NCBI GenBank assembly: GCA_030159075.1
Contig: BROG01000256.1
Coordinates: 165,001 to 229,000 of the forward strand
Reading direction: 5' to 3'
Length of the DNA stretch: 64,000 nt
Origin: Atrina japonica
Lineage: Eukaryota; Mollusca; Bivalvia; Pterioida; Pinnidae
Below the pieces are notes generated by a model. That model ran no database searches. It saw only the letters and a list, made by a program, of their open reading frames with translations, and was not told the origin of the DNA. Positions 1 to 64,000 of the stretch are shown piece after piece. Each line of letters starts with the position of its first letter. Positions within the stretch are counted from its first letter, which is position 1. The translations under genes were made by a program, and so were the position numbers.

Positions 1-288
1 GACCTTTCTGACAAGACGTGAGACAAACGTGTATCTAAGTTGCAACAGAGATGAAGCAAGATAAACTACTTAAATTTCGATCATTCTTACTTGAAAAGGA
101 AAAAACCTTTATATGTGGTCTACAAGAACCTGTTTATGGAGTACGTCATCGTGCGATCAACAATACTGTGAGGTGAAACTTGTGTGAAAACATTGTTTTT
201 AAACATTCTGAATGAATGTATAACTACTAGATGACATAAGTAACTTCAAACTATTGAGTTTTGCTTACTATGTTTCACTAAATAAAAT

Positions 289-700
289 GTAGAGTTACCA
301 ATTCGATAGAGGTCGTTGAGTGGTCTATACCAGTTGTAACGAGGATTTGTTGTGTGTAGAGTTACCTGTTCAATAGAGGTTGTTGAGTGGTCTATACCAG
401 TTGTAACAAGGATTTGTTATGTGTAGAGTTACCTGTTCAATAGAGGTCGTTGAGTGGTCTATACCAGTTGTAACGAGGATTTGTTGTGTGTAGAGTTACC
501 AGTTCGATAGAGGTCGTTGAGTGGTCTATACCAGTTGTAACGAGGATTTGTTGTGTGTAAAGTTACCAGTTCGATATAGGTTGTTGAGTGGTCTATACCA
601 GTTGTGACGAGGATTTGTTGTGTGTAGACTTACCTGTCCAATAGAGGTTGTTGAGTCGTCTGTACCTATTGTTGGGTGGTCTGTACCAGTTGTGACGGAG
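289..700 (+). repeat. 67-bp tandem array, about six units
   Basis: The phrase 'gtagagttacc' (or one-base variants) begins at 289, 356, 423, 490, 557 and 624, giving an exact 67-bp period. Each unit contains 'ttgagtggtctataccag' followed by a 'gaggatttgttgtgtg' type end. The array abuts the single-copy part of a dispersed element (see 700-880), so it is probably the internal satellite of that element. Confidence 0.9.
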
Positions 701-880
701 ATTTGTTCCTCACTTGTTTCATTAGAATTTGACTGTGGACTCGCGGCGGGATACTTACTACTCCATGACACCTGATCCCACATCTGGATTTCCAGAGATA
801 CTTGTTCGTCATAATTCATCAGATTTGTATATGTATGCTGGACATCTTGAAGATTTATACTTTGCATTTTGGTATCTCTG
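700..880 (+). mobile_element. Dispersed element family F, copy 1
   Basis: Shares 'gactgtggactc.cggcggg', 'cttactactccat' and 'cctgatcccac' with copies near 4257-4495 (inverted) and 5785-6022. It ends near 'atttatactttg..ggtatct', as copy 3 does. No transposase is visible, so it is non-autonomous. It could be a Helitron-like or pearl-type element carrying internal satellites; the class is inference. Confidence 0.7.
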
Positions 881-936
881 TGTGTGTGTGTGTGCGTGTG
901 TGTGTGTTTGTGTGTGTTTGTGTGTGTGCGCGCGCA
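879..936. repeat. (TG)n microsatellite
   Basis: Imperfect TG dinucleotide run with interruptions (tttg, gcgcgc). It sits exactly at the end of dispersed element copy 1. Confidence 0.95.
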
Positions 937-2039
937 CAGATAAAATATCCTATGTCTTTGAAATGGTTTTAGAATACAGAAGAATGGATGGAAGGTCAAG
1001 AAAAATATCACTGCACTGTCTTCATGATATGCAATGGAAAGTAAATTATCGACATCAGCATTTTTCTTAAAACTGGTGTAAAAAGGGTGAAAAAAGAATA
1101 AATGAACTAATTAATTGATATGTGTTACTTTTTGCTTTCATGGGCTGTAAATGAAAGGTGAATAAATGTTTGTGATAAAAATACAGACAACAATAATGTA
1201 CCTCCATTTGAAATAAACATTGCTTGACTAGTTTTACAAAGGTACATAGCATAAGAAAGAAAAACATGGAGCGGTCAAATGCATATAGAACTCGCTGTAG
1301 TTGTGCTTATTATGCTAAAAATGCATGCTTCTAATCTCTTTCATACTTTCCAAGATATCGTATCATGGAGATACGAATTACAGAAAGAATTCAACCCTAA
1401 ATCTTGACATTTATACTGATTGTGTTCCAGAAATAACTCCAGAGAATCTGAAATGAAATGCACGTAGCGGTCAGCAACGGCCATACTGGTTCATGCGTAC
1501 TTATAACTCACAAGTCACACCAATTTACAAACGGCAAGTGTCAAAGTAACACATATTCCCCTTTGATCTTCTGAGCTTCCTGTTAAATTTCTTGTAATGC
1601 AGAACGCCATCTCCCACTATTTGGCGTTGATCAACTCAGTCTTCGCTCATCACGTTGTATTTATCGTATATCTGGCAGATGATATGACGCCCTCACCTAT
1701 TTTAATTATTTGTCATTTGTTTTCTATTGTACAACAGCTAATTGTTTTTCTTCGTGTGCATCTCGTTAAGCAATTTCATGTCAAACAGCGAAGGTGTAAT
1801 TTTACTGTAGGCAATGGTACCTTTTACTGTTTACCCTTCATAATGCAAACTTATCACCTATTGCTTCAATAATGGATTTTGTTTTCAAGTTGTACGCATT
1901 TAATTTGTACCTCATACATATGTACATTTATACGCATCCTGTGTTATCCAATGGCACGTCTTCATTATACTTAGCATATAAAAATCACAGAAAACAAAGT
2001 AATAATCATAAGGATGACCATGAGAAAAATACACAGAAC

Positions 2040-2108
2040 ATTGGACAAGAAAAGGTGGAATCAAGTGCCATGGAGGAGTAAGCATCTTTTGTTGACTTGT
2101 CATACCGC
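2040..2108 (-). mobile_element. Dispersed element family F, short fragment
   Basis: Contains 'ggtggaatcaagtgccatgg' and 'gagtaagcatc', matching the inverse of copies 1 and 3. It is followed directly by poly-T (2112-2140), so it is a truncated copy. Confidence 0.6.
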
Positions 2109-2110
2109 CG

Positions 2111-2111
<1 letters not shown>

Positions 2112-2140
<29 letters not shown>
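2112..2140. repeat. poly-T run
   Basis: Nearly 30 T in a row next to an element fragment. Confidence 0.9.
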
Positions 2141-2142
<2 letters not shown>

Positions 2143-3420
2143 TCTTTTTGTACGTTGGTAGGATATGCAAATAGCTGTGCTTGGCAACAGTTCATGTTTA
2201 TGGTAGATTTGAACTATATCCCGTGTTGCAATTTGTAACGTTTTGCAGTCTAAACATCGAAAGTAACTAATTTACCATAACTTACCTCAGACTAATGATT
2301 ATCTTGTGCCTGTAACCATGTTAAGTTTAAATTTTATAAACATACTACCAAAGTTATAATGATCTTTTGTAACCGTTATTCAATCAAGACTTGTAAGAAT
2401 CATGGAAGACTTTTATAAGTCATTTGTAGCCGTATTATTTAACTAGGACTTTTATTCACCTGTGATTAAACTCTGACTTTTAAGTCATCTGTAACTCTAA
2501 CTCAATTTGGTGATATTTTGTAACTGTAAGTTAGTTCATATTTTGAGCGTCATTTTTACAATAAAGTAATATTTCGGAATGATAGTACTATTTAAATTTC
2601 TAAATTCCCCAAAAGCTAAGATAATCATCTTTTTACAGAGGTTACTCATAGACAAATTTGATTATACATTTAGAATTATTATTTGTCCTTGTATGATGCC
2701 ACATTCTCTTTCGAAAATGTACATCTATTTTAAATTGGAGTTCAATTGATTCCAACTTATAGACATAGACGTTCGTCTTGATCATTTACGGGGTTTTTTT
2801 GGGGGAAACTATGACTTGGGTATTATGTTTAAAATATCATATATCCCCTGAAATTTTATTTTGACTTGTAAGTATACATGCTGATACATTGACTAGGGAC
2901 TTAGTTTCCATTTCATTTCCATTGTATATTAATTCTTACACCTTAGATTACATCTACCCAAATATCATAAAATATAATTGACTGTTTTTGAAGTAAAAAT
3001 GGAAATAATGTCACATTTAATCTCAATAACCCACGGTACTTGTAATTGATTCCGAAGTTACCAAACTATCTCTCAAGCACATTTTTAGAACTATAAGATG
3101 TAAAACACTAAATACACGCTACAGTGGACGATACAAATGTAAATAATGATGAAGTCTTTTCTCTGCTCCTATGAATAAAATTCCATACATACTGAATTCC
3201 ATTACATTTTCTTAAAAACACACCATGTTTTTGACCCAGTGGTTTTGTTGAAAATGAAAAAAATATATATTCATGTACTAGAAATCCAATTTAGTCATAG
3301 AGCATTATAACTTTGATATTGTTTATAATATCCAAAATATTTACAAAAATACATGTCAGGATAGTCAAAAATAAAATGTAAACGTTGAACTTGAGTACTG
3401 AGTAAATATGTAGACTTCGT

Positions 3421-3429
3421 ATTAATAAA

Positions 3430-3511
<82 letters not shown>

Positions 3512-3535
3512 TTAATAATAATAATAATAATAAAT
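3421..3535. repeat. (AAT)n trinucleotide microsatellite
   Basis: About 115 bp of ATA/AAT trinucleotides with a few interruptions. Confidence 0.95.
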
Positions 3536-4256
3536 GTAACTTTTTATACTAGGCGTATGTATAATTGTTTTATTACTATCTGAAAACCTTAATTCGTGGG
3601 TGCGTCGTAAAACGGCCAATAGCCTTCCATCTGGGTCGTCACTGGAACCATCTGTTGTATTGAATGCATATGGTTGCATGTTTCTCGACGCCCCGGCATG
3701 CCAGATATGATATTAATGTTTTGTGTGATTATTATTTATAGTAATAGGTAACTCTAATGACCTCTCACATACCAGAACAACCTTTGTAAAAGAGTGCATA
3801 TCGGTTTGTATAATTTTTATAAGGAATCACGGAGAATTTAGATAACATGGAAATGCGACATTTGACCATTATCATTGGAGGCTGAAAGAAAAATAACTTC
3901 TGTTGCCGAGCTCCATGTTAAAACGCAATAAATTATGAGTTGATGGTGTTAAGGGTTTTAGTTCATTGTTGCTAAATGTAATGGTAAAAACATTGGATTA
4001 TTTCTGCGTGACGTGATGTATGTATTTTATGAACAATGCTGTCGTGAAATTGGAATGGAAGGAATGGTTTTGCACGTGATGCAAAACATTTGAAAATGGT
4101 GGAACAAAGCAAGAATTGATGAGGTAACTGAAACCTCTTTTATAGGACAGTGGCGATTTGTCAAACACTCGACCTACGATGTTAGTATCGTGAATCATGT
4201 GTATGGAACATAGGATGAAGACATGAGACGCGTGATTTTTGAAAGAATATAAAAAA

Positions 4257-4495
4257 ATTCAGATACCAAAGTATAAAATTTTAGGATGTCCAGGATATAG
4301 GTACAAATCTGGTAAAAAATGGACAAACACTCTGGAAATCAAGAGGTGGGATCAGGTGTCATGGAGAAGTAAGCATCCCCTGTCGACCGGTCACACCCGC
4401 CGTGAGTCCGCAGTCAAATCCAAATGAAATACGCGACGAACAAATCCTCGTCACAATTGGTATAGACGTCTCAACAACAGGAAACTCAACATTTT
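4257..4495 (-). mobile_element. Dispersed element family F, copy 2 (inverted)
   Basis: Reverse complement of copy 3 over nearly its whole length: 'cagataccaaagtata' at one end, 'gtgggatcaggtg.catgga', 'gtcgaccggtcacacccgcc' in the middle, and 'cctcgtcacaattggtat' at the other end. No protein-coding capacity is recognised. Confidence 0.75.
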
Positions 4496-5784
4496 ACTTA
4501 GCGAAACAAAGTAATCGCAAACAAGGCTATTATACCGACCGTAAAATTTGCGGAACGGAGACATCAAACGCGGTTTTCGATATCTCTGTGTCAATAATAT
4601 GTCAGTGAGTAGTTTACCTCTATATATGAAATGTTCAAACATTTTATATACTGAGTTCATTGTGAAGTGAACCCTTAGTACAGATGCCCTCAAGTCGTAA
4701 TACATGTCGAGAATCGTGGGATTAGACATTTTCTAGTTGTTCAATTCCGGTTATTTTTTTGGTTTTGGTTTTTTTGTTTGTTTTGTTTTTGTTTTTTTTT
4801 GTGTAGTTTGGGGTACGTAACTTCCGGTTTTGTAATACATGTATTTACATTGGAAACATTTAATATACTTTTCAAGTTGTTTGAGAGGGAAAACGTTAAG
4901 CTAAATGTTCTTCCTTGCAACGATAACAAGTGTTGTGTTGACTCCTTCAGCTGTACGTAATGCCTATCCCTGGTGTTTTATACGATTAACTCCTTAACCG
5001 GAACTGATGAAGGTCACATTATTCCTTGAAGCTGCAGCTATTGTGACAGAGCCCGACTTTACAAAACAACTCGAAAAAGATGTATTCAGCAATTATAGAT
5101 AAACTATTTCTCAACGTTCAAAATCCTTGACGAGGCGTATTAAAACAATCAAACAAAATAAATTGTCTGCTGCTAAAGTGTGAGTATGCATTGCAAGATT
5201 CTGTCATCCTATGTTGCTGTGTTTGAGTTTTTGTTGTTCCCTTATTTTGCCCAAAGACTCAGCTTCTATACATGTTTCTTATCGCTTTTTCTATCGGGCA
5301 TTATGACAAACAAAGACAGCTGAGTTCATTGGTTCATAAGATTCCTAGACAGACAAGAATATATATCTAGTTTGATGTGCAGGTCAGCTTATAAAAAATT
5401 ATAGATTACGGTGGTCTGTAATCGTCTGCTCTTGTACTACACTCACGATTGCACGTGCTGGATTTTATATTCTTGGTGTTTTCAATAGATCAAGGCTGTC
5501 GATGTACATGAACAAGGTTTTCAGACGAAAATAGCAGAAACTCTATTATTCTCTTTTAACGAATTACTATATGTGTACTCTAAAAAAAACTAGACTGATC
5601 TATTCCGGTGTGTGCTAATGTATAAACGTATGAAATATAAATAAAACACTAGATAAAAAGAAAATGTTATTAATGAAGCAGTCAGTAGCTTCATAAACTC
5701 ACTCAGTCAATTAACTATCTAAACGTAGAGTTTTCTCGTCTGCTTGAATTTTCTCTCTAGCTACACAGTTTATTGAAGAGTTGC

Positions 5785-6022
5785 CTTTTCGTTGGCGGTT
5801 GTTGAGACGTCTGTACCAATTGTGACGAGGATACACTCCTCACGTATTTCATTGGACTTGACTGTGGACTCACGGCGGGTGTGACCGGTCGACAGAGGAT
5901 GCTTACTCCTCCATGGCACCTGATCCCACCTCTTGGTTTCCAGAGGTCCGTGTTTGTCCATTTTAACCGGATTTGTATCTATGTCCTGGGCATTCTATTG
6001 ATTTATACTTTGGTATCTGAGA
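5785..6022 (+). mobile_element. Dispersed element family F, copy 3
   Basis: Contains 'ttgttgagacgtctgtacca', 'gtgaccggtcgacag', 'gcttactcctccatggcacc' and ends in 'tttatactttggtatctg'. It aligns with copy 2 inverted and with the unique part of copy 1. About 238 bp; a second-strand partner of copy 2 about 1.3 kb away. Confidence 0.75.
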
Positions 6023-7065
6023 TTTTTTTATATCATTGTATGTCCGTAACATTATTAGTTTTACCCGTTTATTTATTATTTACTTGATTACTCATTTATC
6101 GTGGCTTTTGTTTATTTTGCGACACAAGAAGTGTTTGATCATACCCAATATAATCGCAATGAGATAGGTGCATTTGATTAGCCATCCATATTACATACAC
6201 ATTTTACTTTTTTTTTATTTTCAGAATACATACTCCAATATTAAGCATGTTTCACAATGTCCTATCCCGTTTGGGATTCGCAATTGTATTCATGTTTGAG
6301 ACCATTGCACAACTAATTCGTCGTGTTCTAATGAACTTGAGCTTTGATTATTTTGTTACTTATTTAATACTTTAAAGTACTGCCAATGGATCTAAGAAAC
6401 TACATTTTAAATAAGGCAAAATCTACTATACAATAAGTCCTACATATGTGAATGCAATCTACCCAACGGATTGTAATCCATTTCATATTATGTGACATTG
6501 CAGATACATTTCATACACTGCAATGATCTATTTATCAAAAAATCATATTTCAAAAAATCGGTCATTGGTTCGTGTAAGATTTCCAATCTTAATATATGTC
6601 GATAACGGAAGCTTGTAATACATCTCAATTCATTAATTGACATACATCTAAGGTTTGCTGCAGATTATATCTTCTTTATCTTCCGGGGTTCTTACACAGA
6701 GTTGTCGGCTTTTGCACTCCTCAACAGTCTCTGTCAAAGTCTCGACTTTTGCCAGATTCTGGCAAAACATATAAATCCACTATAGATTTTGCTCTTTATA
6801 AGATATCTGTCTTATTTGCATCTATTTTAGTGCTGACATAGAAAAAAACTATTTGAGGTGAAATTGATATAAATATAGGGACTATATTTTTGCGAAGTGT
6901 TTCATAATCTGTGTAATTTGGTTTTATATACATTTCTGTGTGTTACATGACCACGTATTTTGGGACTTTTTTTTAGACGTTGACGAGTGCAAGAAATTTG
7001 ATCCGCGTTTGTCCAATGCTCACCAAGTTTGTATAATATCTCTTGGATCCTAAAAAGACTGTGAA

Positions 7066-7270
7066 TCCGTCATCCCCTGTGTTGACATTTAGACTCACCC
7101 AAATCAATAAATACTTTAGGCCTACTTTCATAATCTAGGGATAAATAAGATGACATTGTATGTAAGAGTATTGCTCACTTTCCAGTGCACTCCTGATTTC
7201 TTAAAGTTGTACTTAACATTTCTTTGAATTGGGCGAGTCCACATGTTCCTACAGGGGTCGATGAGTTAAT
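7066..7270 (+). mobile_element. TTAA-bounded MITE, long form
   Basis: Begins near 'catcccctgtgttgacattt' and ends 'caggggtcgatgagttaa'. The same start, middle and end recur at 29001-29218 and 56213-56428. About 205 bp and no ORF. The left boundary has decayed. Confidence 0.65.
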
Positions 7271-8039
7271 TTTTTGGTATCTGTGTTTTGTATCTTTCTG
7301 CATTCCAATAATACAAATTTTTAATTCTAAATTATTCTTTATGAACTGACCATTTCACGATAACTGCGTCCCTAATAATTTCATCTACACAGAAACACTT
7401 TCTTGAGTGGTATCAAGAGGTTTCGTGCTCAAAACATTTAATACCTAAGACAAATATTACCCAATGAAAGGCTATTTGTTCCCTGTGTATGATTGGAATT
7501 TCACTAGGTATGATATTTGTTGGGTATGAAACGCCTTGTTACCACTCGGAAGTGTTTAGTGCGCATGTGAAATTAGCAGGAACGCAGTTACGGTGAAAAG
7601 GGTCTTAAGTATACTAGTAAACATTATGAACTAAAAATGTTCATTTGAAGAATAGTGTTATAACAATGACGTCATTAATTAGTAAAATACAAACAATAAG
7701 ACAATATATATGAAGTTTTTTACATTTTATTGATTCACAACACGGAGATTGTGAAAACTGGCAAATCATAAGTGTTCTGAAATGATGCATGTATCAGCGA
7801 AACAGACGGGTGTATGACTATGTAGCATAGACGATTGAGGTAAACAATACACTGACATCTCTACCCTTAATGTCCATTTCAAGATGCCAGTTTCATCAAA
7901 CGTAACGATAAATAATAATGTTAAAAATGTATAAAGTTTAAAATGTTCTCGTAGCAAACGCTACCTAACAAACCGTATTTTCATTAATCGAAAGCCAAAC
8001 TTTTCTGGTCCCAGTAATTAACAGATTGAAAATAACAGA

Positions 8040-8041
<2 letters not shown>

Positions 8042-8132
<91 letters not shown>
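8042..8132. repeat. (TA)n microsatellite, about 90 bp
   Basis: Uninterrupted TA dinucleotides. First of a cluster between 8 and 13 kb. Confidence 0.97.
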
Positions 8133-8136
<4 letters not shown>

Positions 8137-8455
8137 GAATACGACGGTGATTTTTGAAAACAGTTAACATGTAAAATATCTCCTGCAGGCTGCATTGGAA
8201 AAGTCGAAATTTACCAAGTCACATGACATTGAGTTTACAGTAAACAATGACACCGCACAATAAATGCACCATTATATATAATTCTGTCACTGGCAGTATT
8301 ATGCCTGGTTTAAATTAGTTCAGAAGACATTAATACTGACATAATGAGACAAATATATCCCTACAGGTAAAAATATGATATACATGCATAAGTGTAAGAC
8401 CAGATCGAACGACAGCTTGTTGATGGACACCGTACATGCAAACATACATACTTAT

Positions 8456-8459
<4 letters not shown>

Positions 8460-8526
<67 letters not shown>
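8460..8526. repeat. (TA)n microsatellite
   Basis: Uninterrupted TA run, followed by 'catgtaca'. Confidence 0.97.
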
Positions 8527-8532
<6 letters not shown>

Positions 8533-9835
8533 CAGATTTTTGTATGTCATCTATATTTCTTTTCTATGTACATGTACTTTTAAAGACACAATCTCGTACA
8601 ATTACTAACAGTCATGTTTTCTCCCCTGGGCCTGGACCCCACCCTACCCGTGTGTTATATCTGGTACCCGCTGTGCTAGGAGTGTATTGCTTATTAAAAA
8701 CTTATTGATTCATCGTTAAGGCATCTTGTAGGCAACTCTATCACGTGATAAGGAGAGTACCGTGTACATATTCGACCTAATTTATTGTACTGTTGCGTAC
8801 GTTCGGAACAAGCTAATTAATCATAATCTCACTTATAATAATGAAACCGATATTTCATGCAATCAACCGGCATCAAACGCCGATGTCTCTAGATCTTTCA
8901 TTCTATTTCTTAATTAAAAATGAGGTAGATAAGATTATATATAGGAGTCTGACGCGTCACACTGACATTGCAAAATGCCCTTTAAGATGCAGACTAGCTG
9001 TGGAAGGACATGAAACCTCTCCTCGGTTTGTAACGTTTGAAGTGCTGAAAATTCTTGCGTGTGTGTATGAAATATTCATACAACATAAATTAAAATTTCT
9101 GTATGCTGTTTGCAAAAGTTATCTGATACAGAATTCAATTTTTTATTAATTGCAATGTATCGATCGGTTAAATAATAAAGTGCAAAGTGCAGGCACGGGT
9201 CAACCGAGCAGACGTACCCTATCCATAGTGCAACTGAACAAGATGCACTTCTTCAGTGCCAGCAGACGATAGCTAGTATAGACGAAAGAGTTTCCCCCCT
9301 AAAAAATTATTGAATTAAAATAGCAGAAATAAGATGACCTACGATTCATATGAAATATATAATTACTAGTAATATACATGTACATATATTGTATACATGT
9401 ACATCAACAAGTTGCCGATCGTCACTGATACATTCCTTAGAAGTACCGACAGAACAGAAACGAATAAAAAATCGACAACATGGACATATATATCCACTGG
9501 ATAATGTCGTCATTTTTATATATAGAGATACCCTGAAGATTTTGGCACCATTATAGCTACAGTTTCTTGCCGTCAAAGAACGTATATTAAAACATAGAAA
9601 TTATATTACTGTTTTAAGAATCTATAGCGAGGGATGAATATCATCTTCAAAACATCAGAAGATTTGGACACTTCCGGAAATGACAAAATGCAAAACGTCA
9701 TTCTTGAACGTACAATGATTGTGTCACTTCCGGGAGCGCAAGAATGTCTCATATCTATTGCATTTTTTCCCTTTGAAAGAAAGTTTGATACATGTTGATC
9801 AATAATAAGAGTAAAACCATGTGCAGATCTTTTCT

Positions 9836-9837
<2 letters not shown>

Positions 9838-9896
<59 letters not shown>
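9838..9896. repeat. (TA)n microsatellite
   Basis: Uninterrupted TA run. Confidence 0.97.
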
Positions 9897-9899
<3 letters not shown>

Positions 9900-10565
9900 C
9901 TGACAAAGAATGAAATCTCATAACTCTCAATGGTACTGACAAATCGTTTTAAAAGTACAGGTAACATACATACTTGGAAATATTGTAAAAAAAGGGTCAT
10001 TTTATGTCTATGTTCATGCGCAATGTACCTGGACTTTCAAAAATTCCTGCCAGAAAACAAATAAATAAATAAATATGGCTTTCTATAATGCTCAATTGAG
10101 CTATTTCTTATTGATTCAATGCGTTATGAAAACATAAAACGTCTTCCGACGTAACAATATTTTCAATCACACGATGGACCTTTGGTTGAGGTCACATGAG
10201 TGATAATTCAGTTTATCTAATACACTTACACAAACTGACAAACAGAGTAATACTTTAGACTCTCATCAAACCAATACATGCGCATTCAAAACTTTTACAT
10301 ATACGGAACTTCCGCTTCAAGCCTTGATTATAACGACATTAAACATAGGACATAAAATGACTCCAATATCCTTTCAAAACAGGACGTGATGAACTGTCAA
10401 ACCATTAAAATCTTAAGAACATTAAATAATTTTTTACAAAGTGTACATTCAGATATATTTATTGCACCTGTTAATGTATTCGTTTAAAACTTTTATCATT
10501 ACTCCTTGTCGTTCATAAAAATAATCGCCCAAAACATTTCTTCCATTCTTTCATCCTAACAAACA

Positions 10566-10566
<1 letters not shown>

Positions 10567-10645
<79 letters not shown>
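10567..10645. repeat. (TA)n microsatellite
   Basis: Uninterrupted TA run of nearly 80 bp. Confidence 0.97.
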
Positions 10646-10647
<2 letters not shown>

Positions 10648-10805
10648 CAAAGCTGGACAGTTATCTCACTTATTTACCCCATCTGTACAAGCAGAACCAT
10701 TTTAGAAGTTAGGATTTCTTTCAATTCAAAATCGGTAATATCATTGATCAGTGATCACCCGAGTATTACGACACCCTGATAATTAATATATATATATATA
10801 TACAG

Positions 10806-11035
10806 AGCTCCAGATAAGAGGAGTAACAGGGTATTTACCCTTTAAAAATTTGAAAATCAGCTTTGGAATTTAATTTAAAACTGGGGTGAAGTTACTCATT
10901 GGAAATTGGCGTTACAAATTGTAATAGTGACAATTTATATACCATTATGTAAAACACCCTTTAAGAATTTTGATTTACTTTAAATATTATTTCAGGGAGT
11001 GAAATACCCTTTACCTGAAAATCTTATCTGGAGCT
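10806..11035. mobile_element. MITE inside a TA tract, 14-bp terminal inverted repeats
   Basis: Left end 'agctccagataaga' (10806-10819) is the exact inverse of the right end (11022-11035). TA dinucleotide runs continue on both sides (about 10788-10801 and 11036-11052), as if a (TA)n tract was split by the insertion. The 230-bp interior has no ORF. The insertion preference fits a TA-targeting (Tc1/mariner-like) family, but the class is inferred. Confidence 0.75.
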
Positions 11036-12090
11036 ATATATATATATATATAACATTGCATTTCGTATGGGACAAGTTTTACGGTAAACACACACGTGTG
11101 TGATGTTCATTCAGCTAAGCTCATATAGACATGCATCGGGCCAGCTTGCATTGATTCGCTTGCTCTCAAAACGAGATAAATATCAGGGAAAAAACTTGAA
11201 CTTTCTAACACATATCAACATTTGACCTATACATGGGTTAACCAGTATCGGGACCATTCATATCACCCTTAATTATCTATACGGTAAGATCAAAGATGCG
11301 GTTTTGTTTATGTAAATGATCCAGATGAATTATGTTTAACATGATAACGTGGTTTAATGAACGTGCAATACGTCCCATGTAAATAACAAATATAAGGCGT
11401 ACAAAAATCGTGAATGAGAATAACCAATTCCTGTGAACTAGAAAAATGTTGGTTGATTGCAGCAGATATTCAGTTTCTTGGTAGTATGCACCTTCTTAAC
11501 AAAAAACTTAAACAATACAGAAGCGTCCATCATCATCTTGGAATACAGAGACACACAAAACTCATTTTTAACTGGATTGGAACGAATACCATGGCAGCTG
11601 TACCCAGAAGACAAGGCGCATGGTAGCACACCGTGTTTCCACCGTGAATTAACATTATAGTTCACTGTGGGTTCACATCGGAGACAAACTTATCCTGATT
11701 TGACGAGAATATACAACTTTAAACGTTGATTGCTCAAAATGGTCCATCGGAGCAATGAAGACGCTAAATAATCACAGATGCTTATACTTTTTTTCAAGAA
11801 AGTATGGTCGGATTCATGCTATTAGCATTGCCCATCAAGTTATCCAGTGAACAACACAAGAACAATACTAAATAAATACAGATTATTATGACAGCGAAAT
11901 CCATTTGTTATCTGTTTTAACATATCGTCAGTACAGATAGAACAAGGTTCCGAGTGTTCATCAAATTTTATAAATATTTATCTTACAATGGCGGTTGATG
12001 GCCATATACATTTTGTCAAACACGTGCACTGGTGTTGCACGCGATCTGAACTGCAGTTTGACTTTTCCGGAGAATCACACTTTCCAATTC

Positions 12091-12672
12091 TCAAGATGTC
12101 CTTGATGATGTTAATTTCCTACGTAAAGACTTCCTTTGTCTCTGATCTCTTTGTCGTCTCTCTCGTCGTTGCTTCTTGCATCTCCTATATCGCCGAAGTA
12201 CATCCCAACAGTTCCGTTTGTGGAACAATCTAAAGTCTCTTAATGTGGCACTAAAGAAATTTTCAACAACATTTCTACAGAATTTTACATACGTCCGAGT
12301 TTCACCATTACGTGGTTTTACAAGTTCTGAACACTTCTTCCGTCGAGCTTTTTTGCATTTACTTTTTTGTAACACTCGGCTTGTGTCTTTACAAGTTTTG
12401 TTTAAATGACTTAATTCTTTAGAGGTATTCTCTACCATAAAAAGTGTATCGTTTTCGTAATATTCTCGTTCCCATTTTTTACTAATGGCTATAGCTTTAT
12501 TGTTGCAACCAAGCGCAATGTGGTACTTCCGGATCCGTTCTGTTGTTCTTGGACCATGTTTATGATGTCGATATTTTGTATAATAATATACTTCCGGTTC
12601 ATCTTTTGTTCCAGAGTTTCTATATTGAAATTTTTCTTCAAACCCGCAGTCATCTTCATTGAAATGTTTCAT
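12091..12672 (-). CDS. FGF-like gene, terminal coding exon 3
   Basis: This exon follows acceptor TTATTACAG|ATG and encodes the last 193 residues, ending at TGA (12093-12091). The first part, 'KHFNEDDCGFEEKF', matches the family C-x-F-x-E block. The following 'KHGPRTTERIRKYHIALG' region may correspond to the last trefoil strands in diverged form. The remaining tail is lysine/arginine-rich with clusters such as CKKARRKKC and QRRERRQRDQRQRK, suggesting heparin binding or a nuclear-localisation-like patch. That role is inference. I could not identify a convincing polyadenylation signal downstream. Confidence 0.8.
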   Translation of the reverse strand: MKHFNEDDCGFEEKFQYRNSGTKDEPEVYYYTKYRHHKHGPRTTERIRKYHIALGCNNKAIAISKKWEREYYENDTLFMVENTSKELSHLNKTCKDTSRVLQKSKCKKARRKKCSELVKPRNGETRTYVKFCRNVVENFFSATLRDFRLFHKRNCWDVLRRYRRCKKQRRERRQRDQRQRKSLRRKLTSSRTS

Positions 12673-12770
12673 CTGTAATAATTAAACAGACACAGTGAAT
12701 TAAAATTGGCTGATCCTATAATGCGTTGAAAGAGAGACGTCTTTGTGCACACATTAAGCATAAAAGCACA

Positions 12771-12840
<70 letters not shown>

Positions 12841-15620
12841 AATATATAACGCATTAAAATGATAAAGTAGACAAAAGCTATATCTGGATATATATTATAT
12901 ATTAAATATACAAAAGCTATTATATCTGGATACATGTATATAAAGGCAAAATGACTTTGTCGCATCCACTCTTTTAAACGTTTCGTTAGTTAGCTGGATT
13001 GGATTAATATATGATACCGCCTATGAAATTATGTCAGTGCTGAGGAATGCTGTTATGAAATATTTGGTATAAATTATACATTAGCATTTGAAAGAGTTAA
13101 AATATAAAGCAGGGTTTAAGACAACTTACACCTACTGAGTATACAGTGCCATTTGGTGACACACACAAAAACTTCTGGGCTCCAATGCCATAAATGGTGG
13201 TCATCGTCTGTTTGGTTTGTCCATTCATGTGTGAGCCGGATTTCAAGAGAGCTGTAACGAAATACATAAACTGATTAATTAAAGTGAACATTTCAGCAAC
13301 TCTTCTGAAGATTTTTGTATCTAAAAATTCACGTGAATATTCAAGATAAAACTTCATTACCACTCAGACCTACATACGCAGACGAAATGAAATACGAAAT
13401 CGTCTGCTTCAAACCCAAAACATACCAATATTGTGTAGGGGGCGCTGTGCTATAGTATTACAGTTGAAAATGATATTATAGAGGTAAAATAAAACACGTT
13501 CCCTTACAATACTTTCAGAAATTTATACACCAATTTGTCTTTTTAAATAAACCAATGTCTGGCATTGATGTTATTTCAAAGCAGTATAAGTCAAATAGAC
13601 TTTGTACAGGCGCTGGAAAAAAAGCGGGAAAATTCGGCTTTTGCAATACGAATTAAAGTATCGTACGTGAGTGTCAGTAATATTTATAGGGTATCAATAA
13701 TTTGCTATAACGTATGACTATATTTGTCCTACACACCTTAACGAGTATACTTATTATAATAATTAAACGTAAATTTACTGAGAAAATTTTCTAGTTCATT
13801 CTTTTAAACAACTTTAAGACACCATACATTGACGAAGACTGCAAGGAATACATGTATAAGCGCGATGTGTGCACGTGTTCAATTTTATCTTATTAATCTT
13901 TATTTTCATTTATAACCACATTTACATCATTAATAAATCATTTTGTTGTAATAAACTGTAAAAAGAAAGAAAATGCATCAATGAATTTGCTGTTTTGTTG
14001 TTTTTTAAAGTCGCTTTGATAACACTAATCTGATCGCAATCAGTCCAGCTTTTTGCACGTTGTAGTGATAAGCAAGTGGGCGAAAGGCATATAAAGGTTT
14101 GGATTATCTCCGTTTTTCTCACGTTCTAGAAGTGGATTTTACTACTAATCTGATCTGGAAAATAATGGCTGGCGTAATACTATCAGAATATTGCAGCTCG
14201 GTACAAAAGATCGAATCATATTATTACTCTATCGCTAAAAGTCAATAGAAAAAAGTCAAATCATTTAAGAGTAGGTGGGATAAGAAAGAATGCTATTTTG
14301 TTATTCCCGCGAGCCACCAGTCATAACAATACTTCAAAGAAAATAAAGATAAACGTTTTGCTAAGTACTGTATCGAAGTTCCGTTAATAACTTGACGAAT
14401 TGTAATTTCAATCAAAACTTTATGAACTGTTTGTGTTGTCCAAGCTGTTAAAATAAAAAAAACAAACAAAAAAACTTAAGAACATGGTCTCGAATACCCC
14501 AATGGTTAGATTTTTTTGTTCTGCCAATGTTCTAGAAAAGATCAAATTTGATTTACACTGACATTTAAAACTCAAATGAACAGCATCTCCAAAACGTTCA
14601 CTCATTCAATATTTTTTTTCACTCCGGTATTTTGCGTATGCAATGACAGCTCACGTTACCAATCTGTGTGTTCCCATAGAGATTCATTGCTCTATTTACA
14701 TGTATGTTTGGAATAAAATGTGAAAGAAACTTCGAGGAACTATCCTTGAAGATATTCTGAAATTTACCAGAATTTACACTTCCAATTTCATATCTCATTA
14801 CTACAAAATTATCTCCTATCCCTAAATAAAGTTTTGTAATTCAAAAAATATGTTATGGATATTATTTTCGCCGAAATTCAAATTGTCGGGCAATTTTCAC
14901 GTGGAACTGTTCATTCTATCGTGATTTACAGCAATAATTCATTTTCCTCCGTTTTTCTATACACTTCCTAAGCCTCATACTACATTATTGAAAACTTGTG
15001 TGTATATTTTGCAAAGTATTTTTAGGGACAGATCCAGGATTCCAAGTTAGAATGGGTGTAAACACAGAATACATTCGCCCACCGTTGGGAAACGCTAAGA
15101 CAATTTAGTAATTTGTCATTCATTTTCAAACTCTCTATGCAAAATTTAAAAGTCTTGCGCAGCTAACTTTATGGGGCGCAAGCCCTCTGAGTTCCCGTCT
15201 AAATACGTCCATGATTTTATTCAGAGTATATTTTAAAATTATAGGGGATTTTTTCCATATGAATACAAACACAATGGCTGCTGTAAGGGTAAGCTTTAAT
15301 GTATGCAAATTGTAGTTTTAATAGTACCATGTCATCTTATCAGACTTGCATTTCATACTAGTCTTCAAAGTAAGCCACCTTCTTCGAAAATTTCTGGATC
15401 CATCCCGAAGAAGTCCTTTTTTCAAAGTTTTATGAGCGCGCCACTATCTTTATCAATCGTACGGCTTGCACGTACGAAACTTGTACAGAGATCTTGCATG
15501 TGCGAAACACCATACTTATTGACCTTATTACCGCATCCGTAATTGTCAGATTCTAGTCTATTAAGCTTTTCATCCTTTAGCTACTCTTACCATTACAAGT
15601 CGTACCCCCCCCCCCCCAAA

Positions 15621-15659
<39 letters not shown>

Positions 15660-16166
15660 AATAATAAATAAAATAAAATATACCAGACTATTAAAATCAA
15701 ATTAATGAATCAATAAACACAAAGACATTTACTGGATTCCGTACTAAAGCGGGAAACCTAAAACTACGGAATCCGACCCCGGAAATAAATATACATGTAG
15801 AAAATTCATGCCCTTGCAAGTTGCAGTTCATTTTTGTAACAAGCAAACCGTTGAAGTTTAACAAGATGAATATAAAATTGTAACAAGGCTAAACGTGTGT
15901 CATGTCTTCAAGTTTCTGCGTGTTTTAATGATCAACAAAAAGCTCAAAATGTTTTTCTCAATCTTGAATATCATCTATCTTGAAGAGCAGTAGGCCCCTT
16001 TAACAGACGGCGTATTTCGGCTAGCATAGGTTTTAGGTTTCAGGGTTGACCGAGACGGTATACTTGTTTCAGTATGCTTTTAACGTGTGCGAGCGATGAT
16101 TTCTATATGGCAGTTTTGATTTTTTGCAGTTTTATTTTTACACTTATTTATCAGTGCATCATTTTT

Positions 16167-16229
<63 letters not shown>

Positions 16230-17382
16230 TTCACTCGAAATCTGTACCGCTGATAACTTTTTTACTCTATGATTTTAGTAGATACACCTGCATGATGCAT
16301 AAAGTCTGCAATACCGCAGATCCCGTTTACCTTCAACCTGACACACGCACCTCGTATATTCATCAGTTATCAAGTTAATGAAAACACTAATTATTTGTAC
16401 TGCAACCAGTGGCACAATTGTACACGGAAAATGCTTTGTTAAAGTCTTAACGACTTCATGTAAAAATAACTACGACGATTCATATTTACAACTTATGCTT
16501 TTTGGAAAGTAATAAATATCTCCACCATAACCACCCCAAGCAAGGCAAATAACATGTACCCTGGAGATTGACCGAGATAATATTAACTCGTATGCTATTA
16601 CTTATGTCCAATGGTGTCTTTAGCATCTGACAGACGACATTTTAACAGTAATAAAAATAATCAATTATTGTACAAAAATGAAAGCAAATATACGTGTTGT
16701 GATAAAGATTTTAGAACGGCTCCAATATTTTCATGTTAATCATCTGACGCAGGATTTTATTAATTGCTATCCTTCTGTCTTTAGATTTTCTTATTGATGT
16801 AATAACGACCATGCGCCGATAACGCTAGCCCCCTCTTTGATTTATTAATTAGATTTACAGGTAAGACGCCGGCTGATTACTTAATGTAATTAACGAGTTC
16901 TAATCTGTCATAGGGAACGTCAGCTGTTTGACATCGTAAAAAAGTAAGAACGAAAAAGAAACAGAAGTTGACCAGAGATCTTCGTGTCATGTTGAACTAT
17001 GTGACAATCATTCACTTGAGATTTAACCTTCAGTGATAATTTGATTACAATTATTATTATTTTTTTATTTTTATATTTTTAAAAGGAGTATGGAAATGTG
17101 AACAATCTTTACTTTGACTGACGTTTTAACAATGCATGTATACTTCATATTAAGGAGGGAAATATACATCTAGCCGATTGCAATGTCAATTTCAAAACTT
17201 GATTTTTCAAAATGATGTCAGGATATTAAATATGTTACTAATATCATTCTTTATTTCCAATTTTGATAAATTGAAAATAAGTAACATTTCCAGTCTATCC
17301 GAATTGGATAGATATTGACATTGTCATTGACAACACTTGGGAACATATTTATTGCAGAAATGTAGTAAATGCATGGATATGT

Positions 17383-17477
<95 letters not shown>

Positions 17478-17795
17478 CATGCCACATCAAGTAACAGAAA
17501 GATACGTATTCAAAATCTGAAAACTATACCTACCATATTTATTCACACAGGAACTACCCTCTATACTTCCATCTGGTTTTATAACTAGAATTTTGTTGCT
17601 TTTTGTTCTTAAGAACATTTTATCATCTTTTGGTCCAGAACTAGGAGTAATCCCACTGTAGTTATATCTGTCTACCGGCAGACTAGTTCCAAAAGACAAT
17701 ATAATACTAAATACCAACAATCCCAGCAAACACGTTCCACAGTTTTCCGTATAAGATACTCCGGATCTTGCACTGACACATAAATTAGAGTTCAT
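12091..17795 (-). CDS. Fibroblast growth factor family ligand, three exons joined (17795-17534, 13251-13130, 12672-12091)
   Basis: Predicted secreted FGF-type signalling ligand acting through receptor tyrosine kinases and heparan sulphate. The spliced product is about 321 residues. Seen: a hydrophobic segment at residues 22-35 (probable signal sequence or anchor); a beta-trefoil-like core starting at residue 60 with 'FLRTKSNK', 'VIKPDGSIEG' (family pattern FLxIxPDGxVxG), 'KFLCVSPNGTVYS' at 114-126 (family pattern FLxMNxxGxLYxS) and 'NEDDCGFEEKF' at 133-143 (family pattern xxxCxFxE). Splice phases agree: intron 1 is phase 1 (TATG|GTAGGT to TTACAG|CT) and intron 2 is phase 0, the layout I recall for vertebrate FGF genes. 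The core after residue 143 is divergent, and roughly 125 further residues form a basic tail (KKQRRERRQRDQ region), much longer than usual. It resembles FGF7/10 most by eye, but orthology is not decided. Transcription runs away from the MICU-like gene. The start ATG at 17795 is the first in the frame's hydrophobic segment. Confidence 0.82.
12673..13129 (-). other. FGF-like gene intron 2 (457 bp) with (TA)n
   Basis: This is the intron between exons 2 and 3, GT..AG on the minus strand. It contains a (TA)n tract at 12774-12838 followed by short TA-rich near-repeats (about 12840-12940). No other feature is seen. Confidence 0.7.
12774..12838. repeat. (TA)n microsatellite in FGF-like intron 2
   Basis: Uninterrupted TA run about 100 bases downstream (plus-strand sense) of the exon 3 acceptor. 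Confidence 0.97.
13130..13251 (-). CDS. FGF-like gene, exon 2
   Basis: This 122-bp exon lies between acceptor TTCGTTACAG|CT and donor GTAGGT|GTAAGT. It encodes the middle of the beta-trefoil, including 'QKFLCVSPNGTVYS'. An alternative donor TCA|GTAGGT at 13136 gives a 116-bp exon in the same phase. It would place the intron directly after 'VYS', which is where vertebrate FGF genes usually have it, so both ends are possible. The exon starts in phase 1 and ends in phase 0, as in vertebrate FGF exon 2 (104 bp as I recall). Confidence 0.8.
15604..15680. repeat. poly-C followed by (AAAT)n
   Basis: A run of 13-14 C followed by tetranucleotide AAAT repeats with small changes. Confidence 0.95.
16170..16225. 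repeat. (GA)n microsatellite
   Basis: About 56 bp of perfect GA on the plus strand. Confidence 0.97.
17385..17473. repeat. (CT)n microsatellite, 89 bp, next to the FGF-like exon 1 donor
   Basis: Perfect CT on the plus strand, so GA on the FGF sense strand. It starts 60 bases inside intron 1. Polypurine tracts of this length can form triplex DNA; any effect here is speculation. Confidence 0.97.
17534..17795 (-). CDS. FGF-like gene, exon 1 (coding part)
   Basis: This exon encodes residues 1-87 plus the first base of codon 88. It carries the start ATG (17795-17793), the hydrophobic segment, one N-Y-S glycosylation sequon at residue 45, and the first beta-trefoil strands ending in 'VIKPDGSIEGSSCVNKY'. 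The donor is TATG|GTAGGT. The alternative donor four bases downstream (GTAG|GTATAG) breaks the frame with exon 2, so I reject it. The 5' UTR and promoter were not delimited. Confidence 0.8.
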
Positions 17796-19384
17796 TGCTT
17801 AATACAGCCATAAAATTGTTCACTGAACTTTGGCACCAGCGCGTGCGATGTATTCTTATGGTCACAGTCATCTGAGAGACATAAGCGCCGAATATCACTC
17901 TTAAGGTACATCCAGAACAGACAATGAAACACATTCAAATATAATATGAACTCATAACTTTCACAAAAAAATCACACAATGAATGCAAATTCGATGTTCG
18001 TATATCCCGTGTAGTATCGATCACGTCCCGAACTTAGGTAACGGTTCATTGTAATGTATGCAGTATTCCTTGACTTTTGCAACACTCTGTAAGAGAGAAA
18101 AAAAAATAAACGATTTAGATAGTACCTTTAACACTCTGGATTTGAGCATTTTCGCACACTGTGTGCATAAACAAACATAGTCTAAATATCTACAGAACGT
18201 GTGCAACACACTTCTGTCTGAAAAAAATATTAGATGCACGGTTTTTTTGTTAGTTTTTAAAGAAATATATAATTTATGCTTTTGGGTCTTATTTTCTTGT
18301 CACACTTCCTGGAAAAGTTAAGATATCTGATTTTGTACGAGTGGTATACATAACAGCTCTGGTTCGACACATTGTATTCAATTTACTGTTACTTTAACTA
18401 AATTAGCTAAAAAGTGGATGTCTGACGGAGTTATCAAGTGAAAGACATCATTATAGTCCCTAAAAGTAAAAAAAAAAGTTGGCTAGCTACCAAACTTGCT
18501 GACGTTGTAAAAATTTGGAAGTTTAAATAAAAGTTAATATTTGATAACCAACAGGTATAGACAGATGACAGCATATAGGTATTTCTACAATAAACGTCAA
18601 ATTACAATCGTCTTGCCGGTATGGCTTTTTTATACACGTACTAATCACCTCATTTTACTGTGCATCATGCAGACGAAGCCGGTATTACACACACCATGGT
18701 CATCCAATCTGATTACTTATAATTTACTGTAGTGATTTTATTTATTTTTTATCTCTTCGTTTTCTTTAAACCTGTTCCACAATAACTTTGATTCTAGTCA
18801 GGTGACGTATATTACATACATTGGAAAGGTAAAAATTGTATTAGCTGGTATGTGACCTCCTATAGGTACATATGTAGTTAGATAAAAATTTGAGATACTC
18901 TGCCAGCAAAACGCCTATAATATCGCATCTCACATCAAACAGACCTTTCTTAAGGATAAATAAGTAAATTACTTATATTTTGTCAAGGAAAAAATATATC
19001 TTTCTTCCATATCAGCTATTAAATCGCTCTCTGAGCCCTGTCTATAGTCGCTCGTATGAATATAAATTTGATAGGTAAACTATCTAGCAGATAACACCAC
19101 ATACATATACCTATACGGGACCGTTATCCTGTGTATTTATCAAATAATCTGAAAAAATGAAAACCAGTCACCGAGCAAAGAAAAATTGCGGAGAAAATAA
19201 ATAAAGCAACAAATACCAAAAACAATTAAAATAATATTTACCTTAATAATAAATAATTTCCTTTGAAATATTGCGAATTAATAAATCCCTGTTCATTGTA
19301 TACACGGGCTCCAGAGAATTACAAGCACAGCTGATCTGTCGCACTGTCAGTTCAATAATGCATTAGGCTCGCTTTTACTGAGCT
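17796..19384. promoter_or_regulatory. Shared upstream region between the divergent FGF-like and MICU-like genes
   Basis: About 1.6 kb separates the two start codons, which point away from each other, so both 5' UTRs and promoters must lie here unless upstream non-coding exons exist. I cannot see a clear TATA box or CpG-rich core. The region just before 19385 is slightly less AT-rich. Confidence 0.4.
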
Positions 19385-19606
19385 ATGTGCGCACGCAGCT
19401 TTAATATGGCGACCAAAATACACAGACAGTTAGTCCAGTGTTGCAGACGAAATTTCACGAATATTAGACAGTTTTCAAATTATAGACAAAAATCTACCTC
19501 TTTTAGATCCTATGTATTTATTGGTTTATCAGCAGCCGGGTTTGCCTCTTGGCATTTGTGGAATAAACGACGAAAATGGGGCGTTATACATGCACGAGAG
19601 ACAGAG
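19385..19606 (+). CDS. MICU-like gene, exon 1
   Basis: This exon encodes 74 codons. The first ATG is at 19385. A second in-frame ATG at 19406 (ATGGCGACC, G at +4) has a better initiation context and may be the true start, giving 67 codons. The N-terminus is rich in Arg and Lys with no acidic residue until the end, as in a mitochondrial presequence, and is followed by one hydrophobic segment. The donor GAG|GTGAGT is close to perfect. Confidence 0.78.
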
Positions 19607-22600
19607 GTGAGTGCATTTATATGACTTGATTCAATTAATTTCTACTCCGTCAGTAATTATGGGCATAAAATGGACAGAATCTATTCCAAATTACAGAGTA
19701 CTATATATGTAGTAAAATTACTACACCCCACAAAGAAAAGGGGCGTGTCAAGAGAGTTATCTTGATTGTATTGCGCAATAGCGAATACACAACTTGACTG
19801 TGTTTGGGCAAAGTGAAACTTGCTTTCAACTTGACTTGCTGATTCAGCGAATGGAATAATCTCGGTTAGCGAAACATATTGATGTTTAAAATAATAAGGA
19901 AGCATGTTTGTAGGAATAACAATCCTTTTTTCTTGTGTATATAGCCGTACTGTTGCGCGTGCCATTTATGTGCATAGGCCTATATCGCAACAAGTTTCCG
20001 TTAGTATCCTGTAGGCCGCTAGCTCGGGATTTCCTTGATGACATAACTCGGCATGTTGCATATATGTAATAATGAATGCAGCACATGTCGTTTAGATCTA
20101 GTGAGTTTAACTACAGAACATCTGTTTTTATTACCAAGTGTAACCTATTTTTATTGTTTGTTTTTTTTTAAACAGGAGTCATTTTATTAATGGTCACAAA
20201 CAGTAAACATACCCAGACGCAGTGCTAAGCTCTGTGATAAGGGAGGTAACTCTAACATATCTCTCACACTATTCATACAGTGATATTATTTTTTGTTGAA
20301 AAGTTTTTACCTGTAAAATCTACAATTTTTTAAATCATTACAGGGAATATATTTTCCCTAAACACAATTTACTGTTATATTTTATGTAATGTTAGTTTAC
20401 TCTGATTAACTTATTTTTAACCATTGACTTTGCACTGAAATTTTTTAATTTTACTTAAGAATTATTCTAATTATTATTATTCATCTAATACAAAATACAT
20501 CATATCTGTCTACATGTAGATTTAAAATCAAGTACATTACAATTAGATCAAAATTTTCCCACATAATTTATGACATATTGATCAGGCCTTTTTCTGTTAA
20601 TTTTGGAAAAATGCCATTGGCAACACAATTGGGAATTCAGTTACAACATACAGGAAAATGAGGAAAACAACTAACGTACAAAGCTTCAAATAAGCATCAA
20701 CTCATTTTCAGTAGCATTGCTCCAGAAACAACAGACACAAGGAATTTAAAACTAAAACTAAACATTTATATAAAATACATTTTTTAAAACTTTGAAATGG
20801 CAAATAACATATATACATTCACAGAAAAAAAAAGATAAATTCCTATTAGTTTTTGACACATAAAGTCCGTAAGATGAAAATAACGGAAGTCCATCTTGTG
20901 GTACATAACCTTTCACACCCAAAATCTGAACACTCAGAAGAACAAAGACCAAACTTCAGTCAAATTGCGGAACAATTGTTTGCGTACATGTGGGACTCTA
21001 AATGTAATGGAATCTCTTTTTTTTTTTTTAATGCATTTCATGTTACACTAAATTATTTTATATTGGGGTTGTGGCCTCAAACACCAAAATGGGAATTTTT
21101 TCCATCAAATTGGGGGAAAACGCATGTACTTTGCATTGGGAATGGGGCTGAAATTTATGGAAACTATAGAAAAGGTCTATTGATATACATGTACCTTTTA
21201 ATTTTAAAACATGTATTACAGTAATTCTATATTTAATATTCTTTGCAAAGTTTTAATGCTACAAAATTATTTAGATTCTTTCAAGTAGTTTTGAGCAGGA
21301 TTCAAATTTTTCAGTAATAAAATTATAAATGATTTAAATTTAATTTGTTTTATCTCCAATGACAGGGGTTTCCACATTGAAATAGTGTCTGGGCCTTTTC
21401 AGTTCGTGATTTTAGCAACATTTTACTAAAATTTGGAAATTTATAATAATATAAATACACAAAACTGCTTGAAAATATAAAAATCTCTTCAAATTCATTG
21501 TAATTTGAATTCAGGTAGCAAATTTTGATCTCGGATTGCGGAAATTTTTTTTATTGCATTTGGAAAAGGGCCTTACATGTACTATGGCCCCTATCATAGG
21601 TTGGAATTCCCTGAATGACTAGGGTATGTCAAAATTTTTCCACGGATCACAGTGGGAAGATGCCCCGTGGTAAAAATGTATTTGTTATTTTGAAATTAAA
21701 GAATTGACACTCCCATCCTGACTGCAGAGGAGAGCAAGTATGAACTAAATAACAGCGCAACAGTCAAACTTGTCTATAAAGCCACTCAAGGGATGAGCAA
21801 AAGTAGCTGTTATAGACAGGTAACTGTTATAAAGAGGTTTATTCATCATAAAAAAAAGATAACAAAGGTTATTTTTACAGCAACAGATGGCCTTTTTAGG
21901 CAGGTGCCCTTTGTACAGAGGTGGCCTTTAATGCTATATGTAGTTTGATTGATTAAAAGAAACTTATCATGTAATCAATAACTGATCACATTGCTTCTTC
22001 AGATTGTTGATTATAGATTATGATTCTATAATGATTTCTCACCACTATTAATATAGGGAAATAAATATGACATAGATTCCATTAATTAGAGCACCAGGAA
22101 AAATGATTTACGATCAACATTGATTGAAATATATCACATGTTGGATAAACTGAAGGAAGAATATGTAACTTTTTTTTTTTCAGGCGGATTTTTTTTTCTG
22201 AAAAGAAGATTGATCGCTGATCATTTAATGGGCTATTGTATTTTTCCAAAAAAAAAAAAAAAAAAAAAATTGGAATCCAGCGAAGTCAGGTACCGTTTTG
22301 TAAATAAAAGATTTAATACCACACAGGTTAATAAATGAAATTTGAAACAAAAAAGGGTATAGCTATACAATGTAAATAAGTACAAATGTACATGTTATAC
22401 ATCATATTTCTAGGTAAAACAAGTTTTGTTTATCCCCAAAATAGATTTAGCAACATAACAAATACATTAAAATAACAACAAAGACTACACAATGTACATG
22501 TATATTGTATGTGACATTTATTTTGATATAATTGTTGCTATAACATGTATATGTTATATTTACCACTGATTTTATACATGTAACAATAGTGTTTTGGAAA

Positions 22601-22658
22601 TAAATTTATATGTGTAGAAGAGTATCATTGAAATTTTGTCATCTGTCTGTCTGTCTCT

Positions 22659-22702
<44 letters not shown>

Positions 22703-25700
22703 GGGAATCAATATCATAATACAATGTACATTTAAATGATTGGTATTTAACTCATCCTTTTTTAAAGACACATTTAGACTGAGCTATGTCATCAATGAGT
22801 GGTACTGGTAGAGTTCATTGGTTTTATTTTTTTTCAGGGGTAGATGCATTGACCCAGTTTCATAATATCTTTTTACACCAACAAGCCTATAGTTCGTGGA
22901 GACTTGACCTTGATCTGCAATAAGCTGTGAAAAATCTATATATCATGTCAAACAAAAAGTAAATATATTAACAACGACTGATATTTTCAGGGATAGAAAT
23001 TAGCAGGGGCCCAGTAGCCTATGACAAGTAAAAACTGAGCTGTGTTAATAGATTTCACAGTGTGTTAGCCCAGGTGGCTATTGAAAATTTGGGGGGGGTA
23101 TATATCTGGCACTTTCACAAATTTCAACTGATATTCTTGTAAACTGAGTATACCTTGGTACGGGTGTACATGTAGCTAGTGTTTGAACTAATCTAAAATA
23201 TGTTTTTGTAGCAAGATTTTTGTTAAAAAGATTTAAATAGCAATGTTTGAAACAAAAAAGGAAGAGCAAGTTTCTGAGCTTCCAGACATGCAACTTGGCT
23301 CCAAAAGATTACACATGGTATATTGTATGTGACATTTATATGATTGTAACATGCTGTGTCTAAAACATTTTTTGTGAGAAAGTTTGCCTGTTTACTTGCA
23401 GAAGGCCGGTGGTCTCTTCTTGGGCACATTCCAGGCTCCCTCCTCCATCATTAAAAAGTGGCCACCACCATATAACTAAAAAATTTTGGAGCAAATTCGA
23501 ATCAAATTATTACAGTGTGAATGTATCTATAGACAGACATTTTACATCTTTGTGTCTGATCTGAAATCTGGCACAACAACACCAACAACAGAATTAACAA
23601 AATGTCTATATGCACTCGGGTCTTTTTGGTCAATTTTGGGAAAATGTCATTGGTGATACCATTTGCAATTTTAACGTGAATTTGTGGTAAATTGGGAAAA
23701 ACTGTTTGCACCCATGGAAATCTGAATGTAACTGAATCTCTTTTTTAAATACATTTTACTTTACTTTAATTAATTTTTCTGTCCTGAACACCAAATTGGG
23801 AAGTTTTTTCATCAAATTAGGAAATTCGGCCTGGTGGAAAGTATAGAAAAAGGCCTTGCTCTTAAGTGTTTTGGTTTAAGAAAGGTCTGATTGTGATTTG
23901 AGCCCAACACTGAGCATTTTACAAAAGAAACATGGTTCCAATAGACCACAACAAGTGGCTTTAAGACATTATATCAATTTTACAAAACAAGCTTGCTACC
24001 AGTACAACTGACATAAAGCCCTTAATTTAACCGTACAGTACATTTCTGTACAAACTTTCTACCACTAATGACTATACCACCACAAGTGGCGTAAAGCCGT
24101 TATTTCAAGCTTACAATATGTACAAACTTTCTACCACTAATGACTATACCACCACAAGTGGCGTAAAGCCGTTATTTCAAGCTTACAATATGTACAAACT
24201 TTCTACCTCTAATGACTATACCATCACAAGTGGCGTAAAGCCGTTATTTCAAACTTACAATATGTACAAACTTTCTACCTCTAATGACTATACCACCACA
24301 AGTGGCATAAAGCTGTTATTTTAAACTTACAATATGTACAAACTTTCTACCTCTAATGACTATACCACCACAAGTGGCGTAAAGCCGTTATTTCAAACTT
24401 ACAATATGTACAGACTTTCTACCTCTAATGACTATACCATCACAAGTGGCGTAAAGCCGTTATTTCAAACGTACAATATGTACGAACTTTCTACCTCTAA
24501 TGACTATACCAGCACAAGTGGTGTAAAGCCACTATTTCATAGATAGTCGCTTTTCAGAGAATTATACAAGTGTTATAATTGTCGTAATCTATACACAGAA
24601 ATGGATAAATAATCATCTAATTAAATAAAGAAGAAAACAGTTTTTGGGAACTTTGTAAGAAGAGGATTTGAAAATGAAAATGACCTAAAAGTAATGGTAT
24701 GATTTGAATTAAGACACGATTAATTTGGTGAAAGTCAAGTGAACTTTGTTGAAGGTAATTCAAAAAAGTTTTATGCCAAAATCATTTGCGGTTTGATTTG
24801 GAGTAAAAATGGTTTGACTTGGAACGAAAGTTTCAAATACTTTAGATTCTGATGCGAGATATAAAGATTATATATATATATTTTTGACCGATTAATCTAA
24901 CATCAAAAGAAATATACTATGCAGCTACCCTGGGGCCGGTGGACAGTATCAAAAATTGATCTGATGTTAAGATACTTTAAAGAGATTATTAAAGTCAAAG
25001 AGGGTTTAGGTTTGATATGGATTAGAATGGCGTAAATACTCAAGTAAGGTGTTAAAATACGATTCTCAGTCGTTTTTTGTGATTACACATTGCATAAGCC
25101 GAACTTTAAAAGTTAGCATTTTAAAACGGCTTGATCATTCAAACATGCTAAAAAAATTTCATTCACAAGCATACATAATAGTCCTCAACGTTGATTCATT
25201 CAGAAATCTTTCTGTTGTCAAAGCCGACTGCTATCACATTTATCTACATATAACCTTCGATCATTAAGTCTTGTCAAGATAACAAGACACTGTTCAAAAG
25301 AAAAGTAGAAGGTTTTGCATTTTTTGCAAAATCTACCAATTTACCCATTAGTGCATTGAAGACTTGATATGTCCTTTCTTTTTTTTTTTCTTTTTTTTGA
25401 CATTTTTTTTTTTTTATCGTTTTGAGTGCTTATAAAAGTCCTCAAAGTTAGGTTTATGTATCGTATATATACATGTATGAAGATCTTGTATGCACAACTA
25501 GGACACACTAACTCCAACATGTAATAAAATATTGAATTGATAATTTTCTCTTTTTTGGATTTTATCAATTGAAGTGATTTAAAGATATGTTTAAGTACAG
25601 TTGTGTGTGTATGTATATATATAATGATAACATAAATAAACTTGTAGGAAGTCAGATGTTAAAATTTCGCTTGACAGGAAAACAAAATTTTGCACCATCA

Positions 25701-26340
25701 TCGATCATTCTGCATAATACACAAACCGTTTGACCACAGATGCCCCGATACTCATGTAAACTACATATGTAGACTACCAGTACTGGATTTACTTGCGGGT
25801 ACTTTGTAGCCAGATTCTCTCCTCCACCAATAGAAACTGACTGCCACCATATAACTGAAAAATTGTTGAGTGTGGCGTAAAACACCATTCAAAATTGAAA
25901 AAAAAAGTATCATTATGTATATTGTGTATACATGTGAAACAGTTTATGTAGATAATGTCTAAATGTTCTTGTCAGACTTAGATGTAGAACCTACGGGTCC
26001 AGAGTTTTGAAAGCCTGACTTTGATTTTTTGTAAACTTGACAACATACATGTACATGTACATGTATAATGTATATTCACCTTATAAACTATATTCCCATG
26101 TGATATGTACTCTGAACCAATAAAAAAGCACTTTGTGTCTCTTGTACTTTGAGAATGGTTAATTTTTCTGATATGGGTATGTACATAAAATTTATCTAAA
26201 TCCAGAACAGTATTAAATCTAAAACCAGTAAAATATTTGGTCAACCTAGAAAGCTTTAGCTATTGATTACCCCAAAGTTTTAAATCTCAACTTATGTTGG
26301 TACACATAGCTAACTAGATGTACAATTATTAAATGAAGGT

Positions 26341-26373
<33 letters not shown>

Positions 26374-29300
26374 TTATTGAGACCTCAGAAAATCATGACA
26401 AAACATACTGTAACTATATGTTTCATAATTCTTTGGAAGGGATTTTTCTACCTCAAAATTCTGGGTCCAGGGTCCAAAAAATTGGGAAAATATACAAAGT
26501 TTTAACTAAAACAGAAAAAATCAGTTTGAGACATATTTGAAAATATTTAACTTTTTATTTTGAAATTCCAAATAGGGAATTTTTTCTAATTTTTGGGGGA
26601 AATTGTGAAAATACAGGCCATTTTTGCATAGGGAGTTTGTCCTGTAACCGGACCCCAAAACCACCTAGGAAAATCCCTGCTAGATAAATCTATATCTAGG
26701 TGAAAAGAATCATTCAATGGTTTACATAAAGAGCGATATAAATTTCATACATGTATCAAGCTCTTAGTGATATTACACAAAAATGATATACCTGTAGCGT
26801 TTAACAGTGGTGATAACTATCAACCATATTGGCTTTGTTGTAAAATTCTTGGCTCACAGTTCACATTTAGAAAAGTTAAACATTTATACTTTTAGATACC
26901 TCCAAAATTTATGTAGATAAAATGTATATGAGAAAGTTTGCGGGTTGAAAGTTTTTGTTATAATGTAAGTTTAGAGAGGGATTAAGAAAGTTTACACAGG
27001 GTTTATTTTAGACAAGGTTTTGCGCACTCATTGTATGTATCTTGCCTTACAAGACAGGAGTGTAATAAATGATAACCTGTCGATAACTGCTGATAAATTG
27101 ATGTTTGATCAACTGACCTAATTTTGATAATATGGACTGAAGCTTTTGATGTTGTACATGTACTTATTAAATGCCATTCATGAATTGGTGTATTAATTGT
27201 TATGCGCCTTTGTCATACTCACTATTATACAACAAGACCAATAGGTAGATGCAGTCTAGGTCTACATGTACAAAGTTTGATTTATTAACTGTTTTTCATT
27301 ATCTCAGCAACTATTAGGTCACCGTATTCTTTCAGATGACATATTGCAATTTGTTGACATCTGTCACTGTGCAGTATACATAACAGGTGGATGTGTACAG
27401 GTGTCATGCTGAAATTTAATTTTTTTTCTCAATTTTTTTTCAACAAACCCTGATCATGATTAGATTTTGGCTAGTGGCATCCATCCCTAAAGTAAACAGC
27501 AACAAAAAAAAAAACCAAAACAAAACAAAAAGAGGAGAAATTGGTATCTCATTAATGCCCTTTACAGAAAAGTTTGAAATCCAATTGTATACCAGATCTT
27601 TCATATTGTGAAAAAACATGACATCTGGGTCAAACAGTAAAATCTCGGATGACTTATGGGTCTTAGTATGACCTCTTCTTTTGTCAGGTGACTGTGGAGT
27701 CCCATAAGATCTCTTCTTTAATCAGGGGACTGTGGAGTCCCATATGACCTCTATTTTAGCCAGATGACCTTGTAGTCTTAAACTTAAAGCCAGAATTTAT
27801 GGAGGATGGAAATGTACATTTTACATATACCCAATAAAAGCCCACCAGCCCCTGAAACATGATCAAGGTCAAACTGTACATGACTAGAGGTCAGAGGTCA
27901 TATGGCTTAAAGTTTGAAGCCTCAGTAACTGGTACATAACCGCAATAACAACCATACAAATGTCACAAAATATATACCTATATACACATGCATATTGCAG
28001 AAATGTGATGCTCAGTTTCACTTACCTGTGTTACATTTGCACTACATGTACACATGTCTATTCATAATCGTACCTAGTCTATCTTCATGCATATTGAATT
28101 TCAAGAACAGAGCTAAAGAAAACCTTTTCCAAGAATTGCTTTCATTTTCAGTTTATGATATACATGTACATTTATGTAGTAAGTGCAAATACTGAAGGAG
28201 TGTAGCGTTGTTCCTATATCAAAAATGCCTACACGTTGTACATGTAGGTATATATAACCTGCAAATATAAGTTGTTAAAACTATGCCAAGGTAGTCACCC
28301 TTCATTATCAGTGCTTAAATCCTGGCTTACAAATCAAATGTCATTCTGCTTAGCTCACCTGTACAGGTAGCTCAGGTAAATGTTTTGTTTTTATTGTTAT
28401 TTCAAGTCAAGAATTTATTGACTTGTATGAAGTCAGTCACCTCTTTTCAGCATTGGTTTAAGCCCCACTGGAACCTAAGCTGATTTTGTGAGGAAATTTG
28501 CCAATTTACTTGTGAAAGGCCAGTGACCTCTTCCCGGGAACATTGTTACCAGGTTCTCTTCCCACCATTACAAAGTGGCTGCCATGATATAACTGGAAAT
28601 TTGTTGAGTGTGATTTAAAACACAATTCCAACCGATAAAAATACTGCACATTTTGATCTGTGCTATGGCTTGAGGTCAATACACCACAGTCAAGCCTGGT
28701 GACTTTGCAGAGCCTATCAAGACACAGACTAGTGACTTTCAGTTGTTGTGCCAAAGTTTTGGGAAATGAATATCCCATGCCGATGCTTATTTGGTCGTAG
28801 TTATGACCTGTATTACCTGTATTCCAACACAATACCTTGTGCTTGCATGACCAATGCTCTTCTACTTCATGTATAATACTGTGAGTGTTTCTATGTAAAA
28901 AATCTATGCGCGAAGCAGTATATGCCTTTGCCTCGGAAAATTCTAAATTGTTGATCATTTTCAAATTGTTTTATCCAAGCCATTAATTTCCTCAATCCTT
29001 TTAACTCACCAACCCCTGTGGTAACATTTAGACTCATCCACATCTATAAATAGTACAGTCTACTTTTATAAGCAGGTGTGAACAAGTTCATATTGCATGT
29101 AAAATTATTATAAAATTTTGAATCTAAATTATACAACCCTGAATTCTAACAGTGGACTTAACATTCTTTGAAATGGGCCGGTCCAAATGTGACTTCAGGG
29201 TTGGTACATGTAAGTTAACCAAAGAATAATTGTTTTAAGTTGCTAGAGAAATACATGTTTGGATCAGGTTAAAATAATTATTTTTTTATTTTTAAAAAAA

Positions 29301-29463
29301 TTATTACTATTTCAGGATGTGGAAAACCCAAAGCCGGCACAGAAACATTCTCAGAATTACCGAGAGGTGCGATTTCAACAGTTTGCATCTGTGGAATATA
29401 AAGGAATACCATATATGACCCCACAAGATTTTCTGGAGTCAGTCACCGAGCAGCTACCAAGAA
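19385..29463 (+). CDS. MICU2/MICU3-like mitochondrial calcium uptake protein, 5' part only (exons 19385-19606 and 29316-29463)
   Basis: MICU proteins are EF-hand regulators that gate the mitochondrial calcium uniporter from the intermembrane space. Exon 1 encodes an arginine-rich, mitochondrial-targeting-like N-terminus followed by a short hydrophobic segment (YVFIGLSAAGFASWHLW). Exon 2 encodes the conserved stretch containing 'REVRFQQFASVEYKG' and 'PYMTPQDFLESVTEQ', which matches the region before the first EF-hand in MICU2 and MICU3. Exon 1 ends in phase 0 (ACAGAG|GTGAGT), exon 2 starts after TATTTCAG|GAT in phase 0 and ends AGAA|GTACGT in phase 1, so they join without a shift (124 codons). 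The EF-hand exons were not found downstream to 64 kb, so the gene is partial here. MICU2 versus MICU3 is not resolved; MICU3 seems slightly more likely. Confidence 0.8.
20583..21180. mobile_element. Element family H, copy with internal insertion
   Basis: Starts 'aggcctttttctgtt' and ends near 'agaaaaggtc'. The flanks align with the 23613-23860 copy (for example 'aaaatgccattgg', 'ggaatctcttttt', 'ggaattttttccatcaaatt'). The middle is about 300 bp longer, so something has inserted. Confidence 0.55.
21780..21940. mobile_element. Short element family E ('taggcaggtgcccttt')
   Basis: Ends with 'taggcaggtgccctttgtac' and 'agaggtggcctttaatgc'. Related ends occur at about 55832-55885 and 60087-60135. 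The left part contains 'gtctataaagccactc'. Interior inverted similarity suggests a MITE. Confidence 0.5.
22663..22698. repeat. (CT)n microsatellite
   Basis: CT run preceded by 'ctgtctgtctgtctctgtgt'. Confidence 0.95.
22750..22858 (-). mobile_element. TTAA-bounded MITE, decayed copy
   Basis: Contains 'agacacatttagact' and 'tttttttcaggggtagatg', the inverse of the short-form consensus. The boundaries are diverged. Confidence 0.45.
23365..23490 (+). mobile_element. SINE family A, 3' fragment
   Basis: Carries 'gtgagaaagtttgcctgttt', 'acttgcagaaggccggtggt' and 'ccaccaccatataact', shared with the copies at 28430, 33785, 41175 (inverted) and 58535. Confidence 0.7.
23613..23860. mobile_element. Element family H, short copy
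   Basis: About 250 bp with ends 'gggtctttttggtcaatttt' and 'atagaaaaaggccttg', which are roughly inverted. Homologous to both flanks of the 20583-21180 copy. Confidence 0.6.
24045..24545 (+). repeat. 72-bp minisatellite, about seven units
   Basis: 'acaatatgtacaaactttct' and 'ccacaagtggcgtaaagccg' recur every 72 bp (ATG of successive units at 24118, 24190, 24262, 24334, 24406, 24478). Because 72 is a multiple of three, a frame stays open as a 24-residue repeat (MYKLSTSNDYTTTSGVKPLF..). One unit has a TAA, splitting it. I see no splice or homology evidence that it is translated. Confidence 0.92.
25790..25897 (+). mobile_element. SINE family A, 3' fragment
   Basis: Contains 'tacttgcgggtactttgtag', 'ttctctcctccaccaat' and the tail 'ttgttgagtgtggcgtaaaa'. 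Confidence 0.7.
26341..26372. repeat. poly-G run (32 G)
   Basis: Thirty-two consecutive G on the plus strand, preceded by 'aatgaaggt'. Confidence 0.97.
26440..26690 (+). mobile_element. Element family G, forward copy
   Basis: About 250 bp, from 'gggatttttctacctcaaaa' to 'cctaggaaaatccctg'. The ends are roughly inverted. The same element in reverse lies at 38130-38372 and 39618-39858; a partial end is at about 35330-35372. Confidence 0.65.
28430..28640 (+). mobile_element. SINE family A copy
   Basis: Has 'gccccactggaacctaagct', 'ttacttgtgaaaggcc', 'aacattgttaccaggttctc' and a tail 'ttgttgagtgtgatttaaaa'. The tRNA-like head is degraded. Confidence 0.7.
29001..29218 (+). mobile_element. TTAA-bounded MITE, long form
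   Basis: Begins 'ttaactcaccaacccctg' and ends 'gtaagttaa', so TTAA is at both ends. Interior matches 7066-7270 and 56213-56428. It sits about 100 bp upstream of MICU exon 2. Confidence 0.75.
29316..29463 (+). CDS. MICU-like gene, exon 2
   Basis: This 148-bp exon follows acceptor TATTTCAG|GATGTGG and ends at donor AGAA|GTACGTA. It encodes 49 residues plus one base. 'RFQQFASVEYKGIPYMTPQD' is the diagnostic stretch; MICU-family proteins carry a conserved 'FASVEYEG..(F/Y)MTPxDFL' block here. The next exon must begin with the last two bases of a codon starting with A. Confidence 0.82.
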
Positions 29464-29749
29464 GTACGTATTCTTTATAGCATCAGTTGGAGTTTGGTTT
29501 TCATATACAAAATGCGCAAAAAAAATTGAATAAAAATCAATTACTTTTGTAAGCAATCAAAAGTGTCTCATTTTGTTCAGAAAGATTTCTCTAGATAAAA
29601 ATGTTATGTTATCAATATTGTGCCAAAGTTTAATTTGTTGGAGAAATTAAACTCCTCACATTTTTACCTTTGTTGGACCCTTCATGTACATACATGTATA
29701 CTTGTAACACCACGTTTACCTATAATCAGGGGAAGTAACTCTTACATTG

Positions 29750-30300
29750 AAGGATACATTGTAAAGTACATTTATAACACCTCACTAATCAGACCACTTG
29801 GAGTCAGTCAGTTAGGTGGTCTTAATAGTGAGGTTCCACTGTAACACCTCACTAATCAGACCGCTTTGAGTCAGTCAGTTAGGTGGTCTTAATAGTGAGG
29901 TTCCACTGTAACACCTCACTAATCAGACCGCTTTGAGTCAGTCAGTTAGGTGGTCTTAATAGCGAGGTTCCACTGTAACACCTCACTAATCAGACCACTT
30001 TGAGTCAGTCAGGTGGTCTTAATAGCGATGTTCCACTGTAACACCTCACTAATCAGACCACTTTGAGTCAGTCAGTTAGGTGGTCTTAATAGTGAGGTTC
30101 CACTGTAACACCTTACTAATCAGACCACTTTGAGTCAGTCAGATGGTCTTAATAACAATGTTCCACTGTAACACCTCACTAATCAGACCGCTTTGAGTCA
30201 GTCAGTTAGGTGGTCTTAATAGCTAGGTTCCACTGTAACACCACTAATCAGACCACTTTGAGTCAGTCAGGTGGTCTTAATAACAAGGTTCTACTGTATA
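29750..30300 (+). repeat. Tandem array of 63-67-bp hairpin units
   Basis: About eight units of 'taacacctcactaatcagac' ... 'ggtggtcttaatagtgagg' with 'ttccactg'. Within each unit the two halves are near-inverted (CCTCACTAATCAGACCAC against GTGGTCTTAATAGTGAGG), so each can fold alone. Some units lack 'ttag' (63 bp). The motif resembles TACAGT-ended MITEs elsewhere in the window. Confidence 0.9.
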
Positions 30301-32599
30301 CACATGTAATAGTGCTATTGTCATTACTTCAGTACAGTATACTTCTCAATCTTAATCTATACATATATATCCGTGTAAAGTTTTGAATAAAGTATTGTGA
30401 TCAGATAAGTTCAAGTTCATTTTGATGTTGGGAGTTGTGAGAATGGCATTGATACTCAAGTGCAAGCAAACACTTGAGTTCCTTTTCTAATCGATCTCTT
30501 TCTCTCCCTTCATTCTTTAGACCTTTGTCGTGTATTATGAATTGACCTCCCAGATATATACCAAAGATAGAAGTTACGTATTTTAAATATTCTTATATCG
30601 GTATGTGTATAAGCCAACTACAAAATGCCTTTGTATGTCTGTGTAGAAAATCTTTTGTACCAAAAAAACCTTTGGGTTGTGCTGACTCCAGTGTTCTTTC
30701 TTTGCTATGGAACAAGAAGTCAGGTTAAGGTTAAGTCTTACAGACAATTGATTGCATTCACAATGTCCTCGACTTTCTTCTATTTTTTTTTTTTTAAAAA
30801 GTTTCCTTTGATCTTTGGCTTGTTTTAAAAGTAGTATAACGGTGGGGGAAAATAATAACACATACACATATACATCCAAATACCTATGTTGCCTGTTTAG
30901 ATCTTTGTAACGGGATCTTCCATTAAGCTTCAAAACAGAGAGACCATTGTACGACTTAGAATAAAGATAATCCTTGCAACCCCAATCAGTGAGACTTAAG
31001 GAAGAAAAATGTATCAATGAACAATTATTGAATAGGCCACGACCTGTAACCATTTATTGAATGAATACATGAATTTTTTTGTAAGGTGTGTGGCTTTGAT
31101 TTTCTATGGTCACCGATTCTTCATTCATGATATTGAATAACGGGAAAAAAGTATACCGTAGTATTTAAAATACCTTGAAATTTCAGAGACTCATTCATTG
31201 CACAAGTTTTATTTGGTTCCATGCATGCAAAGACGTTTTTCATTGTTCAGAGCAAGCGTTCAATGAATGGCTAATTATGTTTTTTATACACTTCCCATGA
31301 TTTTCAGTCGTTTTAAAATTCAAATGAAGAAATTCATTCTCTGAGAATTTTTTCTCCCTATCGGCATAGATCTTATCAGGAAGATGATGTCAGTCTTTTA
31401 TCTTTTGGGAGATGACTTGATTAACTTTTCGATTATTGTGTTTGTCAATTCCCAAGCCCTTCGCATTAGTGCAGTCACACATGTATATATTATTTGTCTG
31501 GCTGAGTAATATCTGAAGTATTTCAACTTCAACCTTTTCAAGGTCATAGAGTAATTAATTTCAGACGACTTTAATTACTTTACTGGTCAGTGAGTGTTCA
31601 AAAATAAAAAGTATGTACATTTTCTGTAATATTGTTGTTTTACGTCTTGACAAGAATTAGATCTAGTATCTAGCAACAGGACATCAAAATGTTACAGGTT
31701 TTTTCCATATGTTTACTTTGATTTTGTTCATGTAGGTAGGGGCCTGGGACCGTATATTGATTCATCAATACTCATGCAATGCATGTTTTCACAGATCTAT
31801 ATGTTGTACAGTGAAATCATTTTTTCCTTTCTAAAATGTAGTTTTATAAAATACAGAAATGTATTATAGAAAAACAGAAATTGTTTTTGAAAAATCGACC
31901 CCAAGGATGCTTTCTCTTATGGTGGACTAACATATAGCTATCATGTATGTACATGTACCTGTAAGTTAATTTTGTAAAGATGTGGATTTTCTTCCTCTGG
32001 CAATTCCAGACTTAGCAATGTCCAAGACTTCTATCTCTGTTACTTGCCGACAAGATTGGGTCATGAGATATCTTGATGTTTGCTTCAGATGCAGACACTA
32101 TTAATGTGTCGTTTATCTGTTTTTCCGTTTATCTGTTTTTCTGTATAAAGATTAATTCTCCGGCAAACAAATTGTCCTGCCTCAAGATTGTGTCTCTCAT
32201 GCATCACTTTCCCTGCACAGCGAGTACAAACAATACCATCATATTTGCAATATAAATTTATGATAACAGAAACCTTGCAAGTATTGCTTAACTCAATGAT
32301 TCTATGCATTCTGATGTCGATTTTTCCTTTTGGTTGACAACTGATGTTTAGACGTAAGTTTATTAGATCATGTATAGATCTTTTTTATGTTTTATCAAAT
32401 TGCTGAATCTCCATCTAAAAAGAATATATTTGATTCGACACAAAATTTCTGTAAAGCAGAAATATGGCCACATGACACTTTTCTCATACAGTAATTGCTT
32501 TTACATTGTAGGACTCAGTCTGATTGTTTTTTTGGTTTTTTTTTTGTATCATTTTTTTTTTCATTCTTCCAAGAATATGAACTTCTATGGAAACGTCAT

Positions 32600-32745
32600 T
32601 TACTTGCAGAACATCGGTGGTCTCTTCCTGGGTACGTACATGTGTACAACCCGTGTTCTTCCCTTCTCCAGTAAAAAATGGCAACCACCTTATACGGTAA
32701 CTGAAGTATTGTTTAGTTTGGTGTAAAATACCATTGAAAACAAAA
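32600..32745 (+). mobile_element. SINE family A, 3' fragment
   Basis: Contains 'tttacttgcagaacatcggt', 'ggtctcttcctgggtac' and 'tagtttggtgtaaaatacca'. No tRNA head is present. Confidence 0.6.
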
Positions 32746-32833
32746 AATTATGTCAGAAAATGTCAAGAGCTACTACAGGTGAAGGACTTGAAATTCGGAC
32801 CTATCCCATGGACACCAGTACTAGGAAAGTGGT

Positions 32834-32924
32834 TTAACTCATCAAGCCCTGAAAAACAATGGACTCCTCTGTAAATCAATGACTTAGGCCAGTCTAAATG
32901 TGACTTTAGAGGTGAATGTGTTAA
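32834..32924 (+). mobile_element. TTAA-bounded MITE, short form (91 bp)
   Basis: TTAACTCATCAAGCCCTG at the left, GGTGAATGTGTTAA at the right (TTAA on both sides). The middle holds 'ctgtaaatcaatgactta', common to all short forms. Confidence 0.75.
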
Positions 32925-32957
32925 TATGACCATATACCTTAATTTTTAGATTCATAT

Positions 32958-33262
32958 TTCATTGTGCATGCAATGCCAGTGATTTACACTGTGGTGGTCC
33001 CATTCATTGCGCATGCAATGCCAGTGATTTACACTGGCGGTCCCATTCATTGCGCATGCAATGCCAGTGATTTACACTGGCTGTCTCATTCATTGCGCAT
33101 GCAATGCCAGTGATTTACACTGGCTGTCTCATTCATTGCACATGCAATGCCAGTGATTTACACTGGCGGTCCCATTCATTGCGCATGCAATGCCAGTGAG
33201 TTACACTGTGGCAGTCCCATTCATTGCACATGCAATGCCAGTGATTTACACTGTGGTGGTCT
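32958..33262 (+). repeat. 43-45-bp tandem array, seven units
   Basis: 'cattgcgcatgcaatgccag' recurs at about 32960, 33001, 33044, 33087, 33130, 33173 and 33218. Each unit contains the near-palindrome 'cattgcgcatgcaatg'. Confidence 0.92.
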
Positions 33263-33784
33263 CTATCAGGTTTTATTTAGAGGATTTATATTTAACAAAG
33301 TGGTTTTCAAACTGTTTATTTTAAAGACTGGTGTTTCAGGTTTAGAAATTAAACTCAATCAAGGAGCTACCTGGGGTCATATGTCAGGATTTTTGGAGCC
33401 CAGTTGCATGTCTGGAAGCCCAGAAACTTGCTCTTCGTATAGGAGCAATTAACATTCTATTTAAAAATGTTTACTACATGTATGTAAACATATTTTACAG
33501 TAGTTTATACACTAGCTAGCAGGGTATTGTACTCAGCTTACAAGAATGTCAGTTGAAATTTGTGAAAGTGCAAGATTTATCCCCCACATTTTGAGTAGGT
33601 AGCCACCTGGGCTAACACACTGTGAAATCTACTACTCAACATGGGCTACTTGGCCCCTGGTTATTTCTATCCCTGTGGTCAGTCATGAGAGTGGACTTTC
33701 AAGACAGGTTCCATTGTAGAACATTGTATGCTGCATGCAAATTTTGCAGATTTTCAATTATTTAAATTAAAAGGTGGGATGTTG

Positions 33785-34030
33785 GACTCCATGGCTGAGA
33801 ATGGTTAGAGCAGTTCAATTTAAACCCTGAAGTCCCTCACGTCTGGTCAGTGCAGGTTTAAGCCTCGCTGGAACCTAAGCTGATTTTTGTGAGAAAGGTT
33901 ACCAGTTTACTTGCTGAAGGCAGGTGGTCTGTTATTGGAATCAGGTTATTGCCTCCACCAATAAAACTGGCTGCCAGTCATGCATATCACAAAATATTTG
34001 ATGAGTGTTTCACAAAACAAAATCAATAAA
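33785..34030 (+). mobile_element. SINE family A, near full length
   Basis: The head 'atggctgagaatggttagag' looks like a decayed tRNA A-box, followed by 'gtctggtcagtgcaggttta' (B-box-like), 'gctggaacctaagctgattt' and an A-rich tail with 'aatcaataaaaaa'. About 245 bp. Confidence 0.7.
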
Positions 34031-34200
34031 AAAAATTAAAAAACCCGGACAAATTTTTCACAAGTTTGGTACGGTATGTACCAAAGATTCTGAATGCCCT
34101 CGCCTCGGGTGGGTCCAAGTGACCACAAGACCCCTTAAAGTCCTAAGTTACATAATGTATATATTATGCAATGCTCTTTGAGTTTCACTGCTACCTACTG

Positions 34201-34205
34201 ATATA

Positions 34206-34294
<89 letters not shown>
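34201..34294. repeat. (TA)n / (GT)n microsatellite
   Basis: Long TA run with a short GT start and one 'tac' interruption. Confidence 0.96.
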
Positions 34295-35060
34295 CTTGTA
34301 CCAGTAGTACTGCATACACATACTTCCTAAGTATCTCTTTTAAATGATGTTTTGTCGAAATTTATGTTTATAGAAAGAATTTATGTGTGCAAAACAAGGA
34401 TGAAATTGGATGAAATGTATACACGCTCAGGAAAATAAATGATTAATGATGGAAAAAAATGTTCAAGTGTGCAATTAAATCCACTATAAGCTATTATCAT
34501 TCTTTTGAATCCAACAAAAAGAGAATTTGATTTCTTTCATGAGTTGAAACTTACACACATATTTATATTCCTATTATGTGTGATTGTTGCTAAAAATTTA
34601 TATTCTAGACCCTTTCAATGATTATAATTTATACCCGTCATATAACAAAAACATTCTGTCCAACTACAAATGTTGTGATAATTTATTTTAAAGTGGTTAG
34701 AATTCTGTTTTGACAATACATTTATAAAAATTGTATTGTACAAGCCTAATTGCTATCATAACTTGTGTATAATCTAAACGTCCAAATGACGATCCCGAAT
34801 GTTGAATTTAGACAACAGCAACAGGTACGATCTGGTGTATATGATTTCTGAAACGCCCATGGAATTAACTTCCATATCAATAGTCAATAGTGTATTTTGC
34901 ATGGCAAGATTTAATATATATCATAGTGATACCATAAACTACGTATTTCCCTGTGTTGTTAACTCTGCGATTTTCTTATACATTGTACATGTACAAACCG
35001 TATGCGTGATTTTTTTTTTACGTGATGTCAGCAGCTTACTGTGAGCAGTCCTTCATTAAC

Positions 35061-35210
35061 GATAATTCTTAGCACAACTGTGGGATGGTGGGGCTAATTT
35101 ACACGAAAAACTCTTCACGATAATTCTTAGCACAACTGTGGGACTGGTGGGGGTAATTTACACGAAAAACTATTCACGATAATTCTTAGCACAACTGGTG
35201 GGGCATGTTT
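35061..35210 (+). repeat. 58-59-bp tandem repeat, three units
   Basis: 'gataattcttagcacaactg' begins at 35061, 35119 and 35178. The last unit is truncated. Confidence 0.85.
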
Positions 35211-35919
35211 TACATTAAAACATTTTCCTGTATTATTAATAAGTTAGTTCCGTTAAACTGGGTATACGACAAGAATTGGTCTTAAAGACTTCCTAAATTG
35301 TGTGTATGGTTGCCATTTTAACATTGGGAATACGGTACTGTAAATAGACCCAAAAACAGCCTCGGAAAATCCCTGAGATTGTACATGTACGTGCTTGAAA
35401 TTTGCTCTGGTCCATGTGTCCAGTAAATATTAGCAAGGGCCAGTAGATTACAAGTGTTGTTTTCATTTCAATAATTGTCACACATTTATAAATCTTGCAA
35501 AATCTATCTCATTTCTAATACAAACTGTCTTGTCCTCAGATGTTATAATTGCTTACTCTTTTATCAAAATACATGTATATCATAACATTAATTCCTTTGA
35601 GTACTTTGTGGGCCAGTAGAAGTTTGATGTTGCTAGTAGATTCTTTATGCTACTGGCCCTGTGGGCCACTTGGAGGGGGGGGACATTAAATTCAAGCCCT
35701 GGTTATATGATTCTTATTTGTCACGAAAGCTTGATGTGTGTTTATGTATGTTTACATGTATGTATAGAGTGAATTAGTTCAAACATTGTAATGTGTTAAA
35801 ATCTTTGTATTTATTATCACCTTTCAACATTTGACTTTTCCTTAATACTCTACATTCTCCATGCTGTGGTATTAATTATGTAATTAATTAATAGTATTTA
35901 ACGAGAAGCTGAAGGCTTA

Positions 35920-36056
35920 GTTTAGGAATTTATTAATCTGTTTGTCAGGATCAAGTTTTATATATACAGTTGTTGGCATAAGTATGTTTTAGGAACTTAT
36001 GAATCATTTTGTCAGAATCAAGTTTTATATATACAGTTGTTGGCCATAAGTATAGT
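35920..36056 (+). repeat. 67-bp direct duplication with a Tc1-like motif
   Basis: 'aagttttatatatacagttg' occurs twice, 67 bp apart. The 'ta-cagttgttggc.ataagta' part resembles the ends of Tc1/mariner transposons (TA followed by CAGT). It may be a remnant of two inserted ends. Only resemblance is claimed. Confidence 0.7.
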
Positions 36057-36224
36057 GTATGTTCACATAATTGATTTTCACTATAATATTATTAGTAAAA
36101 CTTTTTTCAATAATTCCTAGAGAATTTGTCTTTTATCCAATTTTAACAAAACTTGATTCGCAAAAATTTGAAGTTTTGGTACTCATTTGATAGAAATTCC
36201 ATTGTAATCTATTTATTGCTTCAG

Positions 36225-36239
36225 GAGAAATACGTAGGG
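36225..36239 (+). CDS. Candidate 15-bp microexon of the MICU-like gene
   Basis: A polypyrimidine-like run ending TTGCTTCAG is followed by 15 bases and then a perfect GTGAGT donor. In the phase left by exon 2 it would insert Arg-Glu-Ile-Arg-Arg and keep phase 1. No homology supports so short a segment, so this is only a splice-site-based candidate. Confidence 0.15.
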
Positions 36240-37710
36240 GTGAGTATCAATACACAGGAAGTGTATCGTGATATATCATGATACATACTGATATGTATCA
36301 CTTTTCATCCATTTTCAATAAAAGGTTTTTAGGAACACAACTTAATAAGTTGCCAGTTACCACTGCACAAATACAACAATTACATGAGGTTTCATTCATA
36401 CAACATTTTATATATAAAAACAATAACATACTCATAATCTCATTATGATGAAACTAAACCAAAAATGGGGTAGGGATAAATACCGAAATGTACATGAAAT
36501 ACTGAAATCTACCACAAAATGGAGGGTAAAACTGCTGATAAATATGTTATTTAGAGACAATGAAGATACGCAAATGGGTTGCCAAAATTCGTTGTTCCCC
36601 CCACCCGCGTTCTTGATTTCTGAATGACAAGTGTTGCAAACTGCAACATCTTTAAGTATTATGTTTGTTTATATATTCCATTTAACTTTAAAATGTAGCC
36701 ATAAGTTGCTTTTAGATTTTTCTTTTGAACAAGGTTGTATTCAACCAGCTGCGTTGTTCCTGCTGCGCTTCCACGATCTGGATCAATTGAATGCTTATTG
36801 CTATGCACACTTCACGTTATGTAAAGTGCTCAATTGATGTGTGTGTTCTAATTTATAAAACATATTGGAAAAACAGTTTTCCGGATTGCTGTTCCAGTAC
36901 TCGAATTCGAACAAAACATATACTGGTATATCGTTACACCACTAGAAATATGTTTCTCTTCCTGTGAGTAACATCATTTTTCTGTTTATTACAGAGATAA
37001 TGAATGCATCTATGACATACATGTCCATGTAATACATACACATACCATAATAAAACCATCAACACTTCAGTAATTTATGGATGTCACCAAACCAAAAATA
37101 TTATAAATATTAGGCCCAGACTTTCAGGACTAAATGTGCCATTTTTCATTTATTTTGGATGTCTACCAAATTTAGAGGACAGAATCAAACAAATGCAGAA
37201 TTACTTAAGGATATACCAGTACAGTGAAATACATTTCTGCTGGGAACTTACTTTTGTCCTACAACTGTATGCTTGCACAGTTTACCCATTCTTATATTGC
37301 AGTATGTCCATATATTGACTTGTCCTTGAAGACATACATGCATATAATAAGCCAACATTCACTGAAAATACTTGTTTATCAAATGTTTTGCGGTGACATT
37401 TCGCAATTGAAATCACATTTAGATATACCGTACTGTATGTACATATATATAAATATGTAGGCTTACATGTACGTGACCAAAATTATAGCAATGGTTTTAT
37501 TGATATAACTGTCTGCTAATTGATCTTGTGGTTTTCTCTCTCTCTTTTTTTTTTTTTCCTGTTTTAAATGTTAATACTAGAGTGATCATTTTTACTCTTT
37601 AGGGTTCCCAAATGTGAACGTGGGTGTATGGATAATTTAATCTATCAAAACCGGTTTGGAGAACTGCTTGTGTTTGCATTTTGCGAAACGTTTGATAGAT
37701 TCTTCTTGGA

Positions 37711-37885
37711 TACAGTGGAACCTATCTTGAGAGACCAATCCTATCATAGACCACCTGTCTTGTGAGACCACATGGTTCAATAATCCGTTTTAATAAAACT
37801 TCTTTCGAAAAAAAACCATCTGTCTTAAAGAGACCACATTTCAAATGGCAGAAAAGGTGGTCTCTCAAGACAGATTCCATTGTAG
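37711..37885. mobile_element. TACAGT-ended MITE (family D)
   Basis: Left end 'tacagtggaacctatcttga' and right end 'tcaagacagattccattgta' are inverted. The interior includes 'gaccacctgtcttgtgagac'. TA-CAGT ends suit a Tc1/mariner-like origin. 175 bp, no ORF. Confidence 0.75.
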
Positions 37886-38129
37886 CACCAACAATGTGCA
37901 GTTGTCCTGGTAACATATCATTTTCAAAAAAGGATTCTACAAAGATCAAATTGTTCCATGTATACAATAGAACATCTCTTTCACGTTTTTTTTCTCATAC
38001 CGTATTTGGTCCAATGAATGCCAATGTCCCTGTAAGTGCCCTCTCCTTTTTCACATACGATCAAGTATCTTTTCAAGCCGATTGACAAGGAGATGTGTAG
38101 CAAAAAAATGTCAATAACTGTTTATCTCA

Positions 38130-38372
38130 AGCCCCCCCCCCCCAGGTGTGGTCAGTTGCAGAGCCTATTTCCAATGGGAAAATGGCTTGTATTTTCCCCT
38201 AAAATTACCCAAGTTTGAGATTCAAAATAAACAAATTAAAATAATTTTGAACAAATGTCTCAAATGAAGTACATACCTTTCTGTTTTAGTTAAAACTTGG
38301 AGTATTTTCCCAAAATTTTGGAACCTGCACCCAGAATTTAGGAGATATCAAATTCAAAAATCCCTATTGTAG
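38130..38372 (-). mobile_element. Element family G, reverse copy
   Basis: Matches 26440-26690 inverted, including 'ccaatgggaaaatggc', 'ctttctgttttagttaaaac' and 'acccagaatttagga'. Confidence 0.6.
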
Positions 38373-38434
38373 GTTTCATCAGAAAAAAATGTAAGTCATT
38401 ATTTGAATTCTTATGTTAACTTAAAGGAGAAGAT

Positions 38435-38632
38435 TTTTATGCCCTCGGCCTGCAAGGTCCAATTGGGCATCTAGTGATTGGATCGTCTGTCTGTCCATAA
38501 TTATATCCCTCCCCCATAATTCGGTCCCGCTTACTGTTTGTCTGTCTTGTTCGTAATTCCATCCCGCTTACCTATTCAAGTTTAAAAATTTGTTGGGACC
38601 GGGGGCATTTGTGTTTCACAAACACTTCTTGT
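38435..38632 (+). mobile_element. Probable repeat remnant ('gtctgtctgtccataatt')
   Basis: Contains 'gatcgtctgtctgtccataa', two 'cggtcccgcttac'-like phrases and an end 'gggggcatttgtgtttcaca'. I recall similar ends from molluscan repeats, without a class. Confidence 0.35.
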
Positions 38633-39252
38633 TATTTATGTGTTAAATAGCTAGATTACCGTATTTATGTTAATTCTTGACATTTTTCAGATATTAAAGA
38701 GGATCGATGAAGTGTTTCTTTGTTTACTTTTACTAATTTAACAGTTGTTTATGGTTTCCAGTACAAGCTCGAAATCATGGATAAAGAGAATTCCTCTCGG
38801 TGTTATTTCATATCATCTGATGAAAAGATGCTCGCTTATTACTTACGTATTAAGAAGTGGGTAGGGTGAATAAATATTTTTTGAGGATTGTTTTATCAAG
38901 AGAGATGATTTGCATATATACTGAATTATCAGCTAGTTTGTAACAAGGTTAATATACAAGAACTTTGTCGAACCCCAAAAATTCAGATCGAATTAGAATG
39001 TTTTGTTTTTGATAAAGTTTTGGCTACTCTGTAGTGTTATCTTTACAGTAGGGGTCATTTACATATACACAATTTCTAAGTCAACTAAAGATATATTTTT
39101 TTCCTGATTTATAAACAAATTTCACTCTTTTTGCACGTGTTTTTTTTTTTTTTTTTCATACAATCAAGAATTTTATATTAATTTTAAGTATAGGATAGAG
39201 GTACTGATATGTTCAGACGTGAATCATGAACATACTGAAATTTTTGGAATAA

Positions 39253-39450
39253 TGTTGTTGTATTGTTGTTTAACGTCCCACTCAAGAATCTGTCACTCAT
39301 ATGGAGACGTGACCAGATGCCAGTGAAGGGCTACAAATTTTGGTCTATGCTCAGCACTTACAGCCATTGAGCAGCGAGGGTTCTTTAACGTTCTAACACC
39401 AACTGTGACACAGGACCTCCGTTTTTACTGTCTCATCAGAAGGACAGGAA
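39253..39450 (-). mobile_element. SINE family C, reverse copy
   Basis: 'tattgttgtttaacgtccca' is the inverse of the tail 'gtgggacgttaaacaacaat' at 50779-50797. The body includes 'gctcagcacttacagccatt' and 'gagggttctttaacgttcta'. Confidence 0.75.
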
Positions 39451-39617
39451 ATGTTTTTGGGGTTTCGTTATTTCATTCTTGTTTCATTATTAATTAAGTC
39501 AGTTTCTAATCCTACAATAAAGAATCAGCATTTTCGAACTATTAAAAATATGCTTTTTATATTTCGTTTTCTGAGAGGAAATCAAATGGCAAAAAACAAA
39601 AGTATACCGGTATAGAC

Positions 39618-39858
39618 CAGGGATTTTCCTAGGCCATTTTAGAGTTCTGTAATAGGACCCATTCCCAATGCAAAAATTTTTTTTTTTCCCCAAAATTATG
39701 CAAAAATTCCCAAATTTGGAATTTCAAAATAAGAAATAAATTATTTTCAAACAAATGATCAAATTAAGCTTTTCTGTTTCAGTTCAAATATTGTATATTT
39801 TCCAAATTTTAAGGACCTTTGACCCAGAATTTAGGAGGTAGGGACGTCCCTGTAGACT
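39618..39858 (-). mobile_element. Element family G, reverse copy
   Basis: From 'ccagggattttcctaggcca' to 'gaatttaggaggtaggga'. Interior matches 26440-26690 inverted. Ends of the two copies agree, which defines the element at about 240-250 bp. Confidence 0.68.
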
Positions 39859-41174
39859 GTTCTGATGTGGTGATATCTACATTTGTACCACATTACGCTA
39901 GATATTTAGCACAGTGGTACCGTCTTTACAGCCTTATACATGACAACTATAAATATATTTCCAACAATAGTAGAGCGACCCTCTTTAAATACCGGTACTT
40001 ACAGAATACATGTATATGTTTGATTTTATTATCGTCTTGTATACAAATGTATGTATTTTATGTAAAGTCTAAGTTAGTCGCATTTTAGATTAATATACAT
40101 GTATTCAGACACTCCTAAGTTTGATTTTCACAGATGGACAAAATAGGATGGCCTTAAATATATAACCTAGGTGAGAAATAAAGGATTTAAGTACTGTTTC
40201 TCTAGGGAAGCTAAGCTACAATGTATAACACTTTGTTTTATTTTCTCCAACTTTTCGTATTTTTTCCAGTACTACAAATGTAAATTTGTTCGGAAAGTTT
40301 GTCGATGAAATACAAATTTCTACCATGAAACAGCATTACAGTCCTATAGTACACGTACACATGCCAATCAGTAACATGCACATACAGAATTTCTTTGTTA
40401 ACTGTCAAATTGTTTTGTTCGTTGTTTACCTATGTTCTGATCAAATGAAGAGTTCCAAAACGTGAGGTAAATGCTTCAGTGTTCACTCGGCACGTAGAAA
40501 TGAACAAAGAGCTGGGATATATTATTTATTTATGTATTTTGATATTATGCATGTCTATCGCCTTCACAGTGAGATGTAAAAGTTACCTGGCCGGTAAACT
40601 CAGTCTAAATTTTCTATCTACTTTGGCATACATCCAGTGTACTTATCATATAACAAGGTAATTTTAGCACACTTTGTAGGTGTACAATTCATGATAAACA
40701 AGCCACCCATATTCATCAAATCTTCATATTTTTCTTTTTTCTTATTTCTTTTTTTGTACAATGTAAATTGTTTTTTATGAGACTATGGACTATGTCTCCT
40801 ACTTTGAATTATGTCTCCTAGTAAAAAAAAAAAGATCACATACAGATACCTGTATTGACTTGATTTTCGGGTAGAATTATTTTTGTACCAAGTTGTAGTT
40901 TACTCGGTGTTGCCTGTTTTAAACAGATTTTGTTTTGTTAATGTACATGTAGTCAAGTGTATAACAAGTCTCAAGCCAGAGGAACAAAAAATGAGTCTGA
41001 AATGAAGCATATATACATGTACATGTGTGTTAATGCCTTACACTGCCAAAACTGGTTTAATTGATAGTGACTAACAGTAGTGTCATGTTAGAAAAGTTTA
41101 CTATTGACATATCTTGCTGTGCACCTCTACCCCCCAAATCTTCTGCCCTGAATTTTTTTGTTTTGAATTTCGAA

Positions 41175-41460
41175 TGATGTTTTAAGCCACACTTGACAAG
41201 TTTTCAGTCCTATGGTGGCAGCCTGTTTTTAATGGTGGAGGAGAGAACTTGGTTACATTGTACTCGGGAAGAGACCACCAGCCTACCTACCACAAGTAAA
41301 CTAACCAACTTTCTCTCCAAAAATCAGCTTCGGTTTCAGTAGGGCTCAAACTTGCACTGACCAGAAGTGAGAGACTTCATGGTACTTTGTTTATAGCGTG
41401 ATGATTTAACCACTCAGCCACAGAGTAGCGTGATGATTTAACCACTCAGCCACAGAGGCC
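41175..41460 (-). mobile_element. SINE family A, reverse copy with duplicated head
   Basis: Tail 'gttttaagccacacttgaca', body 'gaagagaccaccagcctac' and 'actgaccagaagtgagagac'. The head phrase 'tagcgtgatgatttaaccac' is present twice in tandem (about 41394-41457), i.e. a 32-bp duplication inside the tRNA-like part. Confidence 0.75.
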
Positions 41461-41490
41461 CTCTCATACCCTGTAGGAGGGGGGGGGGGG
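41461..41490. repeat. G-rich short run
   Basis: 'ggaggggggggggg' near a SINE end. Simple sequence only. Confidence 0.6.
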
Positions 41491-44354
41491 AATATTGCAG
41501 TGTGTACTATATGAGTTATCCTCTTTAGTCCTTGTAGCCAGCATTGTTTAGACCTGGTTTAAACAACAACCAGTTTATTGGTACCATTGGTGAACTAGCA
41601 AACTTATTAGTGACCTTGAACATGCGAGAGCTGTCAAGTCAGCTGGAAACAGCTCGGCTTGGGAGGTTTTTCTTGAATGTCCAAAACTTGACAAAATTTT
41701 ACTACAAGTATAATTCTAGAGCTTATTAGACTATTCCTGACCAGTGATAGAAGTATACGATAATAGCATCTGAACTAGGGGTAACTAATGTTTATAATGT
41801 TTAAATTGGGTGAATGAGCCAGCTAGGCACAAGATCATCACATACTGTAAATATAAGTCTTTCAATTATTGATCTAGTGTATTGAGCCACTCTTATAAAC
41901 TTTCCAGCTTCATGTATGGATGGTAATACAAACAATGTCTGTTCAACTGATGAGTACATTTTTAATTATAAATGTCCAGAGGTTTGATTAGTGAATGTAA
42001 AAAGCTTGATGTATTGGCTTGATTGTGATACCTTTATGTATTCCATAGTGTACAATCCATTTTTATTGATGAAAGAGAAATCCTTGTGACAGTGTGTTTG
42101 TACCTATGAGAGTTTAATACATACCTTTCATAATTGCAGTAGTGTTTTTGTGCTGTTTAGCATGATTATGTAAAGTTGCATTGCAATATAAGTGAAAAAA
42201 ATATTTGTTAAAGCTGTGAAATGTCAGTAACGCTGAAATTCATTGGTCCTAAAATCAAAAAATGTTCTAGTACAAATAGGTTACCATCAGCCAGTTATAT
42301 TTATACAAACATTTGCATCTAAAAGAAATTTGGGGTTTTTGTGTTCTGAATATGTATAAATATAGATATTGTCAAAAATAGACCAGGTGCCTGCTAGATG
42401 CATGCAGTTGTATTAATCATATTTCCTGTCTTTCTATAAATTTAAACAATGGGAATATTTTGCTAATATAAGAGTACAGAAAATTGATAAGTGAAGGTAA
42501 AAGGGTTGACATATATCTTTGATTGGGATAATATTTTTAATGCATTAAATTGCCTTTCATACTTATTCATCTTACTTTTTCTTTTTTTGAGAAAAAGGCA
42601 TTTATCCACTCTTCTTGGAGGATTGAAAAAGTGGATGAGGATGAGTAGTTCAGGGTTCGTATTTTTTTTTACCAGTGACTGACTTTGTAGGGTCTAACAT
42701 TCTACAGTAATATGACTTTGTAAAAATACTTTATCTACGTTTTAATTAATTATGTCTCATAACAGAGAAATCAAAGAATCACGAGTGTCAAATTTTCAGA
42801 TTCGCTTGTCCTGTAGATTTACAAAATTTTCAGAATGTTTACTCACTGGGTTTTTTTCTAAAATAAAAAAAAAAATTTTTTTGGAGCCTCAAAAATTCTT
42901 AGTTGAATAAAAATTCAACTTTCACTGCCTCTTTGGTGCACTATCTTACATCAAAGAGGAAACTTAAAAAAGAAATTAGGTAAAATGATGTGGTCATTTA
43001 TCGATTGTCTGCCCTGCAGCTGTGAAACTGTTTTAGCCAAACAGCAGATGTTCTTGTGGTTTGCGGTTGATGGATGGAGTTCGAAGATGTCATTATATTC
43101 TTCTGGGTAAGAGTAGATTTTTTTCCCGCCCAATTTTGATTTAGTTCCGTAAGTGTCTTAGTCTTAAAAGCTTCAAATGCTGAGATAAAAATATATCTTC
43201 ACACTTCAAATTTAAATTAGTTGCTCAAAATAATTTATATGATCACTTTGATAAAAATGAAAATTATATTTTGATTATTCGTCTACTTAACGTTTTACTG
43301 GTGCAGGCACTTGAGTGTGGAGTGCCTTCCCCTGCACTTATTGTGCCCTTGGATGATGGTATCAGATTATAGATACATTCTGTTCAGATTAATCAAATCC
43401 CAGACTGTAAACCTTTGGATATTCTTGTCTAACTTAATTTTAATGACTTGGAAATCACCTATCCCTATTTACCATTCATCATGCTGTTCTTTGTTAGAAT
43501 AGAAATATTCTGTGTGTTTGTTCTGTGTGGTCTGACAATATACTGACTGCATGGCTTCACTCCACTGAAAGATTTTCAAGATGTTCAACCTAGCCCTTTT
43601 TAGATTCACCTAGGGATGTGTTTATAAATGAAAGGTATAAAGGTCACCCCCAAAATGAATAATGTATTTGTATGTAAATACTGACCAATCCCTAACCATG
43701 TACTATATAACTTTGGATCTGGCCAGTCGTCTGTGCTGTACCTTATCTTTTTATCAAAAGACAAGAGCATTGGAGTAATTCTGGTATGATTTGTGTGACA
43801 TACTAACAGTTATTATATTTGTAAATAGGAAAACCTACAGTGTATCATATAAAAAGATCAAAGCAACCAAACAGCAAAAACTCAGTTTCTGTATATTTTT
43901 AGTAATTTTTTTTCAACTTTGTATTGTGGTACTGAACTGCAAGTCTGTAGTATATTTGGAACAAGTGGCAAAAATATTCTTACAACCACAAAGGTTTAAT
44001 GCATTGGTTTTTCAACTGTTTATTCAAATTCTTTGGCAAGCACATTTGACATTCCTTGCCAAGCACCTGAACCTTTGAGATCTCGAGTTATCAATGTATG
44101 ATTATGTAGGTAATCCATTTCACAGGGGGTGAGACTGAGTATTCTTTAATGAGAGAGGATTGTCATAACATCTTAGGAAATAGAAGACTTATCATCCGTT
44201 TAACTTGTAAGAAGTTAACACTGTCTGACCAAGAAATGATGTACAGTGCTACATTGTATGCTTAAACTGGTACACAGAGTCATGTTGAGATGACTGTCTG
44301 AAGCAATTTCTTTGTCATATTTTACAAAGGATTATCTAAACCTGTGTAAGAAGG

Positions 44355-44530
44355 TGGCCTCTATGGCCAAGAGGTTAGAGCTCTCTGGAGGAGTGAATTT
44401 AGAGGTTTTTGCTTTAAGCCATGATTCTCACTTCAAGTCAGCATGGACTTTGGTTTCAATCTCTGCTAGACCCAAGCTGTTATTGCAGTAGAGTTTTACC
44501 ACTTACTTGACATTTGTTGAAATAATTTCA
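44355..44530 (+). mobile_element. SINE family A, head and middle part
   Basis: The head 'ggcctctatggccaagaggt' with 'tagagctctctgg' is tRNA-like. The body has 'gtcagcatggactttggttt' and 'ctgctagacccaagctg'. The 3' end is lost. Confidence 0.55.
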
Positions 44531-44579
44531 AGGGAGATCTTGTTAAGGGGGAAGGGTGTATTGATGCTTAGGGTATTGG

Positions 44580-44850
44580 CCCAGATACATTATGTAGCTC
44601 AGTTGGTAAGAGCGTCCCGCTAGTATTCAGAAGGTCCTGGTTTGGATTCCTGGTCTGACCGCACATATTCCCCCATCGGCTACTTTTGGGAGGAAAACAG
44701 TATACCCATAGAAAACCCAAGTGTCTGACTTTGCAACTTCCATACCATCTCACATAGTACATACCTTCTCACATAGTAACTCTCCTGCCCAATTTGATGA
44801 TCAAACACAGGCCATATTGGCGAGAAGCGAATGTGCTAACCACTGCACTA
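44580..44850 (+). mobile_element. SINE family B with a clear tRNA-derived head
   Basis: 'gtagctcagttggtaagagc' matches an RNA polymerase III A box, and 'ggtcctggtttggattcc' a B box about 40 bases on, as in tRNA genes. No complete acceptor stem pairing is seen, and the following 'cgcacatattcccccatcgg' to 'gtgctaaccactgcactact' is not tRNA, so this is a SINE, not a functional tRNA gene. Confidence 0.75.
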
Positions 44851-45106
44851 CTGGTCAAAGTTAGTATATCAGTAATGAACTACAAATGTAGGAGGTTGTC
44901 CTTGGCCTTTTGTCAATAAAACATTGTTCCCTCATTATTGTTCCTGTGACAATCTATTGGTGTTCTATTGGTCTAAAATCTAAAATTACACTGCCGACAT
45001 CTTCTGATTTTGATCTTTTTTTAAGTTTTGTTTTATCATTGTTTTATGAGATAACATTTGAAAGCTTTTTTGTATTTTTCTTTTCTTACCAATATATGTC
45101 AACTTA

Positions 45107-45109
<3 letters not shown>

Positions 45110-45130
<21 letters not shown>
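45110..45130. repeat. (CA)n microsatellite
   Basis: Short CA run immediately before the palindrome at 45140. Confidence 0.9.
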
Positions 45131-45139
<9 letters not shown>

Positions 45140-45143
<4 letters not shown>

Positions 45144-45159
45144 ATTATTTGTTTTTGTT

Positions 45160-45227
<68 letters not shown>

Positions 45228-45247
45228 AACAAAAACAAATAATTATA
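45140..45247. repeat. 108-bp perfect palindrome centred on (TA)n
   Basis: The 25-base arm at 45141-45165 ('ataattatttgtttttg..') is the exact inverse of 45222-45246, and the intervening 56 bp are pure TA, itself self-complementary. The whole segment therefore pairs end to end and can extrude as a cruciform. Confidence 0.93.
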
Positions 45248-45503
45248 AAAAAAATTATATGACATTGGTGTGGTAGACCATGGTAAACTGATCCTTAAAA
45301 GATTGACTCTTATTGTTGTTGCCGTTTTTTTCCATCAAGGTTGTAGATATTTAAAAGTTTCATATAGCAATTAGCATTTTTTCCATTTTTAAGTTAAATT
45401 TCAAACATGCAAATTCTTGATGAATTAGTAATAATAGAATTTTTCAGATTGCTTTTCTGATTTTTATCTGACATTAACAAGCTTTTTACTTCTTTTAGAG
45501 TAT

Positions 45504-45594
45504 TTAACTTATCAACCCCTGAAAAACAATGGAATATTCTGTAAATCAATGGCTTAGACCAGTCAAAATGTGTCTTGAGGGATGAATGGGTTAA
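45504..45594 (+). mobile_element. TTAA-bounded MITE, short form
   Basis: Left 'ttaacttatcaacccctg', right 'ggatgaatgggttaa', 91 bp. Same interior as 32834-32924 ('ctgtaaatcaatggctta'). Confidence 0.75.
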
Positions 45595-45972
45595 CAATAC
45601 TTTCCCAGTTAGTACACATTCATATAGAGTAATTTTGCTAAAGGTATTTAAACTTTTTTCGTTTTAAAAAAGTTGACTGAAATTGAGACCATAATTAGTT
45701 TAAACTTAAGAAAATGTCAATACCAAGTGCTTATAAGATTAAAACTGCTTTCTGAGCATTAAATGTCTGGTTTGGTGGTAAATCAGAAATAAAGTTAATT
45801 TGATAGAAATTCATGAGGTAAGCAGTAAAGAACAATAAGGTTACATGAGGGTAACAGTGTTTTTCTCTCAGGTTTTTCATGAACACTATCACAGAACTTT
45901 GTTTTTAAAATTCAACTTAAAATTTTAGTAAACAACCATTCCAAGGACACATTTGAGGCATTATATATATAT

Positions 45973-46133
45973 TACAGTAAAACTTCTGTATACTGCCACC
46001 ATTTCTTCAGCCCAGATTTGGCATTAGGAAGGGTTTTGCGTTAGGTTGAGGGTTTAAGTGGACTTTCAAAATTTGTGGTGCAAAGTGAGGTGGCAAATGA
46101 AACAAGGTCCATTATAAAGAGGTTTTACTGTAC
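45973..46133. mobile_element. TACAGT-ended MITE
   Basis: Left 'tacagtaaaacttctgtata' and right 'tataaagaggttttactgta' are near-inverted ends, about 160 bp. It lies about 40 bp from the next TACAGT-type element. Confidence 0.65.
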
Positions 46134-46171
46134 TTATATTTTTGCTTGGCGTCCTTGAGGTGAATTACATC

Positions 46172-46555
46172 ACAGTGTGAAACCTGTCTTGAGAGACCTC
46201 TCATAAAAGACCACCTGTCTTCTGAGACCACTCATTAAAGACCACCTGTCTTCTGAGACCACTCATTAAAGACCACCTGTCTTCTGAGACCACTCATTAA
46301 AGACCACCTGTCTTCTGAGACCACTCATAAAAGACCACCTGTCTTCTGAGACCACTCATTAAAGACCATCTGTCTTCTGAGACCACTCATTAAAGACCAC
46401 CTGTCTTCTGAGACCACTCTCATAAAAGACCACCTGTCTTCTGAGACCACTTTCTGGAAATCATCTGGTTAAATCATCCATTAGATAAAACATCTTTTGA
46501 GAGACCACATTTTAGCGGCAGATTGGGTGGTCTCATAAGACAGGTTCTACTGTAT
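46172..46555. mobile_element. Family D MITE expanded by an internal 31-bp array
   Basis: Ends 'cagtgtgaaacctgtcttga' and 'ataagacaggttctactgta' match the family D ends of 37711-37885. The interior at about 46195-46452 is a 31-bp tandem array of 'gaccacctgtcttctgagac' with 'cactcattaaa', about eight units, so the array grew out of the element's own subterminal sequence. Confidence 0.82.
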
Positions 46556-46954
46556 TACAAATGTAAGAAGAAGTGGACTCAAAAAGTACTGAATTTCTCC
46601 TTCCATCAGGTAAATCACAGGGGGGAAAAATCATGTATTGTACACAAAGTATGCTCTGTATAATGGGAGTCAAGTTCTACTCAAATAAAAATCGACAGAA
46701 TTATGGGTAATGCTAATAACCGAAATATTCAGGAGTAAGTATTTGTACGAGTGTGTTGACTAGAAGTAAACACCTACACGTGTTCCAGTTGAATAACGGG
46801 TCATTTGCAAGCATATTTACTTTGATCTTCCTTCATAATGTAAAAACTATTTTATAAATCTACATCATAGATGGATGAGCAAGGGATTATCACCTATGTA
46901 ATAGTTCTTTGTATAGTGTCATAGTCTGATTATCAAAGCCATGCCTCTGAGCTG

Positions 46955-46958
<4 letters not shown>

Positions 46959-47039
<81 letters not shown>
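46959..47039. repeat. (TA)n microsatellite
   Basis: Uninterrupted TA run of about 80 bp. Confidence 0.97.
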
Positions 47040-47042
<3 letters not shown>

Positions 47043-47179
47043 AACCCATTGATTTGTGCAGGAAAGGATACATATAATACTATTATTTGTATAAATATTA
47101 GGTATGGTATGCCTTTAAAGAAATTACCAAAACAAATTATCTAATCTAAGTGGTTAGATGGATCAAATATGTGTTAGCA

Positions 47180-47450
47180 GCCATAGTGCGTGGTAGTAGG
47201 AACCTTATCTGTTTCGGGTATGGGGATAGAGAGAACCACTGTGGTTATAGCATTGCACCTTAAATCACAAAGTGTCTTGTTTATTGTAGCTAGGTTTGTG
47301 CCCTGCTGGAACGTATGCTTAATTAAGTTTGCCAGATTCTGTTTGGGTTGCAGGAAGTCTATTAAGTAGGTTTTCTTCATAACCATTGAAAATTGTCTCA
47401 TTCCCCTATACATGTATAACTGAAAAATGGCATAAAAAACAATGGTAAAA
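47180..47450 (+). mobile_element. SINE family A, strongly diverged copy
   Basis: Weak matches only: 'gtttgtgccctgctggaac', 'aattaagtttgccag' and 'ataactgaaaaatggcataa' in the same order as in better copies. Confidence 0.4.
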
Positions 47451-47464
47451 CAAAATTATCACCT

Positions 47465-47640
47465 GTGTGATTGAAAGAGATATATGACCTTGGTGATTAT
47501 ATATGACCTTAGTTATTATACATTTAACCTTGGTAATTATATATATGACCTTAGTAATTATATTTAATACCTTGGTAATTAATTATATGTCCTGAATAAT
47601 TATATATATATATATATATGTATGTATACATGACCTGAAT
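47465..47640 (+). repeat. Degenerate repeat 'tatatgacctt.gtaatta'
   Basis: About six imperfect units of roughly 28-32 bp, most holding 'tgacctt' (or 'taacctt', 'tacctt') followed by 'ggtaattata'. Weaker 'aagtaattat' echoes continue to 48470. Confidence 0.65.
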
Positions 47641-48949
47641 AATCATATCACCTAATTTGAAATTTGATTTATGAGATACATGTATAATCTCATTAATTAT
47701 CGGAGATACTTCAGTGATTGCAGGAAATACAATATACATGTATCATATTCGACCCATTAAGCACCCATGTCCCTATAAGAGCCCCTCCCCCTTTTTTACA
47801 CATGATCAAGAGGACTTTTCTAGCTGATTGACAAGAAGATGTGGACCTGAAAAACTGTAAGTAACAGTTTATCTATAACTCCCGAGCAACAGAATTATAT
47901 TGATAGCTGTCCTCTGTAATAACTACAACAACTTTACCTCTGTGCCTTGTACAAATTAACTGTTTTACATCAATTTGACTATTCAGATTAGTCCCATAAA
48001 GCGCCCACCCATTTTTTCTTATTTTTGTAGCACCCTGGGCTCTTATAATGGGTCGAATATGGTATGACTTCTTATATCTCAGGGGATATATGAGATGTAT
48101 CATCTCTTTACTGATACAAAATATGAGATACATAATCTGGATAATTATATTTGCATGCTTTATGATAAGTATCTGTATATGTAATGATAAGAGCTAGATA
48201 TTTCCAATGTGATTATAGTAATTACTAATTAGTTAAGGTGTATGATATCACTAATTATACATGTATCACATCTTCTGGAGATGGATCATTTAGGTGATGG
48301 CAGGTGCTTTGTATATTTCTAAATTATGATACATGTATGTCACCTAAGTAATTATGTATGTACAATGTATCAATCAATAATTACCTGGTAAGTCTATATG
48401 AAATCTAAGTAATTATTACAAGAGATATATCACCAATAATTACCTGGTTACCAATAGCAATTTGAAATTGATTAGTGCTATAGGTAGGTACGGTAATCAG
48501 CGACGTCTTTGATTTGCCTGTGTTGAGTTAATGGTATAAAGTGTTGGGTTTGTATAAAGAATCGCTCCAACGCTGAGTTTTAACACATCTCACATTTCTT
48601 TCATTGGGTTTTAACTATTTCATTTAGCTTCAGACGAGAACAATTGTAAGGGGATGATAAAACTTGATCTATAAGAATGCAAAGATAAGTATTCTTATAA
48701 CAGGTACATTATATATATATAGGAAATTAATGAGTCATCGCTGTGGAATGTTAAATGGTAAAAAGATGTCTTTAAATACGAATGTTTACTAATACAAGTT
48801 CAAATTTGAATACGGCTGTTAACTTAACAACTGATATTAATAGATGGCCAGCTTGATACCCTGACATACATGTACAGCTCTTGTCTGTCGTAACTTTAAG
48901 ATGTTAGCCACACAGCAAATGTACATTTACTTGGATTTTTGTTTGAATC

Positions 48950-49082
48950 GTGTTTTATGCTAAACACATTAATTTTTCAGTTACCATATATAATGGTGAC
49001 AGTTGTTAATGCTTATCAGGAAAGTATCTGGGTACAAAGTACCCAGGAAGAGACCACTGGCCTTCTGCAAGTCATTTACTTG
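48950..49082 (-). mobile_element. SINE family A, reverse 3' fragment
   Basis: 'tcgtgttttatgctaaacac', 'gtacccaggaagagaccact' and 'ggccttctgcaagtcattta' are the inverse of the family A 3' half. Confidence 0.65.
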
Positions 49083-49334
49083 GTAATGTATGTCACGTAC
49101 ATACTGGTGTGACAGAGCAGTCAACTAATGATTGCTTTCGAACAAGGGGAGGTAATCAATGTACTTTAGGCTTGTATGTTTTTTAAGAAAAGACAATAAA
49201 TAATAAAGAAGTGTCACTGAAAAGGGAAAAAAAATAAAGGCAAAGAAAAACCTCAGAAGAATTGTGCACACCCAAGCTGATCCCTCACCATATTGAGTCT
49301 GTATACATTTATAAAACATGATACAAATGAAAGT

Positions 49335-49505
49335 ATATATCCTTTGTCAACACCCCAAGCTGATCCCTGTCTAGTGGATTTTCCCTACTGGCTTGTATAC
49401 AAATGTAGATGGTGATACAATTGAAAGTACATGTACATATCCTTTGTCAACACCCCAAGCTGATCCCTGTCTAGTGGATTTTCCCAACTGGCTCGTATAC
49501 AGATA
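49335..49505 (+). repeat. About 95-bp direct duplication
   Basis: 'tatcctttgtcaacacccca' and 'ccctgtctagtggattttcc' occur twice (first about 49336-49400, second about 49437-49500); a weaker third phrase 'cccaagctgatccc' lies at about 49270. Confidence 0.8.
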
Positions 49506-50067
49506 TAAATCTTGATGCAAAGGAAAGTACATATCCATTATAGATCCTGATTAATGCTTGAGTTCCACATTCCTGACACATATAAAATAGATTTGCATAT
49601 TTAAGTATACAAAAAGTCATCTCCCAAATCCTCGAGAATCACATGTTAAGTGGGACAGATTAACACTCTGTTATTTTGAGGTATGCCAGTGTTAGGACTT
49701 GGACAAATATTGTACATTATTTGAACGGATAATTGTCCCAGGAGTGAGTGTTATAAGCATCTTATTCTTAACTATGTATACATTTTGATTTACCATAATA
49801 GCCATGTGTTTGGAAATTGACCCAATGAATTCATTTTTTCTATACGATTCCAAGCAAAAGTATTAAGTTTCTCTGTGATGGCTTGGGTTGAACAGAAACT
49901 TATTTATCTACTACAAATATTTAAATCTTGAAGTACAAGTAGTAGTCTGGACAGTGTAAAGAGGTTGGCTTATGTAAGATAATTTGTATTGTTTTGTTGT
50001 TGTTGTTGTTGTTTAAAATCCTTCCATGAACTTTACTTTGTGGATACACCTAAAGCTATAAGCTATA

Positions 50068-50840
50068 CAGTCAAAACTCGTAATGTCGAGATCGTTAATC
50101 TCAATTTACCCGGTCAACTGAGATCAAGCGCAGGTCCCGACAATTTTTCTTCTATATCTTATTAAGAAAGACCTGATAATTAGAGATCAGAAAAGTCAGA
50201 AAAAGACACTAATGTCAACGTGGTCCCGATATTTCATTTCAATGCGAAAAAGACCAGGGTTTGGTTCTTAAGTCTGAAAAGTTTACTCAACTTTAGCTAA
50301 TCCAGAAATCTGATTGGCTGAACAGGCCAAGTTGAGAATATTCTCAGACTTGAGTAAATTCTCAAGTTTTATGGTGCCAGACCCAGTTATCTCGAGGTTA
50401 AATTTTGTATTCAGAAATAAATACTTAAACGTAATTGATTCCTTTTTAATTGCATTTATTAGTTTTAATAATGTTTGACAAAGCATATGGTATTTGTAGC
50501 TGTCAGCATGCAAATATACTGACAATACATTTTGTAAGAGACAAACGATATACATATAGGCCTCATCTGAGGAATCAGGATTCTATTTAGTGACACACCT
50601 TTTAACTCGATAACCCGTTTATATCGATATTTTTGCTTGATCCCGTGTCACAGTAGGTGTTGGCACGTTAAAGAACCCTACTGCTCAATGGCCGTAAGTG
50701 CCGAGCATAGGCCAAAATTTGAAGCCCTTCACCGGTATTTGGTGACGTCTCCATGTGAGTGAAATATTCTCGAGTGGGACGTTAAACAACAATAAACAAA
50801 CAAACAAACAAACGACTTCAAGATAAAGAGGTTTGACTGT
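50068..50840. mobile_element. Composite: TACAGT-ended element carrying a SINE
   Basis: Left 'tacagtcaaaactcgtaatg' and right 'ataaagaggtttgactgta' are inverted ends about 770 bp apart. A family C SINE occupies 50641-50812, directly before the right end. Inference: the SINE inserted into the element. Confidence 0.55.
50641..50812 (+). mobile_element. SINE family C copy
   Basis: Begins 'tcccgtgtcacagtaggtgt', has 'ctcaatggccgtaagtgccg' and ends 'gtgggacgttaaacaacaat' followed by (CAAA)n. This tail is widespread in bivalve SINEs as far as I recall. Confidence 0.75.
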
Positions 50841-50844
50841 ATTT

Positions 50845-50900
50845 TGGCCACTGCGGCCAAGTGGATAGAGCACTGCGCTTTAAACCATGAAGTCTCACCT
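50845..50900 (+). mobile_element. SINE head fragment, tRNA-like
   Basis: 'ggccaagtggatagagcact' (A-box-like) with 'gctttaaaccatgaagtctc', as in the 58535 copy. Truncated after about 55 bp. Confidence 0.6.
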
Positions 50901-50985
50901 CTGAAAAAACATGGATTTATTTGGTGGTCCTATTTCGACAGTGGTCTGGCAAGATAGGTTTGATTGTAAAAATATCTAGTACAGT

Positions 50986-51320
50986 GGATTCCTCTTAATT
51001 GCATGGCCAAAATGTCAGAGAAAAGTATGAAAATAACAGGAATATGCATTTAACAGGAATTTTCATAAAACATAAGTTTGGTATGTTTTCTTTTCTATTA
51101 AAATAGTATTTCCACATATAACTTTTTACCATAACCAGTACAATTTTTCCCATTTTAGGGAATATTTTATGTAATTAACAAGAATTCTTGGTTTAACCTG
51201 TGCAGTTAAATGAAACATTTAACTTATAAAAGATAGGAAATCATTTTGTGTTTTGAGTTCTTATGCAGTTAACAGGAATATGCAATTATCAGGTATGCAA
51301 TTCAGTAGAATCGACTGTAT
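50986..51320. mobile_element. TACAGT-ended MITE
   Basis: 'tacagtggattcctcttaat' at the left and 'aattcagtagaatcgactgt' at the right are near-inverted. Interior phrases 'acaggaatatgca' occur three times. Confidence 0.6.
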
Positions 51321-51465
51321 TGGAATAAATGACATCCAGGAATTTTTAACATAGAACTCCAGTTTCGATGTAAGTTTGTCTTACTTGGGATCAAATTCAA
51401 ACATGGAAAATTTTTTGCCCATTATCAAAAAAGAATTATAAAAATAGATAAGAATATTAGCTATT

Positions 51466-51549
51466 TTCCCCTAGAGACACATTTGGACTGGTCTGTCTTT
51501 GATTTACAGAAGAGTCCATTGTTTTTCAGGGGTTGATGAGTCAAGTTAA
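51466..51549 (-). mobile_element. TTAA-bounded MITE, short form, reverse
   Basis: 'gagacacatttggactggtc' through 'ttgtttttcaggggttgatg' and 'agttaa'. Inverse of 32834-32924. Confidence 0.7.
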
Positions 51550-51798
51550 CAAATACAATAGCTGAAATGTATAAATATACATCTTTTGTTTCCCATATTT
51601 AACGCTATATATAGATATGCCTGAGACACACACACATTTGTTAATGCTGATATTTGCCATTTGGACAACAGACATTGCATGCTGTGGTGTTTTATGTGGT
51701 CAGTACATGTTGTTGTCCTTGGTCAAACATTCAGATGTCCTGAGGTGATCAGCAACAACTTTACACTCAGATATCCTGTAGCTTTGTAGGATTTGGTA

Positions 51799-51965
51799 GT
51801 TTAAATGGAGCTATCAATTTAAAATACATTGGAACCACACTATTAGGACCACATTATTAAGACTGGGTATCACATATTGACAGACTCAAATTGGAACCCA
51901 GTCTAAATAATATGGTCCTAATAGTGTGGTTCCAATGTATTTTAAATTGATAGCTCCGTTTAAAC
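51799..51965. mobile_element. Foldback element with 69-bp arms
   Basis: Arms 51799-51867 and 51897-51965 are inverse copies with about three mismatches over 69 bases, separated by a 29-bp loop. The outer ends 'gtttaaatggagctatcaat' and 'attgatagctccgtttaaac' pair. Centre 'ggaaccacactattaggacc' relates to the hairpin array at 29750. Confidence 0.92.
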
Positions 51966-52734
51966 TAGGTGCTCTTTTGATTGAGGTTCTGTACTTATTG
52001 GATATTATCTAGAGACTGAAAATGTATAGTCTTAAATGTGAGGTGGTCTCCTAAGTGAGGTGGTATTTGGGCAAGGTTCCATTATATAACATTCAATCTC
52101 TTATTTGAAATAAACTGTCATAAATGACATACATGACAGAGATATCAAAATTATTTCTAAATGGATGGCCTGTCCATTTCTTAGCTCGCACTAATCCCTT
52201 TCCTCTAACCCCATTACGGCTGGCTTTTTGATACTAAAGTCAGCCTTGGGAAAGACAAATTGGTCTAAAGATAGGCAAGAAAAGATTTGACTTATCATAT
52301 TTTGTATGTATTCTTTCTGTGTAAACATTTGCAGATTAGAACTTTCTTTGTACTAGATAAGGCATTGTGATCGCAAGATTTACCTTAAAAGAATATTTTT
52401 ATATCTGATAAAGAAATGTAACAACTGCCAGATCCCTGCCTAAAATCATGTTGGTATTGTGATCTCTATGTGTATATGTATTGACCATGTTCAACTTTAT
52501 ATATGCATGTCTGTGCGTCATTCAGTTTTACCATAGTCCATAGACATAGGTTGGACTTGGCTTTGTGTAGAATGTATTGTTCAATATTTACGAACAACAG
52601 ACAAAATTGTAATTCTTTAGGCAGAATTTTGCATGTGAACCTTACATGTATGTAAATTGTTGCCTCAGCCATGTTCCTGTATTTAGGGTAACCTGTCATA
52701 GGTGCATAGATCTTCACAGAGACCTGTGTAAGAC

Positions 52735-52917
52735 TGTAGAGTGGTATCCGCCAGGAGGTACCACCTTTTCTGCCACTGAAATGTGCTCTCTTGAGACAGG
52801 TGGTCTCTCAAAAGATATTTAATGTACACAGATATTTAGTTAAATGGTTCTCAAAATGTGGTCTCAAAATACAGGTGGTCTGAAATGACAGTGGTCTCTC
52901 AAGACACTATAGTTGTA
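52735..52917. mobile_element. Family D MITE, decayed
   Basis: Has 'cttgagacaggtggtctctc' and 'gacagtggtctctcaagaca', matching family D interior parts. Its edges are unclear. Confidence 0.5.
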
Positions 52918-52965
52918 TAGTACTGAACTGAAATCTGATATGGAGAGCTGAGATACATGTACATT

Positions 52966-53699
52966 GCTCCCATGTAAGTCTGGTGCCACCACCCATGTAA
53001 GTCTGGTGCCACCACCTATATAATTCTGGGACATCACCCCTGTAAGTCTGGTGTGACAACCCATATACGTCTGATGCCACCACCTTTATAGGTCTGAGAC
53101 CACACTTATATAAGTCTGGGACACCACCCCTGTAAGTCTGGGACACTATCCATGTAAGGCTGGTGCTATCACCCATGTAAGACTGGGGCCACCACCTATT
53201 ATAAATCTGGGACACCACTTTTGTAAGTCTGGTGCCATCACCCATATAAGTCTGATGCCACCATCCATGTAAGTCTGGTGCCACTACCTATATATGTCTT
53301 GTGCCATCACCCATATAAGTCTGATGCCACCACCTATATAAGTCTGGTGCCACCAACTATATAAGTCTGGGACACCATCCATGTAAGTGACTGTGCTACC
53401 ACCCATGTAAGACTGGGCTCACCGCCTATTATAAATCTGGGACACCACTTATGTAAGTCTGGTGTCATCACCCATGTAAGTCTGATGCCACTATCCATGT
53501 AAGTCTGGTGCCACTAACCTATATATGTCTGGTGCCATCACCCATATAAGTCTGGTGCCACCACCTATATAGGTCTGGTGCCACCACCTATTATAAATCT
53601 GTGACACTACTTACATAAGTCTGATGTCACCACCCATGTTAGTCTGGTGCCACCACCTATATAAGTTTGGGACACCACCCATGTAAGTCTGGTGCCACC
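52966..53699 (+). repeat. 23-bp minisatellite, about 32 units
   Basis: 'gtaagtctggtgccaccacc' with variants ('tctgggacaccac', 'ctatata', 'cccatgt') repeats every 23 bp over about 735 bp. There is also a longer-period pattern: the order of variant units at about 53100-53340 resembles that at 53340-53560, suggesting a higher-order duplication. Confidence 0.93.
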
Positions 53700-54497
53700 C
53701 ATATGGTCTGGAGATTTAACAGTTCATGATGACCTTCATTTGCACTCACTGTGGTTTGTTATAGAGCTCCCGGTGACCTGCGTAGTCTCGAGGGTAAGCC
53801 ACCCCTCTATTGACATGTCTATTCTCTTGTTTAACAACTCTACATGTTTTGCAATATATGTTTTTGAAGATTATGGGGTCGTGTATTTTCACAAATTCTT
53901 TAAGAATATATCTGTAATGAGATTCTACCAGGCCAAGTAATGTATGTTATTTTTCTGCCTTAACATTTAAATTAGTTAGATCAACAGATGTAGGTGATAG
54001 TTAAATATTTTCAATAACAAGTGCTAAGTGTTTATTATCTGTCTAAAGATTCCCTATCTATATATTGATAGCTTGTTATAAACTGGTCTGAATAGAAAAT
54101 AGCAGTTGAAAGTATCAGCCAAAATTCCACAGAGAATTACCTAACCGTTCCTGATTTTTGGGGTTTTTTTTTGGTGAGGTTTTTATTTAGGCAAGCAAAT
54201 ATTTCAGCATAGAATTGGAAAAGTACAGTTGAGCCAATTAGAAGTGAACGAAGTACAGTAAAATTTCTTCAGCATTGCCAATGTCCGACGAGATTTTTGA
54301 CTTGTATGGAGATGTTGCCAGCTTTAAGATTAAAGTGCCGAAAATATATACTTTTCGCTGTTGGCTTCTGTCAATACGCTGAGGGTTTTGAAAGTGTCAT
54401 AAATATGTAACATGGATTGAAATTTCACTGAAAGCCAAGAAACTCTTGTAAAGCAAATGTTTGATGAAGCTCCATATTGTCCATGTTATAATATATA

Positions 54498-54760
54498 TAC
54501 AGCAGAACCAGAGCGGTGAGACCTCTTATAAAAGACCACCTGTCTACTGTGACCACACTCTGAAAAACACTGGTTTAAATAATCCTTTAACTCATCAACG
54601 CCTGAAAAATAATGGACTGTTCTGTAAATCAATGACTTAGACCAGTCCAAATGTGTCTTTAGGGGTAAATGAGTTAAGTAAATCCTCTTTGAAGGTGCCT
54701 CCTGTCTTGAGACATTTCATTGGCAGATGAGATGGTCTATTAAGACAGGTTCAACTGTAC
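54498..54760. mobile_element. Family D MITE interrupted by a TTAA MITE
   Basis: Left 'tacagcagaaccagagcggt' and right 'taagacaggttcaactgtac' are family D ends. The interior is split by a short TTAA-bounded element at 54587-54677. Confidence 0.75.
54587..54677 (+). mobile_element. TTAA-bounded MITE, short form, nested
   Basis: 'ttaactcatcaacgcctgaa' at left, 'ggggtaaatgagttaa' at right, 91 bp, TTAA on both sides. It lies inside a family D MITE. Confidence 0.82.
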
Positions 54761-55831
54761 TGCTAAATTTACTGGTGTTTTATTCTAGATATATCTATAC
54801 ATATTGAGTTGTAGTGGTCAGTTTTTTGATAATAAAACCTAGATATATGTAGAACCTGGTTCCATTGTACTTTGGAAATGACCACTACTTGCATTTTTGA
54901 ACTTCAAATAAATTGACTAACTTTCTAAATACTGATAGGTCAGTTTAGGTATCTGTGACATTAGTTAAGTCCTGCTGACCATAGATATGACAGATAATTG
55001 TTTGAAGTATACCAGTAATTTTCTGAACCGTTGACTAAGGTATGCCACCCTTCTCATTATGTTGATAGCGCGATTTGATGATATAGACATGAGACACATT
55101 TCAAAGTTTCTTATGATAAAAAAATGTCTATTTACACAAAATATTTATGTATTTCTTCTTGTTGTTAGTACACATAATTTTTAGCTGTTGTTGAAACTGA
55201 AGTAGATTTGTACTCTTGTACCAACTAGACTGACCTGAGATGTACCATGTTTTATCATCACTTAACCGATTTGGTGGCTACTTTTGTATATTTGTTTATT
55301 TTGCCAATAAGTCTGTATGGAATCATTTCTGTGGTCAGGGAGAAATATCAGTCTTGTAAATCATGTTTTTGTTGGCAAAACAGACAACACCGAGTTATCT
55401 TGAGGGGAAGTCAAGTGAAATTGAATAGGGCTAACTGAGTAATAAGTATGCCATTACATACACATGTATTTGTTTTAAGTGAAATAACATGGCTTGGACA
55501 GTGGTTTTGTAAAGAATTCAGTACGTTTTTTTTGTTGTTCTTATGTTTTTCTATTTCTAAGATCTTTTTAACATACTTGCTGATGATAAACGATAGATTT
55601 TACTTCAAATAATTACACCTGGAACGACTACATTACAGATAGATTTCTTTCACTTCCAAAGTAAAAAAATTCTGATACTTGTTTCACCATTTCCTTGATT
55701 GTGTAGCATATGAAAATCAGAGTGATATTTTTTTTCCTATATTATTTACAATGTACGAATTAATGTCAAACACATCTTTTCAGGTCAATCAAAAGTACAG
55801 GCAAAAAAACCTGTTATGTTTGAACGACTTT

Positions 55832-55885
55832 TATAGGCAGGTGCCCTTTATACAGAGGTTGGCTGTAATGCAAGTTTGTATTTGA
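55832..55885. mobile_element. Element family E fragment
   Basis: 'ataggcaggtgccctttata' and 'cagaggttggctgtaatgca', as at 21885 and 60087. Confidence 0.5.
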
Positions 55886-56212
55886 TTAAAATAAAATTCA
55901 ACTTACTGTGCATGTTGTCTGAGCTCATGTTGTACAAATATTTGCTTTGCTCAAATTATGCCTACAATAAAGAGAAATGTAATGTTACCATGGTAATCAT
56001 GATTATTAATTTTTTGTTCATTAAAGGACAATTATACAAAAACTGACAAATAAATGCAACATAGTCAATTGCACATTTTGAACCAAGACTTTCATCATTT
56101 ATCGTTTAGTGTAAGCTGAAACGATACATTCAAAATGGAAATTGAAACAAATCACTTTCCATTATTTACAGTATATACGGGGAATTGTACACTCAAAACG
56201 GAGAATAGAAAT

Positions 56213-56428
56213 TATAACTCATCAACCCCTGTGAATACATTTAGACTCTCCCAGATCAATTAACTGTTTAGTCTGTTATCATACTTCAGGGGTGAACAGG
56301 GTAATATTGAGTGTGAGATCATTTTGAAATTTGGATTCTGAATTATACACTCCTGAATTCTGACAGGGGTCTGGACCATTCTTTGAAACGGATGAGTCCA
56401 AATGTTGCTACAGGGGTCACTGAATTAA
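56213..56428 (+). mobile_element. TTAA-bounded MITE, long form
   Basis: 'aactcatcaacccctgtgaa' to 'caggggtcactgaattaa'. Interior 'gaattatacactcctgaatt' matches 29001-29218. Confidence 0.72.
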
Positions 56429-57077
56429 AAGTGTCAGAATTACTGAGGGCTTGCAGATAAATGCCATGAATGCGTTCATGAGAATATGGAAAATTTTAGC
56501 ACTTCAAAAATGCGTTTTAGTATTTAGTACCGATCATTCAGTTTGCATACTTTCTTTTTGACAATGTCAACTATGTCGAAAAGACCCGGGGGAGTTAAAT
56601 GGAATATGTGCTTTAATCCTTACATATTTAAAATCACTTTCAAATCATTGAATTAAGATTGTCAATATGATTATTTATAAAAGGTAAATGTTTTAACATT
56701 CATAACATACCTGTATTTTACATGTATGATTAAATCAGCTGACCATGGTCAAATGGTCACTTGGTTGGCTTTAAATATTGTTGGATCAGCATTTTGTTTG
56801 CAATTAGCACTGAATTATGGTTAGTACTTTTCATAAGTGTTATTAATGTAATAGAGTATAATTTTTAGGATGGAATTTTCAGTTAACAGAGGCTACTTCC
56901 CTATCTAAAAGACATCTTGTTTTCCCCAAATTTAAGTCTATTCAGAAATTTTCCAAATTTTTTAGAAATTAGATATTATACAATGTATCTTTGTGTAATG
57001 AAATTTTCCAAATAGACATTTTCATGATAATTGGGGTCCTGTAACTTTTGATGGCAAAATGATCCTTGCATACATTA

Positions 57078-57252
57078 AAACTTGCTTTAACAACCACCTG
57101 TGTACAAAGACCAACTGATCACAAAGACCTTTTTTTTTTTGCTGTCCCAATAGTACCAATTATGTACAAATCAACCTCTATATAAAGACCACCTCTCTAT
57201 AAAGACCAGTTTTCTTGTGTCCCTGGGGAAGTCGTTATATATACAAGTTTCA
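57078..57252. mobile_element. MITE related to families D/E
   Basis: 'aaacttgctttaacaaccac' at left and 'tatacaagtttcactgtc' at right, with 'ataaagaccacctctctata' inside. Classification is tentative. Confidence 0.45.
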
Positions 57253-57615
57253 CTGTCAATTTCATGTATTTTAATCAACTATAAGAGAAAGGGGGATCCC
57301 AGGGTTGTGGGGATTCCAATAGAACCATCTGGTTAAGTTTATAGTTAAATATTTTGTCATGGCTCGCCATTCACAGAATAATGGTTTTGCAATACAAAGT
57401 TATCAATACTCATACAATGCTAGTTAACATTGCATACACAAGACCCTTTCTTGGGAGACAGGTTTTCTGCCCAGAATTCTTTGATAACTATGGTCTGTCA
57501 AGATGGGTTCCACTATATATTAATTTTTTTATTTCAATGAAGTTCTTTAAAGAAAAAAGAGACACTCTCCACATTTTTTTCCCTGTAAATGTCAATTTGT
57601 TCCACAAAAGATAAA

Positions 57616-57702
57616 TAAACTCGCCCCAAAAGACACATTTGGACTGGCATAATTCATTGATTAACAGAAGAATCCATTGTTTTTCAGGGATTGATGAGTT
57701 AA
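57616..57702 (-). mobile_element. TTAA-bounded MITE, short form, reverse
   Basis: 'aagacacatttggactggca' to 'ttttcagggattgatgagtt' and 'aa'. Inverse of the short form. Confidence 0.7.
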
Positions 57703-58244
57703 TTAGATGTTTTTAAAAACTTGTAATACTAATAGATCAGGTCAGCCACTTGGGCTCACTGGTCTTTTTCTCATTATACTAGTTAAGGTATTTGGTTTAA
57801 CATAAGATGGATCCATCCCCAGTTTCGTACCAGACAGATCACACGATGATTTGAAACAGACAAGTTGTAACAGAACATCTATAGCATTCATAAAGTATAG
57901 TGTGTTGTTACCAACACACTACAACCTCATGTACATTATATAAATATCTGATATAGATAATCTCTGGGGTATTCTCTTTCTGTATGGCCATAAACTATCC
58001 TGTTTATTATACATGAAACTATATAACTTTGCTTTATATTGTTGAGCTATATCACTTTATTTGATCACTGTTTGATTGTTTATTACTAAACTATCACAAT
58101 TACCTTTAATTCTCATTTATAAAGTGTGTACATGGTTTGTTTAATATCTACAGCACAGAATTGTAGGCCAACATGCAGTTTTACAGGGAGAGTGTTGCTG
58201 ACACACTTACACTCTATAGTGTTATCTGACAGAATGAACAATTA

Positions 58245-58345
58245 CATTGAAACCTGTCTTTATACACCACCACTGTTGCTATAGACCACCTCAGTTGAGA
58301 AACCACTTCCATTAAAGACCATATGTCTTGAGAAAACAGTGTTGT
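58245..58345. mobile_element. Family D fragment
   Basis: 'acattgaaacctgtctttat' followed by 'gaccacctcagttgagaaac' and 'ccatatgtcttgag'. Only one end is convincing. Confidence 0.4.
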
Positions 58346-58534
58346 GAGATTGTTGTGTGTGTTTTTTTAATAAAAAAATCTTCCAAAAATTCATTTATCA
58401 TTTCATTATTGACTTTTAAAAAAATTGGACTCTATTTAACACCAGTGGCATAGCCAATTCTTTTGTAATTGTGGTTTTTGTAGATAAGTTCACATAACCA
58501 TATCTATGAAAATCTATGTTGGCTAAGTACATGT

Positions 58535-58790
58535 ACACAGGGCCTCCATGGTCAAGTGTTAAGAGCATCACACTTTGAACCATGAAGTCTCTCACTTCTG
58601 GTCAGCACAGATTCAAGTCCTGCTGGAACCTAAGCATATTTTTGTGGGAAAGTTTGACAGTTTACTTGCGGAAGACCAATGTTCTTTTCCTGGGTACTCT
58701 GTAATCAGGTTCTCTCCTCCACCATTTAAAACCAACCACCACCATTTGACTGAAAAATTCTTGAGTGTGGCCTAAAACACTTTTCAAAAT
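58535..58790 (+). mobile_element. SINE family A, best-preserved copy
   Basis: Head 'ctccatggtcaagtgttaag' with 'agcatcacactttgaaccat', B-box-like 'cagcacagattcaagtcctg', then 'gctggaacctaagcat', 'gtttacttgcggaagac', 'ttctctcctccaccatttaa' and tail 'ttcttgagtgtggcctaaaa'. About 250 bp, the reference for this family in the window. Confidence 0.78.
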
Positions 58791-59224
58791 GAATAAGTTA
58801 AAATTTTAGGTTTTAGCTGCCAGCATTATATGAATATTGGTATGAGTCCATAATTATGTTTTTTTTATTTTTGGCCTTTCATCTTCAGTTTGTAAAATTT
58901 CCCTATGACTCAGATATTTGTAGGTCTGTTGTATTAAACAATAAAAAATATCTACAAATGTACATATATCATATCATGGCATATACAATGGAGAACCCAT
59001 AATAGGGAGCATAAAATGCGTCCATCAAATGTGCAAAGTGCATTTCATGTACATATACCCTATAATTACAGTGGGACAAGCCAGTGTCAATGACAATTAG
59101 TAGAATCCATTTTTTTTTAGGTTTGGGTGAGTTACATCACTATATAAGTTTTGTTAGTAATGAGTCAATATACATGTATGACCAAAGAGTTGAGGTGTAA
59201 GGACTTTGTCATAGAATGTACAAA

Positions 59225-59352
59225 GTTACCTCAGTTGGTGGTGTCCTAGAACTTTTTTTTTGTAAATATATGTTATCCATACTGTGTTTGACCTCAGTTG
59301 GTGGTGTCCTAGAACTTTTTTTATAAAATATATGGTTTCCATACTGTGTTTG
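59225..59352 (+). repeat. About 62-bp direct duplication
   Basis: 'acctcagttggtggtgtcct' and 'ccatactgtgtttg' occur twice, about 62 bp apart (starts near 59228 and 59290). Confidence 0.85.
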
Positions 59353-60086
59353 TAATTATATGTATTTATATATTGGTATACATTGGAACATTTATATTGA
59401 GATAAATGTCTGTTGTGGGTCCTGGGTGTATGTATGTGTTGAAATAATGGTTGACTTGTTTCTGTTGATTTTTTAGTTAATAGCTATATACTTTATCATC
59501 GCCTTGACGATAATGAATAACAGTTCTTCTAGGTTCAGCTACCTTGATTGACTCAGAAAGTAATGGCGATCATATTTGGCATTTTTATGGCTCCTGGTAC
59601 ACCTACAACACTAAAACATCTCTGGTGTGGGGGTGGGTGTTCAGGACCTTGGTTTATCTATTAAATCATAAAATTGTATATGTGGTGAATTTTATCAAAT
59701 TTGTATACGGTAATTTTTTTTTTTCTGAAGGGAAGGTGGATGAAAAAGCATAGGGTTCATTTAAGTGCCTTTTTTTCTAAATTTGACAATCTGATATTTG
59801 GTACATTGATTAAATAGCTGAATATGATGGTAGGAATTGAGATAGTGAAATATTGGATAGTGGCTCTCTTTGTGGAATGCATTGGAGGTTAAATGAAAAA
59901 TATTGATAGTAAAAGTGCAAGATGTCTGCAGTGGTCATTACCTGTTTGTTCAGGAGCAGTATGACCTGCATATATTTAAAATAATCTACTGATCTTTTAT
60001 CAGTTTTGATAAAACATTCATACATATTATTTATTCATTATATATTTAAAAAAACATAATGCAGCTTATGATTGAATGATCTGTAT

Positions 60087-60135
60087 AGGCAGGTGCCCTT
60101 TATTCTGCAATGGTTGTTAATGCAAGTTTGTTAGA
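60087..60135. mobile_element. Element family E fragment
   Basis: 'ataggcaggtgccctttatt' and 'ggttgttaatgcaagttt', related to 21885 and 55832. Confidence 0.45.
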
Positions 60136-60840
60136 AAAAAAGTAAAGGAAACATCTATGTCATTTACATGTATATAATTTACATATATACTAACAAATTC
60201 AGAACCTTTACTTATATGTATACAAACATGATAATGAGTTTACAAGTAGAAAAAAATAGGTGGGTGTCCACTGTATTAACTACAACAATTTTACCACTGT
60301 ACCTTATAAAAAATTAACTGCCTCACGTTACATATCTTCTAAATGTACAATTTCTGTCGTATTAGTCAAAGAAAAATCTGAGTTAAATCAGATTAATGAT
60401 AAGATCTAAATTCATTTCAAGACAGATTATTGTTTTTAACATTTTTCTTGTATCGAGTATCATGTATTTGTGGAGAGTGATTCTCCATTTACCCTCGTCA
60501 CACAGAACACACATTGCACAAGAGCAGATGACACCCTGTCTTTGTCATAACAGCAGGAGAGTTTTATCTTACATACCTATACTGTATAGTATACAAAGTC
60601 TGTTTGCACAGATGCTAAACCCGAGATATTGCGCAATATTTGTACATTTTTGTGGCTTAATGTGTGATATCACTTTATTTGTATTTACTTCATTATATAC
60701 CTAAGTTTGTAAATAATCCGTCACCCCAGCCATCCCTTCAATTCCTCACTTATCACTTAAGTCGTTCACACCCCCTTCTTTCATTACATGGATAAGGGTG
60801 TTTGGAGTAAAAGTTAAGATGATAAAGAGATGATAAGAAC

Positions 60841-63650
60841 GCCCATCCACACACCACCACCCCCACCACAACACCCCAACACACACCAACCCCACCAACA
60901 CCCACACCGACCCCAACACCCCCCCCAAACACGAAAAAACAACCACAAAATCACCACTAACCACACCCCCAACCCTAAACAACACCCAAAACTCCACATC
61001 ACCCAACACCACCACAACCAACCACCACACAACCACCCCCACCTCAAACACACAAACACCCACCCCCCCCACCCACACACCACAATACCCCACAACCCAT
61101 ACACCCTCACATACACACTCATCACACAACAAACAACACCCCCACACACCACACACCCATACACACCACAACACACACCCCCAACACCAACCTCCACACA
61201 CCCACCAACCCCACACCACCAACAACACCCAAACCCCCAACCCACACAACAGCCCACACACCCACATCCCCCCCCACAACCCACCACAACCACCACCCAC
61301 CAACCTACACACCACCAACCCACCCACCACACACAACCCCACAAAACAACACAACCACCACATACAACCACCCACCACAACACCTCCTAACCACACAACC
61401 ACCCAAAAACACCACAACTCAAATCACAAACCAACCACCAAACAACACCCACCCAACAACCAAACAACCACCAAACCACCACACATTCCCCAACCTCCAA
61501 TCACACCACACCCCACCCACAACACCCACACCCAAACACCGCACGCAAACACAACACCCACAACCACCCCCTCACCACCCTACCACCCTACACCACACAA
61601 AAACCACCCCACCAACACCCCAACACACCCCCAAACCACAACAACACCCCCCCCACACAACCACACAATACACAAACTCACAACACAACCAACCCACATC
61701 AACCACAACCCAACACACACACACACCACCCCACACCCACAACACCACAGACCAAACAACCAACAACACAACATAACAACAGACCACCCAACACCCAAAC
61801 ACCCACACACCAAACACACCCAACACACCACCACCAAACAACAACACCCACCACAAAACCCACCCCACCACCAAGCAACAACACCCAACCACAACCCACA
61901 CACCCCCAACCACACCTCTCAACCCCCCACACCCCACCTCCCACCACCCCACCCAACCAACCACCAAACACCCACAAACCACAAACCGAACCTCCACAAC
62001 ACGACACAACCACCACAACAAACCCCACCACCACCACCTACAACCAGCACCCCCACAAAACCCCAACCAACCAACCTACCACAAACAACCCAAACCCACC
62101 ACCCAACACAGCAACCACCACCCCAACCACCCCAAAACACACACCACCTCACCAACCGAACAACGACCAACCCCGCAACCCACCACCCAAACACACCACA
62201 CACCCAAACACAACTACAATCCATACCACTCACAACCACGCAGCCCCACACAACACACACCCACACCACCAATGACCCCTCCACCACAACACAAAACACC
62301 ACTACACACAACAAACACCCACACCCAACCAAACCAAAACCCACCACCCAACAACCCACAACCCTACTACTCACCCCACAAACAACCACGAACTAACAAA
62401 CAACCGAACAACCCCAAAAACCACCACCAACACCAACACCCCACAAAAACCCCTACTAAAACCAACAACACCACCAACCACACGTACTTATCATGCTACC
62501 ACACAAAACACCCACAACCCCAACCACAAACACCAACCACAACACAACACACCCACACCCACCAAATCCCACCACACACCACCCCACCACCCCCTAACCA
62601 CACACCACACCACAACCACCAAACCCACAACAACACACAACACAACACCACCCACCAACACCACACCCACCCCCAACCACCCCCACACGCATACACCACA
62701 ACCACAAACACACCACAACCAAGCCACACACCCACACCACAAAACACCCCACCAACCTAAAAACACACAACACCCCAGACACACCACACACCCCCACCCC
62801 CCACCCACCCCACCCACACCCCACCCCACCACCAACCAACAGAACCCACACCAACACCCACAACCCTCACAACCAACCCAAACAAACACACCAACACACA
62901 CCCACCCCCAACCACATCCGCACGCCACACCCTCAAACACTACGACACACACACAATACACCGCACACAACACCCACACCCACCATCCACGACACAAACC
63001 GTCCCCCAACACCCAACCTACACATACAACCACACTACACAACCACACTCGCCTAACAACACAGACCATCCAACACCACCCCACCCATACAAACACCAAC
63101 ACACACCTCCACAAACCACACCAAACAACACCACCCCCCCACACACACCCACACAAACCTCCCCTACACATCACACACACAAACAACCACCCCCCACCCC
63201 ACCCCCACCCAAAACCACCCCACACAACAACCCCCCAACCACACCACAACACCCCCCTTACAAAACAGCACACACCCCACATCACACCACCACCCTACTC
63301 ACAGAAACACACCCAACACAACCCTCCCCACCACACCACCCACCGCCCTCCCAACAAACCACCCACCCCCACACAACACCCCAGAACACCCACCACCCCA
63401 ACAACAATCCCCCCCAACAACACAACCACACCAACCATACACCCACACCCCCGACAGAAATCCCCTCAGTCTCCCCCCCGCAAAATCGTCCCACAAAGTG
63501 ACCCAAAACAGTGATGCAACCAGAGATCACACACCATAAAAAAGACTTATCCAACCAACACACCCACATAAAAGACCCACCACCGACCCCCAGCCCACCC
63601 AATCCCAACCACCCCAACTCACCCAACCTACTTTACCCCCCCCCAACATT
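60841..63650. repeat. 2.8-kb tract composed almost only of A and C (plus strand)
   Basis: Each 60-base line has typically only zero to four G or T. It is not a clean tandem repeat: CA, CCA, CCCA and AACC motifs mix irregularly. The complementary strand is G/T only, which makes long stop-poor frames rich in Val, Gly, Cys and Trp; these are compositional artefacts. Edges: a C-rich, G-poor stretch (about 60718-60780) and a nearly C-free stretch (about 60782-60838) on the left; normal sequence resumes by about 63660, with a short mixed island at 63480-63560. It may be a degenerate satellite or a consensus/assembly error. Confidence 0.93.
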
Positions 63651-63659
63651 CCAACCCAG

Positions 63660-64000
63660 TGAACAGTGTTAGATAAAGGTGGAGAACCCAACCAATATCA
63701 CGCGCATGAAAAACTGGCCGAATCATTAGCATAAATCACTCTGGTCAGCTTTATTTTTCCTTTGATATCAGATTATCTTGTTTATATCTGATCGCTTTCA
63801 AGATGGTTATACCTATAGCTTGTGTTAGAGTTTAGATAGCCTGCATGCTTAGATCTATAAATTGCTTTTTGAATAGGAGTTTATTTGGCCAGAAACAGCC
63901 TATAAATCTATGTTATTGGGGTGTCTCTGTCCTTCTATGAATTTCCCTCAATGAAGTTAAGCTGTTATCACAACTTTCATTGATAAATATAAAGTACTGG
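63660..64000. other. Unremarkable AT-rich DNA at the window end
   Basis: No gene, repeat or site recognised. Confidence 0.5.

Follow-up and report, generated by a model that had tools for sequence, protein, structure and literature searches.

Spurious sequence arising from the reading process itself is on record for nanopore data. The relevant passage of one study classes 4.7% of the reads in Scrappie nanopore output, and 14% of the bases, as low-complexity (PMC5889714), an excerpt of another describes pore-specific noise reads (PMC5872496), and the corresponding section of a third links insertion errors to slow translocation (PMC8486125). The window analysed here, a 64-kb stretch of the Atrina japonica assembly (832 Mb, 2347 contigs), corresponds to contig C256:165001-229000 and contains a tract written almost exclusively in A and C. 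Judged from its sequence and from that of similar tracts elsewhere in the assembly, this tract is almost certainly long-read machine noise built into the assembly and not chromosomal DNA.

In a best-scoring-segment scan of the whole window, the tract is delimited to 2606 bases with an A+C content of 95.1% (C 1400, A 1079, T 89, G 38; C share of A+C 0.565), in agreement with the original prediction of a near-exclusive A/C tract. Its left edge is sharp, while the right edge is gradual with a mixed zone extending to about position 63700. The segment score amounts to 1717, against 54–89 for the top-scoring segments made of G/T, A/G or C/T in the window, and all runs of at least 40 A/C letters in the window are located inside the tract, so that a chance origin is excluded and the presence of the tract in the assembled sequence is confirmed. 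The tract and its surroundings are arranged as follows:

59500..60846, plus strand: ordinary left flank; around 60260-60330 it includes a short dispersed repeat (assembly search)
60847..63452, plus strand: A/C two-letter tract, most probably noise, aperiodic and nearly first-order random (segment scan, autocorrelation, Markov comparison)
63453..63700, plus strand: recovery zone of ordinary letters with excess A and C, fading to ordinary sequence
63629..64000, plus strand: ordinary right flank including the end of the recovery zone (assembly search)

The claim that the tract has no regular repeat unit is borne out by autocorrelation, which reaches -0.19 at lag 1 and 0.01 at lag 2, with the next largest of 399 lags at |z| 3.2, as well as by internal repeats at the level of Markov copies. 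The longest exact internal repeat comprises 19 bases, as against 17–24 in 60 first-order Markov copies and means of 19–20 for Markov orders 0 to 4. Tandem Repeats Finder returns many overlapping rows inside the tract with conflicting periods and 58–94% matches, and neither a tandem period of the kind a CA/CCA satellite would have nor a 3-base (codon) phase is found in the window tract. Twelve tract pieces from eight contigs, namely seven A/C or G/T and five A/T pieces, were tested for higher-order structure. A first-order model is nearly sufficient for them (largest G 8.8 with 2 degrees of freedom at order 2 and 10.3 with 4 at order 3), and their lag-1 correlation lies between -0.09 and -0.26 in all pieces except that from C241 (-0.02). 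The negative values may reflect under-calling of equal neighbours, as when a base-caller merges repeats. The window tract itself shows little structure beyond such short-range letter statistics. An island at 62484-62497 that looked like true sequence was discarded; within 58000-68000 only words of up to 8 letters from it recur. The opposite strand does carry the quadruplex motifs that had been suspected in its G-rich runs, but their number (9) does not exceed the 9.5 predicted from composition alone, and this G-quadruplex potential is a by-product of composition.

The window tract was used as a DNA query against its own assembly, with matches ranked by likeness to the query; the census was thus aimed at A/C-like tracts and not at A/T-only tracts or other letter pairs. 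Among the best 40 of 547 candidates, at least 65 matching places in at least 30 clusters are found, 15 on each strand, these counts being lower bounds. Classification by autocorrelation and extent covers 26 of the 30 clusters (all but C204, C290, C332 and C979, with C136 read only in part) and separates 18 aperiodic tracts, including that of the window, from eight periodic arrays:

Aperiodic tracts: C256 (the window's own), C37, C136, C83, C113, C544, C217, C31, C640, C241, C402, C992, C244, C45, C163, C88, C23, C380
Periodic arrays: C268, C1109, C758, C256:532679, C27, C295, C25, C206

Lag-2 autocorrelation is 0.38-0.94 in seven of the eight arrays; the eighth, C206, was by judgement called periodic at a value of only 0.17, with alternation that persists to lag 6. 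By the same kind of judgement C992 was called aperiodic, with a lag-2 value of 0.16 that decays after lag 2 and a segment that includes, at one of its ends, a brief (CA)n array, as was C244, whose autocorrelation is high because its letter ratio steps and not because of a period. The longest aperiodic tract among the matches listed is that of C37 with about 13.2 kb. The C content of these tracts (G on the other strand) ranges from 32% to 68%, and in one stepwise tract (L035 3401-9000) the composition changes from A/T to A/C of about 1:1, then to about 75% C and finally to about 70% A. Near one periodic A/C array a 479-base G/T segment with 89% G+T (L042 2189-2667) is located, the autocorrelation of which lies between that of noise and that of an array.

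Equal numbers on both strands are what one would expect from reads of either strand. No homology is seen between the tracts. Nine pieces are 67–69% identical to the window tract, and first-order simulations likewise reach 67–69%. Compared with 15 simulations, the bit scores of seven of these pieces (C217, C83, C544, C136, C402, C45 and C241) fall within the simulated range and those of two lie slightly above it (C37, 654 against 547–627; C113, 568 against 429–549), the scores being biased upward since most pieces were chosen as top matches. This type of tract is found again at sites that have nothing to do with one another, and its copies are not homologous. A mobile element was considered and rejected, as the comparison with simulated copies gives no common sequence beyond composition.

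Further order becomes apparent at the edges. When the tracts are oriented to read A/C, a random A/T tract is positioned directly 5′ of the A/C tract in 10 of the 15 edges seen:

With 5′ A/T lead: C217, C37, C113, C83, C544, C640, C45, C244, C31, C380
Without 5′ A/T lead: C256 (the window's own), C402, C241, C88, C163

The A+T content of the leads is 89-98% in the five pieces measured, and that of C544 is only about 150 bases long. On the 3′ side no A/T tract occurs in any of 13 edges (C256, C217, C37, C113, C83, C402, C640, C992, C88, C45, C23, C163 and C544); next to the C992 tract on that side lies a plain (CA)n(TA)n array. In ordinary sequence, only 0.2% of windows of 180 bases attain 88% A+T; of the ten leads, seven attain it over the 180 bases adjoining the edge. 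The values of C217 (86%), C380 (84%) and C31 (61%) are lower because the change is gradual there.

Seven tracts with both outer edges (C256, C45, C83, C163, C88, C402 and C544) were compared with respect to their flanks. In three of them ordinary flanking sequence is exactly duplicated, in direct orientation, around the noise:

C45, 116 bp: L033 2661-2776 and 8183-8298, both no more than about 15 bases away from the noise
C83, 68 bp: C83:760825-760892 and 770551-770618, adjoining the noise on both sides
C163, 17 bp: L041 3877-3893, adjoining the noise, and 5769-5785, separated from it by a recovery zone some 150 bases long

No such duplication was found at C88, C402 and C544, nor at the window tract, where the longest shared word is 9 (null maximum 10). 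The C163 noise contains a 54-bp exact copy of its left flank, and its recovery zone, in particular the end of it, repeats the flank with additional letters in between (score 60.3, null maximum 46.3). An uninterrupted reference for this tract is provided by a copy of a dispersed repeat inside the window:

58540..58796, minus strand: dispersed short repeat copy (flank comparison, alignment)

We take this repeat to be tRNA-derived and SINE-like; relatives of it are located near 33784-34019, 28427-28631 and 41167-41415 and at L009 5205-5383. Once the noise and recovery zone are removed together with one 17-bp copy, the joined C163 flanks align across the junction to all three dispersed-repeat copies compared, best to the window copy at 58500-58850, with a joined score equal to the sum of the halves. 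The repeat being continuous across the joined flanks in all three references, the C163 noise is an addition to intact sequence, interleaved in part with a second reading of that sequence. Insertion into intact local sequence is likewise indicated by the duplications at C45 and C83. At the window tract the recovery zone does not resemble the left flank significantly (31, null maximum 37; in a second scoring 37.2, with a null mean of 31.7, sd 5.1 and maximum 43.5), and at C88 the corresponding score is at or below the null mean. The assembly yields a further complete copy neither of the left flank 59500..60846 (best 40 of 1025 candidates) nor of the right flank (query 63629 to 64700, thus beyond the window end; only the self-match), which leaves the window tract with no empty site for comparison. 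The two 15-kb flanks of the tract, when compared with each other, contain dispersed repeats but none beside it.

The original prediction had listed long-read error among its explanations, and the tract set as a whole lends support to that kind of origin: statistics close to first order, recurrence on both strands, likeness at the simulated level in seven of nine pieces, the fixed order of A/T before A/C, the flank duplications and the re-reading of a flank. According to the mechanism proposed here, one or a few long single-molecule reads would stall or lose signal at the site, the stalled read would emit kilobases of near-random two-letter sequence, and the assembler or a gap-filling step would place this noise in the contig as an insertion. 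A stalled read is thus the presumed cause, a bridge by a single read or gap filling may have been the route past assembly, and the window tract presumably shares the origin of the other tracts, even though its own lack of an A/T lead and of a flank duplication speaks against an artefact. Unrelated, near-memoryless two-letter sequence in the order from A/T to A/C, with ratio steps in one tract and a re-read flank in another, is expected of a stalling reading device, and we know of no biological process with this outcome.

Nanopore sequencing is a first guess for the platform. However, perfect homopolymers of 29–36 bases have survived in the assembly (32 G at window 26341-26372 and 29 T in the window, 36 A in L032), which speaks against a plain early-nanopore consensus. 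As a sub-question of the same explanation, this class of artefact may have originated from PacBio reads, by spurious pulses during a polymerase pause; we consider this quite possible without favouring it. The long perfect homopolymers would agree with such an origin, whereas a second, equally oriented reading of the flank inside the noise would not be an obvious product of that chemistry and the literature search gave no precedent.

All readings of the tract as real DNA fare considerably worse. A degenerate CA/CCA satellite was another of the explanations put forward; this reading, taken here to include an expanded microsatellite and possible distortion through miscalling, would account for the two-letter content and has periodic arrays in the same genome (8 of 26 clusters) on its side. 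It is nevertheless very improbable, since the window tract has no period and no excess of internal repeats, its lag-2 value is far below that of seven of the eight arrays, and a satellite would neither carry random A/T tracts in a fixed order nor contain a re-read flank. Real untemplated DNA inserted at breaks, that is random two-letter filler with flank duplications, has a point in its favour in that an insertion between direct duplications of 17–116 bp resembles staggered-break repair. A reading process would account better for the 54-bp re-read and for the mixture of flank letters and noise, though, and in four of seven tracts the duplication was not found, which makes this reading highly unlikely as well. 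In its physical form it would call for a kilobase-long untemplated copolymer, A/T followed by A/C in a fixed direction, laid down at breaks with flank duplication by a novel polymerase activity, for which we see only the slightest chance; no polymerase is known to us to synthesise A/C-only DNA over kilobases in cells.

Scarcely conceivable, finally, is the proposal, in essence the third of the original explanations, that ordinary sequence underwent T to C and G to A changes (hypermutation or deamination) with its purine/pyrimidine pattern surviving: A/T and A/C tracts could both be such images of normal DNA, but recoding of about 122 kb on both strands gives no match above the controls (longest 32 letters, 27–34 in eight Markov copies), the lag-1 value of the recoded tract (-0.197) lies outside the -0.135 to 0.096 of ordinary 2.6-kb windows, its C share exceeds the ordinary pyrimidine share of 0.483-0.542, the letter ratio varies between tracts and steps in L035 unlike an image of ordinary DNA, and at C163 the noise adds sequence to an intact repeat instead of being a converted form of it. 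An S/W image of normal sequence was also tested and dropped.

As biology the window tract is most likely of no importance; it matters as a warning. Kilobases of noise apparently survive inside contigs of this assembly, where a composition filter would find them, and could pass for satellites or clusters of G-quadruplexes. Codons of A and C alone include no stop, so the tract leaves long open frames, up to 519 amino acids from stop to stop in the window, and with the tract as query E-values down to 1e-190 are obtained between unrelated places of the assembly. A Pfam search with four frames of the window gave no match, and the window contains an open frame of 196 amino acids at 12091-12681 on the minus strand that has no Pfam match. 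For COX1, a search of the assembly likewise gave no match. Immediately ahead of the window, L009 7501-10000 consists of 2500 N that run up to the base preceding it, probably withheld sequence. The window also harbors ordinary tandem arrays at 52969-53699 (23-bp unit), 24047-24539 (72-bp unit), 29775-30303 (67/130-bp unit) and 32958-33253 (43-bp unit).

Compared with known systems, the tract shares its almost exclusive A/C or G/T content with the CA-type microsatellites L039, L044 and L045, which belong to the same genome and are periodic and shorter than 1 kb, whereas the tract is aperiodic and extends over 2.6 kb. For the A/T-then-A/C form of noise the literature search yielded general precedents and no recognised description. 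As in the excerpts on Scrappie low-complexity output and nanopore noise reads (PMC5889714, PMC5872496), the Atrina tracts would represent spurious sequence from the reading process and not DNA. In those excerpts, however, such sequence occurs in raw reads and is filtered out, the noise reads of PMC5872496 having passed a complexity filter, while the Atrina tracts lie inside contigs. They further differ from these precedents, the relevant passages of which give no letter composition, by their order of A/T before A/C and, in some of them, by flank duplications.
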